Assembly: GCA_902771445.1 (NCBI GenBank)
Contig: CACXXD010000005.1
Span: 1 to 57,275 of the forward strand
Length of the DNA stretch: 57,275 nt
DNA from: an uncultured Prevotellaceae bacterium
GTDB lineage: Bacteria > Bacteroidota > Bacteroidia > Bacteroidales > Bacteroidaceae
Reading direction: 5' to 3'
A program made the translations under genes and the position numbers. Shown in pieces: positions 1 to 57,275 of the stretch. Position 1 is the stretch's first letter. Each line of letters starts with the position of its first letter. The notes beneath the pieces were generated by a model. It was not told the DNA's origin. It was given only the letters and a program-made list of their open reading frames with translations, and did no database searches.

Positions 1-30
1 CGCAAATTTGTGAGCGACTTTTCCTATTAT

Positions 31-555
31 TTAACGGGCAAAGTTATATTCAAGCCAGGTTGTGCCGTTGAATGCGTAAGTGGCTTTGCTGTTCCCCATT
101 GTCAGATGGTCGAAGGCTATGGTGATGGTATGGTTCTTCGAGTTGTCTATACTGACGACCTTGGCAGTTCCGCTAATATATGGCAGTTCGCCATCCAACA
201 TATAGTTATATCCATTGTTGTCGAGTGGAACCAGCGTTAATGCCATCTTTGAAAACTCATCACCAACTTTCGGCTGAGCACTACTCTTGAATTTAAACTG
301 ATAGAGCAACACGTCATCAGCATTGCCAACACGGTCAAGAACAGGTACGTAGAAAGTGCCTTTGCCATTTTTCCATTCGCCTTCCCAAGTAACCTCTCTA
401 CTCATGCGATAGTCAGTGCCATTGATGTTAATGACATCGCTAACGCCTCCAGGAGAGATCGTTTCTTCTTCGTCATTACCACCGCATGCGACGAAACTCA
501 TACATGTCATCAATAGCATAGCCATCATGACAAATACAGAATAGTTCTTTTTCAT
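31..555 (-). CDS. Hypothetical lipoprotein, 174 aa
   Basis: A secreted lipoprotein of unknown function. The N-terminus has a lysine pair, a hydrophobic stretch and a lipobox ending SFVAC, so Cys24 is the likely lipidated residue; an acidic run just after it (NDEEE) resembles the surface-export signal of Bacteroidota lipoproteins. The rest looks like a single beta-rich domain with no motif I recognise. It is complete and has its own promoter-like -7 box upstream (601-608). It lies downstream of the kinase gene on the same strand but is separated by about 100 bp. The lipoprotein call is firm; the function is unknown. Confidence 0.8.
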   Translation of the reverse strand: MKKNYSVFVMMAMLLMTCMSFVACGGNDEEETISPGGVSDVININGTDYRMSREVTWEGEWKNGKGTFYVPVLDRVGNADDVLLYQFKFKSSAQPKVGDEFSKMALTLVPLDNNGYNYMLDGELPYISGTAKVVSIDNSKNHTITIAFDHLTMGNSKATYAFNGTTWLEYNFAR

Positions 556-600
556 TTTGTTTTTCTAAATTTAAATGTTTAACAATACAATTAACAGGCG

Positions 601-608
601 CAAAGTTA
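601..608 (-). promoter_or_regulatory. -7 box (TAACTTTG) for the lipoprotein gene
   Basis: Read on the minus strand the site is TAACTTTG followed by C, matching the Bacteroidota primary-sigma -7 consensus TAnnTTTG. It lies about 45 bp before the lipoprotein start. No clean TTTG was found at -33. Confidence 0.5.
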
Positions 609-658
609 AACTCTTTCCTTCAGAAAACAATCATCCATTTCGTCCATTTGGCTGGCTA

Positions 659-1966
659 CTACTTACCATAGTCTTTCTTCTGGCTATCGTAATATTGATA
701 TTGCTTTCCGTTATATTCTGTATTTCCGTCGTTCCGCTCCATTTGGTAGTACAGGTTGTTGACGTAGTAAAGCCATGTCTCTGAACATTCCCAATAGAAT
801 GTGCGTCCCGATATGGTGTTCTTTTGCCGATAACGCTCCCACAACGGATGGTAGTGCTTCATAATAGCAGTGCGAAAGTTGTTACTAAGCTCTTCGTATC
901 GAGAAAAGCCAATCGTTTTGTAAGAACTATCGAGATAGGTGGCCAGCATCTTGTCAAATATAGGCTGTGCTATGGCTTGAAGTTCGCGACGTAAGGCGAG
1001 AGTATCTTCCTGTGGGAGAGGTGTTTCTTCTGCAAGAGAGGGCGAAGAGACGGGTGAGTTTGTTGATGGCTTGGGGGCTTCACGAGTGCTATCTTTAGAA
1101 ACTTCATGAGATGGAACAACAATTGCACTATCTTTTGTTACTATCGCTGTGTCGTTCTCCAGTTCGGCTTGTTCTCCATTGTCTGCAGAATGAGGAAGCA
1201 GAAATAGTAATGAAGTTGCAAGGGGAATGAGCAACAGCCACAACCAATAATAGCTATATTTTGGGGATAATGCTTGCTCCACCTCATCCACGTTCTGATA
1301 GCGGTCGGTAGAGAGTTTTGCCGTACACCGCCGTATCACCTTATTATAATAGTGGGCGCAGGGCAGTGTCTGCAAGATGCGGCCAATGGCATAGATGTCG
1401 GTGCGGGCATCGACCTTTGCCGACCCGTCGAGCTGTTCCGGGGCGGCATATTTGTCGGTGCGGCCCGTGGTGTCAGTGTAGCAGTCGGCATAGCAATAGC
1501 CTAAATCGACCAGTTTGACATCGTTGTCGACGCGGGTAATAAGTATGTTGGCAGGCTTCAGGTCGAGGTGGACTATCTGATGGCTGTGCAGATAGCCGAC
1601 AACGCTGAGCAGCTGACGAAGAAAACGGTCGGCATTCTTGCGGCTCTTGAAGTAGTCGGGATGATGCTCGGCAAACTGGTTGAGTGTTTCGCCGTCGACA
1701 TAGTCCATCAGGATGCCGTCGTCGGTCTTCGATATATAACGAACCAGATTTGTGTGGTCGAGCGAATAGCCTGTCTCAAACTCCTTTAGCAGGGCTGCCA
1801 CATATTGCGGATGGGTGCGCAGTTCGGGTTTCAGCCGTTTCAGAAAGTGCAGCTTGCCATGTAGCTTCACACGGTAACACTGACAAGTGGCACCACCTAC
1901 CGCCAGCAGTTCGGCATCAGGAAAAACAGACTGTTCCTCGGAAAACGACGAAGTACTGTCCACCAT
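659..1966 (-). CDS. Membrane serine/threonine protein kinase
   Basis: A Hanks-type Ser/Thr kinase of 435 residues. The kinase domain covers roughly residues 15-235: ATP-anchoring Lys43 (FLKRL), catalytic loop HLDLKPAN at 133-140 with Asp135 and Asn140, metal-binding DLG at 154-156, and an APE-like AAPEQ near 174. The usual HRD is HLD, so it lacks the arginine of RD kinases. One membrane segment lies at about 238-258 (WLWLLLIPLATSLLFLLP). A Ser/Thr/Pro-rich linker and an uncharacterised C-terminal region of about 110 residues would be periplasmic. It starts 3 bp after the 182-residue gene at 1970-2518, so the two are almost certainly cotranscribed. Substrates are unknown. Confidence 0.9.
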   Translation of the reverse strand: MVDSTSSFSEEQSVFPDAELLAVGGATCQCYRVKLHGKLHFLKRLKPELRTHPQYVAALLKEFETGYSLDHTNLVRYISKTDDGILMDYVDGETLNQFAEHHPDYFKSRKNADRFLRQLLSVVGYLHSHQIVHLDLKPANILITRVDNDVKLVDLGYCYADCYTDTTGRTDKYAAPEQLDGSAKVDARTDIYAIGRILQTLPCAHYYNKVIRRCTAKLSTDRYQNVDEVEQALSPKYSYYWLWLLLIPLATSLLFLLPHSADNGEQAELENDTAIVTKDSAIVVPSHEVSKDSTREAPKPSTNSPVSSPSLAEETPLPQEDTLALRRELQAIAQPIFDKMLATYLDSSYKTIGFSRYEELSNNFRTAIMKHYHPLWERYRQKNTISGRTFYWECSETWLYYVNNLYYQMERNDGNTEYNGKQYQYYDSQKKDYGK

Positions 1967-1969
1967 ACG

Positions 1970-2518
1970 TCAAAGCAAATCAAAGTCTATGCCTTGCGCC
2001 TTGCCTGCCGTAAAGGCACCAAGGTTCTGCCCGTCTCTGATTACCTCGGCAACAAGCAAGGGATAACCACGAACGATATGAGTCAGCGTGAGCAGGTCGC
2101 CCGCGATGAGTTTGCTGTTTTCACTCTCCATCACCTGAAAGCGATTGCCATCCAGATGCTTGATGGTCAAGCTGCGGTTGGGCGGATAGTAAATCACCAG
2201 CTGCTGGCCCGGCTCCAAGTAGCAGGCCAAGTATTCGTCGCGGTCGTCGAAAGACGAGTTGCTGCTGTTCTCGTCGACGAGCCGCAGGGCATCCCAATTT
2301 TCGTAGCCAAGATAGTGGGCAATGACATCGAGGGTCGAGGTGCGTGGCATGCGCTCATCGGCTATGAAGCCCAGCAACCGCTTCATGGTGTTGACTCCGA
2401 TGTGCTCGCCTGTTGCCGACTCAATGTCAAGGACCAGCAATTCGCAGTCGCGTGACAAACGAAGTTCGTTGCCCGACTTCTCGCTAAGTTTTTCTGTGAT
2501 AAAAGGTGAAAACTTCAT
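1970..2518 (-). CDS. Small protein with HTH-like N-terminal domain, kinase partner
   Basis: A 182-residue protein. Residues 1-80 contain a helical segment ending GVNTMKRLLGFI, then TSTLDVIAHYLGY and WDAL. I recall this module (about 80 residues, TlkRllGf...tLd.iA.ylGy..W) as common in Bacteroidota regulators, where it looks like a winged or XRE-like helix-turn-helix; DNA binding is inferred. Residues 95-182 look like a small beta-rich domain. It is first in a two-gene operon with the membrane kinase (3-bp gap), which suggests it is a substrate, anchor or regulator of that kinase. Confidence 0.65.
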   Translation of the reverse strand: MKFSPFITEKLSEKSGNELRLSRDCELLVLDIESATGEHIGVNTMKRLLGFIADERMPRTSTLDVIAHYLGYENWDALRLVDENSSNSSFDDRDEYLACYLEPGQQLVIYYPPNRSLTIKHLDGNRFQVMESENSKLIAGDLLTLTHIVRGYPLLVAEVIRDGQNLGAFTAGKAQGIDFDLL

Positions 2519-2576
2519 CTCGTAAATTCAACAAACAATACACAACGGAACTTTTCCCTAAGAACTATTCTTATTT

Positions 2577-2610
2577 AAAAATCAGCCGAAAGTCTGTCCT
2601 TTCGGCTGAT
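2577..2610 (-). terminator. Rho-independent terminator of guaA
   Basis: On the minus strand an 11-bp stem (TCAGCCGAAAG/CTTTCGGCTGA) with a 6-base loop is followed by a T run. It begins about 12 bp after the guaA stop. Confidence 0.85.
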
Positions 2611-2621
2611 TTGGTTGATTC

Positions 2622-4232
2622 CTACTCCCACTCGATTGTTGCAGGTGGCTTTGAGGAGATGTCGTAGCAGACGCGATTGACACCACGGACTTTGTTGATA
2701 ATCTCGTTAGATACTTTGGCCATGAAGTCGTAGGGCAGATGAGCCCAGTCGGCAGTCATGGCATCGGTAGAGGTTACTGCACGCAGAGCAACGGGATGCT
2801 CGTAGGTGCGCTCGTCGCCCATCACACCAACCGAACGTACAGTAGAAAGGAGAATAGCGCCAGCTTGCCATATTTGATCGTAGAGCGACACTTCGATTGT
2901 GCCGTCTTGCATGTCGGCAGGCACACCGGCGGCCAATACCTTGCGGGCTTCCTCGCCAGAGAGCTTCACTTTATATTCACGTAGTCCACGGATATAGATG
3001 TCGTCGGCCTCTTGCAAGATGTGAACCTTCTCAGGAGTGATGTCGCCCAGAATGCGTACAGCCAATCCTGGACCGGGGAATGGATGACGAGTGATGAGTT
3101 GCTCAGGCATACCCAGTTGGCGGCCTACACGACGCACCTCGTCTTTGAACAGCCATTTCAGTGGCTCGCACAGTTGCAGATGCATCTCTTTGGGCAGTCC
3201 ACCCACGTTGTGGTGGCTCTTGATGACTTTGCCAGTGATGTTGAGTGACTCAATGCGATCGGGATAAATCGTGCCTTGTGCAAGCCATTTGGCATCTGTG
3301 ATTTTTTTCGCTTCAGCATTGAACACTTCAACGAAATCACGTCCTATGATTTTACGTTTCTGTTCAGGATCGGTTATGCCTGCCAGATCGCCAAAGAACT
3401 TCTCTGAAGCATCTACGCCAATCACGTTCAGTCCCAATACCTTGTAGTCGTTCATGACCTGTGTAAACTCGTCTTTGCGGAGCATGCCGTGGTCGACGAA
3501 GATACAAGTGAGGCGGTCGCCAATGGCACGATTGAGCAATACAGCAGCTACGCTGGAGTCGACACCACCGGAGAGGCCGAGGATGACACGGTCATTGCCC
3601 AGCTGTAGTTTCAGTTCAGCTACAGTTGTGTCAACGAACGAGGCAGCACTCCATTCCTGTTTGCTACCGCAGATGTCTACAACAAAGTTCTTCAGCAGCT
3701 GTGTGCCTTGAACGGTGTGGAACACCTCTGGATGGAACTGTACGGCCCATACAGGTTGCTTGGTGCTGGCGAAAGCAGCGTTGACCACATCGGCAGTAGA
3801 GCCAATGACTTTGAAATCATCGGGAATGGCCGTGATGGTGTCGCCGTGGCTCATCCAAACCTGCGATCCCTTTTCGAACCCCTTGAACAGCTGGTCTTGT
3901 GTGTCGACCGTTTCCAGATGAGCGCGTCCATACTCGCGAGAGTCCGCTTTCTCAACTCGTCCGCCAAGCGTGTGCGAAATGAACTGAGCACCGTAGCAGA
4001 TGCCCAGTACAGGCAAACGACCGATGAATTGGCTGAGGTCAACTTTGAAAGCCTCTGGGTCGTGTACCGAATAGGGCGAACCGCTCAGAATGACACCAAT
4101 CACGCTGGGATCATCCTTTGGAAACTTGTTGTAAGGCAGAATCTCGCAGAAGGTGTCCAGTTCGCGCACCCGTCGGCCAATGAGCTGCGTGGTCTGCGAA
4201 CCGAAGTCAAGAATGATAATCTTCTGTTGCAT
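2622..4232 (-). CDS. guaA: GMP synthase (glutamine-hydrolysing)
   Basis: Converts XMP to GMP using glutamine and ATP, the last step of guanine nucleotide synthesis in the cytoplasm. The N-terminal class I amidotransferase domain (1-190) has the nucleophile Cys79 in LGICYGAQF and the His/Glu pair in QFHPEVFH. The ATP-pyrophosphatase domain has the P-loop LSGGVDSS near residue 220, and the dimerisation domain ends with the family tail PPATIEWE. The length of 536 residues is slightly above the usual 510-525. It is followed by its own terminator and preceded by the nucleotidyltransferase gene on the same strand. Confidence 0.97.
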
Positions 4233-4276
4233 AGTTTATTTATAGGAATATTTCTTAAAGCTATCTTTAATAAGAC

Positions 4277-5041
4277 TTACGTGTTCTTGTGGGGAAACAT
4301 TGTTTTCAGAAAGCCCTCAGCCTCTTCGAGTGTGTCCAGTTTTCCCACGTCCATCAACCGCAGGTCGTCTTGTTCCATGCCCATGAAGGCATATTGTTGG
4401 CAGAACTTTAGATAAAAATCTATAATGCCGAAACGATTGGGCATGTCGGCAAAGAGTGGGAATAAGCGTGGGGAGAGGACATGGATGCCGCTGAAGGCTA
4501 ATTTCCTTAATGAAGAACGAAGGGGAGCGAGTGAAGGATCCAGTCCCTTGATCTCGCCGGTCTCAACGTTTGTCCATCCCTGCATGCGCAGACTGTCATC
4601 GAAGAGCAGATAGCGTTTCGTCTTCCGTTGACTGACAAGCAGTAGTGCATCGGGGACGGTTGGCTGCAATAGCCGTTCATAAAGGTCGTTGAGGGGAGCG
4701 TTGCTCAGAATGTCGACATTGTGAATGAGGATGGGAGAATCAGAATCGAAGAGCGGAAGTGCATGCTTGATGCCGCCCCCCGTTTCGAGCAGTTCGTTCG
4801 TCTCGTCGCTGATACGGATGTCGAGGCCGAAGTTCTGATTAGCCTGTAGATAGTCGACAATCTGTTGAGCAAAATGATGAACGTTGATGACGATGCGCTC
4901 AAATCCGTTCTGCTTGAGCTTCATCAGTACATGCCACAAGAGAGGTTCGCCTGCAACAGGCACTAAAGCCTTTGGCATGCTGTCGGTCAGCGGCTTGAGC
5001 CTTGTTCCGAGCCCTGCGGCAAAAATCATGGCTTGCTTCAT
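4277..5041 (-). CDS. Sugar-1-phosphate nucleotidyltransferase, MurU-like
   Basis: A 254-residue nucleotidyltransferase (GlmU/RmlA N-terminal fold). It begins MKQAMIFAAGLGTRLKPLT, the G-x-G-T-R-x-x-P-L-T nucleotide-binding loop, followed by MPKALVPVAGEPL; these and the VINVHH segment closely resemble MurU, the MurNAc-1-phosphate uridylyltransferase of peptidoglycan recycling. An upstream ATG at 5116 is possible, but the start at 5041 is preferred: it begins the conserved fold and has a GAAGG Shine-Dalgarno 2 bp upstream. The preceding gene encodes an AmgK-like kinase, the known partner of MurU. Substrate is inferred; a mannose- or heptose-1-phosphate transferase is the alternative. Confidence 0.8.
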   Translation of the reverse strand: MKQAMIFAAGLGTRLKPLTDSMPKALVPVAGEPLLWHVLMKLKQNGFERIVINVHHFAQQIVDYLQANQNFGLDIRISDETNELLETGGGIKHALPLFDSDSPILIHNVDILSNAPLNDLYERLLQPTVPDALLLVSQRKTKRYLLFDDSLRMQGWTNVETGEIKGLDPSLAPLRSSLRKLAFSGIHVLSPRLFPLFADMPNRFGIIDFYLKFCQQYAFMGMEQDDLRLMDVGKLDTLEEAEGFLKTMFPHKNT

Positions 5042-5127
5042 GCCTTCAATGTTACTTTCGGATAAACAGCTTGTTGTAGAGGCAAACAAGGCGCTCGTCC
5101 CTACATTGCGCTGCAAAGTTACGAAAA

Positions 5128-6699
5128 TTATTTGTTATTGCCTAATATTTGCGTAATGTTCTGTTCTCGGTGACAAATATGTACCTCAACGCCGAACTTC
5201 TGATGGATATGTTCGGCCAAATGTTGGGCGCTATAGACGGAACGGTGCTGACCGCCGGTGCAGCCGAAGCAGAACATGAGGGAGGTGAAGCCGCGCTGCA
5301 GGTAGCGGGCTACGTGGGCATCGGCGAGCTTGTAGATGCTGTCGAGGAAGGTGATGATTTCGCCGTCGTCCTCGAGGAATCGGATGACGGGCTCGTCGAG
5401 TCCTGTCAGTTTCTTGTAGGGCTCGTAGCGCCCGGGGTTGTGGGTGCTGCGGCAGTCGAACACGTAGCCGCCGCCGTTGCCGCTCTCGTCTTCGGGTATG
5501 CCTTTGCGATAGCTGAAGCTGAACACCTTGACCACCAGCGGGCCTTTTCCGTCGTATTTTGAGAATGTGGCTGGGCCGTCCTTTGGGTGAGCCTTATAGG
5601 GGTTGTTGTCGGTGGTCTTGTAGCCGTCGGCGCGGCTCTGTGCCGTCACCTCAATCTGTCGGAACTGCGGCAATTCGGTCAGCTGTCTGAGCAGGTCGAC
5701 CAGATAGGGATAAGGAAATTCCGTTGTGCTGGCAGTGGTCAGTCCAATCAGTTCGCGTAGGTTCTGTATGGCTGGAGGAATCGACTCGATAAAGTGTCGC
5801 TTGCGCTCGAAATATCCACGGAAACCATAAGCACCGAGCACTTGCAGCGTGCGGAAGAGCACGAAGAGTCGCAGTCGCCGGTCGAACACATCGCGCTTGG
5901 GCATCTCTGTAAACTGCTGGGCTGCACGGTAGTACTCATCAATCAGTTCGCGGCGCAGCTTGTCGGGATACTTTGCCGATGCCTGCCACAGGAATGAAGC
6001 CAGATCGTAGTAGAACGGACCGCGTCGTCCTCCCTGAAAGTCGATGAAATAAGGCTTCTCAATGTCTTGGTCTTTGCTTCGGTTGAGCATCACATTGCGT
6101 GCCTGAAAGTCCCTGTACAGGAAACACTGCGTTTCGTCGTTGGCTGTCAGATCCTTGGCCAGCAGGCGGAAGTCGGCTTCGAGTTTCAGTTCATGGAAAT
6201 CGAGTTCCGTAGCCTTCAGAAAACAGTACTTGAAGTAGTTGAGGTCGAAGAGCACCCCTTCCACATCGAAGACGGGCTGCGGATAGCAGTTAGAGAAATC
6301 CAGTTCGCGGGCACCACGGAACTGCAGGTTGGGCAGTTCGCGTATCGTCCGTTTCAGCAACTCCTGTTCGGCTAGCGTGTATCGACCGCCTGCCTCGCGT
6401 CCGCCACGGATGGCCTCGAAGAGCGACACGGTGCCGAGGTCGGTCTGGAGATAGCGCAGTTCGTCGTTGCTGACGGCCAGTATGTGAGGCACGGGCAGTC
6501 GGCGCTTGGTGAAATGTCTGGCGAGATAGACAAAGGCATGGTTCTCGTCACGACTGGTTCCTACGCATCCTATAATGCTTTTCCCCTCGTTGTCGGTCAG
6601 TCGGTAGTAGGCACGGTTGCTGCCGGCTCCCGGCAGTTGTTCGGCATGCATCGGCTCGTGACCGCTCCATTCTTTATAGAGTTCTAATAGTTTTTCCAT
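5128..6699 (-). CDS. AmgK-like amino-sugar kinase fused to RapZ C-terminal domain
   Basis: A two-domain protein of 523 residues. Residues 1-330 form an aminoglycoside-phosphotransferase-fold kinase: nucleotide loop PGAGSNRAYYRL, catalytic loop YRDFQARNVM with Asp197, and metal site IDFQGGRRGP at 219-228, then YDLAS. These are features of AmgK, the anomeric MurNAc/GlcNAc kinase. Residues about 385-510 match the C-terminal domain of RapZ, including GCTGGQHRSV at 479-488 and a FSFSYRKGIP start. In E. coli that domain binds glucosamine-6-phosphate and the sRNA GlmZ. The N-terminal P-loop half of RapZ is absent. The downstream MurU-like gene supports a role in cell-wall sugar recycling. RNA binding here is speculation. 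Confidence 0.85.
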   Translation of the reverse strand: MEKLLELYKEWSGHEPMHAEQLPGAGSNRAYYRLTDNEGKSIIGCVGTSRDENHAFVYLARHFTKRRLPVPHILAVSNDELRYLQTDLGTVSLFEAIRGGREAGGRYTLAEQELLKRTIRELPNLQFRGARELDFSNCYPQPVFDVEGVLFDLNYFKYCFLKATELDFHELKLEADFRLLAKDLTANDETQCFLYRDFQARNVMLNRSKDQDIEKPYFIDFQGGRRGPFYYDLASFLWQASAKYPDKLRRELIDEYYRAAQQFTEMPKRDVFDRRLRLFVLFRTLQVLGAYGFRGYFERKRHFIESIPPAIQNLRELIGLTTASTTEFPYPYLVDLLRQLTELPQFRQIEVTAQSRADGYKTTDNNPYKAHPKDGPATFSKYDGKGPLVVKVFSFSYRKGIPEDESGNGGGYVFDCRSTHNPGRYEPYKKLTGLDEPVIRFLEDDGEIITFLDSIYKLADAHVARYLQRGFTSLMFCFGCTGGQHRSVYSAQHLAEHIHQKFGVEVHICHREQNITQILGNNK

Positions 6700-6719
6700 A
6701 TCTTCAGTGTATTGTTTTT

Positions 6720-9665
6720 TTATTGCAAAGTGACGGCCATCAGACCGATGACCACGTCGTTGGAGAGTGTTCGCACGGTGATGCTCTTCAGCTTCTTCTT
6801 TTCGTTGAGAGGCATGCGCAGCATTTGGGCGGCTCCTCCTTCTATCTCGCGTCCATAGACACCCTTGATGTTGAGGGCTTTGCCGAGATCACGGCTTACG
6901 GTACCATTGCCGAGACAGACCCGATAGGGGCGGGGAGTGATGGTCTGGAATGCCTGTCCGTCAGCGAAATAGTCTTGTTCAATGGGACACCAGTTGTCGG
7001 GATTGCGCAGGCACAGCGTGTCGGTCGAGCCGTCACGATATGTGGCAACGATTAGTCCGTTGTCTATCCGGCTCTGCATGTGGTTGGTCGAGCCAGCCAG
7101 GAGCAGATAGGCCGATGATGCCTTGCCCTTCAGCGGGATTGTGATGCTGTCGGGATAGTTGTCCCACAGCGATGTGTAGACGATGTTTTGTCCTTCTTGT
7201 GGTGTGCGGAACGGTATGCCGGCTGCCACAAAACGGTTGCCTGTGGCCAGCGTGCGGAAAACAGATTCGTTGATGACTGGTGTGTATTGTGGATGGCACC
7301 ATTCGCCTACACCCTGCAACGGAATCTGCAACGTCGTCGTTGCCGGACGAGGTGAGCGATACTGATTCTTGAAAATGTCATCGACCTCGGCATTGAAATA
7401 TTTTGATAGGTCTTGCTGTGTGAACGGTTTAGTCAGGTCGGGTTCTTCCAAGCCCAGTCGTGCGGTCGTTCCCTCTGGCCGAATAGCTTCGTTGTCGTGG
7501 GCAGACATTGGATTGGTTCTTTGCACAGATGCCGCCTCAATAATCTGATGCTGCTCGTTTGTACCCTCAGTGTAGTGGAAACGCGCTCCATCGTGCTGTG
7601 CCAGGATGATGGTGAGCGGCTGGGCGAAGTGCTGTGTAATCTCATAGCGATCCTTTCCATCCTTACGCGTGTACATATATTCTATATAAGGTGTCCTCAC
7701 GCTCACGCTGTCCCAGCTATTGGGGAAGCCCGGCTGAAGGATGCAGCGCCCATCGAGTGCATCAGGTTGCACACCAAAGAGACCTTCGACAATCGCCCGA
7801 CTGGCTATGCCGATGCAGTCGCCAAAGTCGCGATAGCACTCGCCGCGTGCTGCATCGTAGTGAGACAGTTGTCCGAAGTTGGCAGGCGACTGTCCGTAGT
7901 ACATGTTGTCCATCACGGCCCCCATCAGCAGGTCGTAGCCCTCTTCGTACTGTCCGGCCTTGAAGCAGGCCAGAGCCATGTGCATCGTTTCGGCAGTAGC
8001 CACGTTGTTGATGCTCCAGGCGTAGGGCATCCAGTCGGACGTGGCGATGACGTGATAGGGCGAGTCCTCCACTTGGATGTGAGGCAAGTTTCGCTGCATG
8101 GCATTGATGGCCTGGTGCTGCATGAGGTCGTCGCCCAGTCCGCAGTCTATGGGTGTGTAATAGCTCCATGCGGCAGCACTCTCATGCACGCGCTTCAGTC
8201 CTAAGGCATCCTGATGCTCAGCCCAATGGTGCTTGTCGTTCAGCCAGAGCCGTTCTTTCATGGCTTGCGCTATGGCTTCGGCCTCATGGCGATAGGGTGT
8301 TGGGTCTTCGCCAATGATTTCAGCAATGCGTGCCGCAGTCTTGTTGTCAAAATAGTTATAGGCAGTAGCGTGGGTGACGGCTCCACCGCTATAATATAAT
8401 GCATCCGAGGCCCAGATGCAGCAGTAGGCATCGTACAGATGGTCGCCGTCAGGGTCGAAGTTGCGCTTCTCCCACTCCAGATGTCGCTTGATGACGGGCC
8501 ACATCTGGCGCATGTAGACCGTGTCGGCATTGTACATGAAGTGGCGCAGCAGTTCGTCCATGTAGTTCAGGTTCATGTCGTAGTGGTGCATCTGGTTGTT
8601 CTTCTCCGGATTGCGACAGATGTAGCCGTTTGAGTACATCTGCGTACCCCACTTCTTTTCGGCGCGAGCCATGTTCATGCCCGGGTCTTGCGTGGGGTGG
8701 GGGATGATGGGCTCCACCTGTGTCACCTGACTTTTTGCGTATGCATCGAAGTGAGCGTGCTGACGGTCGTTCCATCCGAGCACGTCGCCCACGTAGGCAG
8801 CCCGCCAGCCCGCCAGCGGCATGCGCCAGCCTATGCAGCCGTGCAGCCACGTCTGACCGTCCCAGTCGCCGTCGGCTGCCATCACGAGTGCGCTGCCCAG
8901 TGTGTTGACGTAAGGATCGGGGGTTGTGAACTGCACCCTCTGTCCCAGTGCTTGCCAGTGCTGAGCGGCTTCCTTGTAGAGCCGATGGGCTTCGGCAAAT
9001 GACACGTTTGCGACGGAATCGAGCATGACCGCCACGTAGGCCGTCGTCTTGCCGTCGTCCAAACTGATGGCACCGCTTGTCTTCAGTCCACGTTCTTGCG
9101 CGTCATGTTCGAACACACCGGGCGCATCGGCTCCAATATCGCCATTGCGCTTCAGTTTCGGATTGGCAATCTGGCAAACCTTCGTCTGCACGTTGAGCGG
9201 CATGGGGGCCAGACCATCGCTTACGAACTGCCAGACAGCTCCCTCCTGCTTGGGCATGGCCACGACACTCACGCGCAGTAGTCCCTCGCCCCAGCGACGA
9301 TCCTTCAGCATATATTCGCGCATTCCGTCGCGATAGACGGCCTTGCAATAGTCGGTAGAGTCAAGGGCAACGTTGTTGACTGTGAATCGGATGTTGCGGT
9401 GATGTCCTTTCTTGACGACGGCAAAGACGGGACGGTCACTCGTCTCTACGCGCCAGTCGGTGGGCGAGCCGTAGAGCGCTCTTGTGAAACGGTTGGTTCC
9501 GTTCTCGCAGACAAAGGCTCCCTGTTCGGGCCAGTATTGCTGTGTGCGTTGTTTGCCGCGCGTTTCTTCGTTATATGCTTGCAGTGCTCCGGCAATCTGC
9601 GGCTGTGCCATGCCGTGAAGGGCGAGGCCTGACAGTGCGAGGAGGCTCATAAAGAGTTTTTTCAT
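6720..9665 (-). CDS. Secreted DUF4450 family protein, putative glycoside hydrolase
   Basis: A secreted protein of 981 residues. The start at 9665 (MKKLFMSLLALSGLALHGMAQ) gives a clean signal peptide; the reading frame stays open 153 bp further upstream without one. I recognise it as a DUF4450 protein of Bacteroidota. The central region (about 280-700) is rich in helices with Trp/Tyr/His motifs such as WLHGCIGWRMPLAGWR and WPVIKRHLEWEKRNFDPDGD, typical of (alpha/alpha)6-toroid glycosidases. The last 200 residues look like a beta-sandwich. It is probably periplasmic and acts on a plant or host polysaccharide, but the substrate is unknown. It has no SusC/SusD neighbours. Confidence 0.75.
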   Translation of the reverse strand: MKKLFMSLLALSGLALHGMAQPQIAGALQAYNEETRGKQRTQQYWPEQGAFVCENGTNRFTRALYGSPTDWRVETSDRPVFAVVKKGHHRNIRFTVNNVALDSTDYCKAVYRDGMREYMLKDRRWGEGLLRVSVVAMPKQEGAVWQFVSDGLAPMPLNVQTKVCQIANPKLKRNGDIGADAPGVFEHDAQERGLKTSGAISLDDGKTTAYVAVMLDSVANVSFAEAHRLYKEAAQHWQALGQRVQFTTPDPYVNTLGSALVMAADGDWDGQTWLHGCIGWRMPLAGWRAAYVGDVLGWNDRQHAHFDAYAKSQVTQVEPIIPHPTQDPGMNMARAEKKWGTQMYSNGYICRNPEKNNQMHHYDMNLNYMDELLRHFMYNADTVYMRQMWPVIKRHLEWEKRNFDPDGDHLYDAYCCIWASDALYYSGGAVTHATAYNYFDNKTAARIAEIIGEDPTPYRHEAEAIAQAMKERLWLNDKHHWAEHQDALGLKRVHESAAAWSYYTPIDCGLGDDLMQHQAINAMQRNLPHIQVEDSPYHVIATSDWMPYAWSINNVATAETMHMALACFKAGQYEEGYDLLMGAVMDNMYYGQSPANFGQLSHYDAARGECYRDFGDCIGIASRAIVEGLFGVQPDALDGRCILQPGFPNSWDSVSVRTPYIEYMYTRKDGKDRYEITQHFAQPLTIILAQHDGARFHYTEGTNEQHQIIEAASVQRTNPMSAHDNEAIRPEGTTARLGLEEPDLTKPFTQQDLSKYFNAEVDDIFKNQYRSPRPATTTLQIPLQGVGEWCHPQYTPVINESVFRTLATGNRFVAAGIPFRTPQEGQNIVYTSLWDNYPDSITIPLKGKASSAYLLLAGSTNHMQSRIDNGLIVATYRDGSTDTLCLRNPDNWCPIEQDYFADGQAFQTITPRPYRVCLGNGTVSRDLGKALNIKGVYGREIEGGAAQMLRMPLNEKKKLKSITVRTLSNDVVIGLMAVTLQ

Positions 9666-9842
9666 GTTGCAATAGTTTTCCAGTTCGTTTTTTCCATTAG
9701 CTATGATTTGTTTCAGAGGCATGAGTTGTAGAAACTCTGAAAAACAGAAGTTCAGACGATAGTTTGGCTTGATAGAAAAAATGCGTTGCTGTCTATTGTC
9801 TGAACTCCTGATGCTCATTCACCCGTATTGTGTTGCGTATGG

Positions 9843-10547
9843 TTATTTCCTGACAGGACGGATGGGGAAGCCACCGTAGCGGTGCCATGAGTAGTTCCAG
9901 CTGATTTCGTCGTCCTCTATACTGAGGTAGTGGGCACCACCGCTGTAATAGGTGTCCAACGTGGCCGACCAGTATTTTCCGCCTTGCTTCTGACCGTTTA
10001 TCTCGCTGTCCCAGCGGGCGCCTGCCTCGGGGAAGAACACGTTCTCGCCGTTGGGTCCCGTAAAGAGTACGCCTTTCTTCTGGTTCAGGGTGATTCTCTG
10101 TTTGGTACACTCCTGTATGAGTTCCTTAAATTGTTCTTGTGTGGGCAAGCACCACTCGTCGCCCCATATCACGTAGGCCGCATCATATTTGGTCCCTGCA
10201 ATGTTGTTGCCCAAAAAGTGGCAGTTCATGGCATTGCCGTCGCAGTGCGAATAAGACACCCAGTCGTAGAGTCCTTTCTCTTCGAACTCGCCCCAGGCAA
10301 AATAAGAGCCGGCATCGGAGGGCTGTTCGGCGCCTATGTTGCAGGTAGCCCACATTGTGCCGCTGGGCATGCCCAAGTCCACCCATTCGTGAAACTCTTC
10401 CGTATCGATAGTCATTTCCTTTATCTCGCTGGAGTGAATCCTGACCTGTGTACCGTCATTTTTCTCAATTACTAAGACGTATTTCGTCTGTGCAAAGAGC
10501 GACAGACCAATCACCGTCATAAGCAAAAGTGACAATATTCTTTTCAT
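9843..10547 (-). CDS. Secreted protein with Fibrobacter/Bacteroidota major paralogous-type domain
   Basis: A 234-residue exported protein. The signal peptide MKRILSLLLMTVIGLSLFAQ is followed by a short strand-rich segment (YVLVIEKNDGTQVRIHSSEI) seen in many Bacteroidota surface proteins. A domain of about 175 residues starts EWVDLGMPSGTMWATCNIGA, includes YFAWGE, WCLPTQEQF and YWSAT, and ends IRPVR. This is the family sometimes called the Fibrobacter major paralogous domain (C-type-lectin-like fold by inference). It is usually found in secreted or surface proteins; no enzymatic activity is known to me. It stands alone, upstream of the DUF4450 gene on the same strand with a 177-bp gap. Confidence 0.75.
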   Translation of the reverse strand: MKRILSLLLMTVIGLSLFAQTKYVLVIEKNDGTQVRIHSSEIKEMTIDTEEFHEWVDLGMPSGTMWATCNIGAEQPSDAGSYFAWGEFEEKGLYDWVSYSHCDGNAMNCHFLGNNIAGTKYDAAYVIWGDEWCLPTQEQFKELIQECTKQRITLNQKKGVLFTGPNGENVFFPEAGARWDSEINGQKQGGKYWSATLDTYYSGGAHYLSIEDDEISWNYSWHRYGGFPIRPVRK

Positions 10548-10697
10548 TTTAAAACAATAAGAGAAACTGCAATGTTATTAATACGTCTGCAAAAGTAACT
10601 AAAAAAAATGACTTTACAGCATCTTGTCGAACGTTTTTCAATAATTTTTTTAGCTACAGCTTAGTCCTGTTATTTGCCGTTTGCTTTGTCTGACTTA

Positions 10698-10740
10698 GTA
10701 ACGGTAAAAAAAATGTCCCAATTTAATTTTTTACCGTTAC
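10698..10740. repeat. 14-bp perfect inverted repeat upstream of the uronate operon
   Basis: The arms GTAACGGTAAAAAA (10698-10711) and TTTTTTACCGTTAC (10727-10740) are perfect complements with a 15-base AT-rich loop. It ends about 15 bp before the -33 element of the operon promoter, so it could be a regulator-binding site or a hairpin end of the divergent upstream region. Confidence 0.7.
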
Positions 10741-10754
10741 TTTACAGCTATTTT

Positions 10755-10785
10755 TTTGCAAATCAACAGATTATTTGTATCTTTG
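10755..10785 (+). promoter_or_regulatory. Bacteroidota-type promoter of the uronate salvage operon
   Basis: TTTG at 10755-10758 and TATCTTTG at 10778-10785, with a 19-bp spacer, match the TTTG/TAnnTTTG consensus. The start codon of the first gene is about 30 bp downstream. Confidence 0.8.
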
Positions 10786-10815
10786 CAGTCATACAGAATT
10801 AATTTATATCTTTTT

Positions 10816-11958
10816 ATGTTCTCATATCATATCTATTCCCCTTATCGTGTGTGTCCGCTGGGTGCGCACGTAGACCATCAGCATGGTCTGGTGACAGGAT
10901 TCGCCATTGACAAGGGCGTCGACCTGTGGTTCAATGTAAGAGAGGACGGCGAGGTGAACCTGACGTCGCGTTCCTTCGAAGGTGAAGTTCACTTCCACGT
11001 AAACACCCCCTCGCAGGTGAAAGAGCATCACTGGGGCGACTATGCCCGTGGTGCCAAGTTTGCCCTGCGCAAGCGTTTCGAGCTGACCCACGGCATCGAG
11101 GGTGTCATCCAGGGCTCGCTGCCCGTTGGCGGTCTGTCGTCGAGTGCTGCCGTGCTCATTGCCTACGTCATGGCCTTTGCCAAGGCCAACGGCATCACCC
11201 TGCAGCCCTTCGAGGTGGTGCAGATTGCCTCAGAGGCTGAGCGCGAGTACATCGGCTTGAACAATGGTCTGCTGGATCAGGCTTGCATCGCTCTGGGAAA
11301 GAAAGACGGTCTGCTGTTCCTCGACTGTGACAGCAACGATTATCGCATCATCAAGCGCAATCCCGATATGCCTGAGTTCGAGATTGGCATCTTCTTTTCT
11401 GGACTGACCCGCTCGCTGGTGAACAGCGACTACAACCTGCGTGTGTTTGAGTGCAAGACAGCCGCATGGAACATGCTGGCCTATCTTGACCAGCCGCTCA
11501 AGGCGTTCGACAAGACCTTCCTTCGCGATATTCCGAAGGCCACGTTCGACAAGACACGCATCGCCATGCCGGCCCGCTTTGCCCGTCGTGCCGAGCATTT
11601 CTATTCCGAATATCGTCGGGTGCGTCAGGGCGTGACAGCCTGGGAGACGGGCAATCTGAAACTGTTCGGCAAGCTGTCGTTCGACTCCTGCGAAAGTTCC
11701 ATTCACAATTATGAGTGCGGTTCGCCTGAGCTGATTGCCATCTACGAGATCATGCGCAATCTGCCCGGTGTCTATGGTGGCCGATTCTCTGGTGCCGGCT
11801 TCAAGGGTGCTTGCATTGCGCTGGTGGATCCTGCCCACAAGGTGCAGATCGAGACCGTGCTGACCGAGCAGTATCTGAAGCAGTTCCCCGAATACGAGAA
11901 GACCTTCAAGGTGTTCTGGGTGAAGCCGGACGACGGTGCGAGATTCGTAGAAGACTGA
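10816..11958 (+). CDS. GHMP kinase, galacturonokinase-like
   Basis: A sugar kinase of 380 residues in the galactokinase family. The start at 10816 lies in the proper place after the promoter and begins at the conserved substrate loop. True galactokinases read GRVNLIGEHTDY there; this protein reads YRVCPLGAHVDHQHG, close to the plant galacturonokinase motif RICPLGAHIDHQGG. Other blocks also match what I recall of the plant enzyme: the ATP loop VGGLSSSAAV, GLNNGLLDQ, RRAEHFYSE and PGVYGGRFSGAGFKG. The expected reaction is galacturonate + ATP to galacturonate-1-phosphate. The next two genes encode a nucleotidyltransferase and a UDP-glucuronate epimerase, which fits. Galactokinase activity remains possible. 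Confidence 0.85.
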   Translation: MFSYHIYSPYRVCPLGAHVDHQHGLVTGFAIDKGVDLWFNVREDGEVNLTSRSFEGEVHFHVNTPSQVKEHHWGDYARGAKFALRKRFELTHGIEGVIQGSLPVGGLSSSAAVLIAYVMAFAKANGITLQPFEVVQIASEAEREYIGLNNGLLDQACIALGKKDGLLFLDCDSNDYRIIKRNPDMPEFEIGIFFSGLTRSLVNSDYNLRVFECKTAAWNMLAYLDQPLKAFDKTFLRDIPKATFDKTRIAMPARFARRAEHFYSEYRRVRQGVTAWETGNLKLFGKLSFDSCESSIHNYECGSPELIAIYEIMRNLPGVYGGRFSGAGFKGACIALVDPAHKVQIETVLTEQYLKQFPEYEKTFKVFWVKPDDGARFVED

Positions 11959-11986
11959 TTGTTGTTGGGACTAAAAGAACAGAGAC

Positions 11987-12721
11987 ATGAAAAATATTGT
12001 GATAGCCGCCGGCTATGCCACACGTCTGGGCGAGCTGACGAAGAACTTTCCCAAGCCATTGCTGAAGATTGGCGAGAACACCATCCTGGGACGCATGCTC
12101 GACGACATCGACCAGATTCCCGAGATCGACGAGCACGTCATTGTCACCAACCATAAGTTTGCGCCCATCTTCGAAGACTGGGCCAGTACGTCGTTCTATA
12201 CAAAGCCCATTACTATTATAGACGATGGCACCGAGACCAATGAGACGCGCCTGGGTGCCGTGTGCGACTTGCTGTTTGCGATGGACAAGCTCGACGTGAA
12301 CGACGACATGCTGGTGGTGGCTGCCGACAACCTGTTGTTCTTCTCGTTCAAGGAGTTTGTCGACTTTGCCAACGAGAAAGGTACCTCGTGCATCATGTGC
12401 CATCGCCAGGACGACGTAGAGAAGCTGCGCCGCACAGGTGTGGTGGAACTTGACGAAGACATGCGCGTGCTGGGCATGGAGGAAAAACCGCAGGAGCCGA
12501 AGAGCCACTGGGCCGTTCCTCCTTTTTATATATATAAGGCCAAGGATCTGGAACTGATTTGTCATTCGGTAGAGAACGGATGCGGCAAGGACGCACCGGG
12601 CAATCTGGCTCACTACATGGTCGACCATGTGGCGATGCATGCCTGGCCCATGTCAGCCGGACGTTTCGACATCGGCAGTCTGGACACTTATTACGAGGCA
12701 GTAGAGAAATTCGGAAAATAA
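11987..12721 (+). CDS. Sugar-1-phosphate nucleotidyltransferase
   Basis: A 244-residue nucleotidyltransferase of the RmlA/GlmU N-terminal type. It opens MKNIVIAAGYATRLGELT, a variant of the AAGxGTRL loop in which the usual second glycine-rich turn is Y-A-T-R, followed by FPKPLLKIGENTIL. VVAADNLLFF holds the metal-binding Asp, and the FDIGSLDTYYEA tail is typical of the family. It lies 28 bp after the GHMP kinase and 15 bp before the epimerase. In this context it most likely turns galacturonate-1-phosphate into UDP-galacturonate; the nucleotide and sugar are inferred from the neighbours, not from residues. Confidence 0.85.
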   Translation: MKNIVIAAGYATRLGELTKNFPKPLLKIGENTILGRMLDDIDQIPEIDEHVIVTNHKFAPIFEDWASTSFYTKPITIIDDGTETNETRLGAVCDLLFAMDKLDVNDDMLVVAADNLLFFSFKEFVDFANEKGTSCIMCHRQDDVEKLRRTGVVELDEDMRVLGMEEKPQEPKSHWAVPPFYIYKAKDLELICHSVENGCGKDAPGNLAHYMVDHVAMHAWPMSAGRFDIGSLDTYYEAVEKFGK

Positions 12722-12736
12722 AACACAATTGAAATT

Positions 12737-13813
12737 ATGCAGAAAATAGAATTAGACAATAAAGTGATTCTGGTGACCGGCTCAGCCGGATTCATCGGTT
12801 CCAATCTGGTGAAACGCCTGTTCCGCGACGTGAAGAATGCCACGATCGTAGGCATCGACAACATGAACGACTACTACGACGTGTCGCTGAAGGAGTTCCG
12901 GCTGAACGAATTGAAAGGACTGGTGCCTGAGGGCATCAAGTATGAGTTTGTGAAGGGCGACATTGCCGACAAAGCTACCATCGACGGCCTCTTTGCTCAG
13001 TACAAGCCCGCCGTGGTGGTGAACTTGGCCGCACAGGCTGGCGTGAGGTATTCGATCACGAATCCCGATGCCTACATCCAGTCAAACCTCATCGGCTTCT
13101 ACAACATCCTTGAGGCCTGCCGTCATTCCTACGACGGCGGTGAGCGTGGTGTGGAGCATCTGGTGTATGCCAGCTCGTCGAGTGTCTACGGCTCCAACAA
13201 GAAAGTGCCTTACTCAACCGACGACAAGGTGGACAACCCCGTGAGCCTCTATGCAGCCACGAAGAAGTCGAACGAGCTGCTGGCCCATGCCTATTCCAAG
13301 CTCTATAACATTCCCTCGACGGGTCTGCGCTTCTTCACGGTCTACGGGCCTGCCGGTCGTCCCGACATGGCCTACTTCGGATTCACCAATAAGCTGAGAA
13401 AGGGCGAGACCATCCAGATCTTCAACTTCGGACATTGCAAGCGCGACTTTACCTTCGTCGACGACATCGTGGAAGGTGTGGTACGCATCATGCAGGGTGC
13501 TCCTGAGAAGAAGAACGGCGAAGACGGACTGCCATTGCCGCCTTATGCCGTCTACAACATCGGCAACAACAGTCCTGAGAATCTGCTCGACTTTGTTGAC
13601 ATCCTGCAGCAGGAACTGATCCGGGCCAAGGTGCTGCCCGAAGACTACGACTTCGAGGCACACAAGAAGCTGGTGCCGATGCAGGCCGGCGACGTGCCTG
13701 TCACATACGCAGACACCAGTGCGCTGGAGCGCGATTTCGGCTATAAGCCGTCCACGCCGCTTCGCTCCGGCCTGCGTGCCTTTGCCGAGTGGTATGCATC
13801 TTTTTATAAATAA
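12737..13813 (+). CDS. UDP-glucuronate 4-epimerase
   Basis: An extended short-chain dehydrogenase/epimerase of 358 residues. The NAD site is TGSAGFIGSNL near residues 14-24; the catalytic triad lies in YASSSSVYG and SLYAATKKSNE (YxxxK). NMNDYYDVSLKE and FTVYGPAGRPDMA are typical of UDP-glucuronate 4-epimerases (the plant GAE and bacterial Cap1J group), which interconvert UDP-GlcA and UDP-GalA. It is the third gene of the operon and would link salvaged galacturonate to UDP-glucuronate for surface polysaccharide synthesis. Confidence 0.92.
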   Translation: MQKIELDNKVILVTGSAGFIGSNLVKRLFRDVKNATIVGIDNMNDYYDVSLKEFRLNELKGLVPEGIKYEFVKGDIADKATIDGLFAQYKPAVVVNLAAQAGVRYSITNPDAYIQSNLIGFYNILEACRHSYDGGERGVEHLVYASSSSVYGSNKKVPYSTDDKVDNPVSLYAATKKSNELLAHAYSKLYNIPSTGLRFFTVYGPAGRPDMAYFGFTNKLRKGETIQIFNFGHCKRDFTFVDDIVEGVVRIMQGAPEKKNGEDGLPLPPYAVYNIGNNSPENLLDFVDILQQELIRAKVLPEDYDFEAHKKLVPMQAGDVPVTYADTSALERDFGYKPSTPLRSGLRAFAEWYASFYK

Positions 13814-13842
13814 ATATGGTTATCAACTAAAATCTATGAGCT

Positions 13843-15339
13843 ATGATGGAGTTTGATCAAATGTACATTTGGATTGCCGCAGGCATCATTCTGTTGGCTG
13901 TGTTCCTTTTCATCTCCTACGTCAAGGCACCGCCCTCGTTTGCTTTTATCATCTCCGGTCTTTCCAAGGAGCCGCGTGTGCTCATTGGCTCAGGCGGATT
14001 CCGCATACCTTTCTTTGAGCGACTCGACCGCGTCTATCTGGGACAGATCACGGTTGACATCAAGACGGAAGAGAGCGTTCCCACCAACGATTTCATCAAC
14101 GTCGATGTGGATGCCGTGGCCAAGATCAGGGTGACCCCCAACTCCGACGGTACGCGTCTGGCTGCCAAGAACTTCCTGAACATGACGCCTGAGGAGATTG
14201 CCGCTCAGTTGCAGGACTCGCTGCAGGGTAACATGCGCGAGATTATCGGTACGCTCGACTTGCGCTCGCTCAACACCGATCGCGACGGCTTCTCCGACCA
14301 GGTGATGATGAAGGCGCAGCCCGACATGGCCAAGCTGGGCATTGAGATCATTTCGTGCAACATTCAGAACGTGACCGACCGCGAGGGGCTCATCAAGGAC
14401 TTGGGTGCCGACAACACGGCGAAGATCAAGAAGGATGCTGCCATCAACCGGGCCGTGGCTGAGCGCGACGTGAAGATCGAGGTGAGCAAGGCCGACAAGG
14501 AGAGCAATGATGCCCGCGTGGATGCCGACACGGCCATTGCTATCAAGAACAACGAGCTGGCGCTGCGACGTGCTGCGCTGAAGAAGGAGGCCGACACGGC
14601 GCAGGCCGATGCCGATGCCGCATACGCCATTCAGCAGCAGGAACAGCAGAAGACCATCAACATCAAGACCGTTGAGGCTGAGATTGAGAAGACCAAGCGC
14701 GAGCAGATTCTGTCGAAGGAGCAGATTGAAATCAAGATGAACCAACTGGCCGCAGAGGTGGAGAAGAAAGCCGATGCCGACAAGTACAAGGTGGAGATTG
14801 ATGCTGCTGCCGATCTGGAACAGCGCAAGCGCGTGGCCGAGGCGCAGAAGTATGAGGCTGAGCAGCGAGCACTGGCACAGAATGCCGAGTCGGATGCCAC
14901 TCGCTATCGTCTGGAGCAGGAGGCTGCGGGTATCAAGGCCAAGGGCGAGGCCGAGGCATACGCTATTCAGAAAAAGGGTGAGGCTGAGGCTCTGGCAATG
15001 GACAAGAAGGCCGAGGCCTACAAGAAGTACAACAATGCTGCCGTGATTCAGATGATGATCGAGGTGCTGCCGCAGGTGGTGGAGAACGTGGCCAAGCCCA
15101 TCTCCAGCATCAAGGATGTCAACATCTACAGTGGCGACGGCAATGGCATCTCTGCCATGTCGGGCAATGTGCCAGTAGCCATCAAGCAGGCCTTCGACGT
15201 GTTGAAGTCAGCAACGGGGGTCGACATGGCCGACATCATGCGTGCTGGAACCATTGAGGCCAAGACCACTCGCAACATCAACCTGAATGACGATGCTGCC
15301 GATGCTGTGAACAACATGATTGGAAAGGGCGACAAGTAA
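13843..15339 (+). CDS. Flotillin-like SPFH-domain protein
   Basis: A 498-residue flotillin/YqiK-type protein. One N-terminal membrane segment (about 7-26) is followed by an SPFH/band-7 domain (30-200). A long Ala/Glu/Lys-rich coiled coil (about 200-390, with repeats such as KGEAEAYAIQKKGEAEALA) and a flotillin C-terminal region follow. Such proteins form oligomeric scaffolds in membrane microdomains. It lies 29 bp downstream of the epimerase and may be read through from that operon. No NfeD-family partner, which often accompanies bacterial flotillins, is visible next to it. Confidence 0.92.
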   Translation: MMEFDQMYIWIAAGIILLAVFLFISYVKAPPSFAFIISGLSKEPRVLIGSGGFRIPFFERLDRVYLGQITVDIKTEESVPTNDFINVDVDAVAKIRVTPNSDGTRLAAKNFLNMTPEEIAAQLQDSLQGNMREIIGTLDLRSLNTDRDGFSDQVMMKAQPDMAKLGIEIISCNIQNVTDREGLIKDLGADNTAKIKKDAAINRAVAERDVKIEVSKADKESNDARVDADTAIAIKNNELALRRAALKKEADTAQADADAAYAIQQQEQQKTINIKTVEAEIEKTKREQILSKEQIEIKMNQLAAEVEKKADADKYKVEIDAAADLEQRKRVAEAQKYEAEQRALAQNAESDATRYRLEQEAAGIKAKGEAEAYAIQKKGEAEALAMDKKAEAYKKYNNAAVIQMMIEVLPQVVENVAKPISSIKDVNIYSGDGNGISAMSGNVPVAIKQAFDVLKSATGVDMADIMRAGTIEAKTTRNINLNDDAADAVNNMIGKGDK

Positions 15340-15364
15340 GTCGCTTGGCTCAGTTAGAGACAGG

Positions 15365-15434
15365 AAATCTTCAAAAATCTTACGCAAATAGTGCGAATGC
15401 CTATAATTGTCGTAAGGTTTTTGAAGATTTTTTA
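15365..15434 (+). terminator. Terminator after the flotillin-like gene
   Basis: Arms of 20 bases at 15365-15384 and 15411-15430 pair with one mismatch, and a T run follows the right arm. The region sits between the convergent flotillin and GT4 genes and may serve both strands. Confidence 0.75.
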
Positions 15435-15499
15435 ATTCATTCTAAATCTAAAATGGAGATGATTTATGAAATAATTTTGATGGTTGGTATATAAAGATC

Positions 15500-16615
15500 T
15501 TACGCTATTTCGTGATAGAGGCTGAGCAGTTGTTCGGCGGTGCGCTGCCATGAGAAGAGACGGGCACGCTGCAGTCCCACCTCGCGCTTCTGCTGATAGA
15601 AAGTTGGGTCGTTTTCCAGTCGGATGAGCATGTCGGCTATCTCGTCGGCCTGTTCGGGATTGACGAGGATGGCATCTGGACCGCCAATCTCAGGCATCGA
15701 CGACGTGTTGCTGGTGATGACGGGCGTGCCGCAGGCCATGCCTTCGAGCAGGGGAATGCCGAAGCTCTCGCGCAGCGAGGTGTAGAGAAAACAGAAGGCA
15801 TCGTTGTAGATGCCGGGAAGGTCGCTGTTGGGAATGTAGCCAGGCATGTGCAGGTGCTCGCGGATGTGCTCGATGTGGTTGCGGCTGATGATGCTGTCGA
15901 GATACTGGCGGTCGAGATCGGCCATGAGCAACGGGCGCTTCACGGCAGAGCGCTCCAAGTAGCGGGCATAGGCAATGAGCGTGCGCTCGGTGTTCTTCTT
16001 CGGATCGGTATTGCCGAGGAAGAAGATGTAGCCCTTCTGAGGAATATATTTCTTGTAGACGTCGTGTGTGTCATTGAGCACGCGGAACCATTCGTTGTAG
16101 CCGTTGTAGATCATGGCCATGCGTTCCTCGGGGATGTGCAGCTTGCTCACGATGTTGCGTAGCTCAAACTGCGACACGGTGATGATGCGGCGGCAGTGGG
16201 GCAGGATGCGCGGCACGACGAGCCGTCGGTAGAGCCATCCCATGTTCTGGTAGAGCGACTTGTTGGCCTTGTCGCGTGGCTCAAGGAAGATGATGTCGTG
16301 GAGGGTGAGCACGAGCGGTATGTTGCAGTGTATGGGGGCGGTGTTGCTGGTGCAGTGTAGCAGTTGCACACCGGCCTTCTTGGCGGCCCGTGGCAGCGCC
16401 CACTGTTCCCAGAGAGGGTAGGAGGGTGTGGTGAGCTCCACGATGTGCACGTTGGCCGACTCGCTCACGCAGCGGTCGGGGCCGGGCTTCACGAACACGA
16501 AATACTCGTTCTCATGGTCTATCTGCTGCAACTGCAGAATCTCCTGCAGCACCACGTAGTCCATGCCGTGCTTGTTGGCGCGGAAGATGCGCTGTGCTTC
16601 AATGCCTATCTTCAT
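15500..16615 (-). CDS. Glycosyltransferase family 4
   Basis: A 371-residue GT-B-fold glycosyltransferase. The N-terminal acceptor domain begins MKIGIEAQRIFRANKHGMDY and contains HDIIFLEP. The C-terminal donor domain has GNTDPKKN, then SLRESFGIPLLEGMACGTPV, whose E-x(7)-E pattern marks GT4 retaining enzymes, and ends with helix SWQRTAEQLLSLY. It should transfer a nucleotide-activated sugar during surface polysaccharide synthesis; donor and acceptor are unknown. It follows the P-loop/CYTH gene by 6 bp on the same strand, so the two are cotranscribed. Confidence 0.9.
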   Translation of the reverse strand: MKIGIEAQRIFRANKHGMDYVVLQEILQLQQIDHENEYFVFVKPGPDRCVSESANVHIVELTTPSYPLWEQWALPRAAKKAGVQLLHCTSNTAPIHCNIPLVLTLHDIIFLEPRDKANKSLYQNMGWLYRRLVVPRILPHCRRIITVSQFELRNIVSKLHIPEERMAMIYNGYNEWFRVLNDTHDVYKKYIPQKGYIFFLGNTDPKKNTERTLIAYARYLERSAVKRPLLMADLDRQYLDSIISRNHIEHIREHLHMPGYIPNSDLPGIYNDAFCFLYTSLRESFGIPLLEGMACGTPVITSNTSSMPEIGGPDAILVNPEQADEIADMLIRLENDPTFYQQKREVGLQRARLFSWQRTAEQLLSLYHEIA

Positions 16616-16621
16616 GACTCC

Positions 16622-17761
16622 TTACTCCTTCTTCTTGGCCAGGTTGTAGTTATAGTAGTTCTTGTTGCAGGTGATGTCTTCCACCACGCGGATGAAAGGC
16701 GGAAACTTCACGTTTTCATGTGCCGTGATGCCTTTCGTCTCCAGGATGATGAGGCCGTCCAGCTGACCTTTGTAGAAGTCCAGTTCGAAGTACTGTCCTT
16801 TCCAGATGAAGCTCTTGCGCAGTTTGCTGATGGGTGTTCGGTCGGGGTCGGCCAGTGCCAGCATCATCTCGTAGAGGCTGTTGTTTATCTGTCGTTCGGT
16901 CACGATTTCCTCCGTGTCGGATATTCGTTTGCGCGTCGTGTGCACGTTGACCACCTTCTCGCTGACCACCTGCCCTTCGGCAGAGCGTGCTCGCCAGACG
17001 CGACGGCGCAGTCGCACTTCGGCGTTGGCCTCGCCTATCAGGTAGCATTGCGTGATCTGGCTCTCCGTACTGTCGTCCGGCACTTCGCCCACCACCTCGA
17101 CGATGTATTTCCGTTCTTCCACGATGGGCTGCGGCAGACTGAGCACGTCGGATATTTCCTTGACCACGCGGTTCATCTTCTTTTCAAAGTCCTCGTTGTT
17201 GTTGATCACCCTCAGGTGCGGATGTCCCGTCCAGGCCTTGATCACCTTCTTGTCCAGTCCGCGTGCGATGCGCAGTCCCTCCTCGTCGTTGGCCTCGTTG
17301 CGCGAGGCATTGTTGGCCGTGGTGTAGAACTGTTCGGCCCCGTCGGCAGCCGAGACCAGGTGGAGCACCGCGTCATATCGCTGGCGCAGTTCGGGTGTCG
17401 ACGTGCCTACGGCTCTGGTTATCTCGTCCCACGTGGCGACATCCATGTAGGCCGAAATGTCCATTGTGCCGCGGTCGCAGACGATGATGCACGGCTCGTC
17501 GCATTCCTGTGCCATGCGCGTAAACTTGTCCTCGAGTGCCATCTGTATTTCCAACGTGGCCTTCTCCCCTTGGTAGAAGAAGCCGCGGTTGGTGGTCAGA
17601 TAGTTCATGCCAGCCTGGGTGAAGAGCGTTGGCACCTCGGGTATGGTGAAGACCTTGTAGCCTATGTTTGAGAAGTGTTCTATGACACGCACCAGTGCCG
17701 AAGTCTTTCCGGCACACGGTCCGCCTGTCAGTACTATTTTCTTGATTTCAGCCGATTTCAT
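16622..17761 (-). CDS. P-loop NTPase fused to CYTH domain
   Basis: A 379-residue fusion. Residues 1-190 form a P-loop kinase/NTPase with Walker A GGPCAGKTS near 13-21, a lid-like acidic stretch, and CDRGTMD. Residues about 210-370 look like a CYTH (triphosphate tunnel) domain: it starts VEERKYIVEV, carries alternating Arg/Glu strands (AEVRLRRRVWRAR, GLIILETKG) and ends KNYYNYNLAKKKE. The canonical ExExK motif appears as VEERK, so the first acid is missing. The organisation resembles animal TTD14-type proteins and differs from plant uridine-kinase/CYTH fusions. Possible roles are phosphoryl transfer or sensing of a phosphorylated ligand. It shares an operon with the GT4 gene. Confidence 0.8.
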   Translation of the reverse strand: MKSAEIKKIVLTGGPCAGKTSALVRVIEHFSNIGYKVFTIPEVPTLFTQAGMNYLTTNRGFFYQGEKATLEIQMALEDKFTRMAQECDEPCIIVCDRGTMDISAYMDVATWDEITRAVGTSTPELRQRYDAVLHLVSAADGAEQFYTTANNASRNEANDEEGLRIARGLDKKVIKAWTGHPHLRVINNNEDFEKKMNRVVKEISDVLSLPQPIVEERKYIVEVVGEVPDDSTESQITQCYLIGEANAEVRLRRRVWRARSAEGQVVSEKVVNVHTTRKRISDTEEIVTERQINNSLYEMMLALADPDRTPISKLRKSFIWKGQYFELDFYKGQLDGLIILETKGITAHENVKFPPFIRVVEDITCNKNYYNYNLAKKKE

Positions 17762-17828
17762 GATTGTTTTTGGTTACGTCGCTCCGAAACAGACTGTCGT
17801 GTCGTTTCGGTGTTCTGTATTTTCGCTG

Positions 17829-17836
17829 GCAAAGAT
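17829..17836 (-). promoter_or_regulatory. -7 box (TATCTTTG) for the P-loop/CYTH-GT4 operon
   Basis: Minus-strand TATCTTTG followed by CC, about 68 bp before the start codon at 17761. A TTGG at 17855-17858 is the best -33 candidate (18-bp spacer). Confidence 0.5.
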
Positions 17837-17931
17837 ACGAACAAATGTCCGAACTGCCAAGCAAATCAATAAGTTTTACGATTCATACTGTTTTTCTTTT
17901 CTTCATGTTTTTATATATCGGAGAAAATGAT

Positions 17932-17939
17932 TACCTTTG
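17932..17939 (+). promoter_or_regulatory. -7 box (TACCTTTG) for the DUF4348-murB-hydrolase operon
   Basis: TACCTTTG followed by C matches the -7 consensus and lies 36 bp before the DUF4348 start. The -33 region is only T-rich. With the box at 17829-17836 this forms a divergent promoter region. Confidence 0.55.
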
Positions 17940-17974
17940 CAAGCCAAAAAGTAAACAATATTTTTTTTCATGAA

Positions 17975-18811
17975 ATGAAAAAGAGCTTCATTGCTTGTTT
18001 CTTTGCCATCGTGGTTCTCTCTGCATGTTCTGGCAGTAAGCGTGATGGCAGTATGTTGTCGAGCATCCTTCCCACAGATTCTGCGCAGGTTTCATCCGGC
18101 GATTCGCTTGCATCCTCCGACGAAGAAGTTCTCATGCCTTCGGGCGCCGACGAGTTGTTCGACGATTTTTTCTTCAACTTTGCGTCCGACCAGCGACGGC
18201 AGCGCGAGCGCGTCGTGTTTCCGTTGCCCGTCAGGGATGGCGAGAAGGAGCGCACCATACAGCGCAGACAATGGAAGCTGGAGCCTTTTTTCATGAAGCA
18301 AGACTTCTACACCCTGTTTTTCGATTCGCCCGAAGAGATGGAGCTGGTCACCGACACGACCGTTGTCGATGTCACCGTGGAGCGTTTCTATCTGGCCAAG
18401 GCGCGTGTCGAGCAGTTCCTTTTCAGCCGGAAGAGCGGTCAGTGGATGCTGCATGAGGTGCGCTGGCAGCCGCTGCCCCACAATGCCAACGGGCAGTTCT
18501 TCCTGTTCTATCAGCAGTTCGTGGGCGACTCCGTGTTCCAGTATCGCAGCCTGGCCGAGCAGATAGAGTACTCCGGCCCCGACCCTGAGGACGACTTTGC
18601 CACGATCGACGGCTTCATCACGCCCGATTTCTGGGAGGCCTTCCGTCCCGACCTGCCCAAGGATGTCATATATAATATAGTATATGGTCGTCAGAATCCG
18701 GCCACTACGCAGAAGATCATGTTGCTGCGTGGCATCGACGACGGTCTGGAAGTCGAAATAACGTTCCGCTTGCAGCGTGGTCACTGGAAGCTGACAAAAC
18801 TGATTACCTGA
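17975..18811 (+). CDS. DUF4348 family lipoprotein
   Basis: A 278-residue lipoprotein. The start at 17975 gives MKKSFIACFFAIVVLSACSG with lipobox LSAC; the frame is open upstream but has no signal there. The body matches what I recall of DUF4348, a Bacteroidota family of unknown function (DDFFFNFASD near the start, then conserved aromatic and acidic positions, ending RGHWKLTKLI). Its stop codon overlaps the murB start (TGATG), so translation is probably coupled, and a link to the cell envelope is plausible. Confidence 0.75.
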   Translation: MKKSFIACFFAIVVLSACSGSKRDGSMLSSILPTDSAQVSSGDSLASSDEEVLMPSGADELFDDFFFNFASDQRRQRERVVFPLPVRDGEKERTIQRRQWKLEPFFMKQDFYTLFFDSPEEMELVTDTTVVDVTVERFYLAKARVEQFLFSRKSGQWMLHEVRWQPLPHNANGQFFLFYQQFVGDSVFQYRSLAEQIEYSGPDPEDDFATIDGFITPDFWEAFRPDLPKDVIYNIVYGRQNPATTQKIMLLRGIDDGLEVEITFRLQRGHWKLTKLIT

Positions 18812-19818
18812 TGAAAATTCTCGAAGATTACAGTCTGAAATCGCACAACACCTTTGGCATTGATGCCCGTTGCAAGCGGTTTGTCGAATATGCTTCTGTC
18901 CAGGAGGCATGCACAGTGGCTCGCCGTCTCAGCGAGCCTTTTCTTATTATCGGTGGCGGCAGCAATCTGTTGCTCACTCGCGACTTCCCCGGCACGGTGG
19001 TTCGTTCGGCCATCCTGGGCATGGAGGTTGTCCATGAGAGCGCCGACGAGGTGCGCGTGCGCGTCGGCAGCGGCGAGGAGTGGGACCGTGTGGTAGGCCT
19101 GTTCGTGGAGCGGGGCTGGCACGGGGCTGAGAACCTTTCGCTCATTCCAGGCGACGTGGGCGCATCGGCGGTGCAGAACATCGGGGCCTACGGGGCCGAG
19201 GTGTGCGAGCTGATCGATCAGGTCGAGGCTGTACGCATTGGCGACGGCCAGCCTGTCACGTTCCGTTCTGCCGATTGTCAGTACGGCTATCGGCAAAGCC
19301 GGTTCAAGCAGGAGTGGAAGAACCGATACCTCATCACCCATGTCGTCTACCGTCTGCCGCTGAGCTTTCAGCCTCGTCTCGACTACGGCAACCTGCGCTC
19401 TGAGCTGGAGCGGCGCGGCATCGTGCAGCCCACAGCCGCGCAGTTGCGACAGGTGGTCATCGACATCCGCAGGGCCAAGTTGCCCGACCCCCGCGAGCTG
19501 GGCAATGCCGGCAGCTTCTTCATGAACCCCGTGGTGGGTAGGGCGCAGTTCCAGTCGCTCCTGGCCCAGTATCCGTCCATGCCGCATTACTATGTCGACG
19601 AGCAGCACGAGAAGATTCCGGCTGGCTGGATGATCGACCAGTGTGGCTGGAAGGGGCGCACCGTGGGCCGTGCCGGGGTGCACGACAAGCAGGCCTTGGT
19701 GCTCGTCAACCGTGGGGGGGCCACGGGGAGCGAGATAGCCGACCTGTGCCAACTGATTCGCCACGACGTCTTCGCTCGTTTTGGCATTGAGATTAATCCT
19801 GAAGTCAACATTATCTGA
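18811..19818 (+). CDS. murB: UDP-N-acetylenolpyruvoylglucosamine reductase
   Basis: Reduces UDP-GlcNAc-enolpyruvate to UDP-MurNAc with NADPH and FAD, the second committed step of peptidoglycan precursor synthesis. The 335-residue length and the type I pattern fit: FAD-binding IGGGSNLLL, IPGDVGASAVQNIGAYG, the catalytic serine region NAGSFFMNP, and the C-terminal EINPEVNII with the catalytic Glu. It overlaps the DUF4348 gene by one base and is followed after 4 bp by the metallo-hydrolase gene. Confidence 0.96.
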   Translation: MKILEDYSLKSHNTFGIDARCKRFVEYASVQEACTVARRLSEPFLIIGGGSNLLLTRDFPGTVVRSAILGMEVVHESADEVRVRVGSGEEWDRVVGLFVERGWHGAENLSLIPGDVGASAVQNIGAYGAEVCELIDQVEAVRIGDGQPVTFRSADCQYGYRQSRFKQEWKNRYLITHVVYRLPLSFQPRLDYGNLRSELERRGIVQPTAAQLRQVVIDIRRAKLPDPRELGNAGSFFMNPVVGRAQFQSLLAQYPSMPHYYVDEQHEKIPAGWMIDQCGWKGRTVGRAGVHDKQALVLVNRGGATGSEIADLCQLIRHDVFARFGIEINPEVNII

Positions 19819-19822
19819 GTCA

Positions 19823-20599
19823 ATGGAATCAAACAACTTGCATATCACCTTCCTTGGCACAGGCACGTCGTGCGGCGTGCCTGTCATTGGCTGTCAGTGT
19901 GCCACGTGCCAGAGTACGCATCCCAAGGACCACCGCCTGCGTTGTTCCATCTTGGTGGAGACTAGTCAGACGCGCCTGTTGGTCGACATCGGCCCCGACT
20001 TCCGTCAACAGATCCTGCCCATGCCGTTCCGTTGCATCGACGGCATCCTCATCACCCACTCCCACTACGACCATGTGGGGGGCATGGACGACATACGTCC
20101 CTACTGCCAGTTTGGCGAGATCAACGTCTATGCCGACCCGATAGCGCGTGAGGGCATGTTGCAGATGCTGCCCTATTGCTTTGCCGAGCATCGCTATCCG
20201 GGTGTGCCGGCCATCGGGCTGCATGAGATTCATGCGGGCGAGGGCTTCCGCATCGGCGACATCGACGTGATGCCTGTCAGGGTGATGCATGGCCGTCTGC
20301 CCATACTGGGCTATCGTTTCGGGTGCTTTGCCTATATCACCGACATGAAGACCATCGACGACGACCAGCTGCCTCTTCTGCAAGGTGTCGATACGTTGGT
20401 GGTCAATGCCTTGCGTTTCGACAATCCTCATCATTCTCATCAGCTGGTTGCCGATGCCGTTCAGTTTGCGCGTAGGGTGGGAGCGCGTCGCACGTTGCTC
20501 ACGCATGTCTGTCACGACATCGGGTTGCACGACGAGGTGAACCGTCGATTGCCCGAAGGTGTCGAGCTGGCGTATGATGGTCAGAGGTTGATTGTCTGA
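19823..20599 (+). CDS. MBL-fold hydrolase, PhnP-like
   Basis: A 258-residue metallo-beta-lactamase-fold enzyme. It opens ITFLGTGTSCGVPVIGCQC and has the metal-binding motif THSHYDHVGGMDD, a further His in VRVMHG, TDMKT, and a late His (LLTHVCHDIG). The GTGTSxGVP start followed by a CxxC-like pair resembles the PhnP/phosphoribosyl cyclic phosphodiesterase group. The true substrate is unknown; there are no phosphonate genes nearby. The ATG at 19823, just after the murB stop, is preferred over in-frame TTG codons inside murB. Confidence 0.85.
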   Translation: MESNNLHITFLGTGTSCGVPVIGCQCATCQSTHPKDHRLRCSILVETSQTRLLVDIGPDFRQQILPMPFRCIDGILITHSHYDHVGGMDDIRPYCQFGEINVYADPIAREGMLQMLPYCFAEHRYPGVPAIGLHEIHAGEGFRIGDIDVMPVRVMHGRLPILGYRFGCFAYITDMKTIDDDQLPLLQGVDTLVVNALRFDNPHHSHQLVADAVQFARRVGARRTLLTHVCHDIGLHDEVNRRLPEGVELAYDGQRLIV

Positions 20600-20615
20600 A
20601 GTGAGAATTTAATCT

Positions 20616-20697
20616 GAAAGAAATTTCCGTAATTTCCGTAATTTGTTCTAAACAAATCCGACCGAACGGAAAAACGTAAATTACGGTAATTTCTTTC
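20616..20697. repeat. Palindrome downstream of the MBL hydrolase, possible terminator
   Basis: Arms at 20616-20635 and 20678-20697 pair over 20 bases with one mismatch, enclosing a small perfect hairpin (ATTTGTT/AACAAAT, 20641-20657). The left arm contains a tandem TTCCGTAAT unit. It begins 17 bp after the stop codon and is followed by an A run, so it may end transcription from either side. Confidence 0.65.
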
Positions 20698-20713
20698 CTT
20701 AAAAAAATATGTA

Positions 20714-21090
20714 TTTTCTTGACAAACACCCCTCTGAGAATCGCACGGAATTCACCAAACTGAAAGTCGCTTGCAAATACGCGAGTATTGAGAGGGGTTG
20801 CGCAGGGTATTGACTATCAGACAGTTGCAAGATTTGCTTTATAAAAGGAACTGTTTTGGTGATAAAATGATTTGTGTTTCGGGCAGCCTGGAACGGCAGT
20901 TGACGGCAGTTGTGCCGTGATTAGTATTGAATCATGGTGGGTTTGCAGGCATATCAAAGTGAGTTATGACTTAGAACAGAATGCAACTAATGATGAATCT
21001 CAGTTTGATATGGCTGTAAACCCACTTTGATTCAATATCAATCTCAAAACGATGGTTGCGGCATGTTGTGAGTGCATGTATTTTCTCGCT
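20714..21090. repeat. Dispersed repeat, copy 1 (about 375 bp)
   Basis: Shares two well conserved blocks with copy 2 at 40421-40786. The first (20714-20812) starts TTTTCTTGAC and contains CCCCTCTGAGAATCGCAC and CTGAAAGTCGCTTGCAAATA. The second is a long hairpin, arms about 20918-20965 and 20996-21046, containing TTTGATATGGCTGTAAACCC. Between them the copies have diverged. No convincing reading frame runs through it. It lies between the convergent hydrolase and gapA genes. I do not recognise it as a named element. Confidence 0.8.
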
Positions 21091-21134
21091 CCAGAATGCT
21101 ACTTTCAGAAGGGGCTTTTTTTTATGAATAATTT

Positions 21135-21194
21135 TGACAAAATAAGTTGGGACAAATCTGAACAGACGATAAATCGTCCCAACTTATTTTGTCA
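21135..21194. repeat. 19-bp perfect inverted repeat
   Basis: Arms at 21135-21153 and 21176-21194 (TGACAAAATAAGTTGGGAC and its exact complement) surround a 22-base loop. It sits just outside the gapA terminator. The right arm and following CACCGTTAC resemble the sequence at 10714-10740. Confidence 0.8.
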
Positions 21195-21204
21195 CCGTTA
21201 CAAA

Positions 21205-21241
21205 AAAAAGTCGCCTGACGAAATGTCAGGCGGCTTTCTTA
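21205..21241 (-). terminator. Terminator of gapA
   Basis: On the minus strand GCCGCCTGAC, a short loop and GTCAGGCGAC are followed by a run of T. It starts about 20 bp after the gapA stop. Confidence 0.85.
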
Positions 21242-21259
21242 TTAATCTAAGCGGTATTA

Positions 21260-22285
21260 TTATTTCAGCTCAGCGAGGTACTTGATGGTGCGAACCATCT
21301 GAGAAGTGTAAGAGTTCTCATTGTCGTACCAAGCAACAACCTGAACGAGAGAGTTGCCGTCGCCAATCTTAGAAACCATGGTCTGGTTGGCATCGAACAG
21401 CGAACCGAACTTCATACCGATAATGTCAGAAGAAACGAGCTTCTCCTCAGTGTAACCGAACGACTCGTTGGCTGCAGCCTTCATGGCAGCGTTGATACCC
21501 TCAACAGTCACCTCACCCTTAACAACAGCGTGCAGGATGGTGGTAGAACCTGTAGGAGTTGGAACGCGCTGAGCAGCACCGATCAGCTTACCGTTGAGCT
21601 CGGGGATAACGAGACCGATAGCCTTAGCAGCACCAGTTGAGTTAGGAACGATGTTCTGAGCACCGGCACGAGCACGCTGCACATCACCCTTGCGCTGAGG
21701 ACCGTCGAGAATCATCTGGTCGCCAGTGTAAGCGTGAACGGTGGTCATGATGCCGCTCTGGATGGGAGCGAAGTCGTTCAGGGCCTTGGTCATAGGAGCC
21801 AGGCAGTTGGTGGTGCAAGAAGCAGCGCTGATCACGGTGTCAGCAGGAGTCAGAGTCTTGTGGTTCACGTTGTAAACGATGGTGGGCAGGTCGTTGCCAG
21901 CAGGAGCTGAAATTACAACCTTCTTGGCACCAGCGGTCAGGTGAGCAGAAGCCTTCTCCTTAGAGGTGTAGAAGCCTGTGCACTCCAGAACAACGTCAAC
22001 ATCGAGCTTACCCCAAGGCAGTTCGGCAGCGTTAGGAATAGCATAGATGGTGATCTCCTTGCCATCGACGATGATTGAGTTGTCGGTGCAGTCAACAGTG
22101 TGCTTGTTCTCGCCAATCTTGCCGCAGAAGCCGCCCTGAGCGGTGTCGTACTTCAGCAGGTGAGCCAGCATCTTGGGGCTGGTCAAGTCGTTGATTGCTA
22201 CTACTTCATAACCTTCAGCCTCGAACATCTGACGGAATGCGAGGCGACCGATACGGCCAAAGCCGTTGATAGCTACTTTTGTCAT
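21260..22285 (-). CDS. gapA: Glyceraldehyde-3-phosphate dehydrogenase, type I
   Basis: Catalyses the NAD-dependent oxidation and phosphorylation of glyceraldehyde-3-phosphate in glycolysis. The 341-residue protein begins [19 protein letters not shown] (NAD-binding GxGxxG) and carries the active site [12 protein letters not shown] with the catalytic Cys. The phosphate-binding VHAYTGDQ, the family motif [16 protein letters not shown] and the C-terminal WYDNENSY are also present. It is monocistronic, with its own terminator and a -7 box upstream. Confidence 0.97.
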
Positions 22286-22384
22286 TTTGCTTTTAAAATT
22301 ATTAATAAAACGGTTATAACTTAACTATTGATTGCTTCAAAACTATTTTTTGCAGAAAATAATAGATTTTTCCGCTTTCGAGGG

Positions 22385-22392
22385 CAAAGTTA
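22385..22392 (-). promoter_or_regulatory. -7 box (TAACTTTG) of gapA
   Basis: Minus-strand TAACTTTG followed by CCC, about 100 bp before the gapA start. No good -33 TTTG was seen. Confidence 0.5.
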
Positions 22393-22548
22393 CAATTTTT
22401 TTCTTAAATTTGCATCAGATTTCTATCTTAATAAAATTAAAATAAAAACTGAAAATTAAAATTTGAGATAATGTCAGAATTATAAAGTGCATATTGCAAG
22501 ATGCAGATTACAATTTAACTATATATTATTTTTTTAACATTTAAAACT

Positions 22549-22935
22549 ATGGGATTTATTAGTGAATTCAAAGAGTTTGCCATGAAAGGCAACGTGATGG
22601 ACATGGCTGTCGGTGTGATCATCGGCGGTGCATTTGGTAAGATTGTCAGTTCGCTGGTCGACAATGTGCTGATGCCGCTTGTCGGTCTGGTGACTGGTGG
22701 TGTTGATTTCTCTACACTGGCTGTGACCGTAGGCGATGCAGAGGTGAAATATGGCATGTTTATCCAAAATGTCGTAGACTTCCTGATTGTTGCCTTCTGT
22801 ATCTTCCTCATGCTGAAAGGCATCAACAAGTTGAACCGCAAGAAGGAAGAACCGGCACCCGCACCCGAAGAGCCGAAGGGACCCACTCAGGAAGAGCTGC
22901 TGGCCGAAATTCGCGACCTGCTCAAGAAGAAATAA
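22549..22935 (+). CDS. mscL: Large-conductance mechanosensitive channel
   Basis: A 128-residue inner-membrane channel that opens under high membrane tension to release solutes. It starts [23 protein letters not shown], with the amphipathic N-terminal helix and the glycine-rich first membrane helix ([18 protein letters not shown]). The second helix [12 protein letters not shown] and a cytoplasmic helix [14 protein letters not shown] follow. A Pro/Ala/Glu-rich linker precedes the last helix. It is followed after 19 bp by the DUF2147 gene. Confidence 0.95.
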
Positions 22936-22954
22936 ACTCTGCAACTCACGGTCG

Positions 22955-23353
22955 ATGAAGAAGACTTTTATCATTAGTCTGCTTATGGTGCTCGTTGCCA
23001 TCACGGCCCGTTCACAGAATGTTCTCGGCAAATGGATGACCGAAGGAGGCGACTCCTATGTGGAAATCTATCAGGCTGGCGACAAGGTGAACGGCAAGAT
23101 TGTATGGCTGAGGAGTGGCGACGGCAAACTGGACAGCAAGAACCCCGATGAGAAATTGCGCACACGCAAGCTTGTCGGAACGGACATTCTGACAGGCCTG
23201 ACCCAGAAGAAGCAGAAATGGGAGGGTGGAAAAATCTACAACCCCAAAAACGGCAAGACCTATAAGTGCGCCATTTGGATAGAAGACGGCAATCTGAAGG
23301 TAAGAGGCTATCTGGGAGTGTTCTATGAGACGCAGACGTGGATTCGTCAATAA
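22955..23353 (+). CDS. DUF2147 family secreted protein
   Basis: A 132-residue exported protein. The signal peptide MKKTFIISLLMVLVAITARS is followed by a compact beta-rich domain: LGKWMTEGGDSYVEIYQ, GKIVWLR, WEGGKIYNPKNGKTYKC and a WIRQ end, the pattern of DUF2147. The family is periplasmic, probably beta-barrel, and of unknown function. It probably shares a transcript with mscL and is followed by a terminator. Confidence 0.85.
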   Translation: MKKTFIISLLMVLVAITARSQNVLGKWMTEGGDSYVEIYQAGDKVNGKIVWLRSGDGKLDSKNPDEKLRTRKLVGTDILTGLTQKKQKWEGGKIYNPKNGKTYKCAIWIEDGNLKVRGYLGVFYETQTWIRQ

Positions 23354-23428
23354 GTTATACCTATATATAATATAGACGAACTGGCACTGATGCCTCGAAA
23401 GAACGCGCTAAGATAGAAATAAATCAAT

Positions 23429-23469
23429 GAAAGCGGCTGAAACAGAAAGGTTTCCAGCCGCTTTCTTTG
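23429..23469 (+). terminator. Terminator after the DUF2147 gene
   Basis: A 15-bp stem (GAAAGCGGCTGAAAC at 23429-23443 with its complement ending 23465) is followed by CTTTG. Its 3' end overlaps the -33 element of the SulP promoter. Confidence 0.8.
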
Positions 23470-23496
23470 TGAAATGTAAAAAAAAGGGTAACTTTG
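23466..23496 (+). promoter_or_regulatory. Promoter of the SulP transporter gene
   Basis: TTTG at 23466-23469 and TAACTTTG at 23489-23496 with a 19-bp spacer match the Bacteroidota consensus. The start codon is 33 bp downstream. Confidence 0.8.
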
Positions 23497-23528
23497 CAGC
23501 CGTAATTTCAATAGGTATTAATTAAGTA

Positions 23529-25208
23529 ATGAAAACTTTCGATTTCAAGCCGAAAATGCTTTCGGCAATCAAGAACTACAACAAACAGACGTTCATGGCC
23601 GACCTGATGGCCGGCATCATTGTGGGCATCGTGGCCCTTCCTTTAGCCATTGCCTTCGGCATTGCCAGCGGTGTGTCGCCTGAGAAAGGCATCATCACCG
23701 CCATCGTGGCCGGCCTCGCCATCTCGGCCTTCGGCGGCAGCAAAGTACAGATTGGCGGTCCCACAGGTGCCTTCATCGTGATTGTGGCCGGCATCATCAA
23801 CCAATACGGCATGCAGGGCCTGACCATCGCCACGCTCATGGCTGGTGTCTTTCTCATTGGCTTCGGCCTTCTGCGCCTGGGCACCATCATCAAATACATT
23901 CCCTATCCTATCATTGTGGGCTTCACCAGCGGTATTGCCGTCACCATCTTCACTACGCAGGTGAAGGACTTGCTGGGTATGCAGATCTGCAACGTGCCGA
24001 GCGACTTCGTTGAGAAATGGATTGTATATTTCCAGAATCTGAACAGTATCGACCTTTGGAGCACCATCATCGGCGTGACAAGTGTCATCATCATTTCGGT
24101 AACACCCAAACTGAGCCGACGCGTTCCCGGGTCACTGGTTGCTATCGTCGTGATGACCATTGCTGCACTACTGCTGAAGCAATATGCCGGGGTGACTACG
24201 ATTGAGACCATCGGCGATCGGTTCAGCATCAACTCACAATTGCCCGATGCCGTCGTACCCGAGCTTTCGTGGGAGACCATCAAGAGCCTGGTGGCTCCGG
24301 CCATGACGATTGCCGTTCTGGGAGCCATCGAGAGCCTGCTGTCTGCCACGGTTGCCGACGGTGTGATTGGCGACCACCACAACTCAAACACCGAGCTGAT
24401 TGGCCAGGGCGTGGCCAACATCGTGTCGCCGCTCTTTGGCGGTATTCCCGCCACAGGCGCCATTGCCCGTACCATGACCAACATCAATAACGGCGGTCGC
24501 ACGCCGATTGCAGGTATCGTGCATGCTGTGGTGCTGTTGCTCATCTTCATGTTCCTCATGCCTCTGGCACAATATATCCCAATGGCATGCCTGGCTGGTG
24601 TCCTCGTGGTCGTGAGCTATGGCATGAGCGGCTGGCGCTCGTTCCTGGCCCTGATGCGCAACCCCAAGAGCGACATCACCGTGCTGGTGCTTACCTTCCT
24701 GCTGACCATCGTCTTCGACCTGACCGTTGCCATCGAGGTAGGCCTCATCTGTGCTTGTCTGCTGTTCATGCGCCGCATGAGTGAGACCACCGATGTGAAG
24801 GCTGTCTACGACGAAATCGACCTGAATGAGGATGCCGACATGCAGCGTGGCAATCTGGAGCATCTGACCATCCCTGCAGGCGTAGAGGTCTACGAGATCA
24901 ACGGCCCTTACTTCTTCGGTGCCGGCAACCGGTTCGAAGACATCATGAGCCGTTACGGTGACCGTCCTCAGGTGCGCATCATCCGCATGCGTAAGGTGCC
25001 ATTCATTGACTCAACGGGTCTGCACAACCTGGAGAACATGTGCCTGATGAGTCAGAAAGAGGGCATCACCATCGTTCTTTCAGGTGTTAATCCGAAGGTC
25101 GAGGCTGTACTGAAGCGCAATCACTTCGAACAATTGCTGGGCAGCGAGAACATTTGCAACCACATTGATCTTGCATTGGCTCGTGCGAAGGAAATCGTAA
25201 GCAAATAA
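23529..25208 (+). CDS. SulP family anion transporter with STAS domain
   Basis: A 559-residue inner-membrane transporter of the SLC26/SulP family. About 11-14 hydrophobic segments occupy residues 25-430, including MAGIIVGIVALPLAIAFGIA and the family block QIGGPTGAFIVIVAGI. A cytoplasmic STAS domain (about 440-555) contains FIDSTGLHNL. Members carry sulfate, bicarbonate or other anions; the substrate is not evident. No carbonic anhydrase or sulfate-assimilation gene is adjacent. It stands alone between a promoter and a bidirectional terminator. Confidence 0.93.
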   Translation: MKTFDFKPKMLSAIKNYNKQTFMADLMAGIIVGIVALPLAIAFGIASGVSPEKGIITAIVAGLAISAFGGSKVQIGGPTGAFIVIVAGIINQYGMQGLTIATLMAGVFLIGFGLLRLGTIIKYIPYPIIVGFTSGIAVTIFTTQVKDLLGMQICNVPSDFVEKWIVYFQNLNSIDLWSTIIGVTSVIIISVTPKLSRRVPGSLVAIVVMTIAALLLKQYAGVTTIETIGDRFSINSQLPDAVVPELSWETIKSLVAPAMTIAVLGAIESLLSATVADGVIGDHHNSNTELIGQGVANIVSPLFGGIPATGAIARTMTNINNGGRTPIAGIVHAVVLLLIFMFLMPLAQYIPMACLAGVLVVVSYGMSGWRSFLALMRNPKSDITVLVLTFLLTIVFDLTVAIEVGLICACLLFMRRMSETTDVKAVYDEIDLNEDADMQRGNLEHLTIPAGVEVYEINGPYFFGAGNRFEDIMSRYGDRPQVRIIRMRKVPFIDSTGLHNLENMCLMSQKEGITIVLSGVNPKVEAVLKRNHFEQLLGSENICNHIDLALARAKEIVSK

Positions 25209-25232
25209 CAAGAATCGGTTCTATTGCATACA

Positions 25233-25269
25233 GAAGCGGCATCAAGGCGTTGGACCTTGATGCCGCTTC
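25233..25269. terminator. Bidirectional terminator between sulP and the C10 protease
   Basis: A perfect 15-bp stem (GAAGCGGCATCAAGG and its complement) with a 7-base loop lies between the two convergent stop codons. A TTATTT tail follows on the plus strand. Confidence 0.85.
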
Positions 25270-25291
25270 TTATTTATGCTATCGCTGCGGG

Positions 25292-28200
25292 TTACTTAAC
25301 AATCACCTTGCGCTTACCCGAGACGTGGACGCCACGCTTGGGCAACTGCACCTTGCGGCCTTGCAGGTCGTAGATGGGCTGTCCGGCCTTGCCGTCTGCC
25401 TTCAGGCCATCGATGCCTGCTGTCTCGAGAACAGTCAACTGACCGTTCACAAAGGTAATCTCGTAGTTCTGGGCCTCAGCACCGCTGACCACGATGTCGT
25501 AGACACCGGCAGGGCTGTCGACCGTTGCGTCGCAAGTGATGACAGGGCGCTTGGTGAACACGGTGTCAGTTTCCTTGTTGCGGAAGGTCTTGTAGGTCAG
25601 TTCAAACTCCGGGTTGGCCTCGCCGACGTTGCGGGTATAGCTCTTGGCCGTGATGGTAAGCGGAGCCTTCTCGATGGTGAACACGCCCTCACGCAGCTCG
25701 ACACCCGGGGTGGTGATGGTTCCTTTCTTCAGCGTGATGGGATAGGTACCCACAGGATTGGTAGCCACGCTGATAGCCTCGCAGCTTGCCTCGGCATCAC
25801 CGTCGACAGGCGCACCCATCACAATTGTCTTGATGGTAGCTATGGCTCGACCGTAGATACGTGAAGCCTCGGCGGTGACAACCGGCTTGCCAGTATATTC
25901 AAGGATGTTCTTGCTGCTCCAGTTCTGGTCCCCCTCATAAGAAGCCACCATGTTGGCATACACAAAGACCCGTGCCTGATTGATGAGTCCGCAGAGGTTA
26001 TAGTCGATGAGGTCGACATCATTCAGTATGACAAGGTTGCGCAACACGCTACATGCGGTAAAGGCAGAGCTGCCAATCTTTTTCACGCTCTTCGGCAGAT
26101 AGAGTGTCTGCAGGTTAGAGGCACTGCGGAATGCATTGTCGGGAATCTCCGTCAGCTGGGTGAAATACTTCAGTTCCTCGAACGACTTGATGGTTGCAGC
26201 CCCACGGAACACCTCGCCAATGTCGGTCACAGCCTGAGCCTCTTCGAAGGTCAGTTCTCCGTCGCCATCGGCATCCCACTTGTCCATGCACATGCTGCGC
26301 ACCTTCTCGTCGGCAAAGGTGATGAAGTGCAGTTTCTCACGAACGGAGGTGAGTGCCATGCGCATCTGCTCGTTCGTACTCTCTATATTGTCATAGACGG
26401 CCTGTTCGTCGTCGACATTGATGTCCTTCGACTTGGCCAGCACCAGCATTTCACTCAGTTTCTCGACCAACTGGTCCATTTCCGTGGCAAGCTGTGCATC
26501 CTCGGCGGCGATAAACGACCACTGCGTGTTCTTGCCGTTGCCCACGACATCGTAGTAGATACCGTAAGTCGGACTGGCCTGCTGACTGATATGATTCAGA
26601 TCGGTACCCAGGTATTCGCCATCCACATATTCGGCATCATTGGCTGGAACCTGCAATGTGAAGATGTGCTCGCCAATGGAATCGACATGCCAGTAAGCAC
26701 GGGAGTTCTTCGTAGACAAGTCGCCGTCGGCAAAGCATGCCTTCACGCCATCGCCCACCTTTGAGTCGGTATTGGTACGGAACACCACTTTCTGCTGTGC
26801 ATCGTCGAAGAGGTAGTAAGTGCCATCGGGCATGCTGTTGGAGCGTTTCAGCTGATAGGCACGGCCATTCTGTCCCACGATGGCCTGCGTACCCCATGCC
26901 TCGCCCATCGTGATCATCTTGCGAGTGGCCACATTGTAGATATAGCCTGGCGTGTTCACACGGAAGTTAGAGAGCTTGGGCTGTGTGCGACCGCGCACTT
27001 CGACAATCGTTCCGAAGTTCTTCCATACAGGAGCCTCTGCGTAGAGTTCCTTTGAGCCATAAGGCACATAGAGCGTGCACTGGGCCAACGGCACTCCGCC
27101 GAAGACATTGGTGCCTAAGTTGAGCGTAGAAGGATCAGGGTTCATCACCGTCACCTCGCGCAGAGCCGAACAGCCATAGAAGCAGTTGTCGCCTATCAGT
27201 TCAACGAACTCTGGGATATTGACGGACTTCAGTTTCTTACAGTTGTAGAAAACACGATAGTAGATATTGGTGAGTCCCTTTGGCAAGACGATCGACTCCA
27301 GGTTGGTGCAGCCTTCAAAGGTGTTGCCATAGAGGCAGTAAGCACGCGAGAAATATTGCAGTTCGTTGAAGCTGACAAGCGACGTGTTGTCTTTGAAATA
27401 GAAGGTGTAGCCGAAATCTGACACCTCAGAAGCCTCCTTGTAGCTGAGCTCACCGTTGGTGTCGGCATCAAACAGGCCAATACATACGTCGCGTACAATG
27501 TTATCGGCAAAGTCGATGAGATTGAGTCGCTTGCGCAAAGATTTCTGAGCAGTTTCCAGTTCTTCTATGCTACTCTCCAGATTGTCATAGACCAGCTGTT
27601 CCTCCGCGCACTTCACATTGCTCTTCTTGGCCATCGACAACAGGTTGCCCAGTTTCTCGGCGGCAGCATAGTTGGCGGCAAAGGCATCATCGTAGAGCAC
27701 GAACTGCCACTGACAGTTGCGCTGATGGCTTGTATAATCGACATCGAAGTAGGCACCATAGGTGGGCGAAGCGGCATTGCTGGCATGGTCGGTCTGCACC
27801 CCCAGGAACTCGTTCTCCACATAGCTGGCAGTGACCGTCGAAGGCACCTGAATCGTGTACACCATGTCGGCCACTTCCTTCACCGTCCAATAGGCAGCTG
27901 CCGCAGTGAGATTCGTACCGTCTACGAATATGGCCTTCACACCACTGCCCACATTGCCATCGCTCGATGTGCGGAACAAATACTTGCCACTGCGTCCCGT
28001 GTCGGGCGAAGTGAAGAAGTAGACATCGTCGGCCATCGTCGCAGTATGATTGGCCACGAAGCGCATGGGGGCCGTACCTACCACGCCCTGTGTGCCGTAA
28101 GCCTCGCCTTTGGTCAGATAGCGTCCCGTACCTACATTATATAAATAATAGGTCTTGCCTGCCTCAAGCTGGGCAAAATTGCCTCCGGATATTTCGCGCA

Positions 28201-29986
28201 GTTCAATCACTGTTCCGAAGTCCTTCCACTGGTCTGCCGACATGAAATAAGCCTTGGTGCCTTGCATGACGGTGAGCTTGGCACTGGCTAGGTTCACACC
28301 TCCGAATACCGACGTTCCCAACTGGATGTGTGACGGATGGAACGTGCTCACAGTGAAGCTCGACAGTTTCGTACATCCGGCGAATGCCTCGTCACCGATT
28401 TTCTCCACAGAGATGGGGAGATCGATTGAGAGCAACACCTGACAGTCCTTGAAAGTGCCTTTTTCGATTGTCGAGATTTCGTTGGGCAGTTCGAAGGCCG
28501 TCATCAGCTTGCAGCCGCTGAAAGCTTCCTCGCCAATGACATTCACGCTGGTAGGCAGGTTCACCTGACGCAGTTGTGCGCAATCTTTGAAAGCACGGGC
28601 GCCCACCTTCTTCAGCGATTTTGGCAGACGAAGGTTGGTCAGCTGCGAACAGCCGTTGAAGGCATCGTCCGACAGACTCGTCAGCGAGGTGAAATAGTAG
28701 AGTTCCCTGAAGTCTTTGATAGACTTACCCTTGAACACATCGCCCAGTGTCGTCACGCTGGCGGCCTCGGCATAAGTCAGCTTGCCATCCTTGTCGGCAT
28801 CCCAGTTGCTCAGACACACGTTCTTCACCGTAGCATCCGAAATGCTCATGGCTTTTTCCATGTAGTTCTCCGGCTCAATGCCCACCACAATCTGCTTGTA
28901 GTAGTTGTAGCCGTCTTCGCTGCCGCCGATACCCTGTCCGTCGCCGGGAGTGAGGTTGGTCAGATAATAGAAGCCGTCGCTTTGTCCGCCCCAACCCCAG
29001 TTGATGTGATAGCGCTGGTTCTCGTATCCGTCGGCCACAAAGGCATGTCCTACCGTGGCATTGGCACCACTCACGTAGACCGGGCGTCCGGCTGCCATCT
29101 CCGTATAGACGATACGATCCCATTCGTCATCGCTGCTCACATCGCTTGCCGTCACGAATCGCACCGATGCGCCATAGCCAAAGTACTTGGCAAAGGCTGC
29201 GTATGCATCAGACGACTGTGCACCCGACGAGCTGCTGGTATAGTCCATTTTTACGGCTGCACCGCAATAGAACATCAGGTCGGCCACGGCCTTCTTCTGC
29301 AAGTCGCTGGCGGTTCCGTAGGTATCCTTCATGTTGTTCCAGTCGATGGGAGAGCCTGCGGGGACTGCATTCACATGGATCTTTTTGGTCCACGTATCAA
29401 AAGCCGGAATCTGCGCAGTTGTCTCTGTCACCGATTTCTCGCGATTGTAATAGAGAATCTGTGCCACAGCCGTTGCCACACAACCTGTCACCGAACGTGA
29501 ATTGCCGTCATACGGACAAGAGTTGTTGTAGGGTGCACCCTGGCTCCATTTGCTGGTCATGAGCTGTTCCACCTTCGGATGGTTGGCAGCAAGTTTCACT
29601 ACAGGAGCGCCCTGCTGAATGCGTGCTATCTGGCCCGCATAGCCGTCAAGCAGTTCCTGAAGGTTGGGAGGCAGCTGTCCGAAGTCGAACGAGCCGTCGT
29701 CGCAGTAGCCCAGCACTTCAATGGTCTGGTCGTCGCCCGAGACAATCACGAAGCCCTCGTCCACACCTTTGTTGAACACATAGTAGGGTTCCACTGTTGC
29801 GTCAATGCCCGCTGCTCTCTTCGATGATAGTTTCTGAGCATTCGTCACAGCCGCAAGCGTTCTGAAGTCACGCTGTTGCGCCATAAAGGCACTGGCTCTT
29901 TTCAGTGCCTGCTGCTGCGTGATAGGCTTAGCACCCACAGTCATCACTGACAGTATCAGTGCCACCAAACAAGTAAAAATTCTCAT
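25292..29986 (-). CDS. Secreted C10 (streptopain-type) cysteine protease with LRR repeats
   Basis: A 1564-residue secreted protease related to streptopain and Prevotella interpain. In order: signal peptide (1-19); propeptide (about 20-130, with YYVFNKG and FVIVSGDD); C10 catalytic domain (about 140-370) with Cys169 in TGCVATAVAQ, His314 in TVGHAFVADG and the Trp-rich INWGWGG. Then come three modules, each opening with an acidic calcium-loop-like motif (DADKDGKLTYAEA, DADTNGELSYKEA, DADGDGELTFEEA) followed by BspA-type leucine-rich repeats. A bacterial Ig/MBG-like domain follows, and the tail PIYDLQGRKV...GKRKVIVK resembles Bacteroidota C-terminal secretion signals. It probably degrades host or dietary proteins. 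Adhesion by the LRRs is inferred. Confidence 0.92.
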   Translation of the reverse strand: MRIFTCLVALILSVMTVGAKPITQQQALKRASAFMAQQRDFRTLAAVTNAQKLSSKRAAGIDATVEPYYVFNKGVDEGFVIVSGDDQTIEVLGYCDDGSFDFGQLPPNLQELLDGYAGQIARIQQGAPVVKLAANHPKVEQLMTSKWSQGAPYNNSCPYDGNSRSVTGCVATAVAQILYYNREKSVTETTAQIPAFDTWTKKIHVNAVPAGSPIDWNNMKDTYGTASDLQKKAVADLMFYCGAAVKMDYTSSSSGAQSSDAYAAFAKYFGYGASVRFVTASDVSSDDEWDRIVYTEMAAGRPVYVSGANATVGHAFVADGYENQRYHINWGWGGQSDGFYYLTNLTPGDGQGIGGSEDGYNYYKQIVVGIEPENYMEKAMSISDATVKNVCLSNWDADKDGKLTYAEAASVTTLGDVFKGKSIKDFRELYYFTSLTSLSDDAFNGCSQLTNLRLPKSLKKVGARAFKDCAQLRQVNLPTSVNVIGEEAFSGCKLMTAFELPNEISTIEKGTFKDCQVLLSIDLPISVEKIGDEAFAGCTKLSSFTVSTFHPSHIQLGTSVFGGVNLASAKLTVMQGTKAYFMSADQWKDFGTVIELREISGGNFAQLEAGKTYYLYNVGTGRYLTKGEAYGTQGVVGTAPMRFVANHTATMADDVYFFTSPDTGRSGKYLFRTSSDGNVGSGVKAIFVDGTNLTAAAAYWTVKEVADMVYTIQVPSTVTASYVENEFLGVQTDHASNAASPTYGAYFDVDYTSHQRNCQWQFVLYDDAFAANYAAAEKLGNLLSMAKKSNVKCAEEQLVYDNLESSIEELETAQKSLRKRLNLIDFADNIVRDVCIGLFDADTNGELSYKEASEVSDFGYTFYFKDNTSLVSFNELQYFSRAYCLYGNTFEGCTNLESIVLPKGLTNIYYRVFYNCKKLKSVNIPEFVELIGDNCFYGCSALREVTVMNPDPSTLNLGTNVFGGVPLAQCTLYVPYGSKELYAEAPVWKNFGTIVEVRGRTQPKLSNFRVNTPGYIYNVATRKMITMGEAWGTQAIVGQNGRAYQLKRSNSMPDGTYYLFDDAQQKVVFRTNTDSKVGDGVKACFADGDLSTKNSRAYWHVDSIGEHIFTLQVPANDAEYVDGEYLGTDLNHISQQASPTYGIYYDVVGNGKNTQWSFIAAEDAQLATEMDQLVEKLSEMLVLAKSKDINVDDEQAVYDNIESTNEQMRMALTSVREKLHFITFADEKVRSMCMDKWDADGDGELTFEEAQAVTDIGEVFRGAATIKSFEELKYFTQLTEIPDNAFRSASNLQTLYLPKSVKKIGSSAFTACSVLRNLVILNDVDLIDYNLCGLINQARVFVYANMVASYEGDQNWSSKNILEYTGKPVVTAEASRIYGRAIATIKTIVMGAPVDGDAEASCEAISVATNPVGTYPITLKKGTITTPGVELREGVFTIEKAPLTITAKSYTRNVGEANPEFELTYKTFRNKETDTVFTKRPVITCDATVDSPAGVYDIVVSGAEAQNYEITFVNGQLTVLETAGIDGLKADGKAGQPIYDLQGRKVQLPKRGVHVSGKRKVIVK

Positions 29987-30018
29987 TTCCTATATTATTT
30001 AAGTTAGTATTATTGTGG

Positions 30019-30026
30019 CAAAGATA
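30019..30026 (-). promoter_or_regulatory. -7 box (TATCTTTG) proximal to the C10 protease
   Basis: Minus-strand TATCTTTG followed by CC lies 33 bp before the protease start codon. The -33 region is poor. Confidence 0.5.
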
Positions 30027-30090
30027 CAAAAGAATTTCTAATTACAGCCTATTATTTCCATAATTTTAGAATAATTCGGTATTAAATACA

Positions 30091-30176
30091 AAACCGACTG
30101 TCTCCCGACAGCCGGTTTTCAAAAACAAACTACTTAAAAACTAATCTACTAAAACAAATCAAAAAAATATCTTTTC
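30091..30176 (-). ncRNA. Candidate small RNA between groEL and the C10 protease
   Basis: A strong promoter (30183-30213) would start a transcript near 30176. About 60 A/U-rich bases are followed by a 12-bp hairpin (30091-30118, one mismatch, loop GGGA) and a U-rich stretch. The next gene starts 105 bp further on behind its own -7 box. It could equally be an attenuator in the protease 5' leader. No known RNA family was recognised. Confidence 0.35.
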
Positions 30177-30182
30177 TTGATG

Positions 30183-30213
30183 CAAAGGTACAAATAAAAC
30201 GGAGTCAAGCAAA
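30183..30213 (-). promoter_or_regulatory. Strong Bacteroidota promoter upstream of the protease region
   Basis: On the minus strand TTTG (30210-30213), a 19-bp spacer and TACCTTTG (30183-30190) match the consensus fully. It lies about 200 bp before the protease start. Confidence 0.7.
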
Positions 30214-30342
30214 GAAAAATTGGATGAAAAAAAGACAAATTGATATAGGTCAAGCAATTAGTACACAAAAAGTTACGTTAATGTTGTTTTTGATAACTAC
30301 ACATGGCAAAGCCCTGTAAATTTGATAGTTCCACGCATATAC

Positions 30343-30379
30343 GAAAAAAATCCCCGGACCGTCTGGCAGTCCGGGGAAT
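30343..30379 (-). terminator. Terminator of groEL
   Basis: On the minus strand CCCCGGAC, a 9-base loop and GTCCGGGG are followed by ATTTTTTT. It lies about 45 bp after the groEL stop. Confidence 0.9.
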
Positions 30380-30420
30380 CGTTAAATAGTAAATACAGAT
30401 AATACTCTATTTCAGACAAA

Positions 30421-32295
<1,875 letters not shown>

Positions 32296-32568
32296 TCATT
32301 TTTCGATGACAGCGAGCACGTCGCTCTGGCGCATCATGAGGTACTTTTCGCCGCCGAACTCCAGTTCTGTGCCGCTATACTTGCCATAGAGCACTTCGTC
32401 GCCCTCTTTCAGAATCATCTCTTCGTCCTTGGTTCCCTTGCCCACGGCCTTGATGATGCCACGCAGAGGTTTCTCTTTTGCTGTATCAGGAATAATGATT
32501 CCACCGATTTTTTCTTCAGCCGGTGCAGGCACTACCAGCACACGGTCAGCTAATGGTTTGATTGTCAT
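32296..32568 (-). CDS. groES: Co-chaperonin GroES (10 kDa)
   Basis: The 90-residue lid subunit of the chaperonin. The start at 32568 ([16 protein letters not shown]) is the family start; the frame is open for another 39 codons upstream, but that stretch contains the promoter region and matches nothing. It contains the mobile loop [17 protein letters not shown] and ends DVLAVIEK. It leads the groES-groEL pair. Confidence 0.96.
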
Positions 32569-32618
32569 AATTGTTTTGTTTTTATTATTTAGATGTTTAA
32601 CGTTTCTGCCATTATCTA

Positions 32619-32635
32619 TGCCAAAATTGTGCCAA
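32619..32635 (-). promoter_or_regulatory. Sigma-54-like -24/-12 element upstream of groES
   Basis: On the minus strand the 17 bases TTGGCACAATTTTGGCA match the sigma-54 consensus TTGGCACRNNNNTTGCW with one mismatch (G for the second T of TTGC) and correct spacing. It lies about 50 bp before the groES start. A repeated CTGTCAGTTTGTCAG motif (32645-32662) just upstream could be an activator site. No TAnnTTTG box was noticed here. Confidence 0.45.
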
Positions 32636-32706
32636 ACTGCATCAACTGACAAACTGACAGAAAACGACATTCGCTGTTGTGACATAATATGAATATGTCA
32701 ACAATA

Positions 32707-32738
32707 AAAAATCCGAACCGCTCATCGGTTCGGATTTC
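32707..32738 (-). terminator. Terminator of the EcsC-like gene
   Basis: An 11-bp perfect stem (AATCCGAACCG/CGGTTCGGATT) with a 5-base loop is followed on the minus strand by a T run, just after the EcsC-like stop. Confidence 0.85.
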
Positions 32739-32743
32739 TATTC

Positions 32744-33889
32744 TTACTGTGTCAGCATTTTCTCCAGTTCGTCTTTCCCCACACCCAGCGACTTGGCCGT
32801 CATGTTCAGGTACATCTTTTCGGCCATTGTCTTGCGCCCTGCGGCATGCATCACGTCAATCATGCCCTGTAATGCGCTGCGGGCCGCATCGGGGTCACAG
32901 CCCAGCACGGCGTAGTCGACATCGAAGCTGAATTCGGTGCCTAAGTTCTCCAATAGCTCTATCTGCTGTGCCGGACTAATATCGGTGCGTGCTACCCTGT
33001 CCTCTATCAGGTCTTGCACGTCGGTGTTCAGGTCGTCTGATATGTTGGCCATATTGATCATTGCCTGCAACATGGCCATCTGACGGGCCTGCGGAGCATC
33101 CTGCGACTGTTCGGCCTTGACAAACGAGGTACGTATTAGCTCGAACTCCAGCATGTCGAGATCGCCGTCATTGAAGTGCATCTTCTGTGCCTTCAGTCGT
33201 TTCTGCAAGCGCCGGGCACCGGGTCTGAAGGTGAAGAGTGTCAGGGTGCCAGAGAACACACCGCCTGCGATGGGAACAAACCTGCCAATCGTCTTAGCAA
33301 GACCTTCTTTGGTGAGCTTGGTTCCCACGAGCTTGGCCACCTGCATCACCACGGGATAGATGGCGGCCTTGGTGATGACCAGACGCGGCAGACGGCCCAC
33401 AGCCGACTTAGCCACGCCCTTGGCCAGTTCGCTGATGCCCTGATCGGCCACCTTCACGCCCATCATTGAGCCCATGAAGATGGTGAGCAGGTCGGTAGCT
33501 TCGTCGCTCAGTTTGCCCTCTTCGTCGCAGAAGTTGGGGAAACCATACAGATAGGCCAGTTTCTGAGAAAGCACCACCACATGATAGTAGAACTGTGTCA
33601 GGTCGCCAGGGATCGTGGCGGCCATAGCCAGTCCGCCGGGCAGGCCTACGATGGTAGAGCCTGTCGTTGCCAGCAGCGTGTGGCGGTTGATGCACCGAGT
33701 GGCCACCATGTCGATGACCTTGTCGGTAGTAATGGTATAGGGACGCACGTTTTCGAGCATCGACAAGCGTTGCTCGTTGCAATAGTCGGCCAATGCCTTG
33801 CGCAGGAACTCCACGCGGTTGACCTTCACCCCTGGCATCTTCAACACTGTTGCCAGAATCTTATTCCAAATCAACGAATCCTTTTCCAT
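32744..33889 (-). CDS. EcsC-like protein with TerB-like C-terminal region
   Basis: A 381-residue protein of uncertain function. Residues 60-240 contain glycine-rich hydrophobic stretches (TTGSTIVGLPGGLAMAATIPGDL, LAYLYGFP, FVPIAGGVFSGTLT) that resemble the EcsC family, known from Bacillus but without an assigned activity. Residues 290-381 are helical and acidic (DAARSALQGMIDVMHAAGR, LGVGKDELEKML) and resemble TerB-type modules. It has its own terminator and sits alone, upstream of an AT-rich gap with short inverted repeats. The EcsC assignment is moderate. Confidence 0.6.
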   Translation of the reverse strand: MEKDSLIWNKILATVLKMPGVKVNRVEFLRKALADYCNEQRLSMLENVRPYTITTDKVIDMVATRCINRHTLLATTGSTIVGLPGGLAMAATIPGDLTQFYYHVVVLSQKLAYLYGFPNFCDEEGKLSDEATDLLTIFMGSMMGVKVADQGISELAKGVAKSAVGRLPRLVITKAAIYPVVMQVAKLVGTKLTKEGLAKTIGRFVPIAGGVFSGTLTLFTFRPGARRLQKRLKAQKMHFNDGDLDMLEFELIRTSFVKAEQSQDAPQARQMAMLQAMINMANISDDLNTDVQDLIEDRVARTDISPAQQIELLENLGTEFSFDVDYAVLGCDPDAARSALQGMIDVMHAAGRKTMAEKMYLNMTAKSLGVGKDELEKMLTQ

Positions 33890-33925
33890 AATTATTACAT
33901 TTTAAGTTTCTCACTTCTTTATTTC

Positions 33926-34012
33926 TACCACGAATTTCTCTAATGATACGAATTCCATGCGGATACAAAGTCGACCAATTCGCGGTCGTCAATCAATTCG
34001 TGGTCATTGATT
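33926..34012. repeat. Short imperfect inverted repeats in an intergenic gap
   Basis: CCACGAATT and AATTCGTGG flank about 60 bases that also hold GACCAATTCGCGGTC. It lies in the gap between the TPR gene stop and the EcsC-like start. It may be a decayed intergenic repeat. Confidence 0.35.
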
Positions 34013-34016
34013 TCTG

Positions 34017-36068
34017 TCACTTTCTGTATTTCTTAATGATACTATATGCAGTGTAGATGCCCAGTTCGCCCGCCTTGCTTAGGTCGGCGATGCCAGCTTC
34101 GGTCTGTTGACGGTAGAGGGCGCAAAGCCCACGGTTGAAGTAAGCCTCTGCCATGCTTGGCTCCCCCTTCAGCGCACGCGTGAAGTCTTCGATGGCTTTC
34201 GCGTACTCTTGTTTCTGAGCATAAAGCGTGCCACGATTGTAGAGCAGACAGGCATTGTCGGGATCGATGGCGAGCGCATGGTTCAGGTCGGCCAGCACGT
34301 TCTCGTTCTTCAGGGTGACGTTGATGCCTTGTGCAGCCTGGAACTCATTGATGCGCGACTGGCACGCAGCCCTCAGCCACAGGGCCGGTAAGCTTTCGGC
34401 GTCCTCCATCAGATAGGTCGACAGGTCTTCAATGGCTCCCTCGAAGTTCTCTATGTCGGCATAGGCCACGGCTCTCATCAGCAGCACGTCGAGTATTCGC
34501 TGGAAGTCGCGCAGGGTTGAGATGCTGTCACCCAGTGCGCCAATGTAGTCGAAGTATCGTTTCGACTGTTCCTCGTCCTGTGAGGGCAGCACATTATTTA
34601 TATATATGGTACGTGCATGCAGTCGCTGGTTGAGTGCCTCGATATGTCGGTCGGCCACCACGTTCTTCCTCAGCTCGTTTTGCATGGGTTGCAATGACAG
34701 AGCGAACATCGGCAGAAAGCCCATCTCCACCTTTCGGTTCTGCACGTGTCCGCGGTAGTCGCTCTGATACTCGTGCTCCAGCCCCTGCTCGTCCTCGACC
34801 ACCAGTTGGTTGTACTTCTCAGGATCTTCGTCACTGCGCTTGCGCATCTGCCGCTTGTTCAGACGGGGCTGTTTGCCGTACAAGTGTTTCTCCAGCCGTG
34901 CCTTATATACGGTGAACTCGTCTTTCTCTGCCTGCTTCGTCATGCCCAGCCGACGGTAGCAGCTGGCACGGAATTCCAGGCCCGTCCAGAAGTTGGGATA
35001 CTCGCTGATGACCTTCGAGTAGTCGCGTATGGCCCCTTTCAGGTCGCCAGTCTTGTCGAGCAGCACGGCACGATTGAAGAGAGCCATAAGGTTGTCGGGC
35101 TCTATCTTCAGCACGAAGTCGAAGTCGGTGATGGCGCGGTTGTCGTCGCCCACCTGCGAGCGTAGCAGACCGCGGTTGTAGTGTCCCAGAAAGTTGTTGG
35201 GCTCCAGGTCGAGTGCTTTGTCATAGTCGGCCATCGCCCCACGCAGCTTGCTCTGGTTGTAGCGTGCCAGCGCACGGTTGATGTAGTTGCCCGCATGTTT
35301 CGGCAACAGGTGTATAGCTTTGTCCAGATAGCCTTCGGCCTCGGTCCACTCCGACCTCGTCAGACTGATGATGCTTCGTGCGCTCCATGCCTGTCCGTCG
35401 TAGGGATCCAGCTCCAGACTCTTGTCGATGGCCTCGATGGCGGCTGTCGTGTCCTGTTGCTGCATGTAGATGTCGGCCTTCATCATATAGGCTGGGGCAT
35501 ATCGCTTCCATCGTGTCAGTATTGTGTCGAGCTCGCTCTGCGCCACGGCGAAGTCGGAGTCGCGCATGTGGCACAGCACGCGGTTGTGCCACAGTCCTCG
35601 GTTCATCGGGTCATACTTTAGCGCGGTGGTATAGTCGCTGATGGCCTCTTTGTATTTCTTCTGTTGAATGCGCGAGATGCCTCGCAGTTCATAGATGCCC
35701 ACTACGTAGGGGTTGCGGTGCAGTGCTTCGCTACAGTCGGCCTCGGCTCCGGCAAAGTCGTCGAGGTTATACTTGGCCACGCCGCGGAAGAACCAGGGTT
35801 CGTAGAGATAGGGCTTGGCGATGATGGCCTGGTTGAAGTACTGCATGGACAGCACGTAGTCTTCATAGTAGAGTGCAGAGCGCCCGATGGTGATTAGTCG
35901 GTCTACCTTGTACTGTGCCTTGCAAGCAGAGGACTGGAAATTGAAGACAGTGAACTGAGAGTGAAGTGAAAACCGTACATCGAACACCGCCAGTTGCAGG
36001 GCGCACACCAAGAGCACCAGCCGTACTGCCCAGTGCCTACGTTCTTCCTTCACTATAACTCTCATCAT
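34017..36068 (-). CDS. TPR-repeat protein, 683 aa
   Basis: A protein built of tetratricopeptide repeats. One hydrophobic segment near the N-terminus (about 15-30) suggests export or membrane anchoring. About ten TPR units run from residue 55 to 395 (for example FFRGVAKYNLDDFAGAEADCSEAL, here in part), then a charged linker, and further TPRs to the C-terminus (YNRGTLYAQKQEYAKAIEDF). TPRs bind protein partners; the client is unknown. It is the last gene of a minus-strand run after the SPOR lipoprotein, ruvX and def, but the 200-bp gap before it holds an apparent inserted palindrome. Confidence 0.85.
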   Translation of the reverse strand: MMRVIVKEERRHWAVRLVLLVCALQLAVFDVRFSLHSQFTVFNFQSSACKAQYKVDRLITIGRSALYYEDYVLSMQYFNQAIIAKPYLYEPWFFRGVAKYNLDDFAGAEADCSEALHRNPYVVGIYELRGISRIQQKKYKEAISDYTTALKYDPMNRGLWHNRVLCHMRDSDFAVAQSELDTILTRWKRYAPAYMMKADIYMQQQDTTAAIEAIDKSLELDPYDGQAWSARSIISLTRSEWTEAEGYLDKAIHLLPKHAGNYINRALARYNQSKLRGAMADYDKALDLEPNNFLGHYNRGLLRSQVGDDNRAITDFDFVLKIEPDNLMALFNRAVLLDKTGDLKGAIRDYSKVISEYPNFWTGLEFRASCYRRLGMTKQAEKDEFTVYKARLEKHLYGKQPRLNKRQMRKRSDEDPEKYNQLVVEDEQGLEHEYQSDYRGHVQNRKVEMGFLPMFALSLQPMQNELRKNVVADRHIEALNQRLHARTIYINNVLPSQDEEQSKRYFDYIGALGDSISTLRDFQRILDVLLMRAVAYADIENFEGAIEDLSTYLMEDAESLPALWLRAACQSRINEFQAAQGINVTLKNENVLADLNHALAIDPDNACLLYNRGTLYAQKQEYAKAIEDFTRALKGEPSMAEAYFNRGLCALYRQQTEAGIADLSKAGELGIYTAYSIIKKYRK

Positions 36069-36109
36069 TTTATAATAATTTGAAACAATCTTCCTCTTTC
36101 AGACCGCTT

Positions 36110-36240
36110 GGTAATTGCCAAAAAGTTGGTAAAATCAGAAGTTAGAAATCCTACCCCTGGTCCCTCCCATCCGCTCGGCCCAACGGGACGCTTTGCTTGC
36201 AAAGAAGAAGAGGGGGCATGGATGGGGTCTGTGACTTCCA
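36110..36240. repeat. GC-rich palindromic relic between def and the TPR gene
   Basis: Flanking GAAGT/ACTTC and inner CCCC..ATCC/GGATGGGG segments can pair imperfectly around a GC-rich core, unlike the AT-rich gaps elsewhere. The plus-strand frame across it is not a credible gene. It looks like a small inserted repeat. Confidence 0.35.
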
Positions 36241-36268
36241 TTCATAACCAAATTATTTTGATGTTTAC

Positions 36269-36832
36269 TTACCCTCTCTTCACTGGCTTTGTCTTATATC
36301 CGCAGCGGTATCGTCCTTGCGTGAGTGCCTTCAGTTTGCTCTTGATGAGCTGTCGGCGCAGAGGGGATACGCGGTCGATAAACATCTTGCCGTCCAGGTG
36401 GTCGAACTCGTGCTGCATGACGCGGGCCAGATAGCCATCTATCCACTCATCGTGCGCCTGCAGGTCCTCATCCAACCACTGCACATGGATGCGCGTGGGG
36501 CGCGTCACCTTTTCATGAATGGCAGGCAGCGACAGGCATCCTTCCTCGCTGCTGTCCGTCTTCGTGTCGTCATACTCCACGATGTGGGGGTTGATAAAGG
36601 CATGTCTGAAGCCCTTATACTCAGGCATGTCTTCGCTGAGCACGTTGAGGTCGATGACCACCACACGCACGGCACGCCCCACCTGCGGAGCCGCCAGACC
36701 GATGCCTTCCGACTGGTCGAGCGTCTCATACATGTCGGCAATGAACTGCTTCAGTTCGGGATAGTCCGTAGGAATATCCTCGGCCACCTTGCGCAACACG
36801 GGCTGACCATATATATAAATAGGTAATATCAT
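36269..36832 (-). CDS. def: Peptide deformylase
   Basis: Removes the formyl group from N-terminal methionine of new proteins. The 187-residue enzyme has all three family motifs: GIGLAAPQVG, EEGCLSLP with the metal-ligand Cys, and QHEFDHLDG with the two His ligands and the catalytic Glu. The start region MILPIYIYGQPVLRK is typical. It lies 30 bp downstream of ruvX in the same orientation. Confidence 0.97.
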   Translation of the reverse strand: MILPIYIYGQPVLRKVAEDIPTDYPELKQFIADMYETLDQSEGIGLAAPQVGRAVRVVVIDLNVLSEDMPEYKGFRHAFINPHIVEYDDTKTDSSEEGCLSLPAIHEKVTRPTRIHVQWLDEDLQAHDEWIDGYLARVMQHEFDHLDGKMFIDRVSPLRRQLIKSKLKALTQGRYRCGYKTKPVKRG

Positions 36833-36862
36833 TATTGTGTCTGTGAAATATTGTTGATGGGT

Positions 36863-37279
36863 TTACGGTTTCCTCGAGCGCATATAGTCCTCCAGAATAA
36901 TCGTCGCACTGATCTCGTCGACCAGCGCCTTGTTCTGTCGCGCCTTCTTGCGCAGTCCGCCGTCAAGCATACTCTGGTGGGCAATGGCCGAAGTGAACCG
37001 CTCATCGTAGTACTCGATTGGCACGCTGGGCATGGCCTTGCGCCAGCGGCTCACGAACTGCTGCACGCGGGCCAGATTCTCGCTCGGTGAGCCGTCGAGC
37101 TGCCTCGGCTCGCCAATCACGATGCGCTCCACCTGCTCGCGGGCTATGTAACCTTTCAGCCAGTCGAACAGTTCGCATGTAGCAACAGTCGCCAATCCGC
37201 CCGCAATAATCTGCAACGGATCGGTGACTGCCAGCCCTGTTCGCTTGCGACCGTAGTCGATGGATAAGATACGGCTCAA
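36863..37279 (-). CDS. ruvX: Putative Holliday junction resolvase / pre-16S rRNA nuclease YqgF
   Basis: A 138-residue RNase H-fold nuclease. It begins ILSIDYGRKRTGLAVTDPL with the first catalytic Asp, then has IVIGEPRQLDGS and PIEYYDERFTSAIA with the conserved Glu/Asp and Ser/Thr. The family matures the 5' end of 16S rRNA in E. coli and has also been called a Holliday junction resolvase. It sits 7 bp after the SPOR lipoprotein and 30 bp before def. Confidence 0.93.
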   Translation of the reverse strand: MSRILSIDYGRKRTGLAVTDPLQIIAGGLATVATCELFDWLKGYIAREQVERIVIGEPRQLDGSPSENLARVQQFVSRWRKAMPSVPIEYYDERFTSAIAHQSMLDGGLRKKARQNKALVDEISATIILEDYMRSRKP

Positions 37280-37286
37280 CTAACGG

Positions 37287-37790
37287 CTATCTTTTGTTAT
37301 AGAGCAACCACGCGTCGGGATAGGTGCCACGCAGCAGGTTGCGACTCTGCACGGCTGAAGCCTTGTCGTCGTAGGTGGTGGCTATCACACGGAACATGTT
37401 GCGCTCCTCGTTCTTCACTATCTGTGCGCTGTAGCCGCCGTTTTTCAGGCGCTGCTGCAACCCCTCGGCATTGGCCACGACCGAGAACGAACCGACCACG
37501 ACGCTAAAGGTGCGAAGGCCCGCACCATTGACGAGGGCCACGCGCTCCTCGCGTACTGCCACATTGTCTACATTGTCCACTACACGCGTCTGCGTCACAG
37601 GACGTGTCTCCACGGGGGTCACCACCGGCGTTTCGGCCACGACGGCAGGCTCCTGCATTACGCCACGCTGGGCATTCTCGGCAGCCTTGGCACGCTCGTA
37701 AGCCTGCTTGTAAGCACTCTCTTTCGACTTGCAGCCCGTCAATGCCATTGCCAGACACAGACCTGCAGCTAAAACCATGTACTTCCTCAT
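37287..37790 (-). CDS. SPOR-domain lipoprotein
   Basis: A 167-residue lipoprotein. The signal MRKYMVLAAGLCLAMALTGCK has lipobox LTGC (Cys20). A Lys/Ala/Val-rich linker (about 25-90) precedes a SPOR domain of about 75 residues: FSVVVGSFSVVANAEGLQQRL, YSAQIVKNEERNMFRVIATTYDDKASA. SPOR domains bind glycan strands stripped of stem peptides and concentrate at division sites, so a role at the septum or in wall remodelling is likely. It leads the ruvX-def run. Confidence 0.9.
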   Translation of the reverse strand: MRKYMVLAAGLCLAMALTGCKSKESAYKQAYERAKAAENAQRGVMQEPAVVAETPVVTPVETRPVTQTRVVDNVDNVAVREERVALVNGAGLRTFSVVVGSFSVVANAEGLQQRLKNGGYSAQIVKNEERNMFRVIATTYDDKASAVQSRNLLRGTYPDAWLLYNKR

Positions 37791-38020
37791 AATCTACAAT
37801 TATTTATTTATATATACAAAATGAATTAATCCATAATTTTTGCGAAATTACAAAATAATAAGCGAAAAATGACAAAATGTTCGCATAAACTTTGTTAATT
37901 TACCGAAATACGGCGATTTTAACAAAAAATTACAGCTTTTTCTTAGCTTTTCTGAGTTTTTTTTGTATTTTTGCTTGCGAAAAGATATTATTTTATTTCA
38001 TTATCTAAAATTATATTATT

Positions 38021-38227
38021 ATGAAGAGTTTAGGTTACATTGGCGCATTTCTCGGCGGTGCTGTCGCCGGCGCAGTTCTGGGCGTGCTCATGGCTCCCGA
38101 AAAGGGAAGCGACACGCGAGTGAAAATCACAGATGCCGTTGAGGACTTCATGAAGAAGCACAACATCAAGCTCAACCGCAAGGAAGTGGGCGACTTGGTC
38201 GACGACATTGAGGACGTTACCGAATAA
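38021..38227 (+). CDS. YtxH-domain small membrane protein
   Basis: A 68-residue protein. An N-terminal glycine-rich membrane helix (YIGAFLGGAVAGAVLGVLMAPEKGSDTR) is the YtxH signature, followed by a charged helix with DFMKKHNIKLN and an acidic tail. YtxH proteins are associated with general stress in Firmicutes; the role in Bacteroidota is unknown. It is the first of three tightly packed genes with gaps of 3 and 5 bp. Confidence 0.85.
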   Translation: MKSLGYIGAFLGGAVAGAVLGVLMAPEKGSDTRVKITDAVEDFMKKHNIKLNRKEVGDLVDDIEDVTE

Positions 38228-38230
38228 AGC

Positions 38231-38578
38231 ATGCTGTCGAGCGATAAGAACGTTGAGACGATAGCACAGCTCATTGAGGTGCTCAAACACTATCTTGGGC
38301 TTCAGAAGGAATACGTGAAGCTTACGACAATAGACAAGGTGGTGCGCCTGTTCACGGCCATCGCCTTGGCTATTGTCTTTATTATGGTGGCCGTTGCTGT
38401 GCTCCTGTTCTTCTGGCTCGGCATCGCCGTCTGGCTTTCCCATTCCATCGGCCTCACGGCAGCGTTTCTGTGCGTCGCTGCTGCCCACCTATTATTATTA
38501 CTATTGTTTTACATCTTCCGCAAACCGCTCATTGAGCGACCGCTCGTGCGCTTCCTCGCGGGACTGTTAATGAGTTAG
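38231..38578 (+). CDS. Holin-X/YqjE-like membrane protein
   Basis: A 115-residue protein with a cytoplasmic N-terminal helix (VETIAQLIEVLKHYLGLQKEYVKL, in part) and two membrane helices (LFTAIALAIVFIMVAVAVLLFFW and FLCVAAAHLLLLLLFYIF, each in part). This layout fits the YqjE or putative Actinobacterial holin-X family, which is usually a chromosomal stress-associated protein and not a phage holin. It is 3 bp downstream of the YtxH gene. Confidence 0.75.
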   Translation: MLSSDKNVETIAQLIEVLKHYLGLQKEYVKLTTIDKVVRLFTAIALAIVFIMVAVAVLLFFWLGIAVWLSHSIGLTAAFLCVAAAHLLLLLLFYIFRKPLIERPLVRFLAGLLMS

Positions 38579-38583
38579 GATCT

Positions 38584-38862
38584 ATGGACACACATCCCAC
38601 AAACAACTACACGACGCTCGAGGAGATACAGGTGCGCAAGGAGCAGTTGAGCGAGGCCATGATGAACGACAGCGAGAAGATTGCCGCGTTATGGAACAGC
38701 GTGTTCAAGAAACAGGAGAATGCTACGCGTGGTGAGTATATTGCCTCCATCGTGACACACAGCATCACTGCCATCGATGCTTTCCTGTTGGTACGCAAGC
38801 TTATGAAGAACTACAGCAATGTCCTCAGTTTCTTCCGTAAACCGAAACGGGGAGAGAAATGA
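38584..38862 (+). CDS. Small hypothetical protein of the YtxH cluster
   Basis: A 92-residue mainly helical protein with no recognised domain. It opens with an acidic amphipathic region (EEIQVRKEQLSEAM), contains a weakly hydrophobic stretch (YIASIVTHSITAIDAFLLV) and ends in a basic tail (FFRKPKRGEK). It begins 5 bp after the holin-like gene, so it belongs to the same operon and probably to the same envelope-stress module. Confidence 0.7.
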   Translation: MDTHPTNNYTTLEEIQVRKEQLSEAMMNDSEKIAALWNSVFKKQENATRGEYIASIVTHSITAIDAFLLVRKLMKNYSNVLSFFRKPKRGEK

Positions 38863-38893
38863 TTTTCTGTAACTGACGAGTACTTTGAGGAAT

Positions 38894-38931
38894 AGGACAG
38901 AAATTATTATGATTATTATAATTTCTGTCCA
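38894..38931. terminator. Hairpin between convergent YtxH cluster and PAS gene
   Basis: A perfect 13-bp stem (GGACAGAAATTAT and complement) with a short loop lies between the convergent stop codons. There is no clear T run, so termination is inferred from position. Confidence 0.55.
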
Positions 38932-38947
38932 ATCATAAGTAATTGCC

Positions 38948-39799
38948 TCAATTTCTTTCAACGTGCTTCTTTCCTACCAGCACTTTCAGGAGTTCTTGTC
39001 CCTCTATGCCCGCCCTGAGGAACTGCACATGCCCCTCACTGTGGCCACGCTCCTGGCTACCGAACACATACACAGACAACTGTGTGTTCTCCACCAGCAT
39101 GCGCGTCACGATGTCATAGCGGTTGTAGAAGTCTTCGTCCGTCAGCACCGCATAGAACTGGTAGCGGCTGGCCATCAGCATACGGTGGAGCGCCTGGTGC
39201 GGGGTGTCGGCATCCAGCACACGGAACTCCTGCGACAGCGACTGACGCACCTTGTCGAACAGTTGCACATCCTCCGAGACGAACAGAATCTTCGGGCGGT
39301 CGGCCCCATTCTGCCGCGTCACGTCGCGCACGTTGACCACGATATGGTCCTGGTTGTCCAGACTGACGAAACGACCCTCCAGTTGCACATCCACGTCGAC
39401 CACCTTGCCGTCGGGGCCGTCCACCTCCATGCAGGCCTCCAGCTGGTCGAAGTCGGCGCGTCGGTCAAAGCTCTTGTTGATCACGAACCGCACGGGACAC
39501 ATCTTACAGGCCTCCGCCTCGCCGCACCGTCCTGTCACGTTGGCATTCTTGCAGCGCAGTACATTGCCCAGCACGCGGGGGCCTTCGTTTACGGGTCTCA
39601 CGTAGGCATAGTAGTTCGTTTCCTGCACCTCGAAGTCACGGTCTACGAGGAACGCGAAGTTCTTCTGCGAGTCGACCACGGCGCGAAGCTTCTGGTTGTT
39701 GCGTCGCATGGCTTCCGTCTTGCGGTAGAGCAGGAACAGTGAGCAGGCGGCTACGCAGACCGTCGCTGCCACTAATATATATAATAAGGTGTGAGGCAT
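38948..39799 (-). CDS. Membrane PAS protein with four-cysteine motif and degenerate receiver
   Basis: A 283-residue signalling-type protein. An N-terminal membrane helix (about 5-25) and a short coiled coil lead to a PAS domain (about 40-160). Its C-terminal half of the fold carries Cys83, Cys92, Cys98 and Cys101 in the pattern C-x8-C-x5-C-x2-C, a motif I recall from cysteine-rich PAS domains in other bacteria; metal or redox sensing is inferred. Residues 168-283 resemble a response-regulator receiver (KILFVSEDVQLF...YAVLTDEDF) but the phosphoacceptor and the conserved Lys are not clear. No kinase domain is present. An upstream promoter is at 39826-39855. Confidence 0.65.
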   Translation of the reverse strand: MPHTLLYILVAATVCVAACSLFLLYRKTEAMRRNNQKLRAVVDSQKNFAFLVDRDFEVQETNYYAYVRPVNEGPRVLGNVLRCKNANVTGRCGEAEACKMCPVRFVINKSFDRRADFDQLEACMEVDGPDGKVVDVDVQLEGRFVSLDNQDHIVVNVRDVTRQNGADRPKILFVSEDVQLFDKVRQSLSQEFRVLDADTPHQALHRMLMASRYQFYAVLTDEDFYNRYDIVTRMLVENTQLSVYVFGSQERGHSEGHVQFLRAGIEGQELLKVLVGKKHVERN

Positions 39800-39825
39800 A
39801 GTTGGTAATCGTTTTTAATACTTTG

Positions 39826-39855
39826 CAAAAGTACAAAAAATAGTCGAATCACAAA
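39826..39855 (-). promoter_or_regulatory. Promoter of the cysteine-PAS gene
   Basis: On the minus strand TTTG (39852-39855), an 18-bp spacer and TACTTTTG (39826-39833) match the consensus. The start codon is 27 bp downstream. Confidence 0.65.
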
Positions 39856-39859
39856 ACTG

Positions 39860-40420
39860 TCAGACATAAAAAAATCATCAAAGGTCAAATAAACACAAGA
39901 AAAGGTGTACCGCTGTACTCATAGACCTTTGTTAACCTTAAATCTAATACTAAAAAAAAAACAGTGCAAAGTTGCGATTGTTATTTTCATTGATAACATT
40001 CTTGGTCTGGAATGCCTAAAAATATCACCAGCTTTAACAGAGTGGATATAGGTTTCTTGCCATCTGGATTGCCCGTCCTTGTAATGGTTTGTAGATAAGC
40101 TCCGCTTTGTCCACATACTCCCCTTTGCGAGCAGAGCGGAATCCTGCATTGCCTATATTGAGATACAGTCCCATACTAAAAACTTTAAAGTCGTTATTCT
40201 ACTTGTTTGCATAATTAAGCATTTATTTTGTAACGTCCAACAGTTCAGCCAGTCTTTTCTTGTCCGTTCCGCAAGAAATCGCTACAGCTTGCAAGTGAAA
40301 TAATTAAATTTTAACCACTGAGGACGTTTCTTTATCTGCGTGATAAGCAAAAAACTGTAGCGATACAGTCCTATTCTCTTCAACAATATGTTAGTTTTTT
40401 TTGATTAGACGGATTATGAA
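39860..40420. other. Long non-coding gap with decayed sequence
   Basis: An AT-rich stretch with no intact gene. It contains the remnant of an AAA-ATPase-like gene (40094-40174). Just upstream of that, on the minus strand, a short frame ends with CGTDKKRLAELLDVTK and a stop near 40223. A 10-bp inverted repeat ATCGCTACAG/CTGTAGCGAT surrounds about 90 bases near 40279-40375. The rest shows nothing I can assign. Confidence 0.5.
40094..40174 (-). pseudogene. 5' remnant of an AAA-ATPase-like gene
   Basis: Reading from ATG at 40174 gives a start like MGLYLNIGNAGF followed by RKGEYVDKAELI, which matches the N-terminus of the AAA-ATPase_like / PD-(D/E)XK family abundant in Prevotella (MGxYLNxGNxGF...GEYVDKTGLI). 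The match stops after about 27 residues and the frame ends about 20 codons later, so only a truncated remnant remains. Confidence 0.5.
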
Positions 40421-40786
40421 TTTTCTTGACAACAACCCCTCTGAGAATCGCACGAAATTCACCAAACTGAAAGTCGCTTGCAAATATGCGAGTATTGGAA
40501 GGTGTTGCGCATTTCGTTGATTTACAGTGTGTTGCGAAATTGTGTTTCGCAAAAAGGACTATTTTTATCCATGAGACTTCGTCTTTCGAACAGCTCTGAG
40601 CCGCCTTCGTGCTGAGATTAGTATTGAATCAAAGTAGGTTTGCAGCCATATCAAACTGAGTTCTTACTTGAATCATCGTGTAACGGATGCTAAAACTCAG
40701 TTTGATATGGCTGTAAACCCACTTTGATTCAGTATCAATCTCAAAACGATGGTGCTGGCATGACCGCGAGTCTGTCTATCCTCGCT
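40421..40786. repeat. Dispersed repeat, copy 2 (about 365 bp)
   Basis: Second copy of the element at 20714-21090. The first block, 40421-40515, differs from copy 1 at only a few positions. The terminal hairpin has arms about 40612-40662 and 40692-40743, some 50 bp each with few mismatches, around a 30-base loop. Conserved sequence continues past the hairpin through AAAACGATGG to CTCGCT. It lies just downstream of the aroB stop. Confidence 0.8.
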
Positions 40787-40841
40787 TCTAGCTCAATGGT
40801 ATCCAAAGATGAAAGCTTATCTGCAATTGGATGTGTGTATG

Positions 40842-41909
40842 CTATTGTCCTTCTCTGTAGAAGTCGAGTGCTTCTTCTATTTCGCTCTTTGTAGCGGTCT
40901 GGTTGATGAGGATGTCGCCTACACCGCCTAATAGCGTGAAATTGATTTGCCCCGCAATGTTCTTCTTGTCGTGCGTCATCAGTTCGAGCAGAGTGGGGTA
41001 GTCGTCGCAGGTGATAGCCATCCGACCGTAGTGCTCGAAGATGAACCGCACCGTTTGGCGCATACGGTCGACGGGGAACCCTGTTTTTACGGTGCTCAGA
41101 TAGAGTTCGCACACCAGTCCCCATGCCACTGCGTAGCCGTGCAAAACAGGGACGAAGCGATGGGCATTGTGCGATAAAGACAGCGCTTCGAAGGCATGGC
41201 CTATCGTGTGGCCCAGGTTCAGTGCCTTGCGTATGCCCTGTTCGGTTGGGTCTTCTTGCACGATGCGTTGCTTCACCTGAACGCTTTCGGCTACCATCTG
41301 CTGTAGCTGCTGCAGGTTGGGTTGTTCTATGTCGAACATGAGCAGTTCCGTGAGCGTCTGTTCATTGCTGATGAGTCCGTGTTTCAGCATCTCGGCATAT
41401 CCGGAAAGAAGATTCTCCTGATCCATTGTTTGCAGGAAGATGGTGTCGAGAATCACGGACGACGCGTTGCGGAACACCCCGATTTCGTTCTTCAGTCCAC
41501 CGAAGTTGAAGCCCGTCTTGCCGCCCACAGATGCATCGACCATTGAGAGCAGGGTTGTGGGAATATTGATGAGCTGTATGCCGCGTTTGAAGGTGGAGGC
41601 AGCGAAGCCGCCCAGATCGGTCACCATGCCGCCGCCCAGATTGACGAGCAGTGAGTGTCGGGTAGCCCCCAGATGCTGTAGCTCGTTCCACACATGGACC
41701 ACTGCATCGAGTTCTTTATGCTGATCGCCAGCCTTAATAACGATAGGTCTTGCGTTCTCCATGCACTTGAATTGGCTGACAACTGGCAGACAGAGCCTTT
41801 CGGTGGTCTCGTCCATGAGTACGAACAGTCTGTCGGGATTACACTCACTGACAGCCTCGGCCAGTGCGTTCTCAAGATTCGCCGATATGATTACTTTTTG
41901 CTTGTCCAT
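40842..41909 (-). CDS. aroB: 3-dehydroquinate synthase
   Basis: Converts DAHP to 3-dehydroquinate in the shikimate pathway, using NAD and a divalent metal. The 355-residue protein shows NLGGGMVTDLGGFAAST for NAD binding, INIPTTLLSMVDASVGGKTGFNF, the metal-ligand Glu and His in SGYAEMLKHGLI, and NLGHTIGHAFEAL. It is monocistronic here. Its 3' end abuts the dispersed repeat copy 2, whose large hairpin may help end the transcript. Confidence 0.96.
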   Translation of the reverse strand: MDKQKVIISANLENALAEAVSECNPDRLFVLMDETTERLCLPVVSQFKCMENARPIVIKAGDQHKELDAVVHVWNELQHLGATRHSLLVNLGGGMVTDLGGFAASTFKRGIQLINIPTTLLSMVDASVGGKTGFNFGGLKNEIGVFRNASSVILDTIFLQTMDQENLLSGYAEMLKHGLISNEQTLTELLMFDIEQPNLQQLQQMVAESVQVKQRIVQEDPTEQGIRKALNLGHTIGHAFEALSLSHNAHRFVPVLHGYAVAWGLVCELYLSTVKTGFPVDRMRQTVRFIFEHYGRMAITCDDYPTLLELMTHDKKNIAGQINFTLLGGVGDILINQTATKSEIEEALDFYREGQ

Positions 41910-42009
41910 TCTTGATTTGTAGAGTTAAGTCAATATTATTTTTGGTGCAAAGGTAAGTAAAAATAATCAATTCGGTTGCTTCCTGTTACTGTAAAACGAA
42001 AAAACTAAG

Positions 42010-42018
42010 TAACTTTGC
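42010..42018 (+). promoter_or_regulatory. -7 box (TAACTTTGC) of the outer-membrane barrel gene
   Basis: TAACTTTGC matches the -7 consensus and lies about 38 bp before the start codon. The -33 region is not convincing. Confidence 0.5.
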
Positions 42019-42055
42019 ATGCGAAAACGGAAATGTACTGAAAGTATTGTTACTG

Positions 42056-44692
42056 ATGATAAGATTACTTATATTGCTAATGACCTTGGCGGTGGGGGCG
42101 AGCGCCGCTGCCCAGAGCCAGCGAACGGCATCGAAACAGCATCGCCAGGCTATTGAGAGCCACGGCGACACAATCGTCTATCACGCTGGCGCATACCAGT
42201 TGGCCACCGGTGCAACACTGGCAGAACTTATTAGTCAGCTGCCGGGAAGTGAGCTGAGACAGGAAAGTCAGATATACCTGAATGATAGGAGAGTGGAAGA
42301 ACTGACACTGAACGGGAAAGCCTTCTTTGGTAACTATATGGTGGCATTGCTCCATCAGCTGCCTTGCGATTTGGTTGAGAAACTTGTGGTCTATAACAAG
42401 TCGACAGAACACAGCAGTTGGCTTGCTAACCAGATAGACAACCGCTACTATGCAATGGATGTGGTGCTCAAAGGACAATATGTCAGAGGGCTGACGGTTG
42501 CTGTTGAAGGTGGGATAGCGCCTTTTGCTTCGGAGTCTGAAAAGAAAAGTGAGTTTGCCGATTTGCCGATGAGCAAAGATGACGAAGCACTCTACAGGGC
42601 GCGACTCTTTGCACAACGCTTTACGGCTAACACGCGTATGACCCTGCTGGGCAATGTTGACAATCTTACGCGCTTGAGCAGTGTGGACGGTGAGGATGAA
42701 TCGATGTATAACGGCATGGACAACGGAAGGAACCGAAACGCGAAAGTGGGTGCTGAGATGACACTGGCCGATGGCAGCAAGAAATGGCAGGAAAGCCTGT
42801 CGGCCTTGTTCGACTGGAACAGAGGCGACGTGCAGAGCATGAGCAGCTATGAGCAATACTTGGGCAGCGGTAATACCATCTTCGGACGAAGCAAAGCTGC
42901 ACTCGACGGCAAGGACTTTAATCTGAAGGCCTTCAATCGCTTCAAAATGGTCGATTTGTTTCCTGGCTGGCACATCCACTTCAATCTCGATTTTAGTTAT
43001 TCGCGTCAGAAAGCGGATTTGTTGTATCGGCACTTCTTGTCAGACCATCATCCGAGTGAGTGGGGTAACAATCAACTGATGTTCGATTCGATTATAGCAG
43101 GCGACTTGAACCCAGGATTGCGCCGGATGCTGGTCAACCGCTCCCTGTTGCAAGGCAGACAGGATTCGAGTGGGCTGAATGCCTCGACAGACATCGGCAT
43201 TTGGCATAAGACCGCCCTGGGCGATGTCGGGGTGAATTTTGTAGGAAGTGTTGAACGTAAAAAAGAACTTACCTACATGCGGCAGCTTGCCGATTTCCCT
43301 ATGTTTGATGAGGAGGGATACGATCCTGTCAGTCAGCACCGCTACAGTCCTAAGGATCCGCAGAAGGCCTGCGACTTTGCTGTTGTACCTTTCTATAACT
43401 TCAATCTTCATGGGGGCTTCGTGCTGAAGACCAACTATGCTTACAGGCATTTCTATCAGTCGAATACGAATGAGAGTTACTTGCTTGAAAAACTGTCAAG
43501 CTACAAAATGCAATATGGAGAGATTGACGCATTGCCTTCTAACCGCGATTCGCTCATGATGGCTTTCGATGCCAATAACTCTAATAGGCAGACCATGCGG
43601 AGAAATCTGCATGAGCTGACAGCGGCCCTCCGCTATAACAAGGAGAGTCGCTGGAAGCGGCTTTCGTGCATGCTCAGTGTCTCCATGCAAAGTGAGAGCG
43701 ATAAACTCCACCATTCGAGCGAACTGCTTGACACACTTCTCCGCCAGCAACGTGCTATGTCAGGAACTGATCTGGCTGTGGAATATTATCAGATTGCACG
43801 GGGCGACAGTTTGTTTTCACATCAGTTGCGATTCCGTTATACAATGGAAGAGGTGTTGCCGTCGCTGACCCATCAGGTTGAGGTACGCAACGATGAGGAC
43901 CCACTCAACATCCGACTTGGCAATCCCGACTTGAAGAGCACGCTCACCCATCTCTTTGATTTCCGTTTGTCGCGTTCGCGCAGCAGGCATTGGTGTCGGC
44001 AGGAACTGTGGGGCAATGTGGTCATTGGTCGTAACAAAATATCGCAGGGATATACTTACGATCCGTCGACTGGTGTCAATATTCACAGACCTGTGAACGT
44101 GAACGGTAACTGGGGAAGTGAACTGGGGCTTGTGTTCCAGGGCGATATGGATAAGTCAAGCCGATTTAGCTATGGCAGTAACACCACTGGCAAGTTTCAG
44201 CGTAATGTAGACTATGCCGCGGTCAGCGAAGGGGCTTCGTCGGAGCTGAGTCATGTGAATAACTGGATTATTGCTCAGCGACTTGAGATGGGCTGTCGCT
44301 TTGGAGGCAACCGCATCAGACTGCTCGGTAGTCTGAATTATCGGTATGCCAATCAAAAGGAAAGCAGAATTGCCGATGTGAAGACGCTGAACTTTGCCTA
44401 CGGACTGGATGCCCATGCGTGTCTGCCGCTGAAAATATGGTTGAACACCAGTTTGATGATGAGTTCTCGCAGAGGCTACGGTGACAGTTCGCTCAACCGA
44501 AATGATTTGATATGGAATGCCTCTTTGCACTATCAGCTGCTGAAGGAGAGGCTTACGTTCAAGCTGGAGGTCTATGACTTGCTGAGACAGATGAGCAATG
44601 TGATGGCAGTTGTTGATGGGCAGGGACGTACAGAGACTATTTATAACACGTTGCCGCGCTATGCCATGTTGCATGCCATTCTCCGATTATAA
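42056..44692 (+). CDS. Outer-membrane beta-barrel protein, TonB-dependent receptor-like
   Basis: An exported protein of 878 residues. A signal peptide (MIRLLILLMTLAVGASAAAQ) is followed by a plug-like domain (about 40-140): ATLAELISQLPGSELRQ, IYLNDRRVEELTLNGKAFFG. The rest, from about residue 150, alternates aromatic and charged residues in strand-like blocks typical of the Bacteroidota OMP_b-brl_3 barrel. A final Arg-Leu replaces the common terminal Phe. No SusD partner is present, so it is not an obvious polysaccharide receptor; its cargo is unknown. The ATG at 42056 is preferred over a TTG at 42047. Confidence 0.8.
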   Translation: MIRLLILLMTLAVGASAAAQSQRTASKQHRQAIESHGDTIVYHAGAYQLATGATLAELISQLPGSELRQESQIYLNDRRVEELTLNGKAFFGNYMVALLHQLPCDLVEKLVVYNKSTEHSSWLANQIDNRYYAMDVVLKGQYVRGLTVAVEGGIAPFASESEKKSEFADLPMSKDDEALYRARLFAQRFTANTRMTLLGNVDNLTRLSSVDGEDESMYNGMDNGRNRNAKVGAEMTLADGSKKWQESLSALFDWNRGDVQSMSSYEQYLGSGNTIFGRSKAALDGKDFNLKAFNRFKMVDLFPGWHIHFNLDFSYSRQKADLLYRHFLSDHHPSEWGNNQLMFDSIIAGDLNPGLRRMLVNRSLLQGRQDSSGLNASTDIGIWHKTALGDVGVNFVGSVERKKELTYMRQLADFPMFDEEGYDPVSQHRYSPKDPQKACDFAVVPFYNFNLHGGFVLKTNYAYRHFYQSNTNESYLLEKLSSYKMQYGEIDALPSNRDSLMMAFDANNSNRQTMRRNLHELTAALRYNKESRWKRLSCMLSVSMQSESDKLHHSSELLDTLLRQQRAMSGTDLAVEYYQIARGDSLFSHQLRFRYTMEEVLPSLTHQVEVRNDEDPLNIRLGNPDLKSTLTHLFDFRLSRSRSRHWCRQELWGNVVIGRNKISQGYTYDPSTGVNIHRPVNVNGNWGSELGLVFQGDMDKSSRFSYGSNTTGKFQRNVDYAAVSEGASSELSHVNNWIIAQRLEMGCRFGGNRIRLLGSLNYRYANQKESRIADVKTLNFAYGLDAHACLPLKIWLNTSLMMSSRRGYGDSSLNRNDLIWNASLHYQLLKERLTFKLEVYDLLRQMSNVMAVVDGQGRTETIYNTLPRYAMLHAILRL

Positions 44693-44700
44693 ATGTCTAT

Positions 44701-44746
44701 AAGAAAATTCATAGTCGGCCACCACGGTTGTCGACTATGAATGTCT
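44701..44746. terminator. Hairpin between the barrel gene and the EEP gene
   Basis: ATTCATAGTCG (44707-44717) and CGACTATGAAT (44732-44742) form an 11-bp stem, extended imperfectly by AAGAA/TCTTA-type pairs. It lies between convergent stop codons. Confidence 0.65.
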
Positions 44747-44767
44747 TATGAGGAAAATGGATGTTTC

Positions 44768-45823
44768 TTAGAAAGCTATTTTCATGAATACCGGGTCGTG
44801 GTCGGAATAGCTTACGTTCAGTTTGTAGTAAGAAAGGCCTTCGAGATTCTTGTCGTGGAAGATGTAGTCGATGCGCACGCTCTTCTTGCCTCGCATCGTG
44901 CTCATATAGCCTTTACCGCATTCAACGAAACCATCGACCAAGTCGCCTTTCACCGTATTGTAGGCATAAGAATAAGGTACGTCGTTGAAGTCGCCGCACA
45001 CAATGACGGGACGGTTGCTGTTATTGATTTCCTCGGCAACTATGTTGGCTTGTCCGGCTCGGACGACCATGCCTCGTGTATAGTCGCCGAAGAGCGAACT
45101 GAGCAGCGCGTTGCTCTCCACAGGCTTGCCTTTCAGCTCCTGCTTGGCTGCCTTGTGCAGGGTGCGGTTGAAACCTGTTGTTTCCAGGTGTATGTTAAAG
45201 ACGCGCAGAATCTTGCCTTTGATGTCAATATCGGCCCACATGCCGCTGTTGTTGGTATTGCCAAAGTCAATAATCTGTGATTTCTTGATGGGGAAACGAC
45301 TGAAAATGACCATGTCGTCGCGGCCCTTGGCCATCGAGGTATAGAACCCCTTGTAGCTTTCGGTGTTGTTTTTGTCGCCACTATTCTCAGCATATTCTTG
45401 CAGACAGAGAATGTCGACTTGCTGTTGCTTCATGACGGTGAGAATGTCTTCAGCCTTGAAACCGGTTGTCTCGCGTCCAAAGACAGCCACGTTGTAGCTT
45501 GCAATCTTGAATCCCGACTGCTCCTCTTGGGCAGAGGCGAAAATGTTGACTTGATAGAGCGTGCCGATATAGGGAATGCTGCAAAGCAAGGTGACAAACG
45601 GAATGGCGGCCCAATGCCAGCGTCGGCGAATCAGCCAGAAAATCAGTGTGATTACGTTGCCGATGACAAACAATGGCAATACATAGACGATCATGGCCAT
45701 TGCCGTTTCGTGAACAGGATTGGCATTGCCACCGAAGAGTCCAAAAAGAGTGAAGGTTGCGGTCATGATTGTGATGACCAGAATCATGAAAGAAAAATAT
45801 TTGTAGACGGCAAGTTTAGCCAT
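44768..45823 (-). CDS. Membrane endonuclease/exonuclease/phosphatase-family protein
   Basis: A 351-residue protein. Three hydrophobic segments occupy residues 10-95. The rest is an EEP-fold domain: IASYNVAVFGRE, ILCLQEYAEN with the metal-binding Glu, INIHLE-like VFNIHLETTG, VCGDFNDVPYSYAY and the C-terminal SDHDPVFMKI. All main catalytic motifs (N, E, D/N, H) are present, so it is probably an active phosphodiesterase facing the periplasm; nucleic acid or lipid substrates are both possible. It lies 50 bp downstream of the hybrid kinase gene's end, in the same orientation. Confidence 0.85.
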   Translation of the reverse strand: MAKLAVYKYFSFMILVITIMTATFTLFGLFGGNANPVHETAMAMIVYVLPLFVIGNVITLIFWLIRRRWHWAAIPFVTLLCSIPYIGTLYQVNIFASAQEEQSGFKIASYNVAVFGRETTGFKAEDILTVMKQQQVDILCLQEYAENSGDKNNTESYKGFYTSMAKGRDDMVIFSRFPIKKSQIIDFGNTNNSGMWADIDIKGKILRVFNIHLETTGFNRTLHKAAKQELKGKPVESNALLSSLFGDYTRGMVVRAGQANIVAEEINNSNRPVIVCGDFNDVPYSYAYNTVKGDLVDGFVECGKGYMSTMRGKKSVRIDYIFHDKNLEGLSYYKLNVSYSDHDPVFMKIAF

Positions 45824-45874
45824 TTGAACGTGCTTGATTAAAAAAACGTTTTGTGAAATGTGGGTAAAGAAGAT

Positions 45875-47125
45875 TTACTCTCCTATATACTTTTTGATGA
45901 TCTCAATGAGGTCTTCCACCCTGAAGGGCTTCGCCAGAAAGTCGTCGCAGCCGGCGGCCTTTGCTTCGCGTATGTTTTCTTCGAAAGCATAGGCACTAAG
46001 GGCGATGATGGGGATGTTGCTGTTCACCTCTTTTATGATGCGCGTGGCATCAAGACCATCCATTTCTGGCATTCTGATGTCCATCAGAATTAGGTCGGGC
46101 TTTTCGTCCTCACTCTTTGTGACGGCTTGAATGCCGTTGCGGGCGCGAACGAGATGGTAGCGCTTCTGCAAGACGATACGCACCAGTTCGAAGTTGCTCT
46201 CTTCGTCTTCTGCTACCAGTATGGTCTTCATGTTTGCACCGTTGGCATGCTCGCTTACACGCAGTGTACGCATGTTCATCTGCGTGCGACTGCTGGTCGT
46301 CATGTTGCCGATGGTGCCGTGGAATGGCATGCTGAAGATGAATTTAGAGCCTTCGCCCAGTTTCGATTCAACTCTGATTTTGCCTCCCATCTTCTCTACA
46401 ATGATTTTGCAGAGAGCCAACCCCAGTCCGTAGCCTTTTTGTTGTTCGGCATCCTTTGAGGCATAGGCATCGAAAATATGGTCGATAAAGCTCGGATCAA
46501 TGCCCGAACCAGTGTCTTTTACGAAAAATTCAATGTGTTGTCCATCGTCCGAAACTTGGAAACCGTATGTGATGGCTCCCTTCGTCGTATGTTTCAGTGC
46601 ATTTGAAATAAGATTTGAGAACACTTGCGTCAGTCGGTTCTCATCAGTATTCATCACCACTGTCATTTCAGGCTTTGAAAACGTGAATTTGACAGTCTCT
46701 GGACAGCGGAACTTGAAAATCTGCTGTATGCTGGTCATCAAGTTGCCCAAGTCTGTGGGTGCTTTCTTGATTTCGATTTCACCTGATTCCACACGGCTCA
46801 AATCCAAGATCTCATTGACGAGACTCAGCAAACGGCTGTTGTTGCTCTCAATGATTTCCATGAACTTCATGCGTTCTTCGGGAGAATCGGTTTCGGCCAT
46901 GATGCGCGAAAATCCTTCAATGGCATTCAGTGGGGTGCGAATTTCATGCGACATATTCGCAAGGAAGAGAGACTTCATCCGACTTTCCTTCAAAGCCTGT
47001 TGGGTTTTCTCTTCATATTCTTTCAGTTTCTTGTTGGCTTGCTCCAGACGGTTGTTGGCTTGTATCAGCTGGTGATTTAATTCAGCATATTTTTGGAGCA
47101 AGATTTCCTTTTCGTCTTGATTCAT
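45875..47125 (-). CDS. Soluble hybrid histidine kinase / response regulator
   Basis: A 416-residue kinase without membrane segments. An N-terminal coiled coil (5-45) leads to a HisKA domain with the phosphoacceptor His in MSHEIRTPLNAIEGF and an HATPase domain with N box (VFSNLISNALKHT), DTGSGID and GYGLGLALCK. A C-terminal receiver (about 300-415) has its phosphoacceptor Asp in LILMDIRMPEMDG and the Lys in FLAKPF. There is no sensor domain, so the signal must come through a partner or the coiled coil. No output regulator lies beside it. Confidence 0.93.
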   Translation of the reverse strand: MNQDEKEILLQKYAELNHQLIQANNRLEQANKKLKEYEEKTQQALKESRMKSLFLANMSHEIRTPLNAIEGFSRIMAETDSPEERMKFMEIIESNNSRLLSLVNEILDLSRVESGEIEIKKAPTDLGNLMTSIQQIFKFRCPETVKFTFSKPEMTVVMNTDENRLTQVFSNLISNALKHTTKGAITYGFQVSDDGQHIEFFVKDTGSGIDPSFIDHIFDAYASKDAEQQKGYGLGLALCKIIVEKMGGKIRVESKLGEGSKFIFSMPFHGTIGNMTTSSRTQMNMRTLRVSEHANGANMKTILVAEDEESNFELVRIVLQKRYHLVRARNGIQAVTKSEDEKPDLILMDIRMPEMDGLDATRIIKEVNSNIPIIALSAYAFEENIREAKAAGCDDFLAKPFRVEDLIEIIKKYIGE

Positions 47126-47283
47126 TTTAGATAATATTTCGCTTCAAGGTGCAAAATTATGGAATTTTGCTTAGATGTGGGTTGAATTAGCGTGAATAGA
47201 TGTCCAAAATTCACCAAATATTGATTTGCATCACAAAATGTGATAATTATTGGCTTATAGGAGAATAAGATAAATGTGCTCTT

Positions 47284-48474
47284 CTACCCACGTTTGGCTT
47301 TTTCCCATGTGCCACTCGACTTATGAGTGCGCAAATAACCAATTCCTCGGAACACGTTGATGTTCATAAATAGGAAATAATAAGGTATGTAGAGCAGTTT
47401 GTTCTTCTTGCCTTTTGTTGATAGCCAGTAGCCCATGAAAGCGCAAAGATAGAACAATATTTGCAGAATCCAGATGACAGTATAGAGGTTGCCTGCGTTC
47501 ATAAACACAAGTAATGCGTTGAGTGGAATGAGCGCCATCATCGCGAAAGGAGTGATGCTCCAGCGCAACACACGATGTGAGACAAATAGAAAACTCGTTT
47601 TAGGATGTTTGAAGGGATTCATCAGCGAACGGAGCCACCAGATGCTTTGCAGGCCTCCAGCTGCAATTCGACGTTTGCGCTTGGATTCTTCCTCCATGTT
47701 GGCCGAACCATACTCTGCTGCGTATGCCTCACTTGTATAGGCTATTTTGTAACCTTGTTGCAAAATGAGCATTGAAATCATGAAATCATCGAGCAGGGCA
47801 TTGCTTGGGGCTTCTTTATAAACACTCATGCGCACGGCAAATAATTCGCCTGCGGCACCCATTGCAGAGTAGAGTTCACTGTCCCAGCGTTTCAGCGTAC
47901 TTTCATATTTCCAGTAGATGCCTTCGCCTTCTGCTGCCACTTGTCCTTCCTTGCGTGCTGCCACACGCTTCTCGCCGCTCACGCAGCCCACATCACTTCT
48001 CATGAAGAGGTGTACAATCTCCTTGATGCTTCCTGCGTTGAGCATCGTGTTTGCATCGGTGAAAACGACAAATTCAGCCTTGTTGATCTGCAGGCCGTGC
48101 TGCATGGCTGCAGCCTTGCCTCGTCGTTCAGGTGAGAATACCAAAGTTATTTCATCTTTATATTCTGACAGTATCTCGTTGCTGTGGTCGTTGCTGCCAT
48201 CGGTCACCCACATCACGCACAGTTTGTCTTTTGGATAGTCCAACTGGCGAATATTCTCCATTTTCTCACGGATGATTTCTTCTTCGTTGAAGGCGCAAAT
48301 CATGAGTGTCACCTCTGGAAGTAGTTGTTCATTCAGGGGCAGTATGGGATCATAGTCTCTTTTGCCGAACAGTTTCTTTAATTTCAACAACATGTAGAGA
48401 ACTATCCCGTAGCCCAGGTAGGTATAGAATACTAAGATGAGACAGCTCCAAAAAATTATTTTTAGTGTCAACAT
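47284..48474 (-). CDS. Membrane glycosyltransferase family 2
   Basis: A 396-residue GT-A glycosyltransferase. The start at 48474 (MLTLKIIFWSCLILVFY) gives one N-terminal membrane helix and lies just after a good promoter; the frame stays open further upstream. The catalytic domain shows VTLMICAFNEEEII, VTDGSNDHS, VFTDANTML and LLDDFMISM, the Asp-rich pattern of processive or membrane GT2 enzymes. Several helices follow from about residue 290. It probably builds or exports a surface polysaccharide. The product is unknown. Confidence 0.85.
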   Translation of the reverse strand: MLTLKIIFWSCLILVFYTYLGYGIVLYMLLKLKKLFGKRDYDPILPLNEQLLPEVTLMICAFNEEEIIREKMENIRQLDYPKDKLCVMWVTDGSNDHSNEILSEYKDEITLVFSPERRGKAAAMQHGLQINKAEFVVFTDANTMLNAGSIKEIVHLFMRSDVGCVSGEKRVAARKEGQVAAEGEGIYWKYESTLKRWDSELYSAMGAAGELFAVRMSVYKEAPSNALLDDFMISMLILQQGYKIAYTSEAYAAEYGSANMEEESKRKRRIAAGGLQSIWWLRSLMNPFKHPKTSFLFVSHRVLRWSITPFAMMALIPLNALLVFMNAGNLYTVIWILQILFYLCAFMGYWLSTKGKKNKLLYIPYYFLFMNINVFRGIGYLRTHKSSGTWEKAKRG

Positions 48475-48500
48475 GATATGATTTGTAATAAAAAACAACG

Positions 48501-48532
48501 CAAAGGTACAAATATCTAAGCAAAACACCAAA
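48501..48532 (-). promoter_or_regulatory. Promoter of the GT2 gene
   Basis: On the minus strand TTTG (48529-48532), a 20-bp spacer and TACCTTTG (48501-48508). The start codon is 27 bp downstream. Confidence 0.65.
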
Positions 48533-48582
48533 TTTATTTGAGATTTGCTCATGATGATGCAAAAAAACTATTGTTTATTTTT

Positions 48583-48590
48583 TACTTTTG
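48583..48590 (+). promoter_or_regulatory. -7 box (TACTTTTG) of the ECF sigma operon
   Basis: TACTTTTG followed by C, 43 bp before the sigma-factor start. No clear -33 element was seen. Confidence 0.45.
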
Positions 48591-48633
48591 CTCTTTTTCT
48601 GTATCATATAATCGAATACAGGAAGAAAATAAC

Positions 48634-49221
48634 ATGCAACGAGATACGGAAAATCAAAAGACTGGCAAGGGCGAATTATTGTCGCAGAAGCAATTGCTCG
48701 GCATGCTGTCGGATCCTGCGCAGCGCGAAAAGGGATTCCGACTGCTGACGAAGCAATATGGTTCGACGCTTTATTGGCACATTCGCCGTATTGTGGTAGG
48801 ACACGATGATGCTGAGGATGCCTTGCAGGAGACGTTCGTCAAGATCTATACAAGCATTGATTCGTATAAAGGTACTGGTCAGCTCACCTCGTGGATGTAT
48901 AGGATAGCTACCAATGAGGCACTCTCCATACTTCGACGCCAGACCCATTTCTTTCAGAGTATTGATTCTCTGGGCGAGACACTCACCAATAAGTTGGAGT
49001 CTGAAACGGCTCTTGACGGCGAAGCTGCAGAGGTGCTCTTTCAGAAAGCTCTGCTTACACTGCCTACTCAGCAGCGCATCGCCTTCAACATGCGTTATTA
49101 CGACGACATGAGTTACGAAGAGATAGCAAATGTTACAGGCAAGAGTGTTGGCACGCTGAAAGCCAACTATCACTACGCAGTAGAAAAAGTAAAGAATTAT
49201 ATAAAGACATACTCAAAATGA
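48634..49221 (+). CDS. RNA polymerase sigma factor, ECF family
   Basis: A 195-residue sigma-70-family factor. Region 2 runs over about residues 35-105 (DDAEDALQETFVKIY, then SWMYRIATNEALSILRR) and region 4 over about 135-190 (LPTQQRIAFNMRYYDDMSYEEIA, in part, then GTLKANYHYA helix-turn-helix). The start at 48634, preceded by GGAAG, is chosen because the family begins there and the region upstream looks like a promoter. Its stop overlaps the next gene (ATGA), which encodes a putative anti-sigma protein. Confidence 0.93.
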   Translation: MQRDTENQKTGKGELLSQKQLLGMLSDPAQREKGFRLLTKQYGSTLYWHIRRIVVGHDDAEDALQETFVKIYTSIDSYKGTGQLTSWMYRIATNEALSILRRQTHFFQSIDSLGETLTNKLESETALDGEAAEVLFQKALLTLPTQQRIAFNMRYYDDMSYEEIANVTGKSVGTLKANYHYAVEKVKNYIKTYSK

Positions 49222-49571
49222 AACAGTTTGAAGACATAAAGAAGCAGATGCCTTATGCTGAGAGTGAGGATTATCTGGAGAAACTGATTGCATCATCGAC
49301 CGAAAATGCAATTGCAAGAGCAAAGCAGCCAAAGGCCAAGGTTGTCAGTATGCGTGTCATCGCATCGATTGCAGCATCGATTGCATTTCTTGTGACAGTA
49401 GGCCTGTTGTATATGAAAGTGCCGGAAAGGCAGATTGCATTAGTGCAGCAGACAGAAGAACAATTGATTGCCGCAGATAACGGGCCGATTGACGACTTCC
49501 TGAATACGCTTTCTGACGATGAGGCTCAGTTGCTGGCCTACTACGACATAGACGAGATTCCCGAATATTAA
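49218..49571 (+). CDS. Putative anti-sigma factor, small membrane protein
   Basis: A 117-residue protein with a cytoplasmic N-terminal half (QFEDIKKQMPYAESEDYLEKL), one membrane helix (about 48-68, MRVIASIAASIAFLVTVGLL) and a short acidic periplasmic tail. It overlaps the sigma gene by 4 bp, the usual arrangement for an anti-sigma factor. No zinc-binding ZAS motif (HxxxCxxC) is seen, so the role rests on position and topology. Confidence 0.65.
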   Translation: MKQFEDIKKQMPYAESEDYLEKLIASSTENAIARAKQPKAKVVSMRVIASIAASIAFLVTVGLLYMKVPERQIALVQQTEEQLIAADNGPIDDFLNTLSDDEAQLLAYYDIDEIPEY

Positions 49572-49595
49572 TTTTAATTTTTAATTTATTGTATT

Positions 49596-50129
49596 ATGAA
49601 ACAAATGATTTTAACAATGTTGCTGGTCATGGCTACGCTGACAGCTACGGCTCAGGATGCAAAGAAAGACAGTATCAACGAGCAGTTCTTTAATGCCAAA
49701 GTGCGCGAGTTAGTGTATAGACTCAACATTACCGATGAGCAAAAGTCCAAGTTCGTGCCGCTCTATCGCAATTACAATCAGGAGATGAGAGCTGCCTGGG
49801 GCATGCCGCAAAAGGGAAAGAAGGACGGCAAAAAGATGGAGCGTAAAGAAGGCAAGAAGGCCGACATGAAGCAACACGAGGCAAGCAGTGCTGATGTGGC
49901 AAAGGCTGAGAAAAGCAAGATTGAGCGCCAGCAGCGAGTGCAGAACGTTCAGATGAAGTACATCGATGAGTTTGCCAAGGTGCTTGATGCCAAGCAGATG
50001 AAGCGTTTCTTCGAGGTTGAAAACAAGATTCAGAAGAAACTGATGGAGCGGAGAATGCACCCGAAAGGCAAGGGCGATAAGAGACAAGTCAAGCGTCCGA
50101 TGCACAGACAGAAAAAGGACAAAGACTGA
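49596..50129 (+). CDS. Periplasmic Spy/LTXXQ-like protein
   Basis: A 177-residue exported protein. After the signal peptide MKQMILTMLLVMATLTATAQ comes a helical region with LNITDEQKSKFVPLYRNYNQEM, the LT-x-x-Q-like repeat of CpxP/Spy-type envelope stress chaperones. A Lys-rich insertion (KKGKKDGKKMERKEGKKAD) and a second helix pair follow, and the tail is again strongly basic. It is third in the sigma/anti-sigma operon, 24 bp behind the second gene. Confidence 0.75.
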   Translation: MKQMILTMLLVMATLTATAQDAKKDSINEQFFNAKVRELVYRLNITDEQKSKFVPLYRNYNQEMRAAWGMPQKGKKDGKKMERKEGKKADMKQHEASSADVAKAEKSKIERQQRVQNVQMKYIDEFAKVLDAKQMKRFFEVENKIQKKLMERRMHPKGKGDKRQVKRPMHRQKKDKD

Positions 50130-50153
50130 TAGCTTGTGGAGCTTAGCATAAAA

Positions 50154-50194
50154 AAGAAGAGTGGAATAGACGACGAATTTATTCCACTCTTCTT
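50154..50194. terminator. Bidirectional terminator between the ECF operon and rnfA
   Basis: A 15-bp perfect stem (AAGAAGAGTGGAATA and complement) with an 11-base loop is flanked by an A run on the left and a T run on the right, serving both converging operons. Confidence 0.9.
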
Positions 50195-50208
50195 TTTTTA
50201 TTAGTTGC

Positions 50209-50811
50209 TTAGTCGAGGCCGAACAGGACTTTCAGTCCACCGTCAACACCGGAGAATCCCATGAAGGCGAGACTGAGCAGGCCTGCAGACACCAGCACGA
50301 TGGCCATGCCCTGCATGCCCTTTGGAATCTTTGCGAACTCTAGTTGTTCGCGCATGCCTGCAAATACCGTTAGAGCCAGACCGAAGCCGATGGCTGTTGA
50401 GAAGGCATAGACAACAGACTGCAACAGATTGAAGTCCTTCTGTATCACTAGAATGGCTACACCGAGCACTGCGCAGTTGGTGGTGATCAGTGGCAGGAAG
50501 ATGCCCAGAGCCTGATAGAGGGCGGGCGAAACTTTCTTCAGAACAATCTCAACCATCTGCACCAGTGAGGCAATGACCAGAATGAATGCGATGGTCTGTA
50601 GATATTGAAGTCCGAAAGCATCGAGCACGAACTTCTGAACAAGCCAGGTCACGATAGTTGCCAGCGTGAGCACGAATGCCACGGCAGCCGACATGCCCAG
50701 TGAAGTGTCAATCTTCTTTGATACGCCGAGGAAGGGGCAGATGCCAAGGAATTGTGACAACACGATGTTGTTCACAAAGATGGCACTAATGAAAATCAAT
50801 ATATATTCCAT
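50209..50811 (-). CDS. rnfA: Rnf complex subunit RnfA
   Basis: A 200-residue inner-membrane subunit of the Rnf ferredoxin:NAD oxidoreductase, which couples electron transfer to Na+ or H+ pumping. Six hydrophobic segments are visible. Family blocks are NNIVLSQFLGICPFLGVSKK, LVQMVEIVLKKVSPALYQALG and TTNCAVLGVAI. It is the last gene of the rnfBCDGEA run. RnfA and RnfE are homologous; the start NNIVLSQFLG and last position in the operon identify this one as RnfA. Confidence 0.95.
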   Translation of the reverse strand: MEYILIFISAIFVNNIVLSQFLGICPFLGVSKKIDTSLGMSAAVAFVLTLATIVTWLVQKFVLDAFGLQYLQTIAFILVIASLVQMVEIVLKKVSPALYQALGIFLPLITTNCAVLGVAILVIQKDFNLLQSVVYAFSTAIGFGLALTVFAGMREQLEFAKIPKGMQGMAIVLVSAGLLSLAFMGFSGVDGGLKVLFGLD

Positions 50812-50847
50812 AGTCGATATTGCGTTATTGCGTTCTTTCGTTTGAGA

Positions 50848-51435
50848 TTACGAATTTCCTCGCATCTTGTTTACGATGGCAATGAGGAAGCCAAGTGTGA
50901 TAAATGCACCCGGAGGCAGCACAAAGAGCAAGATGTTGTAGGTCTCTGGCAGCAGATTGAATCCGAAGATGGAGCCTGCGCCAAGAATCTCGCGGCAGAT
51001 GCCTAGCAAAGTGAGGCCTAATGTGAAGCCGATGCCGATGCCGATGCCATCGAACAGCGAGGCTATCGGGCTCTGCTTGGCTGCAAATGCCTCTGCACGT
51101 CCCAGAATGATGCAGTTGACAACAATCAGAGGAATGAAAAGTCCCAGCGCAGCATCGATGTCGGGCAGATAGGCTTTGATGACCATCTGTAGGATGGTGA
51201 CGAAAGCTGCAATCACGACGATAAATACAGGAATGCGCACCTTGTCGGGAGTGAGACTCTTGAGGCACGAGATGACAAAGTTGGTGCAGATGAGTACTGC
51301 CATCGTTGCTAGTCCCATCGCCATGCCGTTGGTGGCACTTGTGGTAGTGGCCAGCGTAGGACACATGCCCAGCATCAGGACGAACGTTGGGTTCTCCTTT
51401 ACTATACCGTTCTTTATGATATTTACATAGTTCAT
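50848..51435 (-). CDS. rnfE: Rnf complex subunit RnfE
   Basis: A 195-residue inner-membrane subunit of Rnf, homologous to RnfA. Family motifs: NPTFVLMLGMCPTLATTTSATNG (in part), VRIPVFIVVIAAFVT, FIPLIVVNCIILGRAEAFA and the final glycine-rich helix. It starts 3 bp after rnfG. Confidence 0.95.
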   Translation of the reverse strand: MNYVNIIKNGIVKENPTFVLMLGMCPTLATTTSATNGMAMGLATMAVLICTNFVISCLKSLTPDKVRIPVFIVVIAAFVTILQMVIKAYLPDIDAALGLFIPLIVVNCIILGRAEAFAAKQSPIASLFDGIGIGIGFTLGLTLLGICREILGAGSIFGFNLLPETYNILLFVLPPGAFITLGFLIAIVNKMRGNS

Positions 51436-51438
51436 AGC

Positions 51439-52065
51439 TTATTCCTCCTTCATTTGTTTGGTGGCACCGCTTTCGCCATCGGCGGGCGTTACCTTGTAAG
51501 CATTATAGGCATTGTTCACGGCCAGCAGGAATGCACGGCTGGTGATGGTCGATGCCGTGATGGCATCCACCTGGCCTCCGTCCTTGCTGACGGTCAGCGG
51601 CTCTTGTGGATTCTTGCCGATGATGTCGCCCTTCTCGCCTTTCTGGAACCACTTGTCGGCCTTTGCACCAAGGCCCGGTGTCTCTTGGTGCTCCAGAAGT
51701 GTGTATCCGAGAATAGTGCCCTCTTTGTCGAAGCCTACCAGAACTTTCAGGTCACCGCCGAAGCCGCCAGTGGTGCTCTGTACTGCGGCACCCAGGTCAT
51801 TGCCTTGTGCGTCCTTCGTCTGATAGATGATATAGGTCAGTTCCTTGCCCTTGGCATCATTCTGTTTCACCGTGTCAGTGTTTGCAACGGTTAAGTCGTT
51901 GCAAGCCATCACGGTCTTGATGCCGTCGGCCAGTGCCTTTTCTTTCTGTTCGTTGATGGGACCGCTTGTCAGGTTGTTGACGTATGCCAGGATTCCACCC
52001 ATGATGACAGCCACGCCCGTAAGCACCAGCGTCATGTTCAGTAAAGATGATTCAAGTTTTTTCAT
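51439..52065 (-). CDS. rnfG: Rnf complex subunit RnfG
   Basis: A 208-residue subunit anchored by one N-terminal helix, with its domain in the periplasm. It carries covalently bound FMN in related complexes; the attachment motif here is DAITASTITSRAF, with the likely flavin-bearing Thr in STIT. TPGLGAKADKWFQ is the other family block. It lies between rnfD and rnfE. Confidence 0.94.
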   Translation of the reverse strand: MKKLESSLLNMTLVLTGVAVIMGGILAYVNNLTSGPINEQKEKALADGIKTVMACNDLTVANTDTVKQNDAKGKELTYIIYQTKDAQGNDLGAAVQSTTGGFGGDLKVLVGFDKEGTILGYTLLEHQETPGLGAKADKWFQKGEKGDIIGKNPQEPLTVSKDGGQVDAITASTITSRAFLLAVNNAYNAYKVTPADGESGATKQMKEE

Positions 52066-52080
52066 ATTTTCTGTCCTCCT

Positions 52081-53076
52081 TTACTTTGTTGCAGGCACTT
52101 CGCCGAAGCGCTTTGGTTTCACGTAATTATTAATAAGCGGTGTGAACGCATTCATGATCAGAATGGCGAACGACATGCCTTCGGGATAAGCGCCCCAGTT
52201 ACGGATGATGATGGTCAGCAGGCCGATGCACACGCCGTAGATGAGCTGGCCCTTCGGTGTCATGGGCGAGGTGACGTAGTCGGTTGCCATGAAGATGGCA
52301 CCGAGCATCAAGCCACCCGACAGGATGACAGCGAACGGATCGGCATAGATGGGATTGGCCAGATGCAGCAGTGCGCTGACCACGAATACGGTGCCGATGA
52401 TGCTGACAGGGATGTGCCAAGTGATAATCTTGCGCCAAAGCATGAAGGCCAGGCCCAACAGCAGTGCCAAAGCGCAAATCTCGCCCAGTGCGCCTGCACC
52501 GTCGGGATGATTGCCCAGCAAGAGTGCCATTGAATCTGGCAGTTGGTCGAGCACGGTTACGTCGCCGCTCTTGATGGCACTTTTCATTACAGAGAGGGGA
52601 GTGGCGCCTGTTTCTGCATCCAGATAGCCCATCTCACCCACCTTTGGCCATGTGGTCATCTGTGCAGGAAAGGCCACCAGAAGGGCAGCACGTCCTACGA
52701 GTGCGGGGTTGAAAATGTTCTGGCCCAGTCCGCCGAATGACATTTTGGCTACGCCGATGGCAAAAAGAGCACCAATGATGATGATCCACACGGGCAGGTT
52801 GGAAGGCAGGTTCATGCCCAGCAGCAGACCTGTGAGTGCAGCCGAACCGTCGAGCACGGTGTTTCGCTCGTTCTTCAGGATGTATGTGTTGATTGCCCAC
52901 TCAAAGAAGATGCAGGCTGCCACACTCGTAGCACACACAATAGCCGAACCGAGGCCAAAGTAGAGGAACGAAACGAGCAGCGCAGGCAGTAGGGCGATGA
53001 TGACGCCGTACATGTTGCGCTCCACGGTGTCGTTGCCGTGTGCGTGTGGCGATAGTGAAACGATTAATTTACTCAT
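52081..53076 (-). CDS. rnfD: Rnf complex subunit RnfD
   Basis: A 331-residue inner-membrane subunit with 8-10 hydrophobic segments, homologous to NqrB. It has the covalent FMN attachment region TGATPLSVMK, with the expected Thr, and FNPALVGRAALLVAFPAQMT and TDYVTSPMTPKGQ. It is the likely main ion-translocating subunit together with RnfA and RnfE. Confidence 0.95.
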   Translation of the reverse strand: MSKLIVSLSPHAHGNDTVERNMYGVIIALLPALLVSFLYFGLGSAIVCATSVAACIFFEWAINTYILKNERNTVLDGSAALTGLLLGMNLPSNLPVWIIIIGALFAIGVAKMSFGGLGQNIFNPALVGRAALLVAFPAQMTTWPKVGEMGYLDAETGATPLSVMKSAIKSGDVTVLDQLPDSMALLLGNHPDGAGALGEICALALLLGLAFMLWRKIITWHIPVSIIGTVFVVSALLHLANPIYADPFAVILSGGLMLGAIFMATDYVTSPMTPKGQLIYGVCIGLLTIIIRNWGAYPEGMSFAILIMNAFTPLINNYVKPKRFGEVPATK

Positions 53077-53144
53077 TGTATTTCCTTTTTTTGGATAGAA
53101 ATTCTTGTAATCATGTTGATGATGATCATTTCTTTCCTTATTTA

Positions 53145-54512
53145 TTACTTCTTTGCATTTCTGTTACGGATGATGCCCATGACGGTCGACTTGCCCTGAC
53201 GGATGTTGTCGAGCAGTGGGCGATGGGCGGGGCATGTAAACTGGCATGAGCCGCACTCAATGCAGCTGACGATGTCTTCCTGTTCGGCACGCCCCCAGTT
53301 CTTCACCTCACTGATCTTGGCCAGCAAGTAGGGTTCAAGTCCCATAGGACAGGCACCGACGCACTTTGCACAGCGTATGCAGGGCTGAGGCTCCTTGCGA
53401 CGCGCATCCTCGTCGGAGAGTATCGTCACCGAGTTCGTACCTTTGCAGATGGGTACTTCGGTCGAAGTGAGAGCCTTGCCCATCATCGGACCGCCGGCCA
53501 GCAGTTTGTTGTCGCCTTCTGGCATTCCGCCGCATGCCTCAATAAGGTCTTTCATGGGTGTTCCCATGCGCACGAGGAAGTTGCCGGGATTGGCCAGCTT
53601 CTTGCCTGTCACGGTGGTATAGCGCTCAAACAAAGGCTTGCGCTTCATCACGGCTTCATATACGGCAAAGGCAGTACCTACGTTCTGCACGATAGCACCC
53701 ACGTTGACGGGGATGGCAGGAGGTGCAGGCACCTGACGGCGAATGACGGCATCGACAAGCTGTTTTTCACCACCTTGTGGATAGCGTTGTGCCAGGGGAA
53801 CTACTTCAACGTGAAATTCGGTTCCGCCGAATTTCTCCCCTGCTTTCTTTGTCAGCAAATCTATGGCGGCAGGCTTGTTGGTCTCAATGCCAATGTAGCC
53901 TGTTGTCACCTTGGCTCCCTTCATTAGCAGCTCCAGTCCGACAAGAATCTCATCGGCATGCTCCATCATCAAGCGGTAGTCGGCTGTGATGTAGGGTTCG
54001 CACTCTACGGCATTGATAATCACGCATTCGGCTTTGGCTGTAGGGGGAGGGGTCAGTTTGATGAATGTGGGGAAACAGGCGCCGCCCATGCCTACTACAC
54101 CAGCTGCCTTAATGCGATTCACAATTTCCTCTGGTGTCAGTTCCGGGTGATCTTTCACTTGTTCCAGTTTGTCTGAGCGGTCAATGCTTTCTTCCCACTC
54201 GTCGCCTTCCACATTGATGATAATCACGGGCTTGCGATAGCCTGTTGCATCAATGGCGGTATCGATTTTAAAGACAGTTCCGCTGACCGATGAGAAGATG
54301 GGGGCTGACACGAACCCGCCGGCCTCTGCAATCATGGTGCCCACTTTCACCTTGTCGCCTTTGGCTACTACGGGCTTTGCCGGAGCGCCGATGTGCTGGC
54401 TCAGTGGAAATATGGCTTGTTTGGGCAGTGCTGCAACTTTCGTAGCCACCTCGTGGGTCAGCTTGTTCTCTTCTGGGTGGATGCCACCTATTCTAAATGT
54501 TCTGATATTCAT
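53145..54512 (-). CDS. rnfC: Rnf complex subunit RnfC
   Basis: A 455-residue cytoplasmic subunit that is the expected NADH/FMN site. A flavodoxin-like/NADH-binding core contains GMGGACFPTFIKL, and two 4Fe-4S motifs lie near the C-terminus: CIRCAKCVGACPMGL and CIECGSCQFTCPAHRP. Its start overlaps the rnfB stop by 4 bp, so the two are translationally coupled. It ends 68 bp before rnfD. Confidence 0.96.
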   Translation of the reverse strand: MNIRTFRIGGIHPEENKLTHEVATKVAALPKQAIFPLSQHIGAPAKPVVAKGDKVKVGTMIAEAGGFVSAPIFSSVSGTVFKIDTAIDATGYRKPVIIINVEGDEWEESIDRSDKLEQVKDHPELTPEEIVNRIKAAGVVGMGGACFPTFIKLTPPPTAKAECVIINAVECEPYITADYRLMMEHADEILVGLELLMKGAKVTTGYIGIETNKPAAIDLLTKKAGEKFGGTEFHVEVVPLAQRYPQGGEKQLVDAVIRRQVPAPPAIPVNVGAIVQNVGTAFAVYEAVMKRKPLFERYTTVTGKKLANPGNFLVRMGTPMKDLIEACGGMPEGDNKLLAGGPMMGKALTSTEVPICKGTNSVTILSDEDARRKEPQPCIRCAKCVGACPMGLEPYLLAKISEVKNWGRAEQEDIVSCIECGSCQFTCPAHRPLLDNIRQGKSTVMGIIRNRNAKK

Positions 54513-55462
54513 GCTTGTGCCTCCTTTCCTTCTGCTTTCGCGGGTTCTGTTTTCTTTGCATCGGCCTTAGCTGCTACGGGTGTTCCCGTCTCTGCTTTCG
54601 GAGCAGCTGGCTCCTTTGGTTTGGGCGCGGGGGCTGGGGTGGGGAAGTTCACGTCGTGAATGGCCTTGGTCGGACATACGGCGACGCACTTGCGGCACAG
54701 ACGGCACTTCTCCGGGTCGATGTACGAGCAGTTGGCCGTCACGGCGATGGCGCCAAACGGGCATTCTTTCTCGCACTTTCCGCAGCCGATACAGCTTGCT
54801 TTGCAGGCTTTCATCGACACGGCACCCTTGTCCTTGTTCACGCAACTCACGTACACGCGGCGACCCTTCGGGCCTTTCTTCCTCAGCTCGATGATACCGC
54901 GAGGACATGCCTTTGTGCAGGCACCACATGCAGTACACTTGTCTTCGTCTACTTCGGGCAGACCAGTCTCGGCATTCATGTGGATGGCATCGAACTTGCA
55001 GGCGGCCACACAGTCGCCACATCCCAGACAGCCAAAACCACAGGCGGTTTCGCCCGCACCGCAGGCGTGCATGGCAGCGCAGGTGCGAAGACCTGCATAC
55101 TCGGCAATCTTGGGGCGATGCTCGCAAGTGCCATTACATCTCACTACGGCCACCTTTGGCTCGCCATTGGCTATTGCCATGCCAAGCAGGTCGGCCACCT
55201 TGCCCATCGTGTCGGCTCCGCCTACTGGGCAAAGCAGACCGTCAAGGCTGCCGGCGTCAGCTCCTTTTACGAGGGCATCCGCCATACCTCCGCATCCCGG
55301 GAATCCACAGCCGCCACAGTTGGCACCGGGCAGCAGGGCATTCACCTGTGCAATGCGAGGGTCTTCATACACAGCAAATTTCTTGGAGGCGGCATACAAC
55401 ACCAGTGCGGCGATGAGTCCGATGGCTCCAAGCACAATTACTGCAATTAAGATGAAATTCAT
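54509..55462 (-). CDS. rnfB: Rnf complex subunit RnfB
   Basis: A 317-residue electron-entry subunit. An N-terminal membrane helix (3-25) is followed by the 4Fe-4S domain LPGANCGGCGFPGCGGMA, then several ferredoxin-type clusters: CLGCGDCVAACKFDAI, CTACGACTKACPRGII, CIGCGKCEKECPFGAI and CRLCRKCVAVCPTKAI. After the last cluster, the final 45 residues are a Pro/Ala/Lys low-complexity tail. It follows the RseC-like gene by 33 bp and overlaps rnfC. Confidence 0.96.
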   Translation of the reverse strand: MNFILIAVIVLGAIGLIAALVLYAASKKFAVYEDPRIAQVNALLPGANCGGCGFPGCGGMADALVKGADAGSLDGLLCPVGGADTMGKVADLLGMAIANGEPKVAVVRCNGTCEHRPKIAEYAGLRTCAAMHACGAGETACGFGCLGCGDCVAACKFDAIHMNAETGLPEVDEDKCTACGACTKACPRGIIELRKKGPKGRRVYVSCVNKDKGAVSMKACKASCIGCGKCEKECPFGAIAVTANCSYIDPEKCRLCRKCVAVCPTKAIHDVNFPTPAPAPKPKEPAAPKAETGTPVAAKADAKKTEPAKAEGKEAQA

Positions 55463-55495
55463 AATACTTTGTTTAATTTGTTTTAGTTATATGTT

Positions 55496-55906
55496 CTACT
55501 TCTCTAATTCGAATGAAATGCTTTTTGCGATGCGTCCGCGCAGCAGCCATATACATATATAATAAGGTATAAGGATTCCCATTGCGCAGAGTGCAGCTAT
55601 TTCTTCGCGATAGCCTGTTGCCTTCAGGGTCAGCAGTACGCCCATCAGCAATAGCAGTGGGAGCACAAAGCCTATCATCACTGCACGGTTGGCTGTCGAA
55701 TGTGATGTGTTCACTATCACCGACTGTCCCACGCTCAGGCCGCTCGTGTCGGTATATACATCAATAATCTTCTCCTTCGACTCCGAGGCATTGCACCGAC
55801 TTGCCACTTTGCAACTTGCACATGCTGAAGTCTGCACGATCTTTACTCGTACATGTGTCTCTTCGATGCTGTCTATGATTCCAGCATGCCTGATTTTGTT
55901 GCTCAT
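55496..55906 (-). CDS. SoxR-reducing / RseC family protein
   Basis: A 136-residue membrane protein. The start at 55906 (MSNKIRHAGIIDSIEE) is the usual family start. A cytoplasmic N-terminal beta domain has a cysteine cluster, SACASCKVASRCNAS, and two adjacent membrane helices follow (about 80-125). RseC-like proteins accompany Rnf/Rsx complexes; in E. coli they help reduce the SoxR iron-sulfur centre. Here it leads the rnf operon. Confidence 0.9.
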   Translation of the reverse strand: MSNKIRHAGIIDSIEETHVRVKIVQTSACASCKVASRCNASESKEKIIDVYTDTSGLSVGQSVIVNTSHSTANRAVMIGFVLPLLLLMGVLLTLKATGYREEIAALCAMGILIPYYICIWLLRGRIAKSISFELEK

Positions 55907-56059
55907 AGTTAGTCTTGCAAAACCTTCTTTATATTGCAAAGGTACTATTTTTTATTTAATTATAAATAACTACGTTTGAATTATTTTCAAAATTTATTCG
56001 TAATCGTTTGCAAATATGAAAGTTTTTAGTAATTTTGCACTATACAAAAGCTTAATCAC

Positions 56060-56503
56060 ATGAAAATTACAGACCAAACTTTACAGCAGATTGACAGGAT
56101 TATCAAGAAGATTGCAGATAAGTTCCCGGCTTCGCACGAGGCGATGCTTCTGACTGATATCCATCTTTGTGTTTCGCCCGAAACGGGAGAGCTGTTGGTA
56201 CTCGATGACGACGACAAGGAAATTACCAGATGCATCATCGAACAATGGATTGATGAAAAGGACGATGATTTCTACGAGCAAGTGGTCACTGTGTTGCGCA
56301 AGGAGCTCCGTAGCCATGAGGAACTGATTGAGTCGATGTCGCTCTTGAAACCTTATTCTTTTGTCTTAGAGAGCGAGGAGCGCGATGAGCAGCACGAACT
56401 GTATGTCGTCGATGGCGATACCATCATTCTCGATCCAATCATGATGGAAGATCTGGATAAAGACTTAGACGAGTTCTTCAAAAAGTTGATGAACGACGTT
56501 TAA
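56060..56503 (+). CDS. Conserved acidic hypothetical protein
   Basis: A 147-residue cytoplasmic protein without signal peptide or membrane segment. It is strongly acidic (LVLDDDDKEI, WIDEKDDDFYE, EDLDKDLDEFF) and ends DEFFKKLMNDV. I recall similar single genes in Bacteroidales but no function. It has its own upstream AT-rich region with a TAATTTTG-like -7 box (about 56030-56037), and its 3' gap holds a strong palindrome. Confidence 0.75.
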   Translation: MKITDQTLQQIDRIIKKIADKFPASHEAMLLTDIHLCVSPETGELLVLDDDDKEITRCIIEQWIDEKDDDFYEQVVTVLRKELRSHEELIESMSLLKPYSFVLESEERDEQHELYVVDGDTIILDPIMMEDLDKDLDEFFKKLMNDV

Positions 56504-56530
56504 TAGCGCTTTTTTGACATCATATTCCGT

Positions 56531-56599
56531 AAAATCTGCTTCGTTCATAACTCGTTGCTAATCAGTATGTTTCGGCAACGGTTGAACGAAGCGGATTTT
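56531..56599. terminator. Long hairpin after the acidic protein gene
   Basis: Arms at 56531-56558 and 56575-56599 pair over about 24 bases (AAAATCTGCTTCGTTC and its near complement) and the right arm ends TTTTC. It lies 30 bp after the stop codon and probably terminates this gene. Confidence 0.7.
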
Positions 56600-56629
56600 C
56601 TTTTCGCTCGTCTATATATAAATCAAGTT

Positions 56630-56735
56630 GGGTTTAAAGCCAAATCAAACTGAGATATGACTTAAATCACGTTGTGATTTGACTTAAAACTCAGCTTGAT
56701 TTGGCTTTAAACTCAGCATGATTTGGCTTTGATTG
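56630..56735. repeat. Palindromic repeat related to the dispersed element's hairpin
   Basis: Arms at 56630-56654 and 56690-56714 (GGGTTTAAAGCCAAATCAAA and near complement) mirror the GGGTTTGCAGCCATATCAAA arms of the repeats at 20.9 and 40.6 kb. An inner AAATCAC/GTGATTT hairpin and a third, direct arm copy at 56711-56735 are present. The first block of the larger element is missing. Confidence 0.6.
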
Positions 56736-56897
56736 TAGAGAAGTCGTTTTTTCATCCTGCCCTGCTATCGAAAAAAATTGCACTGTTGTCTCATTTATTT
56801 TGCTTCTTGTCTATTATATATAAATAAGGTGTTGAATTATATATAAATCAGAAAAACGACTTTTTTCGTGTTTTTTTTGAAAAAAATCTTTCAAAAG

Positions 56898-56929
56898 TTT
56901 GTTCGGTATGCAAAAAGTCCATACCTTTG
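56898..56929 (+). promoter_or_regulatory. rRNA operon promoter
   Basis: TTTG at 56898-56901 and TACCTTTG at 56922-56929 with a 20-bp spacer. Upstream is an A/T-rich stretch of about 40 bp (A and T runs) that could act as an UP-like element. Transcription would start about 250 bp before the 16S gene. Confidence 0.75.
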
Positions 56930-56970
56930 CATCCGCTAACGAGGAAACGACCTCTGAAGCACTAAAGAAA

Positions 56971-56984
56971 GAGTTCTTTGAAAG
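56971..56984 (+). promoter_or_regulatory. BoxA-like antitermination site in the rRNA leader
   Basis: GAGTTCTTTGAAAG resembles the boxA core (TGCTCTTTAACA type) at which Nus factors load on rRNA leaders. It is about 45 bp downstream of the promoter. Confidence 0.5.
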
Positions 56985-57012
56985 ACTTACATAGACAGAT
57001 AGTAGTACAAGA

Positions 57013-57036
57013 AGCAATAGCAGTTTCGACTGCTAT
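57013..57036 (+). other. Hairpin in the rRNA leader
   Basis: CAATAGCAG and CTGCTATTG form a perfect 9-bp stem with a 6-base loop, downstream of boxA. A second small hairpin (CTTCCGGC/GCCGGAG) lies near 57140. These may act in leader folding or 16S processing. Confidence 0.55.
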
Positions 57037-57182
57037 TGGGTAAAGAAGTCAACCGTCATTTTTTATGATAAAAGGTGAATAAACTCAATACTATTATTTA
57101 ATAGGATAAGGTTGTCCTTGAGCACAGAATAGGCAGTCTCTTCCGGCGCAAGCCGGAGTGAGGCTCTAAGATACATAATTTT

Positions 57183-57275
57183 ACAATGAAGAGTTTGATC
57201 CTGGCTCAGGATGAACGCTAGCTACAGGCTTAACACATGCAAGTCGAGGGGCAGCATGGTCTTAGCTTGCTAAGG
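57183..57275 (+). rRNA. rrs: 16S ribosomal RNA, 5' end (partial)
   Basis: The universal start AGAGTTTGATCCTGGCTCAG begins at 57190, which sets base 1 near 57183 by comparison with E. coli. The following GATGAACGCTAGCTACAGGC and CAAGTCGAGGGGCAGCATGG are of the Bacteroidales/Prevotella type. The gene runs off the window. Confidence 0.97.

Follow-up and report, generated by a model that had tools for sequence, protein, structure and literature searches.

In plants, galacturonate, the chief sugar of pectin, is salvaged by galacturonokinase (GalAK, At3g10700), a UDP-sugar pyrophosphorylase and a UDP-GlcA 4-epimerase (GAE), as outlined in the accessible part of PMC8636097. Bacteroides FKP, a fucokinase/GDP-fucose pyrophosphorylase that salvages fucose for capsule and glycoproteins, likewise joins a GHMP kinase to a nucleotidyltransferase in Bacteroidota and makes a precursor of surface polymers from a sugar of the diet or the host (available sections of PMC8931616). 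The zebrafish glucuronokinase/putative UDP-GlcA pyrophosphorylase also pairs a uronate-1-kinase with a short bacterial-type nucleotidyltransferase, but it is a fused animal protein, acts on glucuronate and has a kinase of another subfamily (available sections of PMC3938481).

Here we analyzed a three-gene locus in a 57,275-nucleotide stretch of DNA from an uncultured Prevotellaceae bacterium, a Prevotella-like organism of gut or rumen (contig CACXXD010000005.1, hereafter the window), for which an initial annotation had proposed galacturonate salvage to UDP-GalA and UDP-GlcA. The logic of this cluster is also that of the anomeric kinase-uridylyltransferase pair AmgK/MurU, which differs in having an APH-fold kinase and in serving peptidoglycan amino sugars. 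The chemistry predicted for the locus is the same as in plants. Its kinase has the plant sugar loop and is about 40% identical over its length to the plant enzyme (a presumed sequence), although the plant insert after the loop is missing. The nucleotidyltransferase, a 244-aa protein of RmlA/GalU fold, appears to differ from the plant pyrophosphorylase, and the genes stand together in an operon, unlike those of plants. The route itself is known from plants; a bacterial operon with a different nucleotidyltransferase family is the predicted variant. We found no bacterial galacturonokinase in the accessible parts of the open-access literature, a body from which most subscription papers are missing, and within that scope the earlier remark that a bacterial version is not well described agrees with it.

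Results

Three plus-strand open frames, for a kinase, a nucleotidyltransferase and an SDR-family epimerase, lie in a row with an operon-like layout (Table 1), as the initial annotation had stated when it bounded the locus from the promoter through the epimerase stop. The intergenic gaps are 28 bases between the kinase and nucleotidyltransferase genes and 15 bases between the nucleotidyltransferase and SDR genes. Counted from an in-frame TTG at 10756, the kinase frame would encode 400 aa.

Table 1. Predicted features of the locus, in window positions.
Feature	Position	Strand	Remarks
Bacteroidota-type promoter TTTG-N19-TATCTTTG	10755-10785	+	pattern match, 30 bases ahead of kinase ATG
GHMP sugar-1-kinase, predicted galacturonokinase	10816-11958	+	ATG at 10816, 380 aa
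Sugar-1-phosphate nucleotidyltransferase, predicted UTP:GalA-1-P uridylyltransferase	11987-12721	+	244 aa
SDR-family epimerase, predicted UDP-GlcA/UDP-GalA 4-epimerase	12737-13813	+	358 aa

Bacteroidota promoters follow a consensus other than sigma-70. The consensus promoter claimed earlier for the operon was recovered as the pattern in Table 1, which has 9 matches in the whole window against 0.83 expected from shuffles. A sigma-70 promoter was not above chance, as a scan of 9000-16000 gave 3 sites against 4.8 expected. For comparison with related loci we used the best 80 of 569 confirmed in a named-genome collection; all of them are 80-91% identical and therefore not independent. In 19 of these best 80 of 569 loci the promoter pattern precedes the kinase gene by no more than 259 bases (0.2 expected from mononucleotide shuffles); the other 61 do not show it there. 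A flotillin gene (13843-15339) begins 29 bases after the epimerase gene; it was rejected as a fourth cluster gene, since none of the best 80 of 569 loci has flotillin with the cluster.

Elsewhere in the window, the minus strand at 4280-6699 carries a MurU-like nucleotidyltransferase gene (NF045761, 129.7 bits, cut-off 250) beside that of an APH-type kinase, weakly similar to AmgK, to which a RapZ C-terminal domain (PF22740, 3e-31) is fused. These two may form another anomeric kinase-uridylyltransferase pair, one serving amino sugars of the cell wall. A 1032-aa protein whose only match is DUF4450 is encoded at 6723-9818, also on the minus strand, and its gene is adjoined by that of a weak-match FISUMP/Lcl-like protein at 9846-10547.

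The kinase has the fold of GalK, and the Pfam galactokinase galactose-binding signature scores above its cut-off (27.9 vs 23.1). Five curated NCBIfam galactokinase models matched it, all below cut-off (best 196.9 of 226.65 bits). Residues 10-24 form the motif YRVCPLGAHVDHQHG, the plant galacturonokinase-type sugar loop that had been pointed out before, in which Ala replaces the Glu of the GalK loop GxNLIGEHTDY. This Ala is found in 81 of 81 kinases (the window kinase and the best 80 of 569), where A17, Y206 and A327 are all invariant. They correspond to A41, Y250 and A368 of Arabidopsis galacturonokinase (AtGalAK), residues that reportedly matter in that enzyme (Yang 2009). AtGalAK is represented in our tree and alignment by a presumed sequence of the enzyme.

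The initial annotation had suggested a tree to see whether the kinase lies inside the GalK clade, a position that would have refuted its reading. In the tree, 20 GalAK-like rows (including the presumed Arabidopsis sequence) split from 12 GalKs with support of 100/100, and the window kinase, outside the GalKs, grouped with the plant GalAK, a presumed sequence on a long branch (2.15). It is 40% identical to AtGalAK (presumed sequence, 397 columns) vs 27% to the GalK of its own genome, a separate protein with GRINLIGEHTDY. Judged by its sequence, the kinase is not a galactokinase, and its class is well supported; we infer that it would phosphorylate D-galacturonate at C1 with ATP. The window kinase keeps Tyr206, whereas 8 of 16 aligned family kinases have Phe at this position; a Tyr-to-Phe change at the equivalent Y250 of AtGalAK is said to admit GlcA.

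The nucleotidyltransferase has the NTP_transferase fold of the small RmlA/GalU type, and its nearest solved sequences are glucose-1-phosphate thymidylyltransferases. RmlA and GalU score close together in structure comparison (25.9 and 27.6), so that its base and sugar are not fixed. A plant-type UDP-sugar pyrophosphorylase was not among the 50 structural and 27 sequence matches listed. We infer that the enzyme would accept GalA-1-phosphate and UTP.

The third gene, claimed to encode a UDP-glucuronate 4-epimerase, belongs to the SDR epimerase family (Pfam Epimerase, 3.5e-53); the best solved match of its product, PDB 5u4q, is named a dTDP-glucose 4,6-dehydratase (1.9e-104). No NCBIfam model scored above cut-off for this protein, which is unlike GalE (25% identical to that of E. 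coli). Weaker solved matches include WbgU (1.4e-36), 6zl6 (1.1e-35), presumably the B. cereus UDP-GlcA 4-epimerase, and MoeE5; a UDP-GalNAc epimerase scores like a characterised UDP-GlcA epimerase against the SDR. The title of a reference in PMC7984243 calls MoeE5 a UDP-glucuronate 4-epimerase, and for the B. cereus epimerase that paper gives an equilibrium ratio near 2 of UDP-GalA and UDP-GlcA. The UDP-GlcA 4-epimerase reading leans on the neighbour genes; by its family, the SDR would interconvert UDP-GalA and UDP-GlcA at C4.

Co-occurrence was scored in a family sample of 151 genomes. The kinase (cut-off E <= 1e-60) was found in 43 genomes, the nucleotidyltransferase (1e-50) in 45 and the epimerase (1e-100) in 55. 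Every one of the 43 genomes with the kinase has the nucleotidyltransferase too, and 2 genomes have the nucleotidyltransferase alone (Fisher 9e-36). The epimerase is present in 34 of the 43 vs 21 of the 108 others (1.1e-11) and was not found at 1e-100 in 9 kinase genomes. Kinase and nucleotidyltransferase genes lie within 1 kb of each other in 35 of the 43 genomes, 2 kb apart in 1, 25 kb apart in 2 and on other contigs in 5; one 25-kb pair (genome G050) has a nucleotidyltransferase match with two internal stops. By identity to the window kinase, the 43 genomes comprise 15 at 69-100%, 7 at 53-56% and 21 at 42-45%.

Among the best 80 of 569 loci, 74 have the nucleotidyltransferase, 68 the epimerase and 67 all three genes within 7 kb; several of the 13 loci without the full set are near a contig end. 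The 67 complete loci (from the best 80 of 569) show at least six arrangements: kinase-nucleotidyltransferase-epimerase in 45, kinase-epimerase-nucleotidyltransferase in 7, nucleotidyltransferase-kinase-epimerase in 5, divergent in 4 and four rarer ones in 6. Of 19 further regions, 17 have the nucleotidyltransferase close to the kinase. The coupling of the kinase gene to its partners is well supported, and co-occurrence together with clustering supports a single kinase-nucleotidyltransferase-epimerase pathway for UDP-uronates. As a separate observation, two epimerase copies flank a nucleotidyltransferase-kinase pair (identities to the window 88% and 76%) at positions 1-3727 of locus L182.

A GalAK-like kinase was found in 9 of 393 genomes of an order-level sample, under five family codes (the window's own family counted), and in 1 of 395 genomes of a phylum sample, namely the window's own; the cluster is therefore patchy. 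All three genes lie within 1.5 kb in 6 of the 8 order-level loci besides the window, and such clusters occur again in other Bacteroidales families. Of 11 phylum-level matches at 1e-60, 10 were apparent kinases from other families; these have the GEH loop and were set aside as GalKs.

The genome that holds the window (88% complete, 223 contigs) encodes the catabolic galacturonate enzyme UxaC (1.2e-195) and a TuaD-type UDP-glucose 6-dehydrogenase, which give the cell the means to burn galacturonate as well and to make UDP-GlcA de novo. As had been claimed, the salvage route bypasses UDP-glucose dehydrogenase, but the cell has the TuaD-type enzyme, and salvage would therefore supplement other supply, not replace it; when pectin is eaten it would save the oxidation step. 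In the 151 genomes, the strong PF03721 class (E <= 1e-60) occurs in 6 of the 43 kinase genomes vs 54 of the 108 others (p 3.7e-5, uncorrected for kinship). We rejected replacement of UDP-glucose dehydrogenase by the kinase route, because this class comprises the TuaD type only (L136 checked) and all 14 other genomes with a kinase at least 69% identical carry an E. coli/Klebsiella-type enzyme (by N-termini; L149 checked). A swap of dehydrogenase type is seen among the 151 genomes, TuaD being rarer with the kinase and the E. coli type going with it.

An E. coli-type UDP-glucose dehydrogenase gene lies beside the cluster in 6 of the best 80 of 569 loci, in 2 of the 19 further regions and in L180, which points to UDP-uronates. 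At least one polysaccharide-type neighbour is present in 31 of the best 80 of 569 loci, a raw count without a background rate. In a plasmid collection, 1 of 72,556 records matched at 1e-40, a Lactococcus garvieae plasmid (L158, CP066001.1) with an epimerase-kinase-nucleotidyltransferase-dehydrogenase row at 6829-11123 inside a polysaccharide cluster. Its kinase, annotated as two short hypothetical proteins, is 41% identical to that of the window, and the nucleotidyltransferase stretch, which has no annotation, 53%. The SDR is 81% identical and adjoins the row's UDP-glucose dehydrogenase (77%); such high identity across phyla suggests that the SDR may have moved horizontally between them.

Eight loci form a distant clade of kinases at 43-45% identity, in which the kinase gene always adjoins that of the nucleotidyltransferase. 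A true GalE (55% identical to that of E. coli) is encoded upstream in 4 of the 8, with arabinofuranosidase-like proteins in 3 of those, and a GSCFA protein in 5 of the 8. The GalE and arabinofuranosidase-like neighbours belong to one genus code; Phe at the Tyr206 position was seen in L116-L123 and in alignment rows L024-L030, L012 and L015. This Phe and these neighbours suggest another substrate, and the clade may be a version of the cluster that uses it.

Discussion

We put at about two in three the probability that the locus is a bacterial galacturonate (uronate) salvage operon, running from GalA over GalA-1-P to UDP-GalA and reversibly to UDP-GlcA, for polysaccharide. The three-gene operon, constitutive or sugar-independent, would salvage free hexuronate. 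The GHMP kinase would use ATP to phosphorylate D-galacturonate at C1, the nucleotidyltransferase would convert GalA-1-P and UTP to UDP-GalA and pyrophosphate, and the SDR would interconvert UDP-GalA and UDP-GlcA at C4. Both products would enter polysaccharide synthesis, and the route would run parallel to UDP-glucose dehydrogenase and to catabolism through UxaC.

The main rival is glucuronate salvage, in which the kinase would prefer D-glucuronate, the nucleotidyltransferase would yield UDP-GlcA and the epimerase UDP-GalA. The epimerase would make GalA and GlcA entry equivalent downstream, and UDP-glucose dehydrogenase, whose product is UDP-GlcA, recurs as a neighbour. Half of the 16 aligned kinases have Phe at the Tyr206 position, a change said to open AtGalAK to GlcA, yet the window kinase and all 80 loci (the best 80 of 569) keep Tyr. 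In zebrafish a GlcA kinase and a nucleotidyltransferase of bacterial type form one fused protein, but the same source reports that the sequence of animal and plant glucuronokinase differs greatly from that of GalAK (PMC3938481). On balance we consider glucuronate salvage unlikely.

The breadth of the nucleotidyltransferase and epimerase families leaves room for a kinase that acts on another sugar, such as L-arabinose or a modified galactose, in a cluster making another UDP- or dTDP-sugar. The GalE genes beside 4 of the 8 kinase pairs of the 43-45% clade, 3 of them with arabinofuranosidase-like neighbours, fit such a sugar, but this arrangement is seen in the distant clade, whereas clusters of the window type repeatedly include UDP-glucose dehydrogenase and an SDR unlike GalE (25%), and for the window we find it quite improbable. 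An ordinary galactokinase paralogue would account for the fold and the Pfam signature. Against it stand the position outside the GalK clade (100/100), scores below every NCBIfam galactokinase cut-off matched, the Glu-to-Ala change in the sugar loop of 81 of 81 kinases (window and best 80 of 569), a normal GalK already in the genome and neighbours that are uronate genes; we regard a paralogue as very improbable.

Galacturonate salvage, the reading we prefer, would give bacteria a path from pectin to UDP-uronates, one that present models label as galactokinase or leave without a name, and would parallel fucose salvage by FKP. It would also offer a small soluble enzyme set for UDP-GalA production; one study found a suitable GalA kinase wanting, the plant enzyme being unstable in its authors' hands (accessible part of PMC7984243). 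More tentatively, and with somewhat less than even odds, the locus may represent a bacterial pectin-sugar salvage operon that is patchy in Bacteroidales families and has reached Firmicutes capsule plasmids, with dietary galacturonate going straight into surface polysaccharide and with two or more substrate versions that a Tyr/Phe change at one sugar-contact residue separates. If salvage takes place as predicted, diet could influence the cell surface of bacteria that are abundant in rumen and gut.
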